From assembly GCA_947584295.1 (NCBI GenBank), contig CANPWM010000009.1, positions 1-52,309 of the forward strand: a stretch of DNA of 52,309 nucleotides, given 5' to 3'. Positions 1 to 52,309 of this stretch are shown here, piece after piece. The translations under genes and the position numbers were made by a program. Within the stretch, counting starts at the first letter, position 1. Each line of letters starts with the position of its first letter. Below the pieces are notes generated by a model. It made no database searches. It was given only the letters and a program-made list of their open reading frames with translations, and was not told the origin of the DNA. The DNA comes from an uncultured Oscillospiraceae bacterium (GTDB lineage: Bacteria; Bacillota; Clostridia; Oscillospirales; Oscillospiraceae).

Positions 1-581
1 TCAAAGACGCTCTTGGCGATCATGGAGGTGGAGCCGTTGGCGCAGTCCAGGCCCACCTTCTTGCCCTTGTAGGAGTGGGTGGCCAGGCTGATAAGGTAGC
101 CGATATAGCGGTTGCGGCCGGCGGAGTAGTCGATGGTGCGGCCGATCTCGTCCCGCTGGGCGTAGGGAAGCTCGCCGATCTGGCCGTCCAGATACCGCTC
201 GATCTCCAGCAGGATCTCCTCCTCCATCTTCTCCCCGGCGGAGTTGATGAGCTTGATGCCGTTGTCGGAGTAGGGGTTGTGGCTGGCGGAGATCATGATG
301 CCGCAGTCGAAGTCGTCCACGCGGGTGATATAGCTCACCGACGGAGTGGTGGTGACGTGGAGCAGGTACGCGTCCGCCCCGGAGGCCGTAAGGCCCGCCG
401 TCAGCGCCGCCTCGTACATATAGCTGGAGCGGCGGGTGTCCTTGCCGATGACCACCCGGCACTTGTTGCCCTCCTTGCCGAAATGGCGGCCGATGAACCG
501 GCCTATCTTAAAGGCGTGATCCACCGTGAGTCCCACGTTGGCTTCGCCCCTGAATCCGTCCGTACCGAAATATTTTCCCAT
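1..581 (-). CDS. glmM: Phosphoglucosamine mutase GlmM (5' part, runs off window)
   Basis: N-terminal ~193 residues of a phosphohexomutase. It begins MGKYFGTDGFRGEAN and carries the phosphoserine loop ISASHNP followed by YSDNGIKL, which identifies the GlmM branch. GlmM converts glucosamine-6-phosphate to glucosamine-1-phosphate for UDP-GlcNAc and peptidoglycan synthesis in the cytoplasm. The ATG at 579-581 is preceded by a GGAGG-type ribosome site. A consensus promoter lies about 40 bases further upstream. The rest of the gene lies to the left of the window. It is divergent from the DUF421 gene. Confidence 0.95.
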   Translation of the reverse strand, partial: MGKYFGTDGFRGEANVGLTVDHAFKIGRFIGRHFGKEGNKCRVVIGKDTRRSSYMYEAALTAGLTASGADAYLLHVTTTPSVSYITRVDDFDCGIMISASHNPYSDNGIKLINSAGEKMEEEILLEIERYLDGQIGELPYAQRDEIGRTIDYSAGRNRYIGYLISLATHSYKGKKVGLDCANGSTSMIAKSVF

Positions 582-619
582 AGGAGCCTCCAATGAAAAA
601 CAGATATACTATCTTATGT

Positions 620-648
620 AGTTTATCGCTTTCCGTGTCCGGTGTCAA
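620..648 (-). promoter_or_regulatory. Sigma-A promoter of glmM
   Basis: On the minus strand TTGACA (643-648) and TAAACT (620-625) are separated by exactly 17 bases. The start of glmM at 581 gives a short leader. Confidence 0.8.
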
Positions 649-800
649 GAAAATACTGCCCGTCCGGCGGCGGTTTCCGACAAATTTGTGTAGTATAACG
701 GGCCGGGATTTGCAGATACTTACAAAAAGCGGCCCCGCGAAACGCCGTGAAAGCGGTTCCCGGCATCGTGGGAAATGTCCGCGCTTTAAGGGGGATCCAC

Positions 801-1481
801 ATGGGTGTCAGCTTTGTCAGGGCCATTCTCGTTTTTCTTCTGCTGATCTTTTCCCTGCGCATCATGGGCAAGCGGCAGCTTGGGGAGCTGGAGCCGCTGG
901 AGCTGGTGGTGGCGGTGCTGATCTCCAATCTGGCCTCCCAGCCCCTGCAGGACACCGGCACGCCGCTTCTCTACGGGATCATACCTGTGCTGACGCTGCT
1001 GTGCTGTCAGCTTCTGATCTCCGGCGTCTCCGTAAAGCATGGGCGGTTTAGACGCCTGGTGTCCGGCAAGCCCAGCATCCTCATCGACAACGGCGTGATC
1101 GTCCAGAGTGAGATGAAAAAATGCCGCATCAGCATGGACGAGCTGTATGTGGAGCTGCGGATCAACGGCGTTACCGATATCTCCACCGTCCGGCACGCCA
1201 TTTTGGAGACGGACGGCACCCTGTCGGTACTGCCCTACGCCAAGTTCGCCCCGGCCACGCCGGAGCAGATGAACATAAAGGCCCCGGACAACGGCCTGCC
1301 CGTCACCGTGGTCAGCGAGGGGCGGATCATGAGCGACAATCTGCGGCTTCTGGGCCGGGACGAAAAATGGGTGAAAAATCAGCTGGCCCGCCGGGGCGTG
1401 GAGAGCTTTAAGGACGTGTATATCATGACCGTGGACGGCGCGGGGAAGATCTATTTTGCCAAAAAGGAGCGGAAAAAGTGA
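801..1481 (+). CDS. DUF421 (YetF/YdfR-type) membrane protein
   Basis: About 226 residues. The N-terminal part is hydrophobic (RAILVFLLLIFSLRIMGKRQ, then ELVVAVLISNLA), with three predicted membrane segments in the first ~80 residues. A cytoplasmic domain with the DUF421 signature (GKPSILIDNG, and MDELYVELRINGV) follows. The family is common in spore-forming Firmicutes. Its biochemical role is poorly known, and YetF-like proteins have been linked to spore or membrane functions. The ATG at 801 is chosen over an upstream in-frame start at 747 because AAGGGGGA stands just before it. The gene overlaps the next one by four bases (GTGA), indicating translational coupling. No strong promoter is seen upstream. 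Confidence 0.88.
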   Translation: MGVSFVRAILVFLLLIFSLRIMGKRQLGELEPLELVVAVLISNLASQPLQDTGTPLLYGIIPVLTLLCCQLLISGVSVKHGRFRRLVSGKPSILIDNGVIVQSEMKKCRISMDELYVELRINGVTDISTVRHAILETDGTLSVLPYAKFAPATPEQMNIKAPDNGLPVTVVSEGRIMSDNLRLLGRDEKWVKNQLARRGVESFKDVYIMTVDGAGKIYFAKKERKK

Positions 1482-1858
1482 AAAAAGAGCTGTTTGCCGC
1501 CGCGCTCCTGCTGCTGATCCTGGGCCTGTCCCTTCTGAACACCGGCGTTATCGGCGGCCTGTGCGACGAGATCACCGCTCTTGTGGAGGACTCCGCCAGC
1601 GCCGCCAACAGGGGCGACTGGGAGGGGAGCCAGGCTCTCTTAGAAGAGGCCATGGCCTTGTGGAAGGCCCGGGAGGGGTATACCGGCATCGTCCTGCGGC
1701 ACACGGACATCGAGACGCTGACCGACGACTTCTACGAGCTGACGGAGCATATCTACACCCGGGACGGCCCGGCGGCCACGGCGGCCGCGGCCCTGGTGCG
1801 GGAGCATCTCAACTCCATCAAGCGCATGGAGAGCCTGAATTTTTCCAGCGTTTTTTAA
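1478..1858 (+). CDS. DUF4363 family protein
   Basis: A 126-residue protein with one N-terminal membrane anchor (LFAAALLLLILGLSLLNTGV) followed by an alpha-helical extracytoplasmic domain. The size and the coupling to a DUF421 gene match the DUF4363 family found beside DUF421 in Clostridia. The GTG start lies inside the stop of the upstream gene (GTGA overlap). No catalytic motif is visible. The partner arrangement suggests the two proteins act together in the membrane, but the function is unknown. Confidence 0.8.
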   Translation: MKKELFAAALLLLILGLSLLNTGVIGGLCDEITALVEDSASAANRGDWEGSQALLEEAMALWKAREGYTGIVLRHTDIETLTDDFYELTEHIYTRDGPAATAAAALVREHLNSIKRMESLNFSSVF

Positions 1859-1920
1859 CCTGCTCCTGCCCTTGAAGATTTCCCCTTTCGCCGGAAAGCC
1901 CGTCGGGGCCATTTCGGGCA

Positions 1921-1947
1921 GAAAAAGGGACAGCCGGCGGCTGTCCC
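1921..1947 (-). terminator. Intrinsic terminator of nrdR
   Basis: A perfect 9-bp stem (1927-1935 with 1939-1947, loop GGC) is followed on the minus strand by a run of five T. It sits 22 bases beyond the nrdR stop. Confidence 0.85.
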
Positions 1948-1968
1948 CTGAAAGGCGTGGGCGGTGAT

Positions 1969-2418
1969 TTACTTTTCCAGCAGGAGCTTGTTCAGCTCCT
2001 CCATGAAGGTGTTGATGTCCTTGAACTGGCGGTACACCGAGGCGAAGCGCACATAGGCCACCTCGTCCATCTGCTTTAAATGGCGCATGACAAGCTCGCC
2101 TATGTAGCTGGAGGGGATCTCCCTGTCGGGGTAGTTCTGGGCCTCCTGCTCGATCTCGCTGGCCACGGCCTCGATCTCAGGGAGGCCAACGGTGCGCTTT
2201 TCGCAGGCGTGGAGCATGGAGTTGATGATCTTCACCCGGTCAAAGGCCTGGCGGCTCCCGTCCTTCTTCACCACCACGATGGGCATACGCTCCACGGATT
2301 CGTAGGTGGTGAACCGCTTGCCGCAGGACATGCACTCCCGGCGGCGGCGGATATTGTCCTCCGTGGGGCGCGAATCTATGACTTTACTCTCGGAAAAACC
2401 GCAGTACGGGCATCTCAT
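1969..2418 (-). CDS. nrdR: Transcriptional repressor NrdR
   Basis: 149 residues, the usual NrdR length. An N-terminal zinc ribbon (MRCPYCG ... [12 protein letters not shown]) precedes an ATP-cone domain ([16 protein letters not shown]). NrdR senses ATP/dATP and represses ribonucleotide reductase genes. The ATG at 2418 follows GGGAGG and starts exactly at the conserved MRCPYCG. An in-frame extension upstream to 2652 is not credible. A box resembling the NrdR operator overlaps its promoter region, suggesting autoregulation. It is monocistronic with its own terminator. Confidence 0.96.
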
Positions 2419-2450
2419 ATAACTACCTCCCTGAACTGAGCTTCTATATG

Positions 2451-2466
2451 ACGCTATATATAGTAT
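2451..2466 (-). promoter_or_regulatory. Probable NrdR box
   Basis: The 16 bases at 2451-2466 (ACGCTATATATAGTAT) match the palindromic NrdR box consensus ACACTATATATAGTGT, as I recall it, at 14 positions. The site overlaps the -10 element of nrdR. A second AT-rich half-palindrome lies near 2488-2497. Confidence 0.6.
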
Positions 2467-2493
2467 TATACCAGACGGGATTTCCTTTGTATA
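2465..2493 (-). promoter_or_regulatory. nrdR promoter (extended -10)
   Basis: On the minus strand TATACA (2488-2493), a 17-base spacer ending in TGG, then TATAAT (2465-2470). The TG before the -10 makes it an extended -10 promoter with a weak -35. Confidence 0.7.
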
Positions 2494-2590
2494 TAGGTTT
2501 TTGAAAAAATTTCGCGTTTTTTTGACGGAAATATTTACGCGTTGCAATCCTCCCCCCGGGCCGGTAAAATAGGGCCGGGAGGGATAGCGA

Positions 2591-2836
2591 ATGTCAAGGC
2601 AAAGGCGCTTTAAACACCGGCGGCTGTCCGGGCCGGCGTATCTGATGATCAAGGCGGGGCTTCTCTTCTCCGCCGCGCTGTTGGCGGCGGCCCTGCTGCT
2701 GGCCGTCTACACGGGCCCTCTGACGGCCCACAACGTACATATCCACCGCTTTATCGCCGATCTATACCGGCTCCCCCAGTCCGTCCTGCTGGTCACGCAT
2801 CTGGGGGCGCTGATCCTGGAGGATCGCCTTGGGTGA
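2591..2836 (+). CDS. Small predicted membrane protein, unknown
   Basis: An 81-residue ORF with a basic N-terminus ([11 protein letters not shown]), one long hydrophobic segment ([17 protein letters not shown]) and a short polar tail. GGGAGGG precedes the ATG by about 7 bases. Its 3' end overlaps the 3' end of rnmV on the other strand by 44 bases. I do not recognise the family. The good ribosome site and the plausible anchor topology favour a real gene, but no homology evidence is available. Confidence 0.5.
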
Positions 2837-3410
2837 GCCGCTCCAGCTCAGCCCGGGTCATCAGGGCGTTCAGGACCTCTAAAAGTGCGTTGGCGGAGAG
2901 GCCTTCCGGCAGGCCCAGCCTCTTTTTCAGCGCCGCCCGGCGCCGGTCGCTGTCCGGCGTGCCGCTCAGGCCCAGCGCGTAGAGGTCGGCCTTGGTGATA
3001 TCGCCCCGGCTTGCGAGGGGAGCGCCGTCCTCGAAGGCGGCCCCGGCCCGGCGCAGGGCCTCTAAGATGACCTGACCCGGCACGCCCTCCACCCCCAGCT
3101 TCCCCTCCCGGGAGGGGGCGGCCTTCCGCCGCTCCTTGCCGGGGATATCCGGGATATAGGCGTGCTTCACGTTCTCCCCCGCCAGCGCCCCCCGCAGGCG
3201 GTTGCGGATCAGGAACCCGGCGGAGTCGGAGTCGGTGAGGATCACAAGGCCCCTCTGGCGGGCCAGCGTGCGCAATAATGCCACCAGCTCCGGGTCGGAG
3301 AATACGCCGAAGCCACGGGTCTCGAGGATCAGGCCGTCCAGAACCTGGCTGACGGTATTTTTGTCGTACCGCCCTTCCACCACCAGGGCTTCCCGGAGGA
3401 CGGGCTTCAC
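2793..3410 (-). CDS. rnmV: Ribonuclease M5-like Toprim protein (with DUF4093-type tail)
   Basis: 205 residues. The N-terminal Toprim domain has the glutamate motif LVVEGRYDKNTV and the aspartate motif LTDSDSAGFLIRNRL. A C-terminal helical part (SGTPDSDRRRAALKKRLGLP) is like DUF4093. RNase M5 matures 5S rRNA in low-GC Firmicutes, and in this lineage the Toprim/DUF4093 proteins are annotated as RnmV. The GTG start overlaps the holA stop (GTGA), so the two are translationally coupled. It is the last gene of the fhs-to-rnmV run. Confidence 0.82.
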   Translation of the reverse strand: MKPVLREALVVEGRYDKNTVSQVLDGLILETRGFGVFSDPELVALLRTLARQRGLVILTDSDSAGFLIRNRLRGALAGENVKHAYIPDIPGKERRKAAPSREGKLGVEGVPGQVILEALRRAGAAFEDGAPLASRGDITKADLYALGLSGTPDSDRRRAALKKRLGLPEGLSANALLEVLNALMTRAELERLTQGDPPGSAPPDA

Positions 3411-4465
3411 GCCTTCACCCCCAGGAGGAGCAGGACGCGGGCCGTCAGCTCCCGGGCCGCCCCCAGCTTGTCCTCGGAGGTGCTGTTCAGGCGCAGGATC
3501 GTCTCACAGCAGAGCCGGGCGGCCTCGCGGCTTTTTTTCAGGGGGACGCGCCGGGCGGCGCTCATCAGGTTTTTGGCGGAGGTGTAGCTTTTGACCCCCG
3601 CCAGGGCCATAAAGTCGTTCTGCCCCACGCCGTTTTGCAGGCAGATCCCGGCGACGGTGAGCTGTCTTGTGGCGGAGGCCAGGGCGTAGACCACGGAGTA
3701 GGCGTCGGTGTCCGGCATACGCAGCACCTCGCCCAGCTGGTAAAAGGCCCTGTCCGCGTCCCGGGCGATGACCGCGTCGGTGAAGAACCACATACGCGCG
3801 TCGGCTACCGGCGTGACCAGCAGCTCCACGTCCCGCAGTCCGATGGCCTCGTCGGTGGCGTAGGCGATGAGCTTGTCCAGCTCCGTGCGCATATTGGTGA
3901 GCAGGCCGCCGGTCATCAGCACGAACCTGTCGGCGGCCTCGTTGGTGATCTTTTTGCCCTCCTTGCCCAGCTCCCGCAGTACCCAGCGCCGCAGCTCCTG
4001 CTCGCCGCGCCGCTGGAAATCCACCTTGGTCAGAAGGGCGGAAAGCTCCTGGGCGGATTTGGAGCGCCAGTCGGGCCGCACCCCTTCCGGGCAGACGAAC
4101 ACCACGGTGGCGTAGTCCGGCACGTCCCTCAGCACCTCCGCCACGCCCCGGCGGACGTCCTCGCCCAGCTTGGAAAAGTCCGTGTCCCGCACCTCGATCA
4201 GCGTGCGCTGGGCGAATACCGGCAGGGCGTCCACCGACAGGGAAAGCTGGTCCGGGTCCAGGCTCCTGCCGTCCAGCCTGTGGTGGTTGAACTCCGCCGT
4301 CTCCGCCGGGATCATGTCCCGGAGCTTTTGGAGACAGCTTGTCAGGATATACCGCTCCTCCCCATAAAAGACGTAGGCGCCGCGGGGCGTACCCGCCTCC
4401 AGATCCTCCCGGAGACGCTCGTATTCAACGTTGACCTCCCGCTCCTTTTTGCCTGTGTAGGCCAT
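3407..4465 (-). CDS. holA: DNA polymerase III delta subunit HolA
   Basis: 352 residues, the family length. The N-terminal AAA-like core has GAYVFYGEERYIL and the conserved LPVFAQRTLIEV stretch. A C-terminal collar domain follows (DVELLVTPVADARMWFFTDA, then KLGAARELTARVLLLLG). HolA opens the sliding clamp within the clamp loader. It lies two bases downstream of comEC and overlaps rnmV. ComEC-HolA adjacency is frequent in Firmicutes (comEC-yqeN), which supports both calls. Confidence 0.93.
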   Translation of the reverse strand: MAYTGKKEREVNVEYERLREDLEAGTPRGAYVFYGEERYILTSCLQKLRDMIPAETAEFNHHRLDGRSLDPDQLSLSVDALPVFAQRTLIEVRDTDFSKLGEDVRRGVAEVLRDVPDYATVVFVCPEGVRPDWRSKSAQELSALLTKVDFQRRGEQELRRWVLRELGKEGKKITNEAADRFVLMTGGLLTNMRTELDKLIAYATDEAIGLRDVELLVTPVADARMWFFTDAVIARDADRAFYQLGEVLRMPDTDAYSVVYALASATRQLTVAGICLQNGVGQNDFMALAGVKSYTSAKNLMSAARRVPLKKSREAARLCCETILRLNSTSEDKLGAARELTARVLLLLGVKA

Positions 4466-4466
4466 G

Positions 4467-6746
4467 TCATTCCACCGCCCTTACCGTGATCGTCCCCAAT
4501 AGATCCGTTCTCAGAATGTCGATGCCCCGCGCCTCCAGCCGCTCCAGAACGGCCTGAGTGGGGTGTCCGTAGGTGTTGTTCTCCCCCACGGATATCACCG
4601 CCGTTTCCGGCGTCAGCGCGTCCAGAAGCGCATCGCAGGTGGAGGTGGCCGAGCCGTGGTGGCCCACCACCAGGCACTCGATATCCGGGAGGGTGAAGCT
4701 CTCGATAAGCTGACGCTCCAGCGCCGCCGGGGCGTCGCCGGTGATCAGCGTGTCAAAATCCGCCTGGGAGACGCAGGCCATCAGCCCGCGCTCGTTCTCC
4801 GTCTCCCGCCCCAGGGGCGGGTACAGCGTCACGGAGGCGTCCCCCAGGGGGAAAACCGTTGACCGCGTGATATATTCCACCTGGCACCCGGCCTTCTCCG
4901 CCGCGGCCAGCACCTGCTCGTCCAGGTCGCTTTCGTCGTTGCGGGGCAGGGGCGCCAGGAGCTTCTTCACGTCCAGCGCCGCCAGCAGGCGCTCCACGCC
5001 CCCGGCGTGGTCGGCGTGGTAGTGGGTCAGGATCAGCGCGTCCACCCGGTCCCGGCCCAGGGAACGGACATACCGCTCCGCGATCTCCCCGGCGTCCTCG
5101 CCGGAGATGGAGCCGCAGTCGATAAGGGCCGTATACCGGCCGGAGGTGACGGCGATGCTCTGGCCCTGGCCCACGTCCAGCACCGTCAGGGTGTAACCGG
5201 GGAGGGAGGCGGCGCGGAGGGCGTTGGCGGCGATGATGACGCACAGGGACGCCGCCGCGCCGGCGGCGATCCAAAGGGCCCATTTGGGCCGCAGTCTAAA
5301 GACGGCAAAGGCCAGCACCGCCAGATACGTCAGCGCGAACCACACCTTCATGGCCGCGCCGTCCAGATAGACCGCCGCCGGGAAGGGCCTGGCGGCCAGC
5401 CTGACCGCCAGGAGGATCAACCTTACCAGTACGGCGGGGTAAAAGCCCAGTACCCGCCCCGCCGGGAGCCACAGGAACGAAAGCCCCACCGCCGCCGCGC
5501 CCAGGAGGAACGCCGGGGACACGGCCCAGAGGATCAGCAGGTTGGTCAGGGGCGCGATCAGCGACACGCACCCGAAATACCAGGCTGAAAGGGGCAGGGT
5601 CAACAGCAGCGCCCCGAAGGTGGCGGACACCGTGCCGGAGATCCACAGCAGCACGCCCCGCCGGAAGCCCTTTTTCCGGGGAAGGCGGTCATGAAAGAAG
5701 GCCTGGAGCCGGGGCGTGAACAGGATAATGCCCAAGGTGGCCGCGAAGGAGAGCTGAAAGCCCGCCCCGGCGATGGCGCAGGGGTTAATAAGGAGCAAAA
5801 TCAGCATGGCCAAGGAAAGGCTTGTGAGGCTGTCGCTCTCCTTATACACCAAGGGGGAGAACAGCACCATCACCTGCATCACCACGGCCCTGACCACCGA
5901 GGCGGCAAAGCCCGACACCGCCATAAAGATCAGCAGGACCGGGACGGCCAGAAAAATCGCCAGGGCCGAGTGGCCCAGCACCGTAAAGAGGAAGCCCGCC
6001 AGGATAGAGACGTGCATTCCGGAGACGGCCACGATATGGGTCACCCCCGCCCGCTCCATGGCGGCGGTGGCGGCTGCGTCCCCGTTGAGCCGCGACCTGT
6101 CGCCGGTGAGCAGCGCCCGCATGAAGTCCGCCGTCCCCAGGGGGAAGGTCACGTCGATCCTGTCCCGGATATCCTTGGCCAGATAGACGTGGAAATTGGT
6201 GATATCCGCCCCCGGGGAGGCCGTCACCGTCAGATCCCTGGCGCTCCTGGCAAAGAGGAAGTAGCCCCGGGCGGTGAAGGAGGTGATCTTCTCGTCCCTC
6301 ACCTTGTCCGCCGTGCCGAATTTGGCCCGGAAGGCGATCCTGTCCCCGGGGCGCAGGGCGGCGGGTTCGTCGCTGTAAAAATAGGCCCGCGTCTTAAGGC
6401 CGAAGCGGCCCTGGCCGGTGATCTTCACGTCCACGGTATAGCCGTAGTCCGTCTGGGCGGGGAAATCCAGCACCACCGCGTCCACGGCCCCCTCCGTGCC
6501 GTCCATGGCCCTGGCCCCGGCAAAGAACAGCGTCTCGTAGCCGTAGCTCCACAATATCCCCAGGGCCAGTCCCACCCCCGCCAGGGCCGCCGCCCGGCGG
6601 AACTCCCGGCGGATCAGGGCGTACAGCAAAAGGCCCAGTCCTCCGCCCAGCAGGGCCGCCAGGGGCATGAACCGCAGAGGGAGAAGATATTGGCACAGGG
6701 CCGTTCCGAAAGCGAAGGAGAAGGCAAACCAGGCAAGCTTGCGCAT
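4467..6746 (-). CDS. comEC: DNA internalization competence protein ComEC/Rec2
   Basis: 759 residues in the order expected: two N-terminal membrane helices, an extracellular OB-like domain (~residues 60-190), the Competence membrane domain (around VTHIVAVSGMHVSILAG), and a C-terminal metallo-beta-lactamase-like domain (LDVGQGQSIAV, then LTHYHADHAGG). ComEC forms the membrane channel for incoming single-stranded DNA. The C-terminal domain may degrade the non-transported strand. No comEA lies alongside, so this locus alone does not prove competence. It sits between fchA and holA on the same strand. Confidence 0.95.
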   Translation of the reverse strand: MRKLAWFAFSFAFGTALCQYLLPLRFMPLAALLGGGLGLLLYALIRREFRRAAALAGVGLALGILWSYGYETLFFAGARAMDGTEGAVDAVVLDFPAQTDYGYTVDVKITGQGRFGLKTRAYFYSDEPAALRPGDRIAFRAKFGTADKVRDEKITSFTARGYFLFARSARDLTVTASPGADITNFHVYLAKDIRDRIDVTFPLGTADFMRALLTGDRSRLNGDAAATAAMERAGVTHIVAVSGMHVSILAGFLFTVLGHSALAIFLAVPVLLIFMAVSGFAASVVRAVVMQVMVLFSPLVYKESDSLTSLSLAMLILLLINPCAIAGAGFQLSFAATLGIILFTPRLQAFFHDRLPRKKGFRRGVLLWISGTVSATFGALLLTLPLSAWYFGCVSLIAPLTNLLILWAVSPAFLLGAAAVGLSFLWLPAGRVLGFYPAVLVRLILLAVRLAARPFPAAVYLDGAAMKVWFALTYLAVLAFAVFRLRPKWALWIAAGAAASLCVIIAANALRAASLPGYTLTVLDVGQGQSIAVTSGRYTALIDCGSISGEDAGEIAERYVRSLGRDRVDALILTHYHADHAGGVERLLAALDVKKLLAPLPRNDESDLDEQVLAAAEKAGCQVEYITRSTVFPLGDASVTLYPPLGRETENERGLMACVSQADFDTLITGDAPAALERQLIESFTLPDIECLVVGHHGSATSTCDALLDALTPETAVISVGENNTYGHPTQAVLERLEARGIDILRTDLLGTITVRAVE

Positions 6747-6801
6747 GATCTACCCTCTCCCCTCACTTGTGTATCTATCCAGATGCCGATCCGGCTCCCG
6801 T

Positions 6802-7425
6802 TTACCCGATCCGCGCCAGCACCTTGGCGTAGGTGACTTCCGCCAGGGGGACGCAGGAAAGCTCCAGCTTGTCAAGCTCCCGTACAAGCGCCCCGGCGTA
6901 GTCCCGGTCTGCCATGGACTTGGCGTTGACGCGCACATTGAGACCGGCGGACAGCAGGGCGGCTCTGGCCAGCTGGGTCCCCACGCCCACGTCGGAGACA
7001 GCGATGGCGCTGCCCTTCTCCGCAAGCTCGGACATAAGCTCCACCGTCTCGGCGCACCGCCGCGCCATCTCCATAGGCGGCTCGCAGGCGGCCTTCAGGG
7101 CCTTCTCCATGATCTCCGCCCGTTCCGGCGCGTCCTTGGGTATGGAGTACGCCCGGGAGAGCGGCTCAAAGGCCTTAGCGTCGGCGTCGATCAGCGCCAA
7201 AAGCTCCGTCCGAAGCGCGGCGGCGCGGCTCAAAAGCTCGCGCAGATCCTCCTCATACTGAGCGTATTTCTTCTTGCCCAGGGTAAGCTCACAGACCATA
7301 CTGCCCAAAGCCGCCGCCAGAGAACCTGCAAGGGCCGCCGCGCCGCCCCCGCCGGGGACGGGCGCTTTGGAGGCCAGGAGCTCCGTGAGCTCCGTAAGAG
7401 GAAACTTACAAAAACTGCTTTCCAT
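6802..7425 (-). CDS. fchA: Cyclodeaminase/cyclohydrolase family protein (probable methenyl-THF cyclohydrolase)
   Basis: About 207 residues with the family's glycine-rich signature VPGGGGAAALAGSLAAALG and a conserved helical body (LSRAYSIPKDAPERAEIMEK). Members either deaminate formimino-THF or hydrolyse methenyl-THF (FchA). Being two genes downstream of fhs makes the FchA role in C1 transfer most likely. The ATG at 7425 is preferred over upstream in-frame starts at 7452 and 7443 because AAGGAG stands six bases before it. Confidence 0.88.
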   Translation of the reverse strand: MESSFCKFPLTELTELLASKAPVPGGGGAAALAGSLAAALGSMVCELTLGKKKYAQYEEDLRELLSRAAALRTELLALIDADAKAFEPLSRAYSIPKDAPERAEIMEKALKAACEPPMEMARRCAETVELMSELAEKGSAIAVSDVGVGTQLARAALLSAGLNVRVNAKSMADRDYAGALVRELDKLELSCVPLAEVTYAKVLARIG

Positions 7426-7439
7426 GTATTTCTCCTTAC

Positions 7440-7895
7440 TCATGTAAACCATTTTACCTTCATAACAAAATTCGAGGCGTCCCTGTAACCGGCCTTCCCG
7501 TAATACCGCTCATGGAGCTCATCTCTGACCGCCTGCAGCTCCACGCAGGACGCGCCCTTTTCCCGGGCCCTGTTCTCCACTTCTTTGAGCAGGGCGCTGC
7601 CCAGGCCCCTGTGCTGGTGCTTGGCGGCAATGACGATCTCCTCCAGGGTATACCCCACAATGTCGTCATACTGCTTGAAATAGCCCATGACAAACCCGAC
7701 GGGCTCGCCGTCTCCGTCCCGCATCAGGAGCGAATAGGAACCCTCGATCGTCAGAACCTGACGAATCCGCTTCCCCGCTGTCTCCTCCGTCCAGCAGCCG
7801 CCCTCGCAGCCGTTGTACCAGTCGATATAGAGCGGCAGGACGGTGCTGACATCTTCCAGGGTCATTTCAGATATGTGCATGACATCTTTTTCCAT
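7440..7895 (-). CDS. GNAT family N-acetyltransferase
   Basis: 151 residues with the acetyl-CoA pyrophosphate loop HQHRGLGSALLKEVENRA and the C-terminal RYYGKAGYRDASNFVMKVKW typical of the fold. The substrate cannot be told from sequence. It starts six bases after the fhs stop and ends 14 bases before fchA, so it is embedded in the C1 operon. The upstream ATG (7895) has a poor ribosome site, and an alternative start is the ATG at 7880. Confidence 0.85.
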   Translation of the reverse strand: MEKDVMHISEMTLEDVSTVLPLYIDWYNGCEGGCWTEETAGKRIRQVLTIEGSYSLLMRDGDGEPVGFVMGYFKQYDDIVGYTLEEIVIAAKHQHRGLGSALLKEVENRAREKGASCVELQAVRDELHERYYGKAGYRDASNFVMKVKWFT

Positions 7896-7901
7896 AAAGG
7901 C

Positions 7902-9578
7902 TTAAAAGAGTCCCGAGATAACGCCGTGCTCGTCCACGTCGATCTTCTCCGCCGCCGGGACCTTGGGCAGTCCCGGCATGGTCATCACCTCTCCGGTCAG
8001 GGCCACGATGAAGCCCGCCCCGGCGGAGACCTTCAGATTGCGCACCGTGATCTTGAAGCCCCGGGGCGCGCCCAGGAGCTTGGGGTCGTCGGAGAAGCTG
8101 TACTGGGTCTTGGCCATGCAGATGGGCAGCCCGCCGAAGCCCAGCTCCGTCAGCTTCTTGGCCTGCTTTTTGGCGCCCGCCGTCAGCTCCACGCCGTCGG
8201 CGTGGTAGATCTTTTGGGAGATCTCCTCCAGCTTCTCCACGATGGGCTTGTCCGCGTCGTAGGAGAAAGTGAAGGCACCCGGCGTGTCGCAGAGCCGAAC
8301 CACCTCCCGGGCAAGCTCCACGCCGCCCTCGCCGCCCTGGCCCCACACCTGGGAGAGCGCCACGTTGACGCCCAGCTTTTTGCACTCGTCCTCCACCAGC
8401 TTCAGCTCCGCCTCGGTGTCCGTGGGGAAGCGGTTGACGGCCACTACGGCGGGCAGATGATAGACCTCCGTAATGTTGGAGACGTGCTGTAAAAGGTTGG
8501 GAAGGCCGCGCTTCAGGGCCTCCAGATCCTCCGTCCCCAGCTCTTTTTTATCCAGGCCGCCGTGCATTTTCAGCGCCCGGACGGTGGCGACGATAACCAC
8601 CGCGTCGGGCTTGAGGCCCGCCATACGGCACTTGATGTCCAGGAACTTCTCCGCGCCCAGGTCGGCGCCGAAGCCGGCCTCCGTGACGCAGTAATCCCCC
8701 AGCTTCAGGGCCAGGCGCGTGGCCACGATGGAGTTGCACCCGTGGGCGATGTTGGCGAAGGGGCCGCCGTGGACAAAGGCCGGGGTATGCTCCAGGGTCT
8801 GCACTAGGTTGGGCTTCAAAGCGTCCTTCAAAAGAGCGGCCATGGCCCCGGCGGCCTTCAGATCCCCGGCGGTGACAGGCGCGCCGTCGTAGGTGTAGGC
8901 CACGATGATGGAGGCCAGACGGCGCTTCAAATCCAGAATGTCCGTGGACAGGCAGAACACCGCCATGATCTCGCTGGCAACGGTGATGTCGTAGCCGTCC
9001 TCCCGGGGCGTGCCGTTGACCTTGCCGCCCAGGCCGTCCACCACGAAGCGGAGCTGCCGGTCGTTCATGTCCACGCATCTGCGCCAGGTGATGCTCTTGG
9101 GGTCGATATGGAGGGCGTTGCCCTGATAGATGTGGTTGTCCAGCATGGCGGCCAGCAGATTGTTGGCCGCGCCGATGGCGTGGAAATCGCCGGTGAAGTG
9201 GAGGTTGATGTCCTCCATCGGCACCACCTGGGCGTAGCCGCCGCCGGCCGCGCCGCCCTTGACCCCGAACACCGGCCCAAGGGACGGCTCCCGGAGGGCG
9301 ATGACGGCGTTTTTGCCGATTTTGCGCAGGGCGTCCCCCAGGCCCACCGTGGTGGTGGTCTTCCCCTCCCCGGCCGGGGTGGGGGTGATGGCTGTCACCA
9401 GAACGAGCTTTCCGTCGGGTCTGTCCGCCCGGTCGGAGAGGAGCTTCAGGTCGATCTTGGCCTTGTAGTTGCCGTACTGCTCCACGTATTCCGGCCCGAT
9501 GCCGCACTTTTCCGCGATGGCGGTGATGGGCTCCATCTGGCTCTCCTGGGCGATCTCGATGTCGGTCTTGTATTCCAT
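7902..9578 (-). CDS. fhs: Formate-tetrahydrofolate ligase
   Basis: 558 residues, the standard length for the bacterial enzyme. The ATP-binding P-loop [18 protein letters not shown] and the signatures [19 protein letters not shown] and [16 protein letters not shown] are intact. It makes 10-formyl-THF from formate, ATP and THF, feeding purine synthesis and, in acetogens, the methyl branch of the Wood-Ljungdahl pathway. It heads the minus-strand run fhs-GNAT-fchA-comEC-holA-rnmV and has a strong upstream promoter. The gene is easily recognised and complete. Confidence 0.98.
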
Positions 9579-9626
9579 TTTTATCCTCCGCTCCTTTGGT
9601 CATGGAAAGAGTATGTCCTATGGCGT

Positions 9627-9655
9627 ATTCTATCAAAAAAGAACACGATAGTCAA
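9627..9655 (-). promoter_or_regulatory. Sigma-A promoter of the fhs operon
   Basis: Minus strand TTGACT (9650-9655), 17-base spacer, TAGAAT (9627-9632), about 48 bases before the fhs ATG. Confidence 0.8.
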
Positions 9656-9674
9656 CACTGCCGCGCCTACATTC

Positions 9675-10100
9675 TCACCGCGCGTCCGTTTCCCCGATCA
9701 CGCGCAAAAGATCCGTCGGGGTCACGGGCGGGACGGGACTGGGGGCGGCCAGGAAGGCCTGATCTCTGGTAACGATGTAGTCGGCCCCTTCCCTGGCGGC
9801 GCAGACGGCCAGGACGGCGTCCTCATAATCGGTCATGGGAAGCTCCAGGGCTTCCATGCAGGATTCCCCGTCTACCGGGATAACGTCAAAGACATACAGG
9901 GTGTTCTGAACCGCCTCCCTCGCCACGCCGTCCCCACACCGTTTTTTCACGATATAGTGGATATCGGTAATGGTGTTGGCGGTGACAAGTCCCGCTATCT
10001 CCTCATTGACGACCGTCAAAATAAGTTCTTGCGCGTCGCCGGAGTCCGGCCTTCCCATGGCGGCATCGAGGATCACGTTGGTGTCAAATACGACTTTCAT
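9675..10100 (-). CDS. PIN-domain ribonuclease toxin
   Basis: 141 residues with the PIN hallmark MKVVFDTNVILDAAMGR at the N-terminus and further acidic positions in TDYEDAVLAVCAARE and YIVTRDQ, the expected metal-binding pattern of VapC-like endoribonucleases. It overlaps the upstream Phd/YefM-like gene by four bases (ATGA), the classic toxin-antitoxin arrangement. The target RNA is unknown. A PIN enzyme with a non-toxic role is possible but less likely given the partner. Confidence 0.88.
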   Translation of the reverse strand: MKVVFDTNVILDAAMGRPDSGDAQELILTVVNEEIAGLVTANTITDIHYIVKKRCGDGVAREAVQNTLYVFDVIPVDGESCMEALELPMTDYEDAVLAVCAAREGADYIVTRDQAFLAAPSPVPPVTPTDLLRVIGETDAR

Positions 10101-10327
10101 CTTCCGTTGATCCTCTCTTCTCTCAAAGCCTCGACTTCAGCATCAGTAAAGCTTATTCCCTTGAATAATTCGGTCAAATGGTTCCACGCGGCCTTTTTAT
10201 CCGGTTTGGCGCTCACGATTTTCGCCACCACCTTGCCGTTTTTCGTGATCAGGATATCCTGATCCTTCGCCATGGTCACATACTTTCCAGCGTTGGTCTT
10301 CAGCTCGGATACTGAGATCTGTGTCAT
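10097..10327 (-). CDS. Phd/YefM-family antitoxin
   Basis: 76 residues starting MTQISVSELKTNAGKYVTMA, followed by DILITKNGKVVAKIVSA, the Phd/YefM N-terminal DNA-binding fold. The C-terminal part (FTDAEVEALREERI) would wrap the toxin. The ATG at 10327 is preceded by GAAAGGGGA. An upstream in-frame extension to 10378 would run into the promoter. Antitoxins of this type repress their own operon, and a short palindrome lies in the promoter spacer. Confidence 0.88.
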   Translation of the reverse strand: MTQISVSELKTNAGKYVTMAKDQDILITKNGKVVAKIVSAKPDKKAAWNHLTELFKGISFTDAEVEALREERINGR

Positions 10328-10366
10328 GGGAATTTCCCCTTTCCTCACAAAATTTCGGTCATTTTT

Positions 10367-10395
10367 ATTGTAGCGCAATAGACCTATTTTGTCAA
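10367..10395 (-). promoter_or_regulatory. Toxin-antitoxin promoter with embedded operator-like palindrome
   Basis: Minus strand TTGACA (10390-10395), 17-base spacer, TACAAT (10367-10372). The spacer contains AATAGGTCTATT (10377-10388), a 5-bp inverted repeat around two bases, well placed for autorepression by the antitoxin. Confidence 0.8.
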
Positions 10396-10418
10396 CGATT
10401 TTGGTCTTTTATTCTATG

Positions 10419-10454
10419 CAAAAATAGACCCATGAACAGCCGTTCACGGGTCTA
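10419..10454 (-). terminator. Intrinsic terminator of queA
   Basis: Stem of 7 bp, one mismatch and 5 bp (10425-10454) with a 4-base loop, followed on the minus strand by TTTTT. It lies just beyond the queA stop. Confidence 0.85.
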
Positions 10455-10460
10455 TGGTCG

Positions 10461-11483
10461 CTATTGAATAAACATCGCGTCGCCGAAGGAGAAGAAGCGG
10501 TATTTTTCCCGCACGGCCTCGGCGTAGGCGTTCAGCACGTGTTCCCGGCCCGCCAGGGCGGAGACCAGCATCACCAGGGTACTCTCCGGCAGGTGGAAGT
10601 TGGTGATCAGGGCGTCCACGCACTTGAAACGGTAGCCGGGGTAGATGAAGATGTCCGTCCAGCCGGAGGTGGGCTTCAAAAAGCCCCGCTCGTCGGCGAA
10701 GGACTCCACCGTTCGCAGCGACGTCGTCCCCACGCAGACCACCCGTCCGCCCCGCTCCCTGGCGGCGTTGACGGCCCGGGCGGCGGCCTCGGGGATCATG
10801 CAGAACTCCGCGTGCATATCGTGGTCCTCCACGTCCTCCTCCTTCACGGGGCGGAAGGTACCAAGGCCCACATGGAGGGTGACGAAGGCGGTTTCAATGC
10901 CTCTGGCCCTTATTTCGTCCAGCAGCTCCGGGGTGAAGTGCAGGCCCGCCGTAGGGGCCGCCGCGGAACCAGGCTCCCGGGAGTACACCGTCTGATACCG
11001 TTCGGCGTCCCGCAGCTCCTCATGGATATAGGGCGGCAGGGGCATACGGCCCAGGCGCTCCAGCGTTTCCAAAAAGATGCCCTGGTAGTCAAAGCGGATA
11101 AGTCGGTTGCCGCCGTCCAAAATTTCGACGATCTCCGCCTCCAGCTGGCCGTCCCCGAACAGGAGCCTGTCCCCGGGCCTGGCCTTTTTTCCGGGCCGCA
11201 CGAGACATTCCCAGCACCGCTCCCCCTTGTCGGTGAGCAGAAGCACCTCCACCGCACCGCCGGTGGGGCGGCGGCCGAAAAGGCGCGCCGGGAGAACGCG
11301 GGAGTCGTTCAGCACCAGGCAGTCCCCCTCCCGGAGAAGGCCGGGAAGCTCGTAAAACCGCCGGTGCTCCGTCCTGCCCGTGGTCTTATCCAGAAGCATG
11401 AGCCGGGAGTCGTCCCGCTTCTCCAGCGGCGTCTGGGCGATCAGCTCACGGGGCAGGTCATAGTAAAAATCCGAAGTTTTCAT
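10461..11483 (-). CDS. queA: S-adenosylmethionine:tRNA ribosyltransferase-isomerase QueA
   Basis: 340 residues. It begins [19 protein letters not shown] and has [13 protein letters not shown], the [14 protein letters not shown] motif, [16 protein letters not shown] and [12 protein letters not shown], all QueA signatures. It transfers and isomerises the ribosyl group of SAM onto preQ1 in tRNA during queuosine synthesis. The ATG at 11483 matches the family start. A TTG at 11489 overlapping the previous stop is an alternative. No tgt is adjacent. The gene follows the SpoIID gene by two bases and ends in a clear terminator. Confidence 0.96.
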
Positions 11484-11485
11484 GG

Positions 11486-13219
11486 TCAATAGATCAGGCC
11501 TGTGCTTGTCACCTCAGTGCCGGTGTAGTAGAAGCGCAGGATCTCCTCGCAAGTCATTCCGTAGTTTTTCGCCATGGAGTAGGCGCCCCACTGGCTCATA
11601 CCCACATTATGGCCCCAGCCGGTGCCGGAAAATACAAACTTCCCGGAGGCGTCAGGCCCCACGGAGTCGTTGACGCCAACGCCGCCGTCGCCCAGCTTGC
11701 CGATCTCCCCCTGGCCGGTGATGACGTAGAGATCCCCGGAGGGCAGTACGTCAACGCCGCCGGAACCCACGGCGTAGAGGCCGCTCAGGGAATCCACGGT
11801 CTGCCCGTTGACGCAGTAGCCCGCGCTCTGGACAGGGCCCAAGCCGTTGACGGTGAACCGCTGGGAGCGGCAGCCGGTGACGCCGCGGGTATCTGATTTA
11901 CTGAAGGTGAAATTCCTGCCGCGGGTATCCGTAAAGGTGATGCTCTTCACGTTCCCCACGTCGGTAAAGGTCATTCGTATGGAGGCGATATCCGAGCAGT
12001 TGCTGCCCCTGTCCCGGAGCCGCTGGGCCAGCTGGGAGGGGGTGTAGCTGACGGTGTAGTGGTACTGGGAGGGGATACTCTCGATGTCCTTCTCATAGGG
12101 ATCGACGACGCCCCGCAGATAGGGGATAGCCGCCGTCCAGACGTTCTCGCTGTTTTCCGTGGCGCCGCCGTCGGAGGAGGTATAATACGTCTCGCACAGC
12201 TCCCCCTGATAGGTGAGGTACTGCCCCGCCGTCTGATCCACCGCCATATCGGAGTTGGCGTTGGCCCTGGAGTTGCCGTGGTAGGCCTGGCACTCGGCGG
12301 TGTTGCAGATATCAAAGCCCAGGGTTTTGTGCTTGGTGAGGTTGGCCATCAGATATGTCCTGGCGGTGATGGCCTGGGCCTTCAGGGCCTCCAGGGGCCA
12401 GCTGGCGCTCATTTCCCAGGGGACCACGCCCTTGACATAGTCCTCCACGTTCACGTAATTCACGGTGGTCAGCTTGTCCCCCGTCTTGCGCAGGAAGGAG
12501 AAGCCGCCGTAATACTGGCAGTCCCTGTGGTACGTCTGGGCCTTGACCCCCTCCGGGGCGATGGGCATGATGCCGATGGATCTCTCCGTGCCGCAGTCAA
12601 ACTCAAAGAGGATCCGATTGGTGCCTGTCTCCACCACCGTCACGGTGTAGGCGGTGCCGCTGTCCACGGAAAGGCCCTCCGCGCTGGCGGCGTCCCTGGC
12701 ATCGGCGGAGGAGGTATACTGCCCCTTCAGCACCGTGAACGAGCCGTTTTCATACCGCACGAAGCCGTCCGGGTATTGGGCGGCCATGGCGGAGGCGGAG
12801 GCGAAGTCCATGATCCCCGTGGCGGCCGTCAGATGGAAGCAGCCCAGCACAACGCCGCCGCTCCCCTCCTCCAGCGGCACATACCGCCTGGAATCGGCGT
12901 TGTAGACCATGTTCTTATCCATGGTGACGGTGATCTCATCGGTGTCCGTGATAGAGGCGCCGATGTCCACAAAGTCCCTGTTGTCGTCAAAGTACCCCAG
13001 CCGATAGCCGTAACCGCAGCCGGGTACGCTCTGGAGATTGGACGAGGTGAAGGTCTTTTCACTGGGACTCCCGCTGGAGTTATATGTATAGATCCCGATC
13101 CGCACGGTGGTATAGGGCGGCGTGTAGGCCGCCTCCGCCCGGGGGGACATGGGGATCAGCGCCGCCGCCAGCGCCAGCGCCAGCGATACGGCCAGAACGG
13201 TCTTTTTTGCAGATCTCAT
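11486..13219 (-). CDS. SpoIID/LytB-domain protein, secreted
   Basis: 577 residues. An N-terminal signal peptide ([20 protein letters not shown], cleavage near AEA) precedes a long N-terminal region. The SpoIID domain follows at ~residues 265-480 with [26 protein letters not shown] and [14 protein letters not shown]. SpoIID-type proteins are lytic transglycosylases that strip peptidoglycan during engulfment, and LytB forms enhance amidases. The C-terminal [16 protein letters not shown] is the family's closing motif. The protein is longer than B. subtilis SpoIID because of the N-terminal region, so it is probably a paralogue. The ATG has GGAGG six bases upstream. Confidence 0.92.
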
Positions 13220-13324
13220 CAGGTTCCTCCAAATTCAGGGAAAGCAAACTTTGTCCTTGCGGGGGCAATGGCGATTTAACACGCCAGTGCCGCAAATTTG
13301 CCCCGTTTTTGCGACATTTCGCCG

Positions 13325-13354
13325 TTGACAGACAAGCCGGTTTTGTGTTAGCAT
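13325..13354 (+). promoter_or_regulatory. Possible asd promoter
   Basis: TTGACA at 13325-13330 and TAGCAT at 13349-13354 with an 18-base spacer. The -35 is perfect and the -10 weak. The start of asd is about 145 bases downstream, leaving a long leader in which I see only a weak AAAGCC/GGCTTT hairpin. Confidence 0.45.
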
Positions 13355-13499
13355 AACAAAAAGCCGGAGCTTATAAGGGCTTTCGTCTTATGTAAACCCT
13401 ATTATACAACATCTTTTGCGTTTTGGCTACACTTTTTCGCGTTTTTTTGTAACTATTTTGTTTCTATTTATCGTGAATCTTCAATAGGAGGAAATTTTT

Positions 13500-14582
13500 A
13501 TGAAAAAGTACAAGGTGGGCGTCATCGGCGCCACGGGCATGGTGGGACAGCGTTTCGTGACGCTGATCGCCCAGCACCCCTGGTTTGAGCTTACGGAGGT
13601 GGCCGCCAGCGCCCGCAGCGCCGGAAAGTCCTATGAGGAGGCCGTCAGCGGCCGGTGGCTCATGCAAACGCCGGTGCCGGAGTGCGCCAAGAAGCTTACG
13701 GTCAAGTGCGCCGAGACGGACATCGACGACGTGGCCGCCAACGTGGATTTTGTTTTCTCCGCCGTGGATATGAAGAAGGAGGAGATCAAGGCCTTGGAGG
13801 AGGCCTACGCCAAGCGGGAGTGTCCCGTCGTCTCCAACAACTCCGCCCACCGCTGGACGCCCGACGTCCCCATGGTGGTGCCGGAGATCAACCCGGAGCA
13901 TCTGGAGGTCATTCCCTCCCAGCGCGCCCGTCTGGGGTCGAAGCGGGGCTTCATCGCCGTGAAGTCCAACTGCTCCCTCCAGAGCTACGTCCCGGCCCTC
14001 CACCCCTTAAAGGACGAGTTCGGCCTGACCCGGGCCCTGGTCTGCACGTATCAGGCCATCTCCGGCGCGGGCAAGACCTTTGAGACCTTCCCCGACATCG
14101 TGGACAACGTGATCCCCTACATCGGCGGCGAGGAGGAGAAGAGCGAACAGGAGCCGCTGAAGCTGTGGGGCCGCGTGGAGAACGGGCAGATCGTCAAGGC
14201 GGAAAGCCCCTCCATCACCGCCCAGTGCTTCCGGGTGGCCTGCTCCGACGGCCACATGGCCGCCGTGTTCGCCAGCTTTGCCAAAAAGCCCACCGTGGAG
14301 GAGATCCGCGCCCGCTGGGCCGCCTTCTCCGCCCTGCCCCAGAAGCTCCAGCTGCCCTCCGCCCCGAAGCAGTTCATCCACTACTTCGAGGAGGAGAACC
14401 GCCCCCAGACGAAGCTTGACCGCAATCTGGAGAACGGCATGGCCGTCAGCGTGGGCCGTCTCCGGGAGGACACCCAGTACGACTACAAGTTCGTCTGCCT
14501 CTCCCACAACACTCTGCGCGGGGCCGCCGGCGGGGCCATTCTCCTGGCCGAGCTTCTCTGCGCCCAGGGGTACATGGACTGA
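13500..14582 (+). CDS. asd: Aspartate-semialdehyde dehydrogenase
   Basis: 360 residues. The N-terminal NADP fold has VGVIGATGMVGQRFV, the catalytic cysteine lies in VKSNCSLQ, and the substrate loop is CTYQAISGAGKT. The length and the SNCSLQ motif place it in the archaeal/fungal-like ASADH branch used by many Clostridia. It reduces aspartyl phosphate to the semialdehyde for lysine/DAP, threonine and methionine synthesis. AGGAGGAAAT precedes the ATG. It is a single gene between a long leader and a strong terminator. Confidence 0.95.
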   Translation: MKKYKVGVIGATGMVGQRFVTLIAQHPWFELTEVAASARSAGKSYEEAVSGRWLMQTPVPECAKKLTVKCAETDIDDVAANVDFVFSAVDMKKEEIKALEEAYAKRECPVVSNNSAHRWTPDVPMVVPEINPEHLEVIPSQRARLGSKRGFIAVKSNCSLQSYVPALHPLKDEFGLTRALVCTYQAISGAGKTFETFPDIVDNVIPYIGGEEEKSEQEPLKLWGRVENGQIVKAESPSITAQCFRVACSDGHMAAVFASFAKKPTVEEIRARWAAFSALPQKLQLPSAPKQFIHYFEEENRPQTKLDRNLENGMAVSVGRLREDTQYDYKFVCLSHNTLRGAAGGAILLAELLCAQGYMD

Positions 14583-14603
14583 CACAGAAACTCAAACACA
14601 CAC

Positions 14604-14641
14604 AAAAGCCATCTGCCGAAAAACCGGCAGATGGCCTTTTC
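14604..14641. terminator. Bidirectional terminator between asd and the GH13 gene
   Basis: A perfect 11-bp stem (14608-14618 with 14625-14635, 6-base loop) is flanked by AAAA on the left and TTTT on the right, so it can end both convergent transcripts. Confidence 0.88.
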
Positions 14642-14643
14642 AT

Positions 14644-15948
14644 TCACACCTTCCAATACGACACGCTGTACGGCGCCAGCTCGCTGCCGCCGCCGAAGTC
14701 GTGGAGTTCCCCAGAGAGCAGCTCCACGCCCTGACCGGCCCGGGCGTCAAAATGCGCCCACTGAGGCTCCGGGGAGGCGTTGACGGCCACGATGACGCGC
14801 TCGCCCTCCGTCTCCCGCTCAAAGACCAGGAATTTGTTCTGGATCTGCAAATTCCGATAGCCGCCCCACTGGAGCGCGGGACTGGCCCTCCTGGCCCCGG
14901 CCAGCTTGGCGATAAAGTCGGTAAGGCCGTTCCACTCCGGCTTTTGGAGGGCGGGCCGGAGTTCCCGGTCGCCGCCGGACTTGCGGCCCTCCAGGCCCCA
15001 CTCGCTGCCGTAGTACACCGCCGGTACGCCGGGCATTCCGAACACCAGCCCCCAGGCGGCGGGGAGCTGATTTTTGTCCCGGAGCTTGCTGGCGATGCGC
15101 TCCACGTCGTGGTTGTCCAAAAAGCTCAGCAGATGCCGCCCCTTGTAGAGCGTCCAGGGCTCCGGCCCGAACTGGCGGGCCAGGGAGTGGCCGATCTCAA
15201 AAAGGTTCATGTCGTTAAGGCTGGACCACAGGCCCTTGTAGCACTCGTAATTGGTCACCGCGTGGCACATCTCGTCGCTCATCCACCGGTTATAGTCCCC
15301 GTGGAGCGTCTCGCCCATCAGCACAAACTCCGGCTTCAAGCCGTTGGCGAACCACCGCAGGCGCTTTAAGTACTCCTGGGGCAAGCAGTAGGCCACGTCC
15401 AGGCGCAGACCGTCAACGCCGAATCTGTCTACCCAGGAGCGAATGGCGGCGAACTGATGCTCCACCACGTCGTTGTTCCACAGGTTCAGCTCCACAAGCT
15501 CCTGGGCGCCCTCCCAGCACTTGTACCAGAAGCCGTCGTTGTAGGCGGAATTGCCGCCAAAATCAAGGTGGAACCAGTCCTTATAGGGGCTGTCCCAGCG
15601 CTTCTCCAGCACGTCCCGGAAGGCCCAGAAGCCCCGGCCCACGTGGTTGAGAACCGCGTCGAACATCACCCTGAGGCCGGCCTCGTGGAAGGCGTCGCAG
15701 ACGCGCTTCAGCTCCTCCTCCCCGCCCAGGCGGCAGTCCACGGTGAAATAATCCCTGGTGTCGTAGCCGTGCCGGTCGCTCTCAAAGACCGGGTTCAGCA
15801 GCACCGCCGTGGCCCCCAGCCGCTTGATATGCTCCACAAAATCCAGAAGCTTCAATATCCGGGGCGTCCTCACCCCGTCGTTCTCCTCCGGCGCTCCGCA
15901 AAGCCCCAGGGGGTATATCTGATAAAGCACCGCCTCATCAAACCACAT
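14644..15948 (-). CDS. GH13 alpha-amylase family glycosidase
   Basis: 434 residues of a single GH13 barrel with a short C-terminal beta domain. All four conserved regions are present: DAVLNH (I), GLRLDVAY with the nucleophile Asp (II), GETLHG with the acid Glu (III) and FLDNHD (IV). There is no signal peptide, so it acts in the cytoplasm, probably on maltodextrins or cyclodextrins (neopullulanase/cyclomaltodextrinase-like). The exact specificity cannot be decided. TAGGAGG precedes the ATG. No sugar transporter lies beside it. Confidence 0.93.
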   Translation of the reverse strand: MWFDEAVLYQIYPLGLCGAPEENDGVRTPRILKLLDFVEHIKRLGATAVLLNPVFESDRHGYDTRDYFTVDCRLGGEEELKRVCDAFHEAGLRVMFDAVLNHVGRGFWAFRDVLEKRWDSPYKDWFHLDFGGNSAYNDGFWYKCWEGAQELVELNLWNNDVVEHQFAAIRSWVDRFGVDGLRLDVAYCLPQEYLKRLRWFANGLKPEFVLMGETLHGDYNRWMSDEMCHAVTNYECYKGLWSSLNDMNLFEIGHSLARQFGPEPWTLYKGRHLLSFLDNHDVERIASKLRDKNQLPAAWGLVFGMPGVPAVYYGSEWGLEGRKSGGDRELRPALQKPEWNGLTDFIAKLAGARRASPALQWGGYRNLQIQNKFLVFERETEGERVIVAVNASPEPQWAHFDARAGQGVELLSGELHDFGGGSELAPYSVSYWKV

Positions 15949-15984
15949 ATATCGTATCCTCCTATCGGTATCTCCCCCGCCCCG

Positions 15985-16334
15985 CGGGTTTTCGTCGGCT
16001 GATTCGTGCCGGAAAGACCCTCGTAAAGCGGCGCGGGGTCAGCTCCCGTCACCTTAAGGTGACGGGAGTCGAGCCCACACCGGTTTTCGCCGGCTGATTT
16101 GCGCCAGTACTTTGTCAAAAGCCTTGACAATACACAAAGTATTCTCTGCGGCTTTTTCCTCGTCCTGACGCAAATCAGCTCGCCGAAAACTGCGTAGCAC
16201 TCCACGCGGAGGATTTTTCGAGGGATTTTCCGTGCGAAGGAGGCAGCCTTGCTGGCGCAAGGCAACGACGACAAGCGGAAAAGCGCCGGAAAGGACCCGC
16301 GTGGAGCGATGTGGGGTCGGCTCCCGTCACCTTA
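15985..16334. repeat. Inverted/direct repeat cluster in the GH13-Spo0A-like spacer
   Basis: About 350 bases without a credible gene. A diverged direct repeat of ~48 bases occurs at 16009-16056 and 16286-16334, each containing GCTCCCGTCACCTTA. The first copy runs into a perfect 26-base palindrome (16043-16068). A large stem-loop has arms at 16083-16103 and 16169-16190, with an inner stem TACTTTGT/ACAAAGTA (16108-16115, 16134-16141). The second direct repeat ends on the stop codon of the Spo0A-like gene. Confidence 0.75.
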
Positions 16335-17075
16335 CACCATTTCCGGCGTTTTGTCAATGCCCCCGGCCAGGACGCGCCCCAGCCGTGAGATGAGGGCGAA
16401 ATTGGCGGGCGTCCTCTCCCAGCCGTCCCCCAGCAGGAGCCTCCGGGCGTAGACGGGCGCGCCGCCCCACCGTTCCCGGACGGCGTAGCGCATATCCCGC
16501 TCCACGCTCCCCGGCGCGGCGCCGCTCTCCTCCCCCAAGGTGACGTAGATCTCCTTGGCGCTGATCCCCCGGCGGGCGGCCATGGGCAGGGCCCTGCGCA
16601 GATATACCTCCCCCGCCAGCGTCCCGGTGAAGCCCAACGTCTCCAACAGGACAGCCGCCGTCTCCTCCGGCGATAAGGCCCCCCGGAGGGCCTCCAGGAA
16701 CCGCTTGCGCTCCCCGGCGGCCTGCCGCGCCGCTCCGGCGATGGCCGCCGCGCCGCCGTCCTTGCCCACTCTCCGGCACCCGGCGGGCATGAACGGCCCT
16801 CCCGGCGTAAAGGTGTCCCCCAGGATCACCGCCGCCGGCACGTCACCGGCGGGCAGGGCGGTCAGGATCTCATAGAGGCCCCGGCACCGGGTGTCCGCCA
16901 GCCTCAACGTGTAGAGCAGAACCGGCGCGGAGAACCGCTCCACGGCCTCCATGGCCCGGGCGCCGTCCCGCTCCGCCGCCAGCACCGTCACGCCGTAGTC
17001 CGGCAGGACCTCCAGCATCAGCTGCCGGAACCAGGCGTTCTCCTCCAAAAGCACCGCTCCAACCGTTTCCCTCAT
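16332..17075 (-). CDS. Spo0A-like protein with degenerate receiver domain
   Basis: 247 residues. The C-terminal half (~135-220) aligns by eye to the Spo0A DNA-binding domain: LLETLGFTGTLAGEVYLRRA, then SAKEIYVTLGEE and the recognition-helix stretch PGSVERDMRYAVRERW. The N-terminal ~120 residues have receiver-like spacing, but the acidic pair is LEEN and the phosphoacceptor Asp position reads LLYTLRL with no Asp. It is therefore probably a phosphorylation-independent regulator or a decayed paralogue. It is not in an operon. The stop codon lies at the edge of a repeat. Confidence is high for the C-terminal domain and moderate for the receiver reading. Confidence 0.8.
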   Translation of the reverse strand: MRETVGAVLLEENAWFRQLMLEVLPDYGVTVLAAERDGARAMEAVERFSAPVLLYTLRLADTRCRGLYEILTALPAGDVPAAVILGDTFTPGGPFMPAGCRRVGKDGGAAAIAGAARQAAGERKRFLEALRGALSPEETAAVLLETLGFTGTLAGEVYLRRALPMAARRGISAKEIYVTLGEESGAAPGSVERDMRYAVRERWGGAPVYARRLLLGDGWERTPANFALISRLGRVLAGGIDKTPEMV

Positions 17076-17144
17076 ACCCTCGCCCCGCTTAAAAAATGAT
17101 CATTTGTATTGACATTGCACATATTTTTGCGTGTACGCTCTCAC

Positions 17145-17174
17145 GAAAATCCGCCCGGAGGGATCCGGGCGGAT
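17145..17174 (-). terminator. Intrinsic terminator of the EF-G-like gene
   Basis: A perfect 10-bp stem (17149-17158 with 17165-17174) is followed on the minus strand by TTTTC, 16 bases past the stop. Confidence 0.85.
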
Positions 17175-17190
17175 ACGTATTTCAGGGGGC

Positions 17191-19218
17191 TTATTCGTCG
17201 TCTCCGGCGGCCTTGGCCTCCTCGATGACCTTCTGCTGGACGTTCAGCGGGGCCTCGTCGTAGCGGACGAACTCAAGGGTGAAGGAGCCGCGGCCCTGGG
17301 TCATGCTGCGCAGGTCGATGGCGTAGGAGCCCATTTCAGCCATGGGTACCTCGGCCTCCACCACCTGCATACCGTCCTGGACGCTCATGCCCATGGGGCT
17401 GCCGCGGCGCTTGGACAGGTCGGACATGATGTCGCCCATGTTGGCGTCGGGAATGGTCACCTTCAAAAGCCCGATAGGCTCCAACAGAGCGGGGCTGGCG
17501 TTGACAAGCTCCTTGAAGGCCAGGTTCGCGGCGGTCTTAAAGGCCATTTCGGAGGAGTCAACGGGGTGATAGGAGCCGTCATAGAGGGTGGCCTTCAGAT
17601 AGACCATGGGATACCCGGCCAGAACGCCGCGTCCCACGGACTCCCGCAGGCCCTTCTCCACGGCGGGGAAGAAGTTCTTGGGGACAGCGCCGCCAAAGAC
17701 CTCCTCGCCGAAGATCATCTCCTCGCTCTCGTCCTGCGGCTCGAAGCGGATCCACACGTCGCCGAACTGGCCGTGGCCGCCGGACTGCTTCTTGTGGCGG
17801 CCGTGGGCCTCGATCTTTTTGCGGATCTTCTCGCGGTACGGCACCTTGGCAGGCTCCAGCTCCACGTCCACGCCGAACTTGTTCTTCAACTTGGAGCAAA
17901 GCACGTCGAGCTGCATATCGCCGGCGCCGGAAATGACCATCTGGCGGGTCTCGGCGTTGTTGGTGACGGTGAAGGTCACGTCCTCGTCTCTGAGGCGCGC
18001 CAGGCCCTGGGCCACCTTGTCCTCCTGGCCCTTGGTCTTGGGCTTGATGGCCATGGAGTAGCAGGGCGCCGGGAACTCGATACCGGGAACGGCCTCCACG
18101 GCCTTGGGATCGCACAGGGTATCGCCGGTGCGGGTATCGGTGAGCTTGGAGACGGCGCCGATATCGCCGGGGCAGAGGTCGGCGACCTCGATGTTCTGCT
18201 TGCCGCGCATGGTGTAGATGTGGCCCAGCTTCTCCTGGGCGCCGCTGCGGGCGTTGGTCAGGGTCATATCGGCGGAAACCTTGCCGGAGACCACTTTAAA
18301 GAGGCTGAACTTGCCGAACTGGTCGGAGATGGTCTTGTAGACGATCAGCTTGGTGGGGGCGGAGCCGTCCACGGGCTTGCCGGCCTCACGGGGCGACGGG
18401 AACAGGTTGCACACGCTGTCCATAAAGACCTCGGTGCCAAGGCCGGTGGCGGCGCTGCCAAAGAACACGGGGCAGATCTCCCCCTCGGCGATGCCGATGC
18501 CCAGGGCGTTGAAAAGCTCGCTCTCGGAGAGGTCGCCCTCCTCGAAATATTTCTCCATCAGCTCCTCGCTGGTCCCGGCGGCGTTCTCCACAAGCTCGGA
18601 GTAATGCTCCTCCACCTTGCCGGAAAGCTCGGCGGGCATGGAGACCTCCTGGCGCTTGCCGGAGACGAATTTATAGGCCTTCTTCTTCAGCACGTCCACG
18701 ATGCCCACGACCTTCTCGCCCTCCATAATGGGCTCGGTCAGGGCGCAGACGGAGGAGCCGAAGGCGTTGCGCAGGGTGTCGAATGCCTTTTCAAAGTTGG
18801 CGTGCTCCTCGTCCACCTTGGAGATGTAGATGGCCCGGGGCAGGCTCCTGTCGTTCACATACTTCCACGCCTTCTCCGCGCCCACGTTCATCTGATCCTT
18901 GGCGGAGACGCAGATAACAGCGGTGTCGGCCACCCGCAGGGCCTCGAACACCTCGCCCACAAAGTCGAAGTAGCCCGGGGTGTCGATGATGTTCAGCTTG
19001 TAACCCTTGAACTCGGCGAACATGGTGGTGGCGGAGATACTAGTCTGGCGGCGGATCTCCTCCGCGTCGTAGTCGGAGACGGTATTGCCGCCTCCCACGG
19101 TGCCCTGTCTCGTCACGGCCCCGGCCACAAAGAGCATACTCTCCGCCAGGGTGGTCTTGCCGCTCCCGCCATGGCCAAGGAGCGCGATGTTGCGAATTTT
19201 TTCAGCAGCGTAGCCCAT
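17191..19218 (-). CDS. EF-G-like translational GTPase (EF-G-2 type)
   Basis: 675 residues with the full EF-G domain order. The GTPase domain carries LLGHGGSGKTTLAE as P-loop, DTPGYFDFVGE as switch II and ISKVDEEHANFEKA as G4, instead of the GHIDAGKTT, DTPGHVDF and NKMD motifs of canonical EF-G. Domains II-V follow (SGGHGQFGDVWIRFEP, GMQVVEAEVPMAEM). The PGY in place of PGH removes the usual catalytic His. This is the EF-G-2/FusA-like paralogue found in many Firmicutes and Thermus, not the main EF-G. Its role is unclear, possibly ribosome recycling or stress. It has its own promoter, a hairpin-bearing leader and a terminator. Confidence 0.9.
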   Translation of the reverse strand: MGYAAEKIRNIALLGHGGSGKTTLAESMLFVAGAVTRQGTVGGGNTVSDYDAEEIRRQTSISATTMFAEFKGYKLNIIDTPGYFDFVGEVFEALRVADTAVICVSAKDQMNVGAEKAWKYVNDRSLPRAIYISKVDEEHANFEKAFDTLRNAFGSSVCALTEPIMEGEKVVGIVDVLKKKAYKFVSGKRQEVSMPAELSGKVEEHYSELVENAAGTSEELMEKYFEEGDLSESELFNALGIGIAEGEICPVFFGSAATGLGTEVFMDSVCNLFPSPREAGKPVDGSAPTKLIVYKTISDQFGKFSLFKVVSGKVSADMTLTNARSGAQEKLGHIYTMRGKQNIEVADLCPGDIGAVSKLTDTRTGDTLCDPKAVEAVPGIEFPAPCYSMAIKPKTKGQEDKVAQGLARLRDEDVTFTVTNNAETRQMVISGAGDMQLDVLCSKLKNKFGVDVELEPAKVPYREKIRKKIEAHGRHKKQSGGHGQFGDVWIRFEPQDESEEMIFGEEVFGGAVPKNFFPAVEKGLRESVGRGVLAGYPMVYLKATLYDGSYHPVDSSEMAFKTAANLAFKELVNASPALLEPIGLLKVTIPDANMGDIMSDLSKRRGSPMGMSVQDGMQVVEAEVPMAEMGSYAIDLRSMTQGRGSFTLEFVRYDEAPLNVQQKVIEEAKAAGDDE

Positions 19219-19249
19219 AGATGTATGATCCTCTCGTAATTTTAGTTGA

Positions 19250-19343
19250 GCGGCTCAGGGCGGCAAAAGCCCCCCTGAGTCACATTGTCGGCAATAAAGC
19301 CCGTCTAAAGACTCATTATAATACAGTTTGACTGAAATGACAA
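19250..19343 (-). promoter_or_regulatory. Promoter and hairpin leader of the EF-G-like gene
   Basis: Minus strand TTGTCA (19338-19343), 17-base spacer, TATAAT (19315-19320). The ~95-base leader contains a stem CTCAGGG/CCCTGAG closed by GGC/GCC (about 19253-19280) ahead of the ribosome site. It may be regulatory, or only a stabilising hairpin. Confidence 0.7.
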
Positions 19344-19397
19344 TATTTATTTTCTGTTTTTTGGGGATTTTTCTCTCACGCCCCGGAAATCCGCCGG

Positions 19398-22034
19398 TCA
19401 TTTGATCCTTTTCTTCACGATCTGGCTCATTATGTAAACAAACGCGCTCACCAGGGACATATAGAAAAGGATATTGAGGGCGCTGGCGGCGGCGAAGGCC
19501 CCGGCCCAGCACAGGTAGAACATGACCACGGCCCCGATGACCGTCCCGGCGCAGGTGATGGCCGTATTCAGCAGGGTGGCCGTCCTCAAGAGCCTGCCCC
19601 GGGTGATGACCTCGGCGAAGGGGGCCAGCCCGCCCCGGCACAGCACGGCGGAGACGCCGCTGCCCTCGGGCAGCTCGTTCTGGCTCAGGGCGTAGGTGGT
19701 CTCGATGGGCAGGTACTCCACCCCGTCCATGGACACCTTGAACCGCTGGGCGATGGTGTTGGGGGTCACGTTGAAGTCCCGCACCGCCATCAGGATATTC
19801 GTCCTGGTCCCCAGCAGGGCCACCAGGGCCGACTGCACGGAGCTGGCCGGCACATAGGACAGAGTAAAGACGCACACAAGCTCATCGTCGATGGCGGCGA
19901 ACACGTTCCCGGCGGTGTTCATGGCATCCGGCACCCGCAGGCCCATCAGGCTCATAAAGGCCCCGGTACCCACCAGCACCCGCTGGCCGTCCACCAGGCC
20001 CCCGATGCCGCCGCCGTCATAGCAGGCGAAATCGTCCACCCGGCGGCGGGCCAGGTTCTGATTCTTCAAAAGCTCCTCAAACACCCGCCGGAGGCCGGAA
20101 TCCGAGGTGATGATCACCGACGCGGCGGTGGACAGCACCTTCTGTTGATCGACCCCCTCGAACATCTTCACCCCCTCCAGCTTCACGCTGCCCACGGGGA
20201 ACACGTCAAGATCCGTGATCAGCGCGCCGTCGGAGTCGTAGATGTCCTGGGCGCCTGCCCAACCGGCCAGGGCCGCGCCGGAGCGTTTCACGGCGGCGGC
20301 GGCGTATTTGAAGGGCAGGGCGAACAGCACCGTGGCCGGGAAGGCCGCGCACACGGCGGTCATGATGGAGAACGCATGGGCAAAGCCCCCGGCGTTGTTG
20401 TGTCCTACGGTGGACAGGAACGCCATCACAAAGGAGACGATCACCAGCAGCGGCGCCAGGTCGTCGTAAAACCGCTCGGCCATATCCGGGCTTGTGAGCT
20501 TGGCGTAGAAGCCGAAGGTCTCCCCGGACACCTTTTTCAGCACCCTGCGGCCCTCCATGCCGTCGGCGTCGGAGGCGACGCCGGAGATATTGGAGGAGGC
20601 CCTGGCCCCCCGCAGGCTGTCGCAGTAGGCCATATACATGGACTTTCTGGCGCTCAGGGCCGACATCAGGGAGATCACCGACAGCACCGCCATGGGCAGT
20701 CCCCGCCCGTAGTTGCCGGTGACCAGCATCACAAAGCCGTCCATTACCGACATGAGCGTGGAGACGAACACCAGCGACTCCGCCCCCGGCTGGAGGGTCA
20801 GGATATCCTGGAACCCCCGGGTCAGCACGTCCATGCCCAGGGCGGCGGCCAGCAGCTCCATGATGAGCAGGGCGGCGGTGTTGGCCCTCCCGGTGTGGCC
20901 GATCAGGGGCATGGCGCGGCCCGCCGTGAACAGCCAGGTGGTGAGGATCATCAACGCCGACAGGATAAAGAGGCCCAACAGCCTGAACCGCAGGGACGGC
21001 ACCCGGGCGGCGTAGCGCATGGCCGTCCGCTTGAAGTCGGGATCCGGCTCTATGTCGTAGTAGTAGTCGTCCTCTTCCTCTTCCGCCTCTTCTTCCCCGT
21101 CCCAGCCGTCATAGTCCTCCGGGGCGTCGTCCTCATAGCCGTCCTCCTCGTCGGGCAGGGCGGCCCGGGCGTTCTCTCTCTTGGAGCGCCTTCCGAAAAG
21201 GCCCCGGCGGCGCTCCTGGCGGGGTTCCTCCCCGCCGTCAAGATCCTCCGGCTCCCCGGCGTCCTCCTCCGGCTCCTCAAGCTCCCGGAAGTCCCCGGCG
21301 CTCCACCCGGCGTACCCGGCGTTGTCGTCCCGGGCCTCCACCGGCGTATCAAAACCGGCCCCGCCCAGGGAATTGATGAATTTCTCGATGCCCTCCCGCC
21401 GTGTCTCCGGCTCCTCCGGCTCGTCAAAAACGGAGATGTCGATCTCCGGGGCCTCCTCATAGGCCGGTTCCGCCTTTCGGTCGGATCCCCGGCGCGGCGA
21501 CGTCTCCCGTAAAGCCGCGTCCCGCTCCCCGTCCTCCGGGGCGGGCTGCTCCCGCTCCCTCTTCCGGCCAAAGAACCCCCGGCGGGATTCCTCCTCCGGC
21601 GCAGGCTCCGGCGCAAAGGTCTCCGGGGCAAAGGACATCTTTTCCGCCTTCGGGGCAAAGGACATCTTCTCCGGCTCCGGGGCCGGCTCCTCCGGCGCGG
21701 GGGCCGGGGCCTTGTCCCGGGCGCGGTTCAGGCTCTCAAAGGCGGGGGAGTCAAAGAGCCTGCGGATATCCTCGTCGGTCACCGGCTCCGGATCGCTCTT
21801 TTCCGGCTCCTCCGGGCGCGGGACGGCGGAAGCCGCCGGGGCCTTCTCCCCCAGGACTTCCCGCAGGATATCGTCTGTCTTGCGCTGCAGCTCCTCCGCC
21901 GGGGTCTTTTTGTCCCCGTCCAAAAAGGCGCTGCCCTTGTACTCGGCCAGAATGGACTCCAGGGAGAAGCCCTCCTCCGCGCCGTAGTCGCCCGACAGAT
22001 CCAGATCGTCCCAAAAATTCTTGTCATTTGCCAT
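19398..22034 (-). CDS. Degenerate P-type-ATPase-like membrane protein with acidic N-terminal extension
   Basis: 878 residues. Residues 1-335 are a low-complexity Glu/Pro/Asp-rich region with a duplicated EKMSFAP, ending in an acidic stretch. About eight membrane helices (~350-580 and 817-869) then follow the layout of P1B ATPases. The loop at 577-815 resembles P and N domains: IYDSDGALITD at the DKTGTLT position, GGGIGGLVDGQRVLVGTGAFM like the nucleotide-domain GxG and VGN region, and LMAVRDFN at the TGDN position. The GDGxND hinge is absent, and the actuator loop is only ~65 residues. The membrane CPC motif reads CAAFP. It is therefore probably not an ion-pumping ATPase. The ATG has AAGGAGGG upstream. 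Confidence 0.8.
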   Translation of the reverse strand: MANDKNFWDDLDLSGDYGAEEGFSLESILAEYKGSAFLDGDKKTPAEELQRKTDDILREVLGEKAPAASAVPRPEEPEKSDPEPVTDEDIRRLFDSPAFESLNRARDKAPAPAPEEPAPEPEKMSFAPKAEKMSFAPETFAPEPAPEEESRRGFFGRKREREQPAPEDGERDAALRETSPRRGSDRKAEPAYEEAPEIDISVFDEPEEPETRREGIEKFINSLGGAGFDTPVEARDDNAGYAGWSAGDFRELEEPEEDAGEPEDLDGGEEPRQERRRGLFGRRSKRENARAALPDEEDGYEDDAPEDYDGWDGEEEAEEEEDDYYYDIEPDPDFKRTAMRYAARVPSLRFRLLGLFILSALMILTTWLFTAGRAMPLIGHTGRANTAALLIMELLAAALGMDVLTRGFQDILTLQPGAESLVFVSTLMSVMDGFVMLVTGNYGRGLPMAVLSVISLMSALSARKSMYMAYCDSLRGARASSNISGVASDADGMEGRRVLKKVSGETFGFYAKLTSPDMAERFYDDLAPLLVIVSFVMAFLSTVGHNNAGGFAHAFSIMTAVCAAFPATVLFALPFKYAAAAVKRSGAALAGWAGAQDIYDSDGALITDLDVFPVGSVKLEGVKMFEGVDQQKVLSTAASVIITSDSGLRRVFEELLKNQNLARRRVDDFACYDGGGIGGLVDGQRVLVGTGAFMSLMGLRVPDAMNTAGNVFAAIDDELVCVFTLSYVPASSVQSALVALLGTRTNILMAVRDFNVTPNTIAQRFKVSMDGVEYLPIETTYALSQNELPEGSGVSAVLCRGGLAPFAEVITRGRLLRTATLLNTAITCAGTVIGAVVMFYLCWAGAFAAASALNILFYMSLVSAFVYIMSQIVKKRIK

Positions 22035-22129
22035 GCGCGAACCCTCCTTGTCGCCGGGTTTTGCAGTCTTTCAAGAGGTAGTGTCTATCTTTATCTCTTT
22101 TATCTATTTATCTTATCAAAACCTGGGTA

Positions 22130-22950
22130 TCATCGGTCAAAGCCCCTCTGCCGCGCCGCCTCGTACAGCACGATGGCCGCGCTGGCGGAGGCGTTCAGGG
22201 AGGAGATACGGCCCCTCATGGGGATCGAAAGGGTGAAGTCGCAGCTCTCCGCCACCAACTTCCTCATGCCCTCCCCCTCGGAGCCGATGACCAGCGCCAT
22301 GGGGCCGCGGAGATCCGTCTCATAGAGGCTCTTTTCCGCCTCCGCCGCGGTGCCGTAGATCCACACCCCGGCGTCCTGAAGCTCCCTGATGGCGGCGGCC
22401 AGGTTGGGTACCCGCGCCACGCGCATATACTCCACCGCCCCGGCGGAGGTCTTGGCCACCACCGCCGTCAGCGCGGCGCTGCGCCGCTTGGGAATGATCA
22501 CCCCATGGGCGCCCACGCACTCGGCGGTGCGGATAATGGCCCCTAAATTGTGTCCGTCGGAGACTTCGTCGCACAGGACGATCAGCGGGGCCTCGCCCCG
22601 CTCCCGGGCGTAGTCCAAAATGTCCCGGACGGTGCAGTAGTCCTTGACGGCGGCCAGGGCCACGATGCCCTGATGCGCCCCGGTGACGCTCATGGAGTCA
22701 AGCTTTCGCCTGTCCACCTCCACCACCACGGCCCCGGCGTCCCTGGCCTGGGCGGCCAGCCGCCGAAGGCCCGCGTCGGTATCCCCGGCGGCGATGAACA
22801 CCTTGTTCAGCGTCCTGCCGGCCTTCAGCGCCTCGTTGACGGCGTTCCGGCCCTCCAGACAGCTCTCCTCCCGCTCCTGCTCCCGGTCCTCTGGAGCCGT
22901 CCGGGCGGGGGGCCTTTTGTAGTCCCTATAAGGGATCCTCCTGTTTTCCA

Positions 22951-22951
<1 letters not shown>
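22130..22951 (-). CDS. rlmB: 23S rRNA (guanosine-2'-O-)-methyltransferase RlmB (SpoU family)
   Basis: 273 residues. An N-terminal substrate-binding domain (LEGRNAVNEALKAGRTLNKV) precedes a SPOUT domain with NLGAIIRTAE (motif 1), VIGSEGEGM (motif 2) and IPMRGRISSLNASASAAIVLYE-type motif 3. It methylates G2251 of 23S rRNA with SAM. Its ATG overlaps the metK stop by one base (TAATG), so the SAM synthase and a SAM user are coupled. A longer in-frame reading through metK to 23320 is an artefact. Confidence 0.94.
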
Positions 22952-24111
<1,160 letters not shown>

Positions 24112-24149
24112 AGTATTCCTCCCGGTCATAGGCATAGATAGTCCTTTAC

Positions 24150-24158
24150 ATTGTAGCA
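24150..24158 (-). promoter_or_regulatory. metK extended -10 promoter
   Basis: Minus strand TGCTACAAT, an extended -10 element. No consensus -35 is visible at the right spacing. It lies ~39 bases before the metK ATG. Confidence 0.55.
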
Positions 24159-24304
24159 CAAATCGACAAATAAAGCCATAACCTTTTCAAATTTTTTGAC
24201 ATAAATTTTCCTTTTTTTCGCCTTTCGCATCAAAAAGCCCCTCCCGCCGCCCTTTTCCCGACGGAAAAGGGGGACAAGTTCACGAAATGTTTCCCTTTGC
24301 CCTA

Positions 24305-24333
24305 TGGACTTTTTGGAAAAAGAGGGGTATAAT
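24305..24333 (+). promoter_or_regulatory. Promoter of the rhomboid-like gene
   Basis: TGGACT (24305-24310), 17-base spacer, TATAAT (24328-24333). The start codon at 24364 follows with GAGGTGAG as ribosome site. Confidence 0.7.
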
Positions 24334-24363
24334 ACAACCATTAAATCCGCGAGGTGAGTCCCA

Positions 24364-25245
24364 GTGAAGGCCGTTGACCGCGCCGTTACAAAATTCTGCT
24401 ATAAGCACCCCAATTTCGGCATCCGCAATCTGATGCTGTATCTTGTGGCCGCCAGCGGGATCTTCTATGTCTTTTACATGATGGATACCACCGGCTCGCT
24501 GATGTCCTACATCACCTTCAACCCCGCCATGATCCTGCGGGGGCAGGTGTGGAGGATCTTCACCTTCCTGCTGATGCCCATCGGGGACAACATCTTCTTT
24601 GAGGTCTTGGCCCTCTACTTCTACTACTTCATCGGCTCCAGCCTGGAGCGCCAGTGGGGTGCGGCCCGCTTCACCATCTACTACCTCAGCGGGATCCTGT
24701 TCAACGTCCTCTACGGCGTTGTCATCTACCTGATCCTGCTCCCCACCATGGGGCCCGCGGCCGGGTCTTTCGTGGGCTTCTCCATGAACGCCTCCTACCT
24801 GAACCTGAGTATGTTCTTCGCCTTCGCCTGCATCTGGCCCGACGCCCAGGTGCTGCTGTTCTTCTTCATTCCCGTGAAGATGAAGTGGCTGGCGTGGCTG
24901 GACGCGGCCTTCTTCCTCCTGTCCATTCTCCAGGGCATGAGCGTCTTCCCCATGAACCTGCTGCCCGTGGTGGCGATCCTCAACTTCTTCCTCTTCTGCT
25001 GGGGCAACCTGAACCTGAACTTCAAGCGTGACCGGGGCTACGCCAAGCGCCGCACCCAGTTCAAGTCCGCTATCCACCAGGCCAAGGACGGGGAGCGTAT
25101 GCAGGGCTACCGCCATAAATGCGAGGTCTGCGGCCGCACCGACGTGTCCGACCCCGACCTGGAGTTCCGCTACTGCTCCCGTTGCCAGGGCTACCACTGC
25201 TACTGCGCCGACCACATCAACACCCATATCCACCACACGGAGTGA
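24364..25245 (+). CDS. Rhomboid/derlin-like membrane protein with C-terminal zinc ribbon
   Basis: 293 residues. Five to six membrane segments in rhomboid style: ILRGQVWRIFTFLLMP, then YFIGSSLERQWGAARFTIYY, as in the rhomboid L1 loop and helix 2. The catalytic GxSG of helix 4 is not found; the corresponding stretch reads GFSMNASYLNLSMFF. The cytoplasmic tail (residues ~255-293) has HKCEVCGRTD, YCSRCQGYHCYCADH and a terminal HIHH, giving two probable zinc sites. It is likely a proteolytically inactive rhomboid relative that binds proteins or metal. The GTG start has GAGGTGAG upstream. It is monocistronic and divergent from metK. Confidence 0.78.
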   Translation: MKAVDRAVTKFCYKHPNFGIRNLMLYLVAASGIFYVFYMMDTTGSLMSYITFNPAMILRGQVWRIFTFLLMPIGDNIFFEVLALYFYYFIGSSLERQWGAARFTIYYLSGILFNVLYGVVIYLILLPTMGPAAGSFVGFSMNASYLNLSMFFAFACIWPDAQVLLFFFIPVKMKWLAWLDAAFFLLSILQGMSVFPMNLLPVVAILNFFLFCWGNLNLNFKRDRGYAKRRTQFKSAIHQAKDGERMQGYRHKCEVCGRTDVSDPDLEFRYCSRCQGYHCYCADHINTHIHHTE

Positions 25246-25345
25246 GCCTCTTAGCGCCGGGGCCTGCCCCCCAAGGGTACAGCTCCCCCTACCCCGCGCC
25301 GCCTCCACAGGAGCCGGTGAGAGCGCCGGTGAACCATCATGGCGT

Positions 25346-25374
25346 ATTATACCACAAGCCGATTGATTTGTCAA
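25346..25374 (-). promoter_or_regulatory. Perfect consensus promoter directed antisense to the rhomboid-like gene
   Basis: Minus strand TTGACA (25369-25374), 17-base spacer ending TGG, TATAAT (25346-25351). No minus-strand gene lies downstream, so the transcript would run into the 3' end of the rhomboid-like gene. It is nearly identical to the promoter at 32789-32817. Confidence 0.75.
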
Positions 25375-25405
25375 GCATTATTTTTAAGTATTTAAGAATA
25401 TTTTT

Positions 25406-25436
25406 AACGCCCCGCGTTTTGCGGGGCGTTTTTGTT
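25406..25436 (+). terminator. Intrinsic terminator downstream of the rhomboid-like gene
   Basis: A perfect 10-bp stem (25406-25415 with 25421-25430) with loop GTTTT, then a T-rich run. It lies 160 bases after the stop codon. The intervening stretch holds the antisense promoter and no gene. Confidence 0.8.
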
Positions 25437-25465
25437 TTAATTCCGCTCAGTTTCCGGGGCGTTTT

Positions 25466-26359
25466 TCACTGCTTTGACCGGGCTTTTCCGCTCAGATGGG
25501 CGACGGTCAGCTCCAGGACGGCGGCGGCGTTGATATCCGCGTCGATATACCTCTCCCGGTTCTCCGGGGCGTCGGCGGGGGCGTATTTCCGCCCCAGGAG
25601 CCGGAGGGCGGCGCGCTTCTCCGCCTCGTCCGTCACCTCCCGGACAAGGCCCGCGGCGATGACGCTGCGGTAGTCGGTGGTGTACTGCTCCGGGATCACC
25701 CGATCCCGGGCCGTGACGCAGAAGGAGGCCCGGGGATCCCGCCGCAGGGCGTCCAGCTTATGGCCGCTCTTAGCGCCGTGGAAGTAGAGCTTCCCCTCCC
25801 GGTAGACGTAGCTCAGCGGCACCCCGTAGGGCCAGCCGCCGTCCCCGCGCAGGGACAGCACGCCGTTACTGCCGTCTAAAAGGATCTTTTCGCACTGCTC
25901 TCTTGTCAGCTCCCGGTCACGCCGCCGCAGGGGCCGGGCAGGCGTAAGCTCCGGGTGGACGTTCAAAAAGCCGTCCGCCGCCAGCAAGGTCTCCCGGTCG
26001 GAGCGGTGGGTCAGCTTCACCAAGGCGGAGGGGAGCGCGGCCCACTCGATGGAGGCCACCTCCTCCGGCTGGGCCGTCACATCCATGGCGTCCGCCCGAG
26101 CCAGGAAGAAGATTACGTCCTTCAGGCACCCCTCATAGGGGGAGTAGCGGATTGTCCTGGAGAATCCGTCCAGGAACGTGACCTCCAGGGCCGTCTCCTC
26201 CCGGATCTCCCGGGCGGCCGTCTCATGCTCCGTCTCGTTGCCCTCCACATGGCCCTTGCACAAGGACGTGTGGCCCTTTTTCATATGCTCCAGAAGGTAG
26301 AGCCGCTCCCCCCGGTCGATGGCGAAGATCACCGCGCCGCAGCTTTTTTCCAGTTTCAT
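25466..26359 (-). CDS. Nudix hydrolase fused to a pyridoxamine-5'-phosphate-oxidase-like (flavin) domain
   Basis: 297 residues. The N-terminal Nudix domain (~1-135) has an almost complete Nudix box (GHVEGNETEHETAAREIREE), with Ala in place of the last Gly. A linker follows. The C-terminal domain (~150-290) is a PNPOx-like split barrel: REQCEKILLDGSNGVLSLRG, PYGVPLSYVYREGKLYFHGA and SGHKLDALRRDPRASFCV, as in NimA/FMN-binding proteins. Substrates are unknown. The combination suggests one protein that sanitises nucleotides and binds flavin. It lies nine bases upstream of the fRMsr gene on the same strand order, so both may respond to oxidative damage. Confidence 0.85.
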   Translation of the reverse strand: MKLEKSCGAVIFAIDRGERLYLLEHMKKGHTSLCKGHVEGNETEHETAAREIREETALEVTFLDGFSRTIRYSPYEGCLKDVIFFLARADAMDVTAQPEEVASIEWAALPSALVKLTHRSDRETLLAADGFLNVHPELTPARPLRRRDRELTREQCEKILLDGSNGVLSLRGDGGWPYGVPLSYVYREGKLYFHGAKSGHKLDALRRDPRASFCVTARDRVIPEQYTTDYRSVIAAGLVREVTDEAEKRAALRLLGRKYAPADAPENRERYIDADINAAAVLELTVAHLSGKARSKQ

Positions 26360-26368
26360 TTTGTCACC

Positions 26369-26872
26369 TCACGCAAATCTGGCCAGGGGCCTGACGCATC
26401 TCTCCAGCCCCGCCCTGTCCTCATCGGTAAAATGCCCGGGCAGGGCGCTGTCCATATCCAGCACGCCCCAGATCTGTCCCGCCCCGTCCCGGAGGGGGAT
26501 CACGATCTCGGAGTGGGTGTCGCAGTCGCAGGCGATATGCCCGGCAAAGCAGGCCACCTCCTCCACCACCTGGGCCCTGTCCTCCTTCCAGGCCGTGCCG
26601 CAGACGCCGGCCCCATAGGCGATCCGGCTGACGGCGGGCCGCCCCTGGAACGGCCCCAAAATCAGCTCCTCCCCCGCCGTCAGATAGAAGCCTATCCAGT
26701 TGGCCCGGGGGAAGGCCTGGACCAGCACGGCGGCGAAATTGGCCAGCGCCGCCGTCCTGTCGGTCTCCTCGCCGGTGTAGAGGGAAAGCTGGCGCTCCAG
26801 AAAATCGTAAAAGGCCGGTTTTGTCCGGGGGTAGGTCACGGGTTCGTACATGGCGGTCACATCTCTTTCCAT
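26369..26872 (-). CDS. GAF-domain free methionine-(R)-sulfoxide reductase
   Basis: About 167 residues of one GAF domain. It has ANWIGFYL, GAGVCGTAWKE, VACFAGHIACDCDTHSEIV and IWGVLDMDS, which match the fRMsr (MsrC) family including its redox cysteines. It reduces free methionine R-sulfoxide in the cytoplasm. The start is uncertain. The ATG at 26872 begins MERDVTAMYEPV and the ATG at 26851 is the alternative. Longer reading upstream to 26956 passes through an inverted-repeat element and is rejected. The Nudix-PNPOx gene follows immediately. Confidence 0.86.
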   Translation of the reverse strand: MERDVTAMYEPVTYPRTKPAFYDFLERQLSLYTGEETDRTAALANFAAVLVQAFPRANWIGFYLTAGEELILGPFQGRPAVSRIAYGAGVCGTAWKEDRAQVVEEVACFAGHIACDCDTHSEIVIPLRDGAGQIWGVLDMDSALPGHFTDEDRAGLERCVRPLARFA

Positions 26873-26886
26873 GAAATCAGCAGATA

Positions 26887-27153
26887 TCAAAAAAGGGGCT
26901 TTCGGCCCCTTCTTGATGAGACTGTCGAAAAAGCCCTGACGGGCTTTTTCCGACAAGGGGAACGTGCGGGAAATTTTCTCTGAATTTTGCGAAATTCAGA
27001 GAAAATTTCCCTGCTGTCGCCCTGTGCGCGTCCCGCAGGGACACACTTGGGCGACAAAAGGGATTTTTTCCGACGTACATGCCGCCGGAAAAAACACTCG
27101 ACTTGAGTTTTTCGACAGGCTGATCAAAAAAGGGGCTTTCGCCCCCTTTTTGA
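26887..27153. repeat. Cluster of about six hairpins, including a 20-bp perfect inverted repeat
   Basis: The spacer between the fRMsr and DtxR-family genes holds consecutive stem-loops: 26887-26916, 26924-26954, 26968-27011 (20-bp perfect stem, 4-base loop), 27016-27055, 27064-27094 and 27124-27153. The first and last are near copies of each other. The segment ~26921-27000 recurs at 37333-37410 (opposite orientation) and partly at 40681-40704. No credible gene is present. Confidence 0.85.
27122..27153 (-). terminator. Intrinsic terminator of the DtxR-family gene
   Basis: The last hairpin of the cluster (27124-27153) is followed on the minus strand by TTTTTTGATC and lies 28 bases past the stop codon. 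Confidence 0.75.
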
Positions 27154-27180
27154 TGCAGTTTTACGCGCTTTTTCGCGGTT

Positions 27181-27555
27181 TTATGTGTTTTTGTGGCTGT
27201 CGAAATAGCCGCGGATCCGGGAAAACGTGTCGGCGCTGATGTCGTGTTCGATCTTGCAGGCCTCCCGGGCGGCCGTCTCCGGCTCCACGCCCAGGCTCTC
27301 CAGGATCTCGGTAAGCAGGACGTGGCGCTCATAGATGCGCTCGGCCACCTCCCGGCCCAGAGCCGTCAGGTGGATATCCCGGCGCTGATCCACGTCGATG
27401 TAGCCGCTCTCCCGGAGGCGGCGCATGGCGATGGAGATGGTGGGCTTGGCGTAGCCCATCTCGGTGGCGATGTCCACGGCGCGGACGTACCCCATGCGGT
27501 TTTCCAGCATCAGGATCGTCTCCAGGTAGTCCTCCCCGGATTCATGTATCTCCAC
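27181..27555 (-). CDS. DtxR/MntR-family metal-dependent transcriptional regulator
   Basis: 124 residues, the short MntR-like form without an SH3 domain. The winged helix has GYVRAVDIATEMGYAKPTIS, and the dimerisation/metal domain follows. Candidate ligands are Asp9 and Glu12 in GEDYLETI, His in YERHVLL, and Cys-Glu-His in ACKIEHDIS. A Cys stands where B. subtilis MntR has Glu99, so the metal preference may differ from Mn(II). No metal transporter is adjacent. The GTG start is preceded by GGGAGAGG. Confidence 0.88.
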   Translation of the reverse strand: MEIHESGEDYLETILMLENRMGYVRAVDIATEMGYAKPTISIAMRRLRESGYIDVDQRRDIHLTALGREVAERIYERHVLLTEILESLGVEPETAAREACKIEHDISADTFSRIRGYFDSHKNT

Positions 27556-27644
27556 GCGGATCCTCTCCCTTCCACGGCAAGGTTAGGCGGCGGCTGAAGC
27601 GGTCATGGGGCCGGGGCCGGAGGCCGGTTCAGCGGTATTACAGA

Positions 27645-28055
27645 TTAGAAGAACTTTTTGATGCCCTCGGTGGCGGCGGCCTCGTCGGCGCTGATGGTCA
27701 TGGTGAACTTCACGTCCTCCCGGGCGGAGAAGGCGTCGCACCAGTCCAAAAACTCCTCGGCTTCGTTGAGGGACTCGGTACCGGCCAGCTTGAAAAGGCC
27801 GTCCATGAAGATGTGGGTGATATCGTAATTGCCGGCGCAAAGCCCGCTGAGGAAGCCCTTCAGGGCGGTGTAGCCGGTAAGCTTGTAGTCGGAAAGCTTG
27901 ATAAGGCGAACGCTCATGGGGACGTCATAGCGGAGGGCGGAGTCGCGCTCGATGCAGATCACGTTGCCGTGTTCCTCCTCGGACGCCTTGCGCACCAGCT
28001 CGATAAGCTGCTTTGTTTTTCCGTGGCCCTTGAGTCCCATAATGACCTTAACCAT
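27645..28055 (-). CDS. Small P-loop protein, unknown function
   Basis: 136 residues beginning MVKVIMGLKGHGKTKQLIEL, a clear Walker A (GLKGHGKT). HIFMDGLFKLAG is a plausible Walker B Asp. There is no helicase or kinase signature. Homologues in Clostridia are usually left as hypothetical or mis-named ATPases. AAAGGAG stands nine bases before the ATG at 28055, and it has its own promoter. It is monocistronic. An ATP-dependent role is inferred only from the P-loop. Confidence 0.75.
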   Translation of the reverse strand: MVKVIMGLKGHGKTKQLIELVRKASEEEHGNVICIERDSALRYDVPMSVRLIKLSDYKLTGYTALKGFLSGLCAGNYDITHIFMDGLFKLAGTESLNEAEEFLDWCDAFSAREDVKFTMTISADEAAATEGIKKFF

Positions 28056-28126
28056 AGGGAACACTCCTTTCAGTTTTGGGGGTTCGGAAGCCGCGCCGGA
28101 CAGGGGCCGGGGACTTCCCTGTGTCT

Positions 28127-28155
28127 ATCTTACCATTTTTCCGGGGACGATTCAA
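28127..28155 (-). promoter_or_regulatory. Promoter of the small P-loop gene
   Basis: Minus strand TTGAAT (28150-28155), 17-base spacer, TAAGAT (28127-28132). Confidence 0.65.
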
Positions 28156-28281
28156 CAGGAATTTTCGCAGTTTGCGAAAAATTTATAAATTCTCCCCCGG
28201 AAAGGCGGCCGGAAGCGGCACAAATGGACAGCGGGCGGCGTATTATGGAACGAGGCTCCATTTGAGCCCAGGAGGATTTTG

Positions 28282-29394
28282 ATGAAAACACCCAATTGTT
28301 TTGACACAAACGAGCCCTGCGGTTGCGGCGGAAACGTCATCAACTGCGGCGGCGCGTCCACGCCCTGTCCCGGCCCCCGGGGCCCCCAGGGGATCCCCGG
28401 CCCCGTAGGCCCCCAGGGCGTACCCGGGCCCCAAGGCCTTCCGGGGGAGACAGGCCCGGTAGGGCCCCAGGGCCCCATCGGCCCCACGGGCGCCACCGGC
28501 GCGACGGGCGCTACCGGCCCCCAGGGCCCCGCAGGCCCCCAAGGCCCCCAGGGAGAACCCGGCCCCGCCGGAGCCACAGGCCCCATCGGCCCGCAAGGCC
28601 CTCAGGGCCCCGTCGGCCCCGCGGGCGCTACCGGCGCTACGGGCGCGACTGGCGCCACAGGCGCAACAGGCCCTCAAGGCCCTGCCGGTACGGCGGCCAC
28701 CATTGAGATCGGCACCGTCACCACCGGCGCGCCGGGGACGCCCGCCAGCGTCACCAACACCGGCACCGACACCAACGCCATTCTGAACTTCGTGATCCCC
28801 CAGGGCGCCACAGGCGCCACGGGAGCAACCGGCGCGACAGGCGCCACAGGCGCCACCGGGGCCACCGGCCTTACCGGCGCCACGGGCGCCACGGGAGCCA
28901 CCGGCGCTACCGGCCCCGCCGGCCCTCAAGGCCCCGTCGGCCCCCAGGGCCCCCAGGGGCCTGCCGGGACGCCCGCGCCCGTGGGCTACGGCGACTTCTA
29001 CGCCCTGATGCCCGACGACAACGCCACGCCCGTGGACGAGGGGGACGCCATCGAGTTCCCCAACGACGGCCCCACCGCCGGGGGCGTCGCCTCCACCACC
29101 GACACCACCTTCACTGTCACCGACGCCGGGACGTATCTGGTGCTGTTCCAGGTGGGCATCACCGGCTCCGGCCAGCTGGCCCTGGCGATAAACGGCACGG
29201 AGGTTCCCTCCACCGTGGTGGGCAGGGCCGGCGGCACCGACCAGATCGTAGGCATGAGCCTCCAGACCCTGGCCGCCGGGGACGCTGTGTCCGTGGTCAA
29301 CTCCACCGGCAGCACCGGGGCCGTCACCGTCACCGCCGCCTCCGGCGGGAATAACCCCGTCTCGGCGCACCTTGTCATCGTCCGGGTAGCCTAA
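28282..29394 (+). CDS. Collagen-like protein with BclA/C1q-type C-terminal domain
   Basis: 370 residues. Cys-rich head (1-28: [12 protein letters not shown] ... C), Gly-X-Y block 1 (~29-137), a non-collagen insert (~138-174, [18 protein letters not shown]), Gly-X-Y block 2 (~175-231, mostly GAT), and a C-terminal beta domain (~236-370) with [14 protein letters not shown] and [17 protein letters not shown] as in BclA-like trimerisation domains. Such proteins form hair-like filaments on spores. There is no signal peptide, which fits deposition from the mother cell. AGGAGG precedes the ATG at 28282. The GC-rich GAT codon runs are prone to copy-number change. No sigma-A promoter is evident, so a sporulation sigma factor is likely. 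Confidence 0.9.
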
Positions 29395-29418
29395 CCCCGC
29401 CGCACGGCGGCAGAAAAA

Positions 29419-29450
29419 CGCATGGGCCGATGTAACCATCGGCCCATGCG
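29419..29450 (+). terminator. Strong hairpin after the collagen-like gene
   Basis: A perfect 14-bp stem with loop TAAC, 25 bases after the stop. There is no T-run, so it could terminate weakly or stabilise the mRNA 3' end. Confidence 0.55.
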
Positions 29451-29468
29451 CCACCACCGTAAAACCTT

Positions 29469-30526
29469 GTAGGGGCCGCCTCTCCAGGCGGCCCACCCGT
29501 CTTACGCAATGATTTCCCCCTATCATTTTATTCGCCCCAACGAACCAATTTCCGTACGGGCCGGACACCCGGCCGGCCCGCCTTACGATCTACGAAAAAT
29601 CTATCCTCATACGCCGTACGGGCCGCCGCCCACGGCGGCCCACCCGTCATACGCAACGACTTCCCCCTATCATTTTATTCGCCCCAACGAACCAATTTCC
29701 GTACGGGCCGGACACCCGGCCGGCCCGCCTTCCAAATTATGAAAAATCTATCCTCATACGCCGTACGGGCCGCCGCCCACGGCGGCCCACCGTCTTACGC
29801 AACGATTTCCCCCTTTCATTTTTTTCGCCCCAACGAACCAATTTCCGTACGGGCCGGACACCTGGCCGGCCCGCCTTACGATCTACGAAAAATCTATCCT
29901 CATACGCCGTACGGGCCGCCGCCCACGGCGGCCCATACGTATGCCCGAAAAACCATCGTACAACGTTGTAGGGGCCGCCTCTCCAGGCGGCCCGCCGTCT
30001 TACGCAATGATTTCCAAATTTCAGGGCAATTCCGTACAACGATTCCGTAGGGGTCGCCCTCCCGGGCGACCCGTCCCCCGTTGATTGACCGCCCGGTGGT
30101 TAACCGGGACGGGCCGCCCGGGAGGGCGGCCCCTACGGCGTTTAAATCAAATTTTCCGGGAATTCGGCGGGCCGCCAAGAGAGGCGGCCCCTACAAGCTC
30201 TGATGAAAGATTTTGCAAAAATAACGCATAAATCTCCCTGAACAACCGTAGGGGCGGGTTCTTAAACCCGCCCGTTATTCAAATACGCGGCGAAGCCGCA
30301 ACCTTTTTGGGAGGCGGAATCGAAATTCGATTGGCGGGCCGGCCGGGTGTCCGGCCCGTACGGGAGGTTGTGCGTTTGGGGAAAACGGGACAATATGGGA
30401 AAGATGTTTCGTATGACGTGGGCCGCCTGGAGAGGCGGCCCCTACAAGTCCTATTGAAAGATTTTGCAAAAATAGTAGAAAAATCTCCCTCAAAAGCCGT
30501 AAGGGCGGGTTCTTAAACCCGCCCGA
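29469..30526. repeat. REP/BIME-like palindrome cluster
   Basis: About 1.05 kb with no credible gene. Many short GC palindromes are framed by GTAGGGG or GTACGGG on one side and CCCC(TAC) on the other: 29469-29494, 29967-29992, 30047-30072, 30111-30136, 30169-30194, 30246-30274, 30331-30363, 30419-30445 and 30497-30525. Copies occur in both orientations. The AT-rich linker GAAAGATTTTGCAAAAATA also occurs twice (near 30205 and 30456). Confidence 0.88.
29498..29937 (+). repeat. Three tandem copies of a ~146-bp unit
   Basis: Units begin at 29498, 29645 and 29791 (lengths about 147, 146 and 146). Each contains CGCCCCAACGAACCAATTTC, a palindrome around GGGCCGGACACCCGGCC, AAAAATCTATCCTCATACG, and a second palindrome GGGCCGCCGCCCACGGCGG. 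Copies differ at only a few positions, which indicates recent duplication. Confidence 0.9.
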
Positions 30527-30529
30527 TTG

Positions 30530-31654
30530 TCAGTCCTGCGCGTGGTCAATTTCCCCACGCTCACCGGCCCAAATCTTCTTCTGCGTCCAGGGTTCGTCGG
30601 GGTCGCGCCAGAAGGGGTGGGTATCGGGCAGGCCCAGGGGCAAAAAGACCGTCTCGCACAGATAGAGGCTCCCCACGCCGATGTAACCCTCCGCCAGCTC
30701 CGGCTGGAACCCGGCCACCCCCGGCAGGAGGAAGCCCTTTTCGTCGTAGATATTCTCCCGGTGTACCCGCCGGATCACCGCCGTCAGGCCGCACCGGGCC
30801 ATCGCCGGGGTGACGGAGGCGGGCAGAAAGCCCTCCAGGGCGGCCTGGGCCAGCAGCTGAAAGGCCCCATAGCGGTAAGTCACCGAGCGGCCCACCACGG
30901 GGTACGCGCCGTCGGGCATGATGAGCCGCTCCAAAATCCCGGCGCATCTCGCCGCCCGGTTCAGCTCGATTTCGTATAAGCGCGCGTATTTTTCGTCCTC
31001 CCTCAGCTCCCGGAGGATATCCACCATCATGGGGTGGATCACGAAGGAGTTGTAGTAGTCGGCGTGAAAATACTCCCCGTCCCCGTAGACGCCGTCCCCC
31101 ACATACCAGCCCTGAAAGGCCCCCAGGGCCCGCTCCACCGGGGCGGCCTCCCAGGCCTCCCCCACATGGCGGAGGAAGATCTCGATCATGGCGGAGAAAA
31201 AGAGCCAGTTGGAGTTATAGGGGGTGAATTTCCGGGTGGAGCGCAGGGCCTGGGCCAGCCGCCGACGGGTCGGCTCCTCCAGGGAATACCACAGGGCCCG
31301 GGGGGCGCGCAGCAGGGCGTGGGCCAGAAAGGCCGCGTCCACCAGGGACTGCCCGTACCCCTCCGTAAAGTTCACCGCGTCGGGGCCCCGGGGATCCACC
31401 GCGTGGCGCAGGCACTCCCTGGCCAGGGCGCGCGCCCGCCCCTGGGCCTCCCCCTCCGCCCCGGACACCTCCGCCTCCAGCCACGGGGCCAGGCCGCACA
31501 GCGTCCTGCCCAGGGCCTCCAGAGGGGCGTACAGGGCGCGGTCAGGGTGGAATTCCAGGGGCAAGGAGGCCTTCAGCCGGTTCTCCGCCAGGGCGGTCAG
31601 CACGGGATCGGCGGTTTTCAGCATGGTATCCAGCCAGTACTGCCTTGTCACCAC
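30530..31654 (-). CDS. DUF2264 family protein (probable polysaccharide-degradation partner)
   Basis: 374 residues with the DUF2264 landmarks AVNFTEGYGQSLVDAAFLAH, FTPYNSNWLFFSAMIE, GDGVYGDGEYFHADYYNSFV and PDGAYPVVGRSVTYRYGAFQ. The predicted fold is an (alpha/alpha) toroid. There is no signal peptide. The family occurs in polysaccharide utilisation loci beside GH88/GH105, and the GH88 gene here overlaps it by up to seven bases, so it probably handles an unsaturated uronate-containing oligosaccharide. Start is GTG at 31654 or the adjacent GTG at 31651. The 3' end abuts the palindrome cluster. Confidence 0.85.
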   Translation of the reverse strand: MVTRQYWLDTMLKTADPVLTALAENRLKASLPLEFHPDRALYAPLEALGRTLCGLAPWLEAEVSGAEGEAQGRARALARECLRHAVDPRGPDAVNFTEGYGQSLVDAAFLAHALLRAPRALWYSLEEPTRRRLAQALRSTRKFTPYNSNWLFFSAMIEIFLRHVGEAWEAAPVERALGAFQGWYVGDGVYGDGEYFHADYYNSFVIHPMMVDILRELREDEKYARLYEIELNRAARCAGILERLIMPDGAYPVVGRSVTYRYGAFQLLAQAALEGFLPASVTPAMARCGLTAVIRRVHRENIYDEKGFLLPGVAGFQPELAEGYIGVGSLYLCETVFLPLGLPDTHPFWRDPDEPWTQKKIWAGERGEIDHAQD

Positions 31655-32745
31655 ATAAAGACCCCCTTCCCCAGCCGCTTCAGCACCGCCTCGGTGAAGA
31701 AATAGTCGGCGTATATAAGGGGGTGGTTGTGTTCCCGGTCGTGGTAGCTCACCGAGCAGTGGGTCAGGAGGAAGTCGGTGTCCGGGGAGAGATCCAGGCG
31801 CTTCTCCGAAAGGGCCGTCAAAAGCCGCTCCGCCGCGTCCCGGTACCGGCGCTCCCCCGCCGCCCCGGCCAGCTCCAAAAGCCCGGAGGCGGCGATGGCA
31901 GCGGCGCTGTCGTCCTCAAAGGGGCAGTCCGCCCCCTGGGCGAAGTCCACCGGGATCAGGCCGGAGGCGGGGATATGGGCCAGAAAATAGTCCGCCGCCC
32001 TGACAGCGCAGGCGAGGAACCGGGGATCCTCGGTGTGGAGATAGGACAGGGTGAAGCCGTATATGGCCCAGGCCTGCCCCCGCGTCCACGTCCCGCCGGA
32101 GGCCATGCCCTGGCCCGGGAGCGTCCCCCGCTTTTCCCCGGTGGCCGGGTCAAACACCACGATATGCTCCACCGAGCCGTCAGGCCGCTGGAAACGCTCC
32201 GCCGCCGTACCGGCGTGGAGGGCGGCGATCTGCCCGAAGCGGGGATCCCCCGTCAGGGCCGTGGCCCTATACAGCAGGGGCAGGTTCATCAGGCAGTCGA
32301 TGATGGCCCAACCCGCCTTCTCCCCGCTCCTGTCGTTCCAGGCCCGGATAAACGCCCCCCGGGGGTTGAAGCGCCCCGCCAGGTTGGAGGCCGCCAGCAG
32401 CAGGCGGTTGAGGCTTTCTTCCCCGCGTGTAAGGGTATAGTCCGCCCCGGCGGTGAGCAGCCACTTAAAGCCGCTGTCGTGGTCAAGCCCCCCGGCGTCC
32501 AGAAGCGCCGCGTCCAGCTTCCGCTCCTGGGTCTGGGCGGCGCTTTTCAGCTCCTCCCGGCCCGTCAGAGCGTAATTCTGCCACAGGCACCCGGCCCAGA
32601 AGCCGTTGGTCCACCAGGAGATCCCCTCCCCCGACCGGTCGTCAAAGCGCCCGCGGCTGTCCGCCCGGTAGGGGATCCTCTCCCCGCTCCGGCGGCAGAC
32701 CAGCAGGGTCTTTTCGCTGATTTTCCGGGCAAGCTCCTCCCACAT
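31648..32745 (-). CDS. Glycoside hydrolase family 88 (unsaturated uronyl hydrolase)
   Basis: 365 residues, a cytoplasmic (alpha/alpha)6 barrel enzyme. Landmarks are ISWWTNGFWAGCLWQNY, GLDHDSGFKW with the catalytic-type Asp, AIIDCLMNLPLLYRA with the second Asp, GTWTRGQAWAIYGF and EHNHPLIYADYFFTEAV. GH88 enzymes remove 4,5-unsaturated uronic acid from lyase products of glycosaminoglycans or related polymers. No lyase or transporter is nearby. GGAGG precedes the ATG. It is the first gene of the two-gene GH88-DUF2264 unit. Confidence 0.9.
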   Translation of the reverse strand: MWEELARKISEKTLLVCRRSGERIPYRADSRGRFDDRSGEGISWWTNGFWAGCLWQNYALTGREELKSAAQTQERKLDAALLDAGGLDHDSGFKWLLTAGADYTLTRGEESLNRLLLAASNLAGRFNPRGAFIRAWNDRSGEKAGWAIIDCLMNLPLLYRATALTGDPRFGQIAALHAGTAAERFQRPDGSVEHIVVFDPATGEKRGTLPGQGMASGGTWTRGQAWAIYGFTLSYLHTEDPRFLACAVRAADYFLAHIPASGLIPVDFAQGADCPFEDDSAAAIAASGLLELAGAAGERRYRDAAERLLTALSEKRLDLSPDTDFLLTHCSVSYHDREHNHPLIYADYFFTEAVLKRLGKGVFMW

Positions 32746-32788
32746 AGACGGGCCTCCAAAAAAATAATTATTTTTACATAAATTTTAC

Positions 32789-32817
32789 TTGACAAATAGG
32801 ACGACTTGTGGTATAAT
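32789..32817 (+). promoter_or_regulatory. Perfect consensus promoter directed antisense to dnaE
   Basis: TTGACA (32789-32794), 17-base spacer ending TGG, TATAAT (32812-32817). Transcription would start near 32824 and run antisense into the dnaE 3' end. It shares CTTGACAAAT and CTTGTGGTATAATAC with the promoter at 25346-25374. Confidence 0.75.
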
Positions 32818-32840
32818 ACAACCATGCCGAAGTGTATGGG

Positions 32841-35800
32841 CTATTTGACCACCACGTTGTCCTCCCCCAGAAGCTCTCTCAGCTCCCCCAGAAGCGCCGG
32901 GTGGATAAGGCAGTCGGTACCCACACGGCGGCGGGTATCGGCGAAGAAGATCACCATCTGCTGTTCCCCGGGGAACATGGTGAGCAGGAGCTTGATCCTG
33001 TCGTACTGGGGGCAATTTTCCGTGGGGAGGCGGAGGTAGAGCTTCTGCTTTGGCCGCTCCTCCCGGTCCGGCTCCCCCGGCGCGTCCGGGCGCAGGTCGG
33101 CCAAGGGGCGCAGGGTGTTGACAACGGCCTGGGGTTCCTTCCCCTCCCGGACGGAGAGGCGGGCGCGGATCAGCGCCAGGGAACCCTCCCGCATATAGAC
33201 GCCGGACTGGTCCAGGATCCGCTGGAAGGCCAGCAGCTCCATGCTGCCGGTGCCGTCGTCCAGGGTGAGATAGGCCATAAGGCCGCCGTTTTTGGTGGCG
33301 CGGGTGCGGCTGGAGATGATGACCCCGGCGAAGCTCAGCTCCTGGTCGTCGGCGAAGCGGTGCGTCTCCCGCTCCTCGGCGTAATCGGCCAGGACGGCGC
33401 CGATGCTGGTGACGCCGAAGCGGCGGATAGTCTGCCGGTAGGCGTCCATGGGGTGGCCGGAGAGGTAGAGGCCCGTGACCTCCCGCTCCATGGTCATGCG
33501 CTCCAGGGGGGAATACTCCTCCACGTCCGGGAGCGGCACGGCGGCGGCGGAGGCGGCACTCCCGCCGCCCTCCGGGGACAGGGCGCCGAAGAGATCCATC
33601 TGGCCCTCCACGTTCTTCCGGCGGCTGTCGGCGATGGCCTCCAGGGTCTGGCCGGCCACCAGCATGAGCTGGCGTCTGTTGGCCCCCAGGGAGTCGAAGG
33701 CCCCGGCTTTGATAAGGCTCTCCAGGGCGCGGGAGTTCATATCCGCCCCGTAGAGGCGGTCGCAGAAGTTGTGGAAGGAGGTGAAGGGGCCGCCGCTCTC
33801 CCGCTCCTCCACCATGTTTTCGATGAATTTGGAGCCGATGTTCTTCACCGCCACCAGGCCGTAGCGGATATCCTTCCCCTCCACGGTGAAGCGGCTGCGG
33901 GAGTGGTTCACGTCGGGAGGCAGGAGGCTGATGCCCATGCTCTGGCACTCGGCGGTGTATTCGGCCACCTTGTCCGCCTGGCCCAAAACGGAGCTCATCA
34001 GGGCCGCCATATATTCCCGGGGGTAGTGGCACTTGAGGTACGCCGTCTCATAGGCCACGATGGCGTAGGAGACGGAGTGGGCCTTGTTGAAGGCGTAATT
34101 GGCGAAGGCGTTGATCTCGTCGTAGATGCTCCCGGCGATCTCGGCGGAGACGCCGTTTTTCACACAGCCGTGGATCCCCCGCTCCTCGTCGCCGTTGATG
34201 AAGGTCTCCCGCTCCTTCTGGATCTCCGCCATCTTCTTTTTGGACATGGCGCGGCGGATCATATCCGCCTGGCCCAAGGAGTACCCGGCCAGGCGCTGGA
34301 AGATCTCGATGACCTGCTCCTGGTAGAGAATACACCCGTAGGTGACGTTCAGGATAGGCTCCAGCAGGGGGTGCTTGTAGGTGACCTTCTCCGGGTTCTG
34401 GGAGGCCTCCAAAAACCGGGGAATGGAGTCCATGGGGCCGGGGCGGTAGAGGGCCACCACGGAGGAGATGTCCTCGATGCTCCGGGCCTTCATGCCCACG
34501 GCCACGCTGGTCATACCGGCGGACTCCAGCTGAAAGACCCCGGAGGTCTTTCCGGCGGAGAGCATATCGTAGGTGGGCTTGTCGTCCATGGGGATCCTTG
34601 TGATATCGAAGTCCGGGACGTTCCGGCGGATATCCTGCACCGCGTCGTCGATGATGGTCAGGTTCCGAAGGCCCAGAAAGTCCATCTTGAGCAGGCCCAG
34701 CTCCTCCACCGTGGTCATGGTGTACTGGGTGGAGATGGTGTTGTCCTTTTTGGAGAGGGCCAGGGGAACGTAGGTGTGGACGGGGTCGCGGGTGATGACC
34801 ACCCCGGCGGCGTGGGTGCCGTAGTCCTTGGGCATATCCTCGATGGCCCGGGCCGTCTCGATGACCCGCTTATACCGTTCGTCCCGGTCCATCAGCTCCC
34901 GCAGCTGGGCGGAGACGCGCACCGCGTCGTCGATGGTCATTTTGGCGTCGTCAGGCATGGACTTGGCCAGCTCGTTCTCCTCGGCGAAGGTCAGGCCCAG
35001 CACCTTGGAGACGCTGCGGACGGCGTTTTTGGCCTTCAGGGTGTTGAAGGTGATGATCTGGGCCACGTGATCGGCGCCGTACTTGCGCTTGACGTAGTCC
35101 ATGACCTCGCCCCGGCGGCGCTCGCAGAAGTCCATGTCGATATCCGGCATACTGACGCGCTCGGGATTCAAAAACCGCTCGAAAAAGAGGTTATAGCGGA
35201 TAGGATCCACGTCGGTGATGCCAAGGCAGTAGCTGACCACGCTCCCGGCGGCGCTGCCGCGCCCCGGCCCCACGGGGATCCCGCTCCTCTTGGCGTACAT
35301 GACGAAGTCCTGGACGATGAGGAAGTAGTCGGTGAAGCCCATGCGGTTGATCATGTCAAGCTCGTAGACAAGCTGTTTTTTCGCCCGGTCAAGCACCTGC
35401 CCGGTATACCGGCGGGAAAGCCCCTCCAGGCACTGCTTTTCCAGGTAGTCCCGGGCCGTGACGCCCGCCGGGAGCTTGAATTCCGGCAGGTGGTAGTGGC
35501 CGAACTCAAACTTCATATCGCACTTTTCCGCGATCTTTTCCGTGTTGTCCGCCGCCTCCGGGTGGTCGGGATAGAGGGCGCGCATCTCCTCCTCGGATTT
35601 CAGATACAGCCCGTCGCCCTGGAACTTCATGCGGTTCGGCTCGTCCAGGGTCTTGCCCGTCTGGATACACATCAGCACGTCCTGGGCGTAGGCGTCCTCC
35701 CGCCTTAAGTAGTGGACGTCGTTGGTCAGCACCAGGGGGATCCCCGTCTCTTTGGAGAGCCTTATAAGCCCCCGGGCGGCTGTGCGCTCCTCGGCGATGC

Positions 35801-36332
35801 CGTGATCCTGAAGCTCCAGGTAGTAGCTGCCCTTGCCGAAGATCTTCTCAAATTCCAGGGCGGCGGCCTTGGCCTCGTCGTATTTGTCCTCCAGGATAAG
35901 CCGCGGCACCCGGCCCTGGATACAGGCGGACAGGGCGATCAGCCCCTCGGCGTGGGCGCGCAGCAGATCCATATCCACCCGGGGCTTCATGTAAAAGCCC
36001 TGGACGAAGCTCATGGACACCATATAGCAGAGGTTTTTATACCCCGTCTCGTTTTTGCACAGCAGGATCAGGTGGTAGCGCACCGAGTCCTCCCCCCGCT
36101 CCATATCGAAGCGGGTGCGGGGGGCCACATAGACCTCGCACCCGATGATGGGCTTTATCCCCTCCTTGAGACACTCCTTGTAAAAGGCCACGGCCCCGTA
36201 CATAACGCCGTGGTCGGTGATGGCAAGGCTCTTCTGGCCCAGCTCTTTGGCCCGTTTGGGCAGGTCCCTGATGCGGCAGGCCCCGTCCAGGAGGCTGTAT
36301 TCGGAGTGGACGTGCAGGTGTGTAAAGGCCAT
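32841..36332 (-). CDS. dnaE: DNA polymerase III alpha subunit DnaE
   Basis: 1163 residues. The N-terminal PHP domain begins MAFTHLHVHSEYSLLDGA. The polymerase core follows with GPGRGSAAGSVVSYCLGI and the catalytic PDIDMDFCERRRGEVMDY. Tandem helix-hairpin-helix and a C-terminal OB fold (LSFAGVIISSRTRATKNGG, MAYLTLDDGTGSMELL) complete it. This is the DnaE-type replicase of the C family, as opposed to PolC. AAAGGAG precedes the ATG. It lies 34 bases downstream of whiA on the same strand. Confidence 0.97.
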   Translation of the reverse strand: MAFTHLHVHSEYSLLDGACRIRDLPKRAKELGQKSLAITDHGVMYGAVAFYKECLKEGIKPIIGCEVYVAPRTRFDMERGEDSVRYHLILLCKNETGYKNLCYMVSMSFVQGFYMKPRVDMDLLRAHAEGLIALSACIQGRVPRLILEDKYDEAKAAALEFEKIFGKGSYYLELQDHGIAEERTAARGLIRLSKETGIPLVLTNDVHYLRREDAYAQDVLMCIQTGKTLDEPNRMKFQGDGLYLKSEEEMRALYPDHPEAADNTEKIAEKCDMKFEFGHYHLPEFKLPAGVTARDYLEKQCLEGLSRRYTGQVLDRAKKQLVYELDMINRMGFTDYFLIVQDFVMYAKRSGIPVGPGRGSAAGSVVSYCLGITDVDPIRYNLFFERFLNPERVSMPDIDMDFCERRRGEVMDYVKRKYGADHVAQIITFNTLKAKNAVRSVSKVLGLTFAEENELAKSMPDDAKMTIDDAVRVSAQLRELMDRDERYKRVIETARAIEDMPKDYGTHAAGVVITRDPVHTYVPLALSKKDNTISTQYTMTTVEELGLLKMDFLGLRNLTIIDDAVQDIRRNVPDFDITRIPMDDKPTYDMLSAGKTSGVFQLESAGMTSVAVGMKARSIEDISSVVALYRPGPMDSIPRFLEASQNPEKVTYKHPLLEPILNVTYGCILYQEQVIEIFQRLAGYSLGQADMIRRAMSKKKMAEIQKERETFINGDEERGIHGCVKNGVSAEIAGSIYDEINAFANYAFNKAHSVSYAIVAYETAYLKCHYPREYMAALMSSVLGQADKVAEYTAECQSMGISLLPPDVNHSRSRFTVEGKDIRYGLVAVKNIGSKFIENMVEERESGGPFTSFHNFCDRLYGADMNSRALESLIKAGAFDSLGANRRQLMLVAGQTLEAIADSRRKNVEGQMDLFGALSPEGGGSAASAAAVPLPDVEEYSPLERMTMEREVTGLYLSGHPMDAYRQTIRRFGVTSIGAVLADYAEERETHRFADDQELSFAGVIISSRTRATKNGGLMAYLTLDDGTGSMELLAFQRILDQSGVYMREGSLALIRARLSVREGKEPQAVVNTLRPLADLRPDAPGEPDREERPKQKLYLRLPTENCPQYDRIKLLLTMFPGEQQMVIFFADTRRRVGTDCLIHPALLGELRELLGEDNVVVK

Positions 36333-36366
36333 AGGGAGGCTCCTTTCGTGGGGGGATAGGGGGTGT

Positions 36367-37266
36367 TTATTTCAGGGCGGAGGCCAGCTCCGAAAGCTTT
36401 CTCAGGCGGTGGTTGAGGCCCGACTTCGTCACCGGCGGCGTACACAGGGCCCCCAGCTCCTCGATGGACAGCTCCGGGTTCTCCTCCCGCAGCCGGGCGG
36501 CCTCCTGGAGCTTATCGGACAGGGCGGCGAGCCTGCCGCTCTCCCGGAGCTTTCTGATGTCCGCCAGCTGCTGGGCGCTGGCCTCCACGGTCTTCAAAAC
36601 GTTGGCGGTGTCGCAGTTGACCTTGCGGTTCACGAGGTTGGTCATGTCCTTTTCGATCTTGGCGTTCATCACCGACATGGCCGACAGCGGCGCGCCCATG
36701 GTGGTGAGCAGATCCTCGATGAGATCGCTCTGCTTGAAGTAGAGGATATAGTTGCCGCCCCGGGTGACACAGCGCGGCTCAAAGGACATATCCAGAAAGA
36801 GGGCGGTGATCTCCCGGCTGACGGAGAAGTGGTCGGTGACCAGCTCCAAATGGTAGCCCTTGTGGGGGTCGGTGACGCTGCCGCCGGCCAGGAAAGCGCC
36901 CCGGAGGAAGGCGGCGCGGGAGGCGTCGTCCTCCAGAAGCCCCAGGTTGACGTGGTGGGTCAGCAGGCCCGTGGGGGGATAGCCCAGGGCGTCCAGCACG
37001 GCGGACAGGGCGGCGGGATCCCGGAGGAGCAGGACGCGCTTGCCCGTCTCGCCCTTCCGGGGCAGCTCGTCAAAGGCCACATGGAAGGCGCGGGAGAAGA
37101 TCTTGGGCAGGCGCGTGATGAAGGCGTCGGAGCCGGTGACGATCCGCGCCTCGGTCCGGTCGAACCGATTGCAGAACAGCAGTACCCCGTAGCACTCGGC
37201 CAGGGCCGTCCTGGCGGACAGCTCCGCCCTGCAAAGCTCCGCCTTGACATCGGAGGAGAATGACAC
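36367..37266 (-). CDS. whiA: DNA-binding protein WhiA
   Basis: 299 residues. The N-terminal LAGLIDADG-like fold has FLRGAFLAGGSVTDPHKGYH and LFCNRFDRTEARIVT. The C-terminal helix-turn-helix has NPELSIEELGALCTPPVTKSGLNHRLRKL. WhiA links division and chromosome organisation in Firmicutes and controls sporulation in Streptomyces. The GTG start is preceded by AGAGGTG. It follows rapZ after 146 bases. The usual yvcK between them is absent, and the gap contains a dispersed repeat instead. Confidence 0.96.
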   Translation of the reverse strand: MSFSSDVKAELCRAELSARTALAECYGVLLFCNRFDRTEARIVTGSDAFITRLPKIFSRAFHVAFDELPRKGETGKRVLLLRDPAALSAVLDALGYPPTGLLTHHVNLGLLEDDASRAAFLRGAFLAGGSVTDPHKGYHLELVTDHFSVSREITALFLDMSFEPRCVTRGGNYILYFKQSDLIEDLLTTMGAPLSAMSVMNAKIEKDMTNLVNRKVNCDTANVLKTVEASAQQLADIRKLRESGRLAALSDKLQEAARLREENPELSIEELGALCTPPVTKSGLNHRLRKLSELASALK

Positions 37267-37332
37267 CTTCTACACCTCTCTTTCTCTGTGATCCCGGGCC
37301 GGACAAATTCCCCGAAAGGGCCCGCTTCTCCG

Positions 37333-37410
37333 CGAATTTCGCAAAATTCAGAGAAAATTGCCCGCACGTTCCCCTTGTCGGAAAATGCCCGTCAGGGCCT
37401 TTTTCGACAG
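37333..37410 (-). repeat. Second copy of the dispersed hairpin repeat
   Basis: Read on the minus strand, this matches 26923-27000 over ~78 bases with few differences (CTGTCGAAAAAGGCCCTGAC, then CGACAAGGGGAACGTGCGGG). It immediately follows the rapZ stop, and its first hairpin can serve as the rapZ terminator. Confidence 0.85.
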
Positions 37411-37412
37411 TA

Positions 37413-38267
37413 TCAGTTTTTGCCCACGTCCCGGTGGACGCAGTCCACGTCGTGGCCCATGCCGGTGAGGTAGGACGCCAGGGCCTCCGCCACCGCCACG
37501 GAGCGGTGGTGGCCGCCGGTACAGCCCACGCAGACGGTCAGGGTCATCTTGCCCTCCTCCTCGTAATTGGGCATGAGGAAGTCGATCATCTCCTCCAGGC
37601 GCACCAGAAACTGCCTGGTCACGTCGGAGTTGAACACATAGTCCCGCACGTCCGGGTCGGTGCCGTCCCGCTCCCGCAGCTCCGGCACATAGAAGGGGTT
37701 GGGCAGGAAGCGCACGTCGAACACAAGATCCGCCTCGATGGGGATCCCGTATTTGAAGCCGAAGGACATGACGGTGACGTGGAGCTTCTGCTCCTTGCCC
37801 GTGCCGAAAAGGTGGAACAGGGTGCGCTGGAGGCGGCCCAGGGTCAGGCCCGTGGTGTCGATGATATAGTCGGCCCGGCGGCGCACAGGCTCCAGCATCT
37901 GGATCTCCCGGCGGACGGCGGCCTCCAGGCCCCCGGCTTCGTCCAGGGGGTGGCGGCGGCGCGTCTCCTTATACCGCTTGACTACCGTCTCCACCGTGGC
38001 GTCCACGTAGAGGATCTTGTAGTCAAAGCCGTGCTGGGACAGCTCGTCCAGGGCGGAGAAAAGCTGGTCAAAACCCTCCCGGCTGCGGATATCCGACACC
38101 AGGGCCACCCGCTCGTAGCGGCCGCGAGTGGCGGCGCACAGCTCCGCGAACAGGGGCATCAGGGGCGCGGGCATATTGTCCACGCAGTAGAAGTCCAGAT
38201 CCTCCAGGGCGGCGGCCACGCGGCTCTTGCCAGCGCCGGAGAGGCCGGAGATGATGAGCATTTCCAT
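37413..38267 (-). CDS. rapZ: RapZ-family nucleotide-binding protein (RNase adapter)
   Basis: 284 residues. The Walker A is ISGLSGAGKSRVAAALED. The family body includes YCVDNMPAPLMPLF, ETRRRHPLDEAGG and DVRFLPNPFYVPELRE, with the C-terminal CVGCTGGHHRSVAVAEAL. In E. coli RapZ controls glmS mRNA through GlmZ; in Firmicutes (YvcJ) the role concerns competence and nucleotide sensing. The ATG at 38267 follows AAGGTGG, and an in-frame extension to 38321 lacks a ribosome site. It lies between murB and whiA. Confidence 0.95.
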   Translation of the reverse strand: MEMLIISGLSGAGKSRVAAALEDLDFYCVDNMPAPLMPLFAELCAATRGRYERVALVSDIRSREGFDQLFSALDELSQHGFDYKILYVDATVETVVKRYKETRRRHPLDEAGGLEAAVRREIQMLEPVRRRADYIIDTTGLTLGRLQRTLFHLFGTGKEQKLHVTVMSFGFKYGIPIEADLVFDVRFLPNPFYVPELRERDGTDPDVRDYVFNSDVTRQFLVRLEEMIDFLMPNYEEEGKMTLTVCVGCTGGHHRSVAVAEALASYLTGMGHDVDCVHRDVGKN

Positions 38268-38341
38268 GGGAGTCCACCTTCCTTTTACCAAACAGGGGCT
38301 ATAACCCTTTTGGCAAATCATGCTTCGTAAAGGGGCGGGGA

Positions 38342-39253
38342 TCAGTCGATGATCCTGACCTCCGGCTCCAGGGTGACGCCGGAGGTGAGATATACCTGTT
38401 CCCTGACCTTGTCCATCAGGGCCAGGATATCCCCGGCGGTGGCACCGCCGGTGTTGACGATGAAGCCGGCGTGCTTTTCCGACACCTGGGCGCCGCCGAC
38501 GGAGAGCCCCTTCAGGCCCGCCGCCTCGATGAGCCGGGCGGCGAAATCCCCCTGGGGGCGCTTGAAGGTACTGCCGGCGGAGGGGAGATTCAGCGGCTGT
38601 TTTTCCCGGCGGCGGCGGGAGAGGTCGTCCATTTTCTCTCGGATCTCCCTGGGGTCGCCGGGGCGGAGGCGGAGGGTGGCGGAGAGGATAGCCTCGCCGG
38701 TGTTCTCAAAGCGGCTGTGGCGGTAGCCAAAATCGCACTCAGCGCAAGGGACGGTGCGCAAAGAGCCGCCGTTGTCCAGATAGGTGACGGCCTCCACCAC
38801 GTCCCGCAGCTCGCCGCCGTAGGCCCCGGCGTTCATATAGATGCCGCCGCCCAGGGAGCCGGGGATCCCGTGGGCGAACTCAAGGCCCGTGAGGCACGCC
38901 TCCAGCGCGGCGGAGGCCAGCCGGGAGAGCAGGACGCCGGCCCCGGAGATGAGGCTGTCGCCGGAGAGGCGCAGGGTGTCCAGCCGCGCGGTGGACAGCA
39001 CCGCCAGGGCGTGGGGCCTGTCGGAGAAAAGCAGGTTGGAGCCGTTGCCCACGATAAGGCCGGGAAGCTCCCGGCGCCGAAGCTCCCGGACCGCCCAGAC
39101 GAAGGCCTCCAGGCTCTTGGGTTCGGCGAACAGGCTCACCGTGCCGCCCACCCGGAAGGTGGTGTGCTTCCTCATAGGCTCCCCGTAAAAGACGGCGGTG
39201 CCGGGATAGCCGGCATTCAGTTCTTTGGCGAAGGCGTCAAAGGCGTTGTCCAT
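38342..39253 (-). CDS. murB: UDP-N-acetylenolpyruvoylglucosamine reductase MurB
   Basis: 303 residues. The FAD-binding region has HTTFRVGGTVSLFAEPKS, VGNGSNLL and FAHGIPGSLGGGIYMNAGAYG. The catalytic region has LPSAGSTFKRP and QVSEKHAGFIVN. The Ser of GSTFKRP and the short form mark type II MurB. It reduces the enolpyruvyl group to give UDP-MurNAc. Its ATG overlaps the hprK stop by one base. The hprK-murB-rapZ order is typical of this lineage. Confidence 0.97.
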   Translation of the reverse strand: MDNAFDAFAKELNAGYPGTAVFYGEPMRKHTTFRVGGTVSLFAEPKSLEAFVWAVRELRRRELPGLIVGNGSNLLFSDRPHALAVLSTARLDTLRLSGDSLISGAGVLLSRLASAALEACLTGLEFAHGIPGSLGGGIYMNAGAYGGELRDVVEAVTYLDNGGSLRTVPCAECDFGYRHSRFENTGEAILSATLRLRPGDPREIREKMDDLSRRRREKQPLNLPSAGSTFKRPQGDFAARLIEAAGLKGLSVGGAQVSEKHAGFIVNTGGATAGDILALMDKVREQVYLTSGVTLEPEVRIID

Positions 39254-40194
39254 CAGTTGTTCTCCAGGCTGTCAAAATAGTCGTCCAGCTGTTCGGCAAA
39301 GTCCTTGCCGGAGTTGAGGCCCATGCGCTTCTGGCGGTTGTTCATGGCGGCCACCTCGATGATCACGGCCAGGTTCCGCCCCGGGCGGATCGGCACCACG
39401 ATGTAGGGTACCTTCACGCCCAGAATGTCGATCTGCTCCGTCTCGCTGCCCATGCGGTCATAGCTGTTCTCGGCGTTCCAGTTCTCCAGCTTGATGACCA
39501 GATCCACCTTCTCGCTCCATTTGACGGCCCCGTTGCCGAAGATCCGCCGCACGTCCACCACGCCGATGCCCCGCAGCTCGATGTAGTTGCGGATAAGGTC
39601 GGGGGCGGTGCCGGTGAGGGTGGTGGAGTTGACCTTTTTGATGATCACCGCGTCGTCGGAGATAAGGTGGTGGCCGCGCTTGATGAGCTCGATGGCCGTC
39701 TCGGACTTGCCCATGCCGGACTCGCCCAGGATAAGCACGCCCTCGGAGTAGACCTCCATAAAGACGCCGTGGCGCATGATCTGGGGGGCCAGGGCGTTGG
39801 TGAGCTTGGTGGTCAGCTCGATGATCAGCTCGCTGGTCTCCCGGTGGGATTTGAGAATGGTGATGTCGTGTTCCCGGGCGGAATCCAGCGTCCCCTCCGG
39901 GATATTAACGTCGTGGGCGATGATGATGGCGGGGACGCCGCTGCCCATCAGCTTGTCAAGCTTGGCCCGGCGCTCCTCCTCGGAAAACTGCTGGAGGTAG
40001 GCGTCCTCGTTCCAGCCCAGGATCTGGAGGCGCTCGGTGGTGAAGTTGGTGTAGAAGCCCGTGAGCTGGAGGCCGGGACGGTTGACCACGGCGGTGGTGA
40101 TGAGCTTTTTGTCGTAGTCGGTGGAGGCGTTCAGCACCTCCAGGCCCACCTGCTCCGCCAGCGTCTTTAAGGCCATTCCCTGTTGTGATTCCAT
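39253..40194 (-). CDS. hprK: HPr kinase/phosphorylase
   Basis: 313 residues. The Walker A is LILGESGMGKSETAIELIKRGH. The HPrK signature ELRGIGVVDVRRIFGNGAVK and the N-terminal TNFTTERLQILGWNE are present. It phosphorylates and dephosphorylates HPr at Ser46 for carbon catabolite control. The ATG at 40194 begins MESQQGMALKTLAEQ and has GAGGGGG upstream. It heads the hprK-murB-rapZ-whiA-dnaE run and is divergent from rpmB. Confidence 0.96.
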   Translation of the reverse strand: MESQQGMALKTLAEQVGLEVLNASTDYDKKLITTAVVNRPGLQLTGFYTNFTTERLQILGWNEDAYLQQFSEEERRAKLDKLMGSGVPAIIIAHDVNIPEGTLDSAREHDITILKSHRETSELIIELTTKLTNALAPQIMRHGVFMEVYSEGVLILGESGMGKSETAIELIKRGHHLISDDAVIIKKVNSTTLTGTAPDLIRNYIELRGIGVVDVRRIFGNGAVKWSEKVDLVIKLENWNAENSYDRMGSETEQIDILGVKVPYIVVPIRPGRNLAVIIEVAAMNNRQKRMGLNSGKDFAEQLDDYFDSLENN

Positions 40195-40264
40195 GCGTAT
40201 GTCCCCCTCGGTCAAAATAAGTATTTGCGGCTTTTTGTGAGCCGCGCACAATTTCTCTTTTATA

Positions 40265-40293
40265 ATATTATACAAAAACTGTCGATTTGGCAA
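40265..40293 (-). promoter_or_regulatory. hprK promoter
   Basis: Minus strand TTGCCA (40288-40293), 17-base spacer, TAATAT (40265-40270). An overlapping TATAAT at a 15-base spacing is an alternative -10. Confidence 0.6.
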
Positions 40294-40340
40294 GAGCTTT
40301 GGGCCAATTAAAAAAATTTCTTCCTGTCGAAAAAATGTTC

Positions 40341-40369
40341 TTGCAATTTCCGGCTGTTTCTGCTATTAT
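40341..40369 (+). promoter_or_regulatory. rpmB promoter
   Basis: TTGCAA (40341-40346), 17-base spacer ending TGC, TATTAT (40364-40369), an extended -10 promoter. Confidence 0.75.
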
Positions 40370-40406
40370 ATACAGGCTATGATTTCACTGCAAGGAGGTG
40401 CAGCAG

Positions 40407-40595
40407 ATGGCAAAGTGTGAATTTTGCGGAAAGGGCGTCTCATTTGGCATTCAGGTGAGCCACTCCCACAGAAGATCCAACCGTACCTGGAAACCGAATG
40501 TCAAACGTGTCAAGGCCGTGGTCGACGGCTCCCCCCGCCACGTTTACGTCTGTACCCGTTGCCTCAGAAGCGGCAAGGTCACCCGCGCGGTGTAA
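40407..40595 (+). CDS. rpmB: 50S ribosomal protein L28
   Basis: 62 residues: MAKCEFCGKGVSFGIQVSHS, then RRSNRTWKPNVKRVK and VYVCTRCLRSGKV. The two CxxC pairs mark the zinc-binding C+ form of L28. AAGGAGGTG precedes the ATG at 40407. It has its own promoter and terminator, so it is a single-gene unit. Confidence 0.97.
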   Translation: MAKCEFCGKGVSFGIQVSHSHRRSNRTWKPNVKRVKAVVDGSPRHVYVCTRCLRSGKVTRAV

Positions 40596-40647
40596 TGATC
40601 CCGGAAAAGGTTCCCTTTTTCGGCTGAAGCGTGCGAAAAAACAAATT

Positions 40648-40679
40648 TGGGAAAGAGCCGCGGCTCTTTCCCATTTTTT
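40648..40679 (+). terminator. Intrinsic terminator of rpmB
   Basis: A perfect 13-bp inverted repeat (40648-40673) followed by TTTTTTC. Confidence 0.88.
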
Positions 40680-40680
40680 C

Positions 40681-40704
40681 TGTCGAAAAAGCCCTGACGG
40701 GCTT
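40681..40704 (-). terminator. Terminator of the GT cassette, a short copy of the dispersed repeat
   Basis: AAAGCCC/GGGCTTT with loop TGAC, followed on the minus strand by TTTTTCGAC. The sequence GTCGAAAAAGCCCTGACGGG is shared with the repeat copies at 26924 and, with one insertion, 37405. Confidence 0.8.
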
Positions 40705-42044
40705 TATTTATTCTGCTCTGGGGCGATCCCCTTTAAACGGACGCCGTAATAGGCGGACATATAGTTGTTGGGCCAGGCGTAGGAGTCGCTCTCCAGGTCG
40801 GCAAGGCCCCAGCAGGCGCTGTAAGCGGTGGCGGGGCTGATCGGCGGCAGGGATATCTCCGTCTGGCCCTGCTCCCGAGCCTGGGCAATGGCGGCCTCCC
40901 GGTCAGACCAGGCGGCGTGGGTGGCCCAGACATCGTAAGTCCCGGTCACCAGCGAAAGCGCCGCCGTTACCGCCAGAATGGCGCCGGCGCAGGCGCAGAT
41001 CTCCGCCGCGCCCCCCCGCAAAAGCTCCGGGATCAGCACCGCCAGGGCCAGGATCAGCAGGGCCGCCGTGGTGCAGAAGCACCGCTCCGGGTAGTAGCTG
41101 GCGGCGGCCAGCATATAATTGGCCGCCACGGCCCCGAAGGCCAGGAGGGCGGACAGGGCCAGCTTACCCGGATCCAGCCTCCGGCAAAGGCCCAATGCCT
41201 CCGCCGCGGCCCAGGCGGCCAGAAGCCACAGGCCGTGGGCCCTGAGCATGGCGGTACACACGCTGATGTGTCCCGCAAGGGAGGCCAGGCTCAGGTCGCC
41301 GCTTTTGGCCCTCAGCTCCGCCGGCATGACCAGCAGCAGCGCGTAGCCCGCCGCCGCCAGGGCAATGGGGGCCAGCAGCCAGGTTTTGAGGCTCTGCTTT
41401 TTCAGGAGCCTTCCCAGAAGCAGGAGCAGGACGGCCAGGAGCAGGCAGATGAAGGAGGTGACCTCCGTATACATGCCGAAGGGCAGGGCCAAAACGCAGA
41501 AAAGGAGCTTGCGCCAGAGGGGCGCGGCTGTCTCTGTCCCGGCCTGGAAGCGGCGGATATAGGGGCGGAGGAACAGCAGGCCAAAGAGGAGCGCCCAGAG
41601 ATAGTTGACGGAACCCATCTGCCACAGGGCCACCTGGCCGAAAACAGGCACGAAAAGCCAGAGGGCGCAGAAAACGGCCGTCAGCACAAGGGCGTTCTCG
41701 CCCCTGTCAGACTTGGGTATGGAGAGCCGGTAGATAAGGAACGCAAGGCCCGCAAAGGCGGCGGCGTTCACCAGATCGAACACCGCCTTGGGCCACAGCA
41801 TAAAGAGCTGGCCCAGGCCGTGGCTGACGATCCGCCCGTTCATGCTCCCGGCGTGGGCGGCCATGGAGGGGAACACGTCCCAGACCTTCTCGATCCAGCC
41901 CTGGGTCTTGAAGCTGATCATATAGGCGAAGTCGTCCGCCACATAGGGGGTCATAAGATTCAAAAGGAGCATGAACGCCCAGATAAGCCCCAGGAGGACA
42001 TAGACGGCGCTCCGGGAGGCGTTGAGGCTTTTCAGCTTTTTCAC
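40704..42044 (-). CDS. DUF6056-like polytopic membrane protein (probable GT-C glycosyltransferase)
   Basis: About 446 residues with ten or more hydrophobic segments. The first extracytoplasmic loop carries LMTPYVADDFAYMISF, with the Asp pair expected for a GT-C catalytic site. VALWQMGSVNYLWALLFG is typical of DUF6056. A C-terminal extracytoplasmic domain follows. With the GT2 and GtrA genes just upstream it forms a gtrABC-like trio in which this protein would transfer the sugar outside the membrane. The GTG at 42044 is preferred. A TTG at 42050 overlapping the gtrA stop is the alternative. Confidence 0.8.
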   Translation of the reverse strand: MKKLKSLNASRSAVYVLLGLIWAFMLLLNLMTPYVADDFAYMISFKTQGWIEKVWDVFPSMAAHAGSMNGRIVSHGLGQLFMLWPKAVFDLVNAAAFAGLAFLIYRLSIPKSDRGENALVLTAVFCALWLFVPVFGQVALWQMGSVNYLWALLFGLLFLRPYIRRFQAGTETAAPLWRKLLFCVLALPFGMYTEVTSFICLLLAVLLLLLGRLLKKQSLKTWLLAPIALAAAGYALLLVMPAELRAKSGDLSLASLAGHISVCTAMLRAHGLWLLAAWAAAEALGLCRRLDPGKLALSALLAFGAVAANYMLAAASYYPERCFCTTAALLILALAVLIPELLRGGAAEICACAGAILAVTAALSLVTGTYDVWATHAAWSDREAAIAQAREQGQTEISLPPISPATAYSACWGLADLESDSYAWPNNYMSAYYGVRLKGIAPEQNK

Positions 42045-42046
42045 GG

Positions 42047-42505
42047 TCAATTTCCCTTTCCGCTGTCCTTCTTCTCCCTGAAGGCGAAGAAGCGCTGGCC
42101 GATGTAGTTGAGGATCACAAAGAGGCCCATGCCCACCAGCATGGCCACGTTGTCCCGCACCTTCTGGGACGCGCCGGAGAGCAGGAGCCGCGCCAGGGGC
42201 CGGGCCGCGCCGTAGGCGATCAGGTAGCAGACGCTGATCTCCAGCGCGAAGCGGATCAGCGTCCCCGCGCCCTTCTCCCGGTTTTTAAAGGTGAACCGCT
42301 TGTTGAGGAAGTAGCTGAGGATACTGCCGAAGAAGTAGTTGGCGGCGGAGGAGATCCAGTAGCTCAGGTGCAGGAGGTTGTAAAAGCCGAACATGACGGC
42401 GGTGCCGAACAGGGTGTTGACCACGCCCACCAGGACGAATTTTAAAAAGGTCTTGTCGAAAAAAAGCCCGACAAAGCGTTTGAGCTTCTCCTTCAACTCA
42501 ATCAC
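42047..42505 (-). CDS. GtrA family flippase-like protein
   Basis: 152 residues with four membrane helices and the GtrA landmarks LKFVLVGVVNTLFGTAVMF, YFFGSILSYFLNKRFTF and a C-terminal ILNYIGQRFFAF. GtrA proteins are proposed to flip polyprenyl-phosphate-linked sugars. The start is a GTG inside the 3' end of the GT2 gene (8-base overlap). It is coupled to both neighbours. Confidence 0.9.
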   Translation of the reverse strand: MIELKEKLKRFVGLFFDKTFLKFVLVGVVNTLFGTAVMFGFYNLLHLSYWISSAANYFFGSILSYFLNKRFTFKNREKGAGTLIRFALEISVCYLIAYGAARPLARLLLSGASQKVRDNVAMLVGMGLFVILNYIGQRFFAFREKKDSGKGN

Positions 42506-43415
42506 CGCACTCTCTGGAGATGATGTACCGGGGCCGGCCCAGGCTCTGGCGGTAGATCCTGCCGATATAGTAGCCCACGATCCCCAGGCCCGCCAAAAGG
42601 ACGGCGACGCCCAGGAGGGCAAGACAGCCCAAAAAGACCAGCCACCCGCCGGGATCGCGCCCCAGGACGGCGTAGAGGACGCCCGTCAGAACGGCGGCCA
42701 GGGCGAAAAGCGCGCCAAAGACCGTGACGAGCTGCATGGGGGCGGCGGAGAAGGCGGTCACGGAGGAGACGGCGTACCGGGCCAGGGACTTGAAGGACCA
42801 CTTGGACTCCCCCGCCGTGCGCTCCGCCACGTCAAACTCCACCTGGGCGCGGCGGTAGCCCACAAAGGCCGCCAGGCCCCGGAAGAATACCTCCTCCTCC
42901 GGCAAGGCCAGCAGGGCGTCCACCGCCTTGCGGTCCAGGAGCTTGAAGTCGGAGGATCGCTTCATGTCCAGCCTGGCGAGCCGGGAGATGACGGCGTAAA
43001 AGGCCCCGGCGCACAGCTTGTGGAGGCCGGATTCCTCCCCCCGATCCCGCTTGACGCCCTCCACGATCTCATAGCCCTGCCGCCACAGCTCGTACATCTG
43101 GGGCAGTACCGCGGGCGGGTGCTGGAGGTCGCAGTCCATGACCGCCGCGCAGCCGCCCCTGGCCCGGGAAAGACCGGCGAATATGGCCCGATCCTTGCCG
43201 AAATTCCGGGAGAAGGAGACGCCCCGCACGTTTTTGTCCGCCTTGTTGGCCCGCAAAATGGCCTCCCAGGTGCCGTCCCGGGAGCCGTCGTCCACAAAGA
43301 CCAGCTCGTAGGGGATCCCGGCGTCCCGGAGGATACCGGCGACGGTCTCCGCCGCCTTTTCCACCATGGCCTCCTCATTGAAGGCCGGAATGACAACAGA
43401 TAAAAGCTTGTCCAT
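42498..43415 (-). CDS. GT2 polyprenyl-phosphate glycosyltransferase (GtrB/DPM1-like)
   Basis: 305 residues. The cytosolic GT2 domain has LSVVIPAFNEEAMVE, VFVDDGSRDGTWE and CAAVMDCDLQHPPAVLP (DxD-like). GESKWSFKSL is the conserved substrate loop. Two C-terminal membrane helices end near IGRIYRQSLGRPRYI. The family loads a sugar onto undecaprenyl phosphate. It is the first gene of the three-gene cassette. AAGGATC is a modest ribosome site before the ATG. Confidence 0.93.
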   Translation of the reverse strand: MDKLLSVVIPAFNEEAMVEKAAETVAGILRDAGIPYELVFVDDGSRDGTWEAILRANKADKNVRGVSFSRNFGKDRAIFAGLSRARGGCAAVMDCDLQHPPAVLPQMYELWRQGYEIVEGVKRDRGEESGLHKLCAGAFYAVISRLARLDMKRSSDFKLLDRKAVDALLALPEEEVFFRGLAAFVGYRRAQVEFDVAERTAGESKWSFKSLARYAVSSVTAFSAAPMQLVTVFGALFALAAVLTGVLYAVLGRDPGGWLVFLGCLALLGVAVLLAGLGIVGYYIGRIYRQSLGRPRYIISRECGD

Positions 43416-43472
43416 GATGTTTGATCCTTCCCTCTTTCACAATACGGCGAATCACGGGCTTCAGGAGCCGCC

Positions 43473-43639
43473 TTATACTAATATCTATTTAAAAGGAGAC
43501 ACCGAGCGGCGAGGATTTTTCGTGTCAGGCAAGGAAGACGCCGCAGGGAATACCCATTGGTATTTCCAAGGTGGCTGACACTGCTTGGCGCGAAAAAGAC
43601 CGGCGCGAATGTCTTATTTTAATTAGATATTAGTATTAA
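43473..43639. mobile_element. MITE-like inverted-repeat element
   Basis: A ~167-base element bounded by TTATACTAATATCTA (43473-43487) and its near-perfect inverse (43624-43639). The complementarity extends inward imperfectly for some 30 bases. The centre is itself a hairpin, GGAATACC/GGTATTTCC. There is no ORF. The der stop codon lies inside the right terminal repeat. The features match a non-autonomous miniature element, but no transposase or target duplication is proven here. Confidence 0.7.
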
Positions 43640-44961
43640 TCCTCCTTCTCCCCGCGCTCGCGGATCACCAGGCGTATGGGGGTGCCGTTGAAGCCGAAAA
43701 CGGCGCGGAGCTGGTTCTCCAGATACCGCTGGTAGGAGAAGTGGAAAAGCTGGGTGTCGTTGCAGAACACCACGAAGGTGGGCGGGCGGGTACTGACCTG
43801 GGTCATGTAGAAGATCTTCAGCCGCTTGCCCTTGTCCGAGGGCGGCTGGACCCGGGCCTGGGCGTCCGACAGGACGTTGTTCAAAAGGCCCGTGGTGACA
43901 CGCCTGTTGGCCTGCTCGTTCACCTCGTTTGCCAGGGCGAAGAGCTTGTCCACCCGCTGGCCCGTCAGGGCGGAGACGAAAAGGATAGGCGCGTAGGGCA
44001 TGAAGCTCAGATCCCGGCGGATATCCGCCTTGAGCTTGTCCATGGTCTTGCCGTCCTTCTCCACCAGATCCCACTTGTTCACCAGAATAATGCTGGCCCT
44101 GCCGACCTCATGGGCCATTCCGGCCACCTTGGTGTCCTGCTCGGTGACGCCGTCCCGGGCGTCCAGCATGATAAGGCACACGTCGCACCGCTCGATGGCC
44201 ATCTGCGCCCGCATGACGGAGAATTTCTCCACCCGCTCCTCCACCCGGGATTTCCGGCGCATACCGGCGGTGTCGATGAGGATATATTTGCCGAAGCTGT
44301 TTTCAAAGGGGGTGTCCACCGCGTCCCGGGTGGTACCGGCCACGTCGGAGACGATGACCCGCTCCTCCCCCAATATCCTGTTGACGATGGAGCTTTTGCC
44401 CACGTTGGGCTTGCCGATGAAGGCCAGCTTCACCGCGCCGTCCCCGTCGTCCTCCTCCCCGGCGGGAGGGAAATATTTCAGGCACTCGTCCAGGATATCC
44501 CCGGTGCCGTGGCCGTGGAGGGCGGACAGCTGTATGGGGTCGCCCAGGCCCAGGGAGTAAAACTCGTAGATATCCGGGTCCACCTGGCCCACGGAGTCCA
44601 TCTTGTTCACCGCCAGGACAACGGGCTTGCCGGAGCGCTGGAGCATGCCGGCCACCTCCTGATCCGCCGCGGTGACGCCGCTTTTGATGTCGCCCACGAA
44701 GATGACCACGGTGGCGGTGTCGATGGCGATAAGGGCCTGCTCCCGCATGAAGGTCAATATCTCGCTGTCGGTGCTGGGTTCGATGCCGCCGGTGTCCACG
44801 ATATCGAAAACACGGCCCGCCCACTCGCATCTGGCGTAGAGCCGGTCACGGGTGACGCCGGGGGTGTCCTCCACGATGGAGAGGCGCTGTCCGGCCAATC
44901 TATTGAATAAGAGGCTCTTTCCCACGTTGGGGCGGCCTACGATGGCAACTGTCGGTCTCAT
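43636..44961 (-). CDS. der: Ribosome-assembly GTPase Der (EngA)
   Basis: 441 residues with two tandem GTPase domains: VAIVGRPNVGKSLLFNRL and DTPGVTRDRLYA in the first, AFIGKPNVGKSSIVNRIL and VAGTTRDAVDTPFE in the second. A C-terminal KH-like domain (PTFVVFCNDTQLFHFSYQRY) follows. Der is essential for 50S assembly. AGGAGG precedes the ATG. The stop codon TAA is within the terminal repeat of the MITE-like element, so the last residues may have been changed by insertion. Confidence 0.97.
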   Translation of the reverse strand: MRPTVAIVGRPNVGKSLLFNRLAGQRLSIVEDTPGVTRDRLYARCEWAGRVFDIVDTGGIEPSTDSEILTFMREQALIAIDTATVVIFVGDIKSGVTAADQEVAGMLQRSGKPVVLAVNKMDSVGQVDPDIYEFYSLGLGDPIQLSALHGHGTGDILDECLKYFPPAGEEDDGDGAVKLAFIGKPNVGKSSIVNRILGEERVIVSDVAGTTRDAVDTPFENSFGKYILIDTAGMRRKSRVEERVEKFSVMRAQMAIERCDVCLIMLDARDGVTEQDTKVAGMAHEVGRASIILVNKWDLVEKDGKTMDKLKADIRRDLSFMPYAPILFVSALTGQRVDKLFALANEVNEQANRRVTTGLLNNVLSDAQARVQPPSDKGKRLKIFYMTQVSTRPPTFVVFCNDTQLFHFSYQRYLENQLRAVFGFNGTPIRLVIRERGEKED

Positions 44962-45009
44962 GAATACCTCCTGATCTTCGCGTGAACCGCCGCCGCGTCC
45001 TGCCCCCTG

Positions 45010-46317
45010 TCAGGCCAGGAAGATCCGCAAAAGCGCCTCTCCCCCGTTCTCCATGGGGATCACCGGGACGCCCAGCGCCCGGGAGGCATCCTCCACGGTG
45101 ACGTCGTCCAGAAAGACCTCTTCCCCGTCCCGGAGCATACGGTTGGTGATATAGACCCGCTGGCCCAGCTCCTTCCCCTTGAGCTGGGCGATCAGATCCC
45201 CTCCCGTGATCAGACCGGCCACGTCGATGGTGCGGCCGAAGAAATCGTTGACGATGGGGACGATCTCCACCCGGATATCCGGGAATTTCTTCCGCGCCAG
45301 ATCCCGCAGCTCAGTGAGGGTCTTAGCGGCGGAGACGCCGGTGGCGATAACGGCCGGCGTCCCCCCGGCGGGGCCGGGGGCCTCCTGTAAGGCGTCGGCA
45401 AACTCGGTGTAGAGCAGGCGGAGCATCCCCACGCCGTTTTCAAGCTGGGGGTAGCCCTCGTAAAAGTCGTCCGCCGGGATCGGCAGGCCCGCCTTCTGGT
45501 ACATCTCGTCGGAGCAGAAGAAGATGCGGCTGCCGTGGCGCTTTTTGCACCGCTCCCCGAATCGCTCCACCTGCTCCACGGTCCTGCGGGCCGTCTCCCG
45601 GTCAAAGGGCTTTAAGGGGTAAAGGCCCTCCCGGAATCTCGTCAGGCCCACGGGAATGACGGAGCAGCTGTTGACCTGGGGGGCCAGGCGGGCCAGCCGC
45701 CGCATGGTCCTCGACAGCTCCCGTCCGTCGTTGAGGCCGGGACAGCAGACGATCTGGCAGTTGAGTTCAATCCCGGCCCGGGCAAATCTTTTCAAAATCT
45801 CGATCCCCCGCCCGGCGTTTTTGTTGCCCAGCATCTCACAGCGGAGCCTGGGATCCATGGTGTGGACGGACACGTTGATGGGGGATATCTTCAGGTCGAT
45901 GACCCGCCTGACCTCCCGCTCCCCCATATTGGTGAGGGTCAGGTAGCTCCCCGTCAGGAAGCTCAGGCGCACGTCGTCGTCCTTAAAATAGAGGCTCTCC
46001 CGCATACCCGGCGGCATCTGATCCACAAAGCAGAACACGCAGTTGTTGGCGCAGGAGCGCATACCGTCCATGAGGTACTCCTCAAAATCCAGCCCCGCGT
46101 CCTGCCCCGGCTCCTTCTCCACCGTGACGTTGAGCTCCGCCCCGTCCCGCTCCAGGGTAAAGGCGCTCCGGGCGTCGTAGGCGTAGTACATATAGTCCAG
46201 CACGTCGGCAATGGGGTTCCCGTCCACCCGGAGGAGCTTGTCCCCGGGGCGGATCCCCGCCCCCTCCGCCGGGGAGCCGGGGGCGACGGACCTTATTCTG
46301 TTGCGTTCACCCGCCAT
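45010..46317 (-). CDS. DUF512 protein: PDZ plus radical-SAM-like Fe-S protein
   Basis: About 435 residues. The N-terminal PDZ-like part is GSPAEGAGIRPGDKLLRVDG. A CxxxCxxC cluster motif (CANNCVFCF) with FLTGSYLTLTNM suggests a radical SAM core, and the C-terminal DUF512 domain has FYEGYPQLENGVGMLR. The function is unknown although the family is widespread beside der in Clostridia. ATG 46317 is chosen since GGAGG lies ~8 bases upstream; a GTG at 46323 is too close to it. Confidence 0.87.
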   Translation of the reverse strand: MAGERNRIRSVAPGSPAEGAGIRPGDKLLRVDGNPIADVLDYMYYAYDARSAFTLERDGAELNVTVEKEPGQDAGLDFEEYLMDGMRSCANNCVFCFVDQMPPGMRESLYFKDDDVRLSFLTGSYLTLTNMGEREVRRVIDLKISPINVSVHTMDPRLRCEMLGNKNAGRGIEILKRFARAGIELNCQIVCCPGLNDGRELSRTMRRLARLAPQVNSCSVIPVGLTRFREGLYPLKPFDRETARRTVEQVERFGERCKKRHGSRIFFCSDEMYQKAGLPIPADDFYEGYPQLENGVGMLRLLYTEFADALQEAPGPAGGTPAVIATGVSAAKTLTELRDLARKKFPDIRVEIVPIVNDFFGRTIDVAGLITGGDLIAQLKGKELGQRVYITNRMLRDGEEVFLDDVTVEDASRALGVPVIPMENGGEALLRIFLA

Positions 46318-46355
46318 GTCCACGCCTCCGTTCCGGGAAAATGGGGATTTTAAGC

Positions 46356-46385
46356 GAAAAAGCGGCGGGTTTGCCCCGCCGTTTT
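46356..46385 (-). terminator. Terminator of the DUF177-rpmF operon
   Basis: Stem CGGCGGG/CCCGCCG (46363-46369 with 46375-46381) followed on the minus strand by CTTTTTCG, about 18 bases past the rpmF stop. Confidence 0.85.
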
Positions 46386-46399
46386 TCTCAAGCTCGCTA

Positions 46400-46582
46400 T
46401 TACTCGTTCACAGATACGACTTCACGGCCATTGTATGTGCCGCAGGCCTTGCAGGCTCTGTGGGGCAGATGAAGCTCGCCGCACTTGGGGCAAGCCACGA
46501 GAGCGGGGACGCTGAGCTTCCAGTTGGAACCGCGCCTTCTGTCTCTCCTCGCCTTGGACACTTTCCCCTTCGGTACCGCCAT
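46400..46582 (-). CDS. rpmF: 50S ribosomal protein L32
   Basis: 60 residues, MAVPKGKVSKARRDRRRGSN at the start, with two zinc-binding CxxC motifs (VACPKCGELH, KACGTYNG). AGGAGGTGTC precedes the ATG. It follows the DUF177 gene by 21 bases, the usual yceD-rpmF pair. Confidence 0.97.
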   Translation of the reverse strand: MAVPKGKVSKARRDRRRGSNWKLSVPALVACPKCGELHLPHRACKACGTYNGREVVSVNE

Positions 46583-46603
46583 GATGACACCTCCTAAGTT
46601 AAT

Positions 46604-47101
46604 TCATTCTTTTTCCAGAAGCTGCCGCAGGGCGGCCATTCTGGGGTCCGGGTCCTCCGCGCATCCGCAGGGGCCATCGTTCAAATCCTTGCCGCACTTG
46701 GGGCAGAGGCCCTTGCAGTCGTCTTTGCAAAGGAGCCTCGGCTCAAAATTGAGGATCAGCGCGTCGCGGGCGATCTCCTCCAGGTCGGCCTCGCCGTCCT
46801 CTAAGAGATAGTAGTCCTCGTTGTCCTCGTCCTCCAGCTCTTCGGTGAGGTAAGCGGCCGCCTCTCTCCGAAGACGCATCGGGAACTCTTTCAGGCACCG
46901 GGCGCACTGGCATTTCAGCTCCGCCTCGATGAGCGCGTGGAGGGTAAGAATCCCCGCGTGGTTCTCCACCGCCCCGGTGACGGTGATGGGGGTCAAATAG
47001 CCCAGCACCCCGTCAAAGGTGAGGTCGGTGGGGTCAAGGACAAAGGAGAAGTCCTTCCGCCCGCCGGGTGAGGCGATAAGCTCGCGAAGATCCAATCGCA
47101 T
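46604..47101 (-). CDS. DUF177 (YceD) protein
   Basis: 165 residues with AELKCQCARCLKEF and a C-terminal zinc-ribbon-like DCKGLCPKCGKDLNDGPCGC, standard for DUF177. The family is linked genetically to 23S rRNA accumulation. The ATG at 47101 follows AAGGAG, and an in-frame GTG at 47119 is less likely. It is transcribed with rpmF from a perfect promoter. Confidence 0.93.
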   Translation of the reverse strand: MRLDLRELIASPGGRKDFSFVLDPTDLTFDGVLGYLTPITVTGAVENHAGILTLHALIEAELKCQCARCLKEFPMRLRREAAAYLTEELEDEDNEDYYLLEDGEADLEEIARDALILNFEPRLLCKDDCKGLCPKCGKDLNDGPCGCAEDPDPRMAALRQLLEKE

Positions 47102-47132
47102 CTGCCTCACTCCTTCCAAGTCGCGCTTAGGT

Positions 47133-47161
47133 ATTATAAGCTAAAAAAGGGGGGTTGTCAA
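47133..47161 (-). promoter_or_regulatory. Consensus promoter of DUF177-rpmF
   Basis: Minus strand TTGACA (47156-47161), 17-base spacer, TATAAT (47133-47138), both hexamers perfect. Confidence 0.9.
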
Positions 47162-47211
47162 GAGTTTTTTGAGCAGTATTTGAGCAATTTAAGCATTTAT
47201 CCTCTGGGGAC

Positions 47212-47246
47212 ATGAAAAGGGGCCGCAGATGCGGCTCCTTTTCATG
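47212..47246 (-). terminator. Terminator of the lipoprotein gene
   Basis: A 15-bp stem with one wobble (47212-47226 with 47231-47245), loop AGAT. The minus-strand 3' arm is CCCCTTTTCAT, giving a short T-run. Confidence 0.7.
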
Positions 47247-47258
47247 CCAATAAAATTT

Positions 47259-48770
47259 TCAATGAATCTTGTTCCCCTCCAAATCATATATGCCGTACTC
47301 GCCGTCATTCACAACAATTATTCTATTGTTGTGGTTAAAAAGGATCTCATCGGCGTACGTAACATGAAGGGCCGTCATAGTCCCGTCTTCGCTCAACAGA
47401 TAAAAGCCTTCACCCTCATAGCCGGTGCCATCGTAATAAAATACGACAGCTCCCAATTCTTCTCTCCAGTCATCAACACTTTCTGAAGCTTTTGCCTGCA
47501 AGGGCTCAAACAAAAATTGGCCGTCTCTGTCAATGAGTGTAATGAACTTTGTACCGGCAGGATTCTTTATTTCTGCGATCGCGTTTTCTCCGTTAAAATT
47601 AAAAATACGTTCCGCGCCTATTTTGGCAGTATCATATTCCGCGAGGAATTCTCCAGTGGCCGCATCGTAGTATTTTATAGGTTCAGCCGGAACCGCATAA
47701 TCATACATCTGGCCCGGGACACCCGCAGTTATTGTCTCACCACGGGAATAAGTTTTAAAAACACCATTGCCTATTCCATTAGGATCACCTATTCCATCAG
47801 AATTAGGCAAAAACATATCTGTATCAGATTTCCAGGTAAACAACGGCGTTTTAGTACCTATTTTATATACCGTTAGATTCTTATAACGCCTTGTAAATTT
47901 GTTTGAATCATCACATTCTATACCAGAAAAAACACAACGGTCATGAACCGCCACAAAATTTCCCAACCCGTATTGATCCGGTCCATAGACCTCACGGAGA
48001 ATAACGTCCACATAAATGTCGCCGATCTGATATAATCCCGAACCAAGCTCCTTTAAGACTTGATCCTCTTTAAGAAAAAGCTTTTCTGCGGATAACGCAT
48101 TTGCAACAGCAGGATACTCGTCTCCGTCAAGCTCTAATAGAAGATTCCCGCTCGTATCACAAACACGAAGAATATATTTTACAGTTGAATACGTTTCAAT
48201 TGTTTCATATTTCCATATTATCAAATCATCGTCAGTCTTTGTCACACGCCAAATTTGTTCCGCCCCATCAAGGTAGGATTCTGTGACATTCGTACCGTCA
48301 TAAAAATAGATTTGGTGTTCCCCGTAAGCGTAAATGGCTTCCGCTCCTACGAAAGAAACAACATCTTGTTCATATAAGCAAAGATATTTACTCGAACACA
48401 GATAGCCGGTCAAGCTGCCATAGTTTTCATATATTTTGGAATAAATCTTACCAGTCTCATCAATCGCTGCTCTAAAGGGTTCGCCTTGCCCCTCTCCTCT
48501 GACATAAACCCACAATATATCCGAATCATACTCACAATACGCGATCCTATCAATACTGTAATTCTGAATATAATCGGCGTTTGGATCAAGATCATCTGTA
48601 TTTTCTTTTTTATCGTCGTTTTCTTTATTATCAAATACGTCCGGCTGTTTTTCATATTCTGACCCGGACTGTGTCTCATCTCCCGGCAGTCTTTCAGCAT
48701 CTTTTCCGCACGCACTCAGCATTGCCAAAACGGACAAAGCCAGCACTATTGTCACGCGTATTTTTTTCAT
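47259..48770 (-). CDS. Secreted lipoprotein of unknown function, AT-rich gene
   Basis: 503 residues. It has a lipoprotein signal peptide, MKKIRVTIVLALSVLAMLSAC, with lipobox LSAC. An acidic, low-complexity linker follows (~25-65, rich in D, E, K, N), then beta-rich repeats of the form YYDAATGEFLAEYDT, TLIDRDGQFLFEPL and IVVNDGEYGIYDLEGN that look like propeller or WG-type blades. No enzyme motif is seen. The base composition is visibly more AT-rich than its neighbours, which suggests acquisition by transfer. AAAAGGGAG precedes the ATG. Its leader contains large hairpins. Confidence 0.8.
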   Translation of the reverse strand: MKKIRVTIVLALSVLAMLSACGKDAERLPGDETQSGSEYEKQPDVFDNKENDDKKENTDDLDPNADYIQNYSIDRIAYCEYDSDILWVYVRGEGQGEPFRAAIDETGKIYSKIYENYGSLTGYLCSSKYLCLYEQDVVSFVGAEAIYAYGEHQIYFYDGTNVTESYLDGAEQIWRVTKTDDDLIIWKYETIETYSTVKYILRVCDTSGNLLLELDGDEYPAVANALSAEKLFLKEDQVLKELGSGLYQIGDIYVDVILREVYGPDQYGLGNFVAVHDRCVFSGIECDDSNKFTRRYKNLTVYKIGTKTPLFTWKSDTDMFLPNSDGIGDPNGIGNGVFKTYSRGETITAGVPGQMYDYAVPAEPIKYYDAATGEFLAEYDTAKIGAERIFNFNGENAIAEIKNPAGTKFITLIDRDGQFLFEPLQAKASESVDDWREELGAVVFYYDGTGYEGEGFYLLSEDGTMTALHVTYADEILFNHNNRIIVVNDGEYGIYDLEGNKIH

Positions 48771-48798
48771 TTAAGAATCTCCCTTTTCAATTCAATGA

Positions 48799-48855
48799 TT
48801 TCCGACATACCCGTGCGGGGCGGCTTACGCCGCTCCGCGCCGGGTCAGTCGGAAA
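48799..48855 (-). other. Long hairpin in the lipoprotein leader
   Basis: Stems of 8 bp (TTTCCGAC/GTCGGAAA), 5 bp and 10 bp (loop TTAC), separated by small internal loops, end 28 bases before the lipoprotein ATG. Confidence 0.7.
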
Positions 48856-48857
48856 CA

Positions 48858-48895
48858 TAAAAAGCGGTGCTGAGCGTTTTAACTCAACACCGCTT
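48858..48895 (-). terminator. Intrinsic terminator upstream of the lipoprotein gene
   Basis: An 8-bp stem, a mismatch and a 4-bp stem (48862-48895) followed on the minus strand by TTTTTATG. It lies between the leader promoter at 49082-49110 and the lipoprotein gene. Confidence 0.75.
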
Positions 48896-48918
48896 GAATA
48901 AATCAAAGCAGAACACAA

Positions 48919-49020
48919 TTAACCCATTTCCCCTTTTGCCACTTGAAATAAATCGGGCATACGGGTATAATGAGTCTGTGGTACGGTAATACCGTTGTGT
49001 TGAGTGGCTCTATCACTCAT
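48919..49020 (-). CDS. Possible small ORF in the structured leader
   Basis: 33 codons from ATG at 49020 to [18 protein letters not shown]...VAKGEMG, extendable in frame to a GTG at 49044. There is no clear ribosome site, and the 5' side is base-paired. It is listed because the reading frame is clean and lies exactly between promoter and terminator. Confidence 0.25.
48943..48971 (+). promoter_or_regulatory. Promoter of the pseudouridine synthase gene
   Basis: TTGAAA (48943-48948), 17-base spacer, TATAAT (48966-48971). The resulting leader (~160 bases) is the complement of most of the structured minus-strand RNA. Confidence 0.7.
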
Positions 49021-49081
49021 CACAGGGGCATGGCGGGCTGCCACCCGCTATGCCCTGCCGCTTTATTATGTTTCCTCCCTT

Positions 49082-49110
49082 ATTTTATATCATCTCTCTA
49101 CGAATCGCAA
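49082..49110 (-). promoter_or_regulatory. Minus-strand promoter of the structured leader
   Basis: Minus strand TTGCGA (49105-49110), 17-base spacer, TAAAAT (49082-49087). Confidence 0.55.
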
Positions 49111-49138
49111 GATATTTTTTTATTTTTGGAAAAATAAC

Positions 49139-50098
49139 ATGAAGGAATTTATCATCAATCAAAACGACGCGGGACAGCGGCTGGACAGGTTCGTTTCCAA
49201 GGCCGCGCCCTTACTGCCGGAGGCGCTGCTGCAAAAATATATCCGCGTCAAGCGCGTCAAGGTCAACGGCCGGGGCGGCAAGCGGGAGCAGAGGCTTTGC
49301 GCCGGGGACACGGTGCAGATGTATATAAACGACGAGTTTTTCGAGCGCCCCACCCAGGAAAACGCCTGGCGGCACGTGAACGTACCAAGGCTGGAGGTGG
49401 TGTACGAGGACGAAAATGTCCTCCTGGCCTCCAAGCCCGCCGGGGTGCTGTGCCACGCCGGGGACGGGGGCGAGTGGAACACCCTCATCGACAACATCAA
49501 GGCGTACCTCTATCAAAAGGGCGAATGGGCGCCGGAAAAGGAGAACTCCTTCTCCCCCGCCCTCTGCAACAGGATCGACCGGAACACCCAGGGGATCGTC
49601 ATCGCCGCCAAGACGGCGGAGGCCCTGCGGATCCTGGACGAGAAGATCAAGAACCGGGAGATCGACAAGCTCTATCTGGCCGCCGTCCACGGACGGCTCG
49701 AGCCGCCCGCCGGGGAGCTTTCCGGGTATCTTTTCAAGGACGCGGTGAAAAACCGGGTCTATGTGCGGCAAAAGCCGGAGCCGGGGGCCAAAAAGGCTGT
49801 GACGCGGTATAAGACGCTGCGGGTCAAGGACGGGTTCTCCCTTTTGGAGTGCCGCCTTCTCACCGGGCGCACCCATCAGATCCGCGCCCAGCTGGCCGCC
49901 ATCGGCCACCCGCTGGTGGGGGACGGGAAATACGGCACGGACAGGCTGGCCCGGGAGCTGGAGCTGCCCGGGCAGGCGCTTTGCTCCTGGAAGCTTCGTT
50001 TTTCCTTCACCTCCGACGCGGGCGCCCTGGCGTACCTCAACGGGCGGGAGTTTACGGCGGCCATGCCGGATTTTGTCGAAAAAATATTCGGGAAATGA
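49139..50098 (+). CDS. RluA-family pseudouridine synthase
   Basis: 319 residues. The N-terminal S4 domain ([20 protein letters not shown]) precedes the RluA core with [13 protein letters not shown], the catalytic-Asp motif [15 protein letters not shown] and [20 protein letters not shown]. It isomerises uridine in 23S rRNA or tRNA; the exact site is not decidable. The ATG at 49139 matches the S4 start, and the in-frame stretch upstream to 49004 overlaps the structured leader and is not family-like. The ribosome site is weak (GGAAAAATAAC). Confidence 0.93.
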
Positions 50099-50108
50099 GA
50101 AAATCCTA

Positions 50109-50137
50109 TTGACATTATAAAATTTATTTTGTATATT
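50109..50137 (+). promoter_or_regulatory. potABC promoter
   Basis: TTGACA (50109-50114), 17-base spacer, TATATT (50132-50137), 11 bases after the pseudouridine synthase stop. Confidence 0.75.
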
Positions 50138-50152
50138 ATGTGCTGTCAAAAC

Positions 50153-50192
50153 CGCGGGTGCTTTGCTGAAAGCTGAGCGTCCGCGTTTTTTT
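50153..50192 (+). terminator. Terminator or attenuator in the potA leader
   Basis: A 10-bp stem with two wobbles (50153-50162 with 50176-50185), an inner GCT/AGC pairing, then seven T. It begins about ten bases after the expected start of transcription and lies before potA. A second hairpin CAGTGG/CCACTG (50207-50222) stands just ahead of the ribosome site. Confidence 0.75.
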
Positions 50193-50242
50193 GACGCAAA
50201 AACTGTTCAGTGGTATTCCACTGCGAAAAGAGGGGGAGGATA

Positions 50243-51427
50243 ATGTCCAAAGAACTCATACGCCTAAAGGACGTAACCATGACCTTTGACGATGTCACTG
50301 TGCTGAAGGACATCAACATCTACTTCAACGACCAGGAATTCCTCACGCTGCTGGGCCCGTCGGGCTGCGGCAAGACCACCATGCTCCGGATCATCGGCGG
50401 CTTTCAGACGCCCACCTCGGGAGACGTGTTCTTTGACGGCGTGAGGATCAACGACGTCCCGCCGTACCGGCGTCAGGTGAACACGGTGTTCCAGAAATAC
50501 GCCCTGTTCCCCCACCTGAACGTCTATGAGAACGTGGCCTTCGGGCTGAGGATCCCCCGGGAGATCACCGGCGATAACGGCAAAACGGAAAAGGTGAAGC
50601 TGTCCAGGGAGGAGATCGACGCCCGTGTGCGGGAGATGCTGGAGGTCGTGAGCCTCAAGGGCTTTGAGCATCGCTCCATCGCCTCCCTCTCCGGCGGCCA
50701 GCAGCAGCGGGTGGCCATCGCCCGCGCCCTGGTGAACCGGCCCAAGGTGCTTCTTCTGGACGAGCCGCTGGGGGCGCTGGATATGCGTCTGCGCAAGGAT
50801 ATGCAGCAGGAGCTGAAGCGTATCCAACAGCAGATGGGCATCACCTTCATCAACGTGACCCACGACCAGGAGGAGGCCCTTGCCATGTCCGACACGGTGG
50901 TGGTGATGAACGAGGGCGTTATCCAGCAGATCGGGACGCCGGAGGACATATATAACGAGCCGAAAAACGCCTTTGTGGCGGATTTCATCGGCGAGAGCAA
51001 CATCGTAGACGGCATCATGCGGGCCGACCGGGTGGTGGAGATCTTCAACCGCCGCTTTGCCTGCCTGGACGGGGGCTTTGCCAAGGACGAGCCGGTGGAC
51101 GTGGTGATCCGGCCCGAGGACGTGGACATCGTCTCCGAGGCGGAGGGCCAGCTGCGGGGTACCGTCACCTCCGTCACCTTCAAGGGCGTCCACTACGACA
51201 CCATCGTGGACTTCTACGGCTTTAAGTGGCTGATCCAGACCACGGACTTCTGCCCCGCCGGGTCCCGCATCGGCATCAGGATCGACCCGGACGGCTTCCA
51301 CGTCATGAAAAAGAGCAAATACTCCGGCCTCTACGGCGACTACTCCTCCTATTCCGAGGAGTACGACGAGATCAACGATCCCACCCTTCTGGACGTGGAG
51401 GAGGAGGGCGCCGAAGATGCGGAATAA
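50243..51427 (+). CDS. potA: Spermidine/putrescine ABC transporter ATP-binding protein PotA
   Basis: 394 residues. The ABC domain has Walker [20 protein letters not shown]-loop [16 protein letters not shown], signature [15 protein letters not shown] and Walker [14 protein letters not shown]-terminal TOBE regulatory domain ([25 protein letters not shown]) follows. The order PotA-PotB-PotC and the TOBE domain point to polyamine import. AGGGGGAGGA precedes the ATG at 50243. It overlaps potB by 11 bases. A terminator-like hairpin in the leader suggests attenuation. Confidence 0.93.
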
Positions 51428-52292
51428 GCGGGCCTGGTTTGCCTTTCCCTATGTGATCTGGATGGCGCTCTTTGTGGTGATCCCTATCCTTATCATGCTT
51501 TTCTACTCCCTGACGGCGGAGGTGGAGACCGCCTCAGGCACGGCCTTCGCCGGTTCTCTGGAGAATTTCACGGGCATGGCCCTCTATATGAGCGTGTTCG
51601 GGCGCTCCTTCTGGCTGGCGCTGGTGGCTACGGTCATCTGCCTGCTGATCGGCTACCCGGTGGCGTATCTCATGAGCCGGGAGGGGCCGGGCTTCCAGCG
51701 GGTAGCTATGGCCCTTATCATGCTGCCCATGTGGATGAACTTCCTCCTGCGCACCTACTCCTGGATGGCGATCCTGGAGAACAACGGCCTGCTCAACCAG
51801 CTTTTTCAAAAGCTGGGGATCATCTCCCTGTATAACAAACTCACCGGCAGCGACATCGACCATTTTCAGATGATCCGCACCTCCGGCGCGGTGGTGCTGG
51901 GCATGGTCTATAACTACCTGCCCTTTATGATCCTGCCCATCTACACGGTGCTGACCAAGCTGGATCACCGGCTCATAGAGGCCGCGGAGGATCTGGGGGC
52001 CAGCGCCGCCACGGTGTTCCGGCGGGTCACCCTGCCCCTCTCCGTCTCCGGCATCATCTCCGGGGTCACCATGGTGTTCGTGCCGTCGGTGTCCACCTTC
52101 GCCATCTCGCGCCTGCTGGGCGGCGGGACGCAGATGATGCTGGGCGACCTCATTGAGAATCAGTTCCTGGGCGGGGCCTACAACCCCCACCTGGGCGCGG
52201 CTATCTCCATGGTGATGATGGTCATTGTCGTTATCTGTATGCTGGTGATGAACCACTTCGGCGACGGCGAGGGAGAGGCGGTGATGCTCTGA
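51417..52292 (+). CDS. potB: Spermidine/putrescine ABC transporter permease PotB
   Basis: 291 residues with six predicted membrane helices. The EAA loop reads [27 protein letters not shown]. The helix-rich [21 protein letters not shown] is typical of PotB. It forms the membrane channel with PotC. The ATG lies inside the potA 3' end, and its stop overlaps the potC start by one base. Confidence 0.92.
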
Positions 52293-52309
52293 TGAAGAAA
52301 AACCGCTTC
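52292..52309 (+). CDS. potC: Start of potC (permease), cut by window end
   Basis: Only six codons (MKKNRF) are visible. The TGATG overlap with potB and the operon order make the second permease gene the expected identity. This is inference from context. Confidence 0.5.

Follow-up and report, generated by a model that had tools for sequence, protein, structure and literature searches.

A conserved P1B-type ATPase homologue without the pump motifs in an Oscillospiraceae bacterium and its order

P-type ATPases are generally treated as pumps, and their Post-Albers cycle depends on the phospho-Asp, the Thr of TGD, a Lys, GDGxND and TGE. Among published proteins that have the P-type shape but no measured activity, the nearest that we came across is human TMEM94. 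According to the accessible part of one study it is built like a P-type ATPase although TGES is missing, ATPase activity was not detected there, and it possesses ten transmembrane (TM) segments and is closest to SPCA among known P-type ATPases (PMC12134183). Its status is disputed, as far as the available text of another report goes (PMC13322241). A bacterial pseudo-P-type ATPase was not among the literature matches listed; subscription papers lay mostly outside the search, so that this is a weak negative.

Here we describe a gene from a 52,309-nucleotide stretch of an uncultured Oscillospiraceae bacterium (the window). Reading of the open frames gave one intact frame for it (Table 1), and the protein together with its homologues is referred to below as family A.

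P1B ancestry and the altered motifs

Taken alone, the window protein gave marginal matches to the ZntA-type model of NCBIfam (E 0.015) and to the CopA structure 3rfu in the PDB (E 0.01). It had no match at E 1 in Pfam or in PHROGs, and its best NCBIfam score of 13.7 bits was below the curated cut-off of 1005. Five further members yielded one Pfam match, under its cut-off, and two single members reached the P1B model TIGR01525 with E-values of 5.3e-7 and 4.0e-4. With the family profile, 3rfu (CopA) was retrieved from the PDB at E 5.6e-12, 8q75 at 2.1e-8 and 7qbz at 6.3e-7, and HHalign aligned the family to genuine P1B ATPases of related genomes with 99.8% over 510 columns, the E-value being that for one comparison. 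On the basis of these two profile results the ancestry is firm, and family A is to be regarded as a descendant of P1B metal ATPases.

The membrane layout is in accordance with this origin. Hydropathy averaged over 46 family rows displays eight main TM-like segments; they follow the 4+2+2 grouping of P1B pumps and are accompanied by a weak extra peak at residues 710–728 and two shoulders. Combined with the profile alignment, the P1B arrangement with eight TM segments, the A loop after TM4 and the P and N domains after TM6 is recovered. This layout had been proposed in an earlier note made from the letters of this DNA, as had a recognisable nucleotide-domain segment, GGGIGGLVDGQRVLVGTGAFM, which indeed aligns with the P1B N-domain region. 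Conservation was counted over 97 non-redundant family A rows, from which the window copy (L001) and rows more than 95% identical had been dropped; by this count the Pro at the end of TM6, P574, is kept in 87/97 rows.

Table 1. Features of the family A gene and its neighbours in the window (residue numbers are those of the window protein)
Feature	Position	Strand	Remarks
P1B-type ATPase homologue, family A, presumably dead	19398..22034	-	878 aa; profile and HHalign evidence
rlmB, SpoU 23S rRNA 2'-O-methyltransferase	22130..22918	-	start codon not certain; 95 nt upstream
EF-G-like GTPase	17191..19218	-	downstream of family A gene; promoter-like site before the EF-G-like gene
N-terminal motif FSLESILAEYK, residues 23-33	21936..21968	-	I28 in 87/97, E31 in 85/97 rows
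Acidic, Pro-rich, fast-evolving linker, residues 71-330	21045..21824	-	EKMSFAP at residues 122 and 131
First membrane block, four TM-like segments	20637..21008	-	hydropathy peaks 352-370, 387-405, 420-438, 444-462
Shortened actuator loop, residues 463-525	20460..20648	-	59-76 residues across the family
TM-like segments 5 and 6	20289..20483	-	hydropathy; CPC position is A563-A564-F565
DSDGA, residues 600-604	20223..20237	-	not the DKTGT counterpart; seven residues upstream of it
DKTGT counterpart T607-D608-L609-D610-V611, then F612-P613	20196..20216	-	9/9 HHalign settings
GGGIGG, P1B N-domain GxG segment	19998..20015	-	alignment to 3rfu and 3sky/3skx; G676 in 96/97 rows
TGD counterpart V751-R752-D753, then F-N-V-T	19764..19784	-	9/9 HHalign settings
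LPIET (Lys of LPxxK is T779) and stretch expected to hold GDGxND	19638..19712	-	HHalign
TM-like segments 7 and 8	19410..19592	-	hydropathy

The register of the catalytic motifs was obtained from profile–profile HHalign comparisons at nine settings, parsed by script. In this register T607 stands at the position of the phospho-Asp, and the near-invariant D608 lies one residue off, a placement which carries one residue of doubt. D608 as the exact phospho-Asp was dropped after the scripted parse. The earlier note had read DKTGT as DSDGA with its Asp kept. DSDGA is ruled out as the altered motif by the position of the DKTGT counterpart (Table 1), its D600 is poorly conserved (34/86 rows at 30% identity or above, 5/41 below), and retention of the Asp is not borne out since the in-register residue is T607. 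DKTG occurs at the motif position in 0/128 family A rows; three rows hold these letters in the head.

The remaining motif readings of that note agree with the alignments, so that its observations are partly confirmed. VRDF stands for TGDN, and CAAFP contains the CPC counterpart, which consists of small or hydrophobic residues in all nine settings. The Lys of LPxxK likewise falls on T779 in each of the nine. GDGxND is gone; it is found in 0/128 family A rows and is faced in HHalign by gaps or unrelated letters. With about 64 residues the actuator loop of the window protein is around half as long as that of a genuine P1B ATPase (roughly 140, read by eye off the alignment). The TGES of genuine P1Bs faces a gap in family A; an SGE/TGE-like triplet near residue 503 was seen by eye in some close relatives only, and TGES in L005 and L054. 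SEHP is replaced by S-D-S-G in the six settings whose template holds it, HP corresponding to S646-G647. In total, DKTGT, TGE, GDGxND, CPC and HP, the motifs of a functional pump, are each missing from the window protein. With phospho-Asp, TGD Thr, Lys, GDGxND and TGE all lost, a Post-Albers cycle is not expected in family A.

The altered sites are themselves highly conserved. D608 and D610 are present in 89 rows each, F612 in 90, P613 in 91 and G676 in 96; in RDFNxT, D753 is found in 96, N755 in 95 and T757 in 91 rows, counts which are biased upward for residues 749–757 because the scan pattern [MLF]A[VAL][RK]DFN[VI]T kept 80 of 97 relatives. D608 is substituted by Glu (5), Ser (2) or Ala (1), D610 by Glu (6), Tyr (1) or Leu (1). 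D608xD610xFP, RDFNxT and the N-terminal motif FSLESILAEYK are thus conserved in their altered form, and this conservation means that the site was changed and then kept rather than left decaying. Being common to an order-wide family, the motif changes exceed what chance would give. In six pairs with the window protein, dN/dS was 0.10–0.30 for the core, 0.04–0.25 for the first 70 residues and 0.39–0.46 for residues 71–330. The dN/dS check proposed in that note therefore speaks for a protein maintained by selection: the gene is not a pseudogene, and its core is under purifying selection. P121, seemingly conserved in 91/97 rows, was left unused, its count being attributed to misalignment within the low-complexity head.

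Position behind rlmB and distribution across the order

In the window metK lies upstream of rlmB. A pattern scan of positions 18900–22400 revealed minus-strand promoter-like sites before the EF-G gene only (11/12 and 9/12 matches) and none in the interval between rlmB and the family A gene. As no such site separates them, the two genes may share a transcript, judging from pattern matches. An Rfam scan of the window gave no match. Three other frames of the window were recorded: a NUDIX domain and a pyridoxamine 5'-phosphate oxidase-like domain in one frame (25466–26359, minus strand), an apparent fusion; a short protein downstream of the EF-G-like gene (16332–17075, minus strand) with a weak match to the Spo0A C-terminal domain (26.2 bits, cut-off 25); and a rhomboid-like membrane protein (24364–25245, plus strand) with 18.9 bits, below the Pfam cut-off of 22.6. 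A rhomboid-like gene occurs upstream on the opposite strand in 52/127 family A loci.

Sixty genomes of relatives were scanned, 34 of the genus, 3 more of the family and 23 more of the order. Family A was present in 57, of which 55 had the gene read at the locus and two (G008, G018) contained fragments. As for the other three, the contig ends in G040, and G028 and G033 are without an rlmB over the cut-off; since rlmB is missing as well, these two may have an assembly gap or may have lost both genes together. Sporobacter termitidis DSM 10068 and Papillibacter cinnamivorans DSM 12816 are named carriers. rlmB lies upstream on the same strand in 125/127 loci (in L035 a different gene takes this place, and L106 begins within the gene), and EF-G lies downstream in 94 of the 127, being absent in several deep members. 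These 127 loci mix two collections with some organisms represented twice (for instance L032 and L086); L016, L067 and L130, where the automatic ORF step gave no family A frame, are outside the set. In two genomes (L039, L332) family A appears as two consecutive frames, either an assembly error or a real split.

In a survey of the class, 216/245 genomes matched at E 1e-5. The nine genomes of the order among them scored 98–741 bits, and the best match outside the order had 80.9 bits. Twenty of the 21 outside-order loci fetched (L204–L224) contain DKTG, GDGxND and TGE in one frame and the remaining one (L210) DKTGT and GDGxND, so that these are, by their motifs, genuine P1Bs. At 30 outside-order rlmB loci a search at E 10 gave no family A match among the ORFs following rlmB; the stretch covered was 1,500 nt at most, and much less for L309 and L315. 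The next ORFs after rlmB outside the order (L288–L317) are often NYN-like and then sigma-factor-like, as named by eye, which suggests that the presumed dead pump sits in a slot that differs in other orders. A clear family A member outside the order was not seen in the 245 class genomes, the 21 fetched loci and the 30 rlmB loci, and the family was probably fixed behind rlmB at or near the base of the order.

The acidic head and a second, presumably dead pump in the genus

The head of some 335 residues described in the earlier note is indeed acidic, 99 of the first 330 residues being D or E. Its length is no fixed trait, since across family A it ranges from 0 (cut rows included) to 638 residues with a median of 270. 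The duplicated EKMSFAP, to which that note had drawn attention, exists in the window protein and was rejected as a meaningful feature, being absent from 45/45 other family proteins examined.

The genus carries another P1B pump, presumably dead as well, whose N-terminal motif resembles that of family A; it is new here and is termed family B. In the genome of the window (G000) it is a 683-residue P1B relative on contig 33 (22395–24446, minus strand; L225:2396–4447) that reaches 178 bits against TIGR01525 (cut-off 346). FNKSGT, TGDN and SEHP are present in this protein and GDGxND is absent. Over 26 family B rows, the phospho-Asp position (FNK[ST]GT) is occupied by Asn in 21, Ser in 4 and Asp in 1; TGDN and the His of HP are kept in 26/26, GDGxND is found in 0/26, and the letters TGE occur somewhere in the sequence in 6/26. 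Four of the 30 family B loci (L236, L240, L258, L262) had no frame after the filter and are outside these rows. At 400 bits or above, family B was detected in 29/34 genomes of the genus and in 0/26 others, where the best score was 282 bits. An aldolase-like gene precedes it in 6/9 loci inspected by eye.

A regular expression for the N-terminal motif matched 74/97 family A heads (shuffle mean 0.38) and 15/26 family B heads (shuffle mean 0.08), leaving 23 and 11 heads without it; the expression was devised with the motif already in view, and it was applied to rows that are related to each other. In G000 a pattern for the motif has two matches, the family A gene and the family B gene. An earlier pattern lacking the leading Ser/Thr gave four in the same genome, the window gene and three unrelated places, and missed family B. 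With a looser pattern, 43 places were found in eight genomes compared to 28 for the reversed control. Thirty of these places were fetched and 17 had a resolved frame; only three lay in the first 50 residues, all of them in family B.

HHalign scored A against B with 77; against the longer and the shorter set of genuine P1Bs, A scored 213/138 and B 503/557. These profile scores hint at separate origins of the two families. In a tree of 14 A, 10 B and 40 genuine P1B sequences, A and B form one clade each, and family A is separated from the P1Bs by branch lengths of 2.0 and 1.29, one on either side of the midpoint root. A single clade of A and B was not rejected (p-AU 0.21), so that the head may be inherited instead of gained twice.

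Function of family A and comparison with known systems

The reading we favour, and consider probable on the sequence evidence, is that family A is a conserved pseudoenzyme, a pseudo-pump derived from P1B ATPases that serves as a membrane platform or sensor. It is preferred because the cycle motifs are gone, whereas the membrane body has stayed, together with the GxG of the N domain, an altered acidic site and the N-terminal motif. An ancient P1B ATPase would have retained its membrane body and N/P head and lost the phosphorylation–dephosphorylation cycle. The long acidic N-terminal arm would display FSLESILAEYK, which is probably helical, for docking of a cytosolic partner, and a ligand, for instance a nucleotide or Mg2+, may be bound without turnover by the altered N/P head (D608xD610, RDFNxT, GGGIG). 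Families A and B may address the same partner, as they share the genus and a similar motif. The neighbours rlmB, EF-G and metK give a weak hint towards translation. A bolder extension, which we put forward tentatively and would sooner doubt than accept, is that the order invented pseudo-pumps, perhaps twice, as ligand-gated platforms with a shared docking motif and one common cytosolic partner.

Several other explanations were weighed. A dead regulatory subunit that would associate with an active ATPase of the CopA or ZntA type in its own cell and modulate it is unlikely, even though the genome, and the genus too, contains genuine P1Bs in which DKTGT and GDGxND are intact. Dead-paralogue activators of live partners, described for other enzyme families in the accessible part of the source (PMC5201418), offer a precedent. 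Against this role stand the conserved neighbours metK, rlmB and EF-G, which are not metal genes, the loss of the CPC metal site and the long branches that separate family A from the P1Bs. HAD phosphatases are characterised by a DxD motif, and D608xD610 could be motif I of a repurposed HAD hydrolase whose P domain cleaves a phosphorylated substrate at the membrane. The strong conservation of D608xD610 and D753 would also suit some remaining chemistry. D608xD610 is, however, one residue out of register with DKTGT in 9/9 settings, D608 is replaced in 8/97 rows, and the HAD Thr (V751), Lys (T779) and acidic motif IV (GDGxND) have no counterpart, which weakens the phosphatase option; we hold it to be rather improbable. 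The earlier note had argued for it from a DxDG context that involves the wrong residues, the nearby DxD being D608xD610.

Very unlikely is a passive transporter, in which the unphosphorylated membrane block acts as an uncoupled channel or carrier. Eight TM-like segments and P574 are kept, but the CPC site has given way to small or hydrophobic residues, and the conserved N/P head and N-terminal motif would be left unexplained. For a decaying pseudogene or an assembly error, to which the genes split into two frames at L039 and L332 might point, the chance is negligible. The open frame and the core dN/dS contradict decay; the members listed are free of stops except G043 (one TAA), and the gene is present order-wide, including both named strains. 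Close relatives with an intact DKTGT, named in the earlier note as a sign of decay, were not found among the 128 rows.

The platform or sensor reading takes up one part of what that note had suggested, namely a pump turned into something else, which is well supported: P1B ancestry is firm, the catalytic motifs are replaced family-wide and the protein is under selection. Its interpretation is partly supported, and of its options a sensor or scaffold appears to be the best remaining one. If this holds, an order-wide, selected and emptied P1B family, together with a second one in the genus that carries a similar tag, would allow roles of P-type ATPases beyond transport to be tested in the two named strains, and annotators would be warned not to call such genes transporters.

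As far as the accessible literature describes TMEM94, it shares with family A the P-type layout without TGES; it differs in being eukaryotic, with ten TM segments, and in belonging to another branch, not P1B. Family B resembles family A as a dead P1B with an acidic head and a similar N-terminal motif in the same genus. Unlike A, it has retained TGDN, the His of HP and the Lys of motif III, and Asn mostly replaces its phospho-Asp. With the P1B ATPases themselves (CopA 3rfu, ZntA-type 7qbz, HMA4 8q75) family A shares the 8-TM layout, the domain order and the N-domain GxG. It departs from them by the lack of DKTGT, TGE, GDGxND, CPC and HP and by a half-size actuator loop, and it has in addition a long acidic head, a short motif and a fixed place beside rlmB. 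Judged by these features, family A is homologous to the P1B ATPases without belonging to them functionally.
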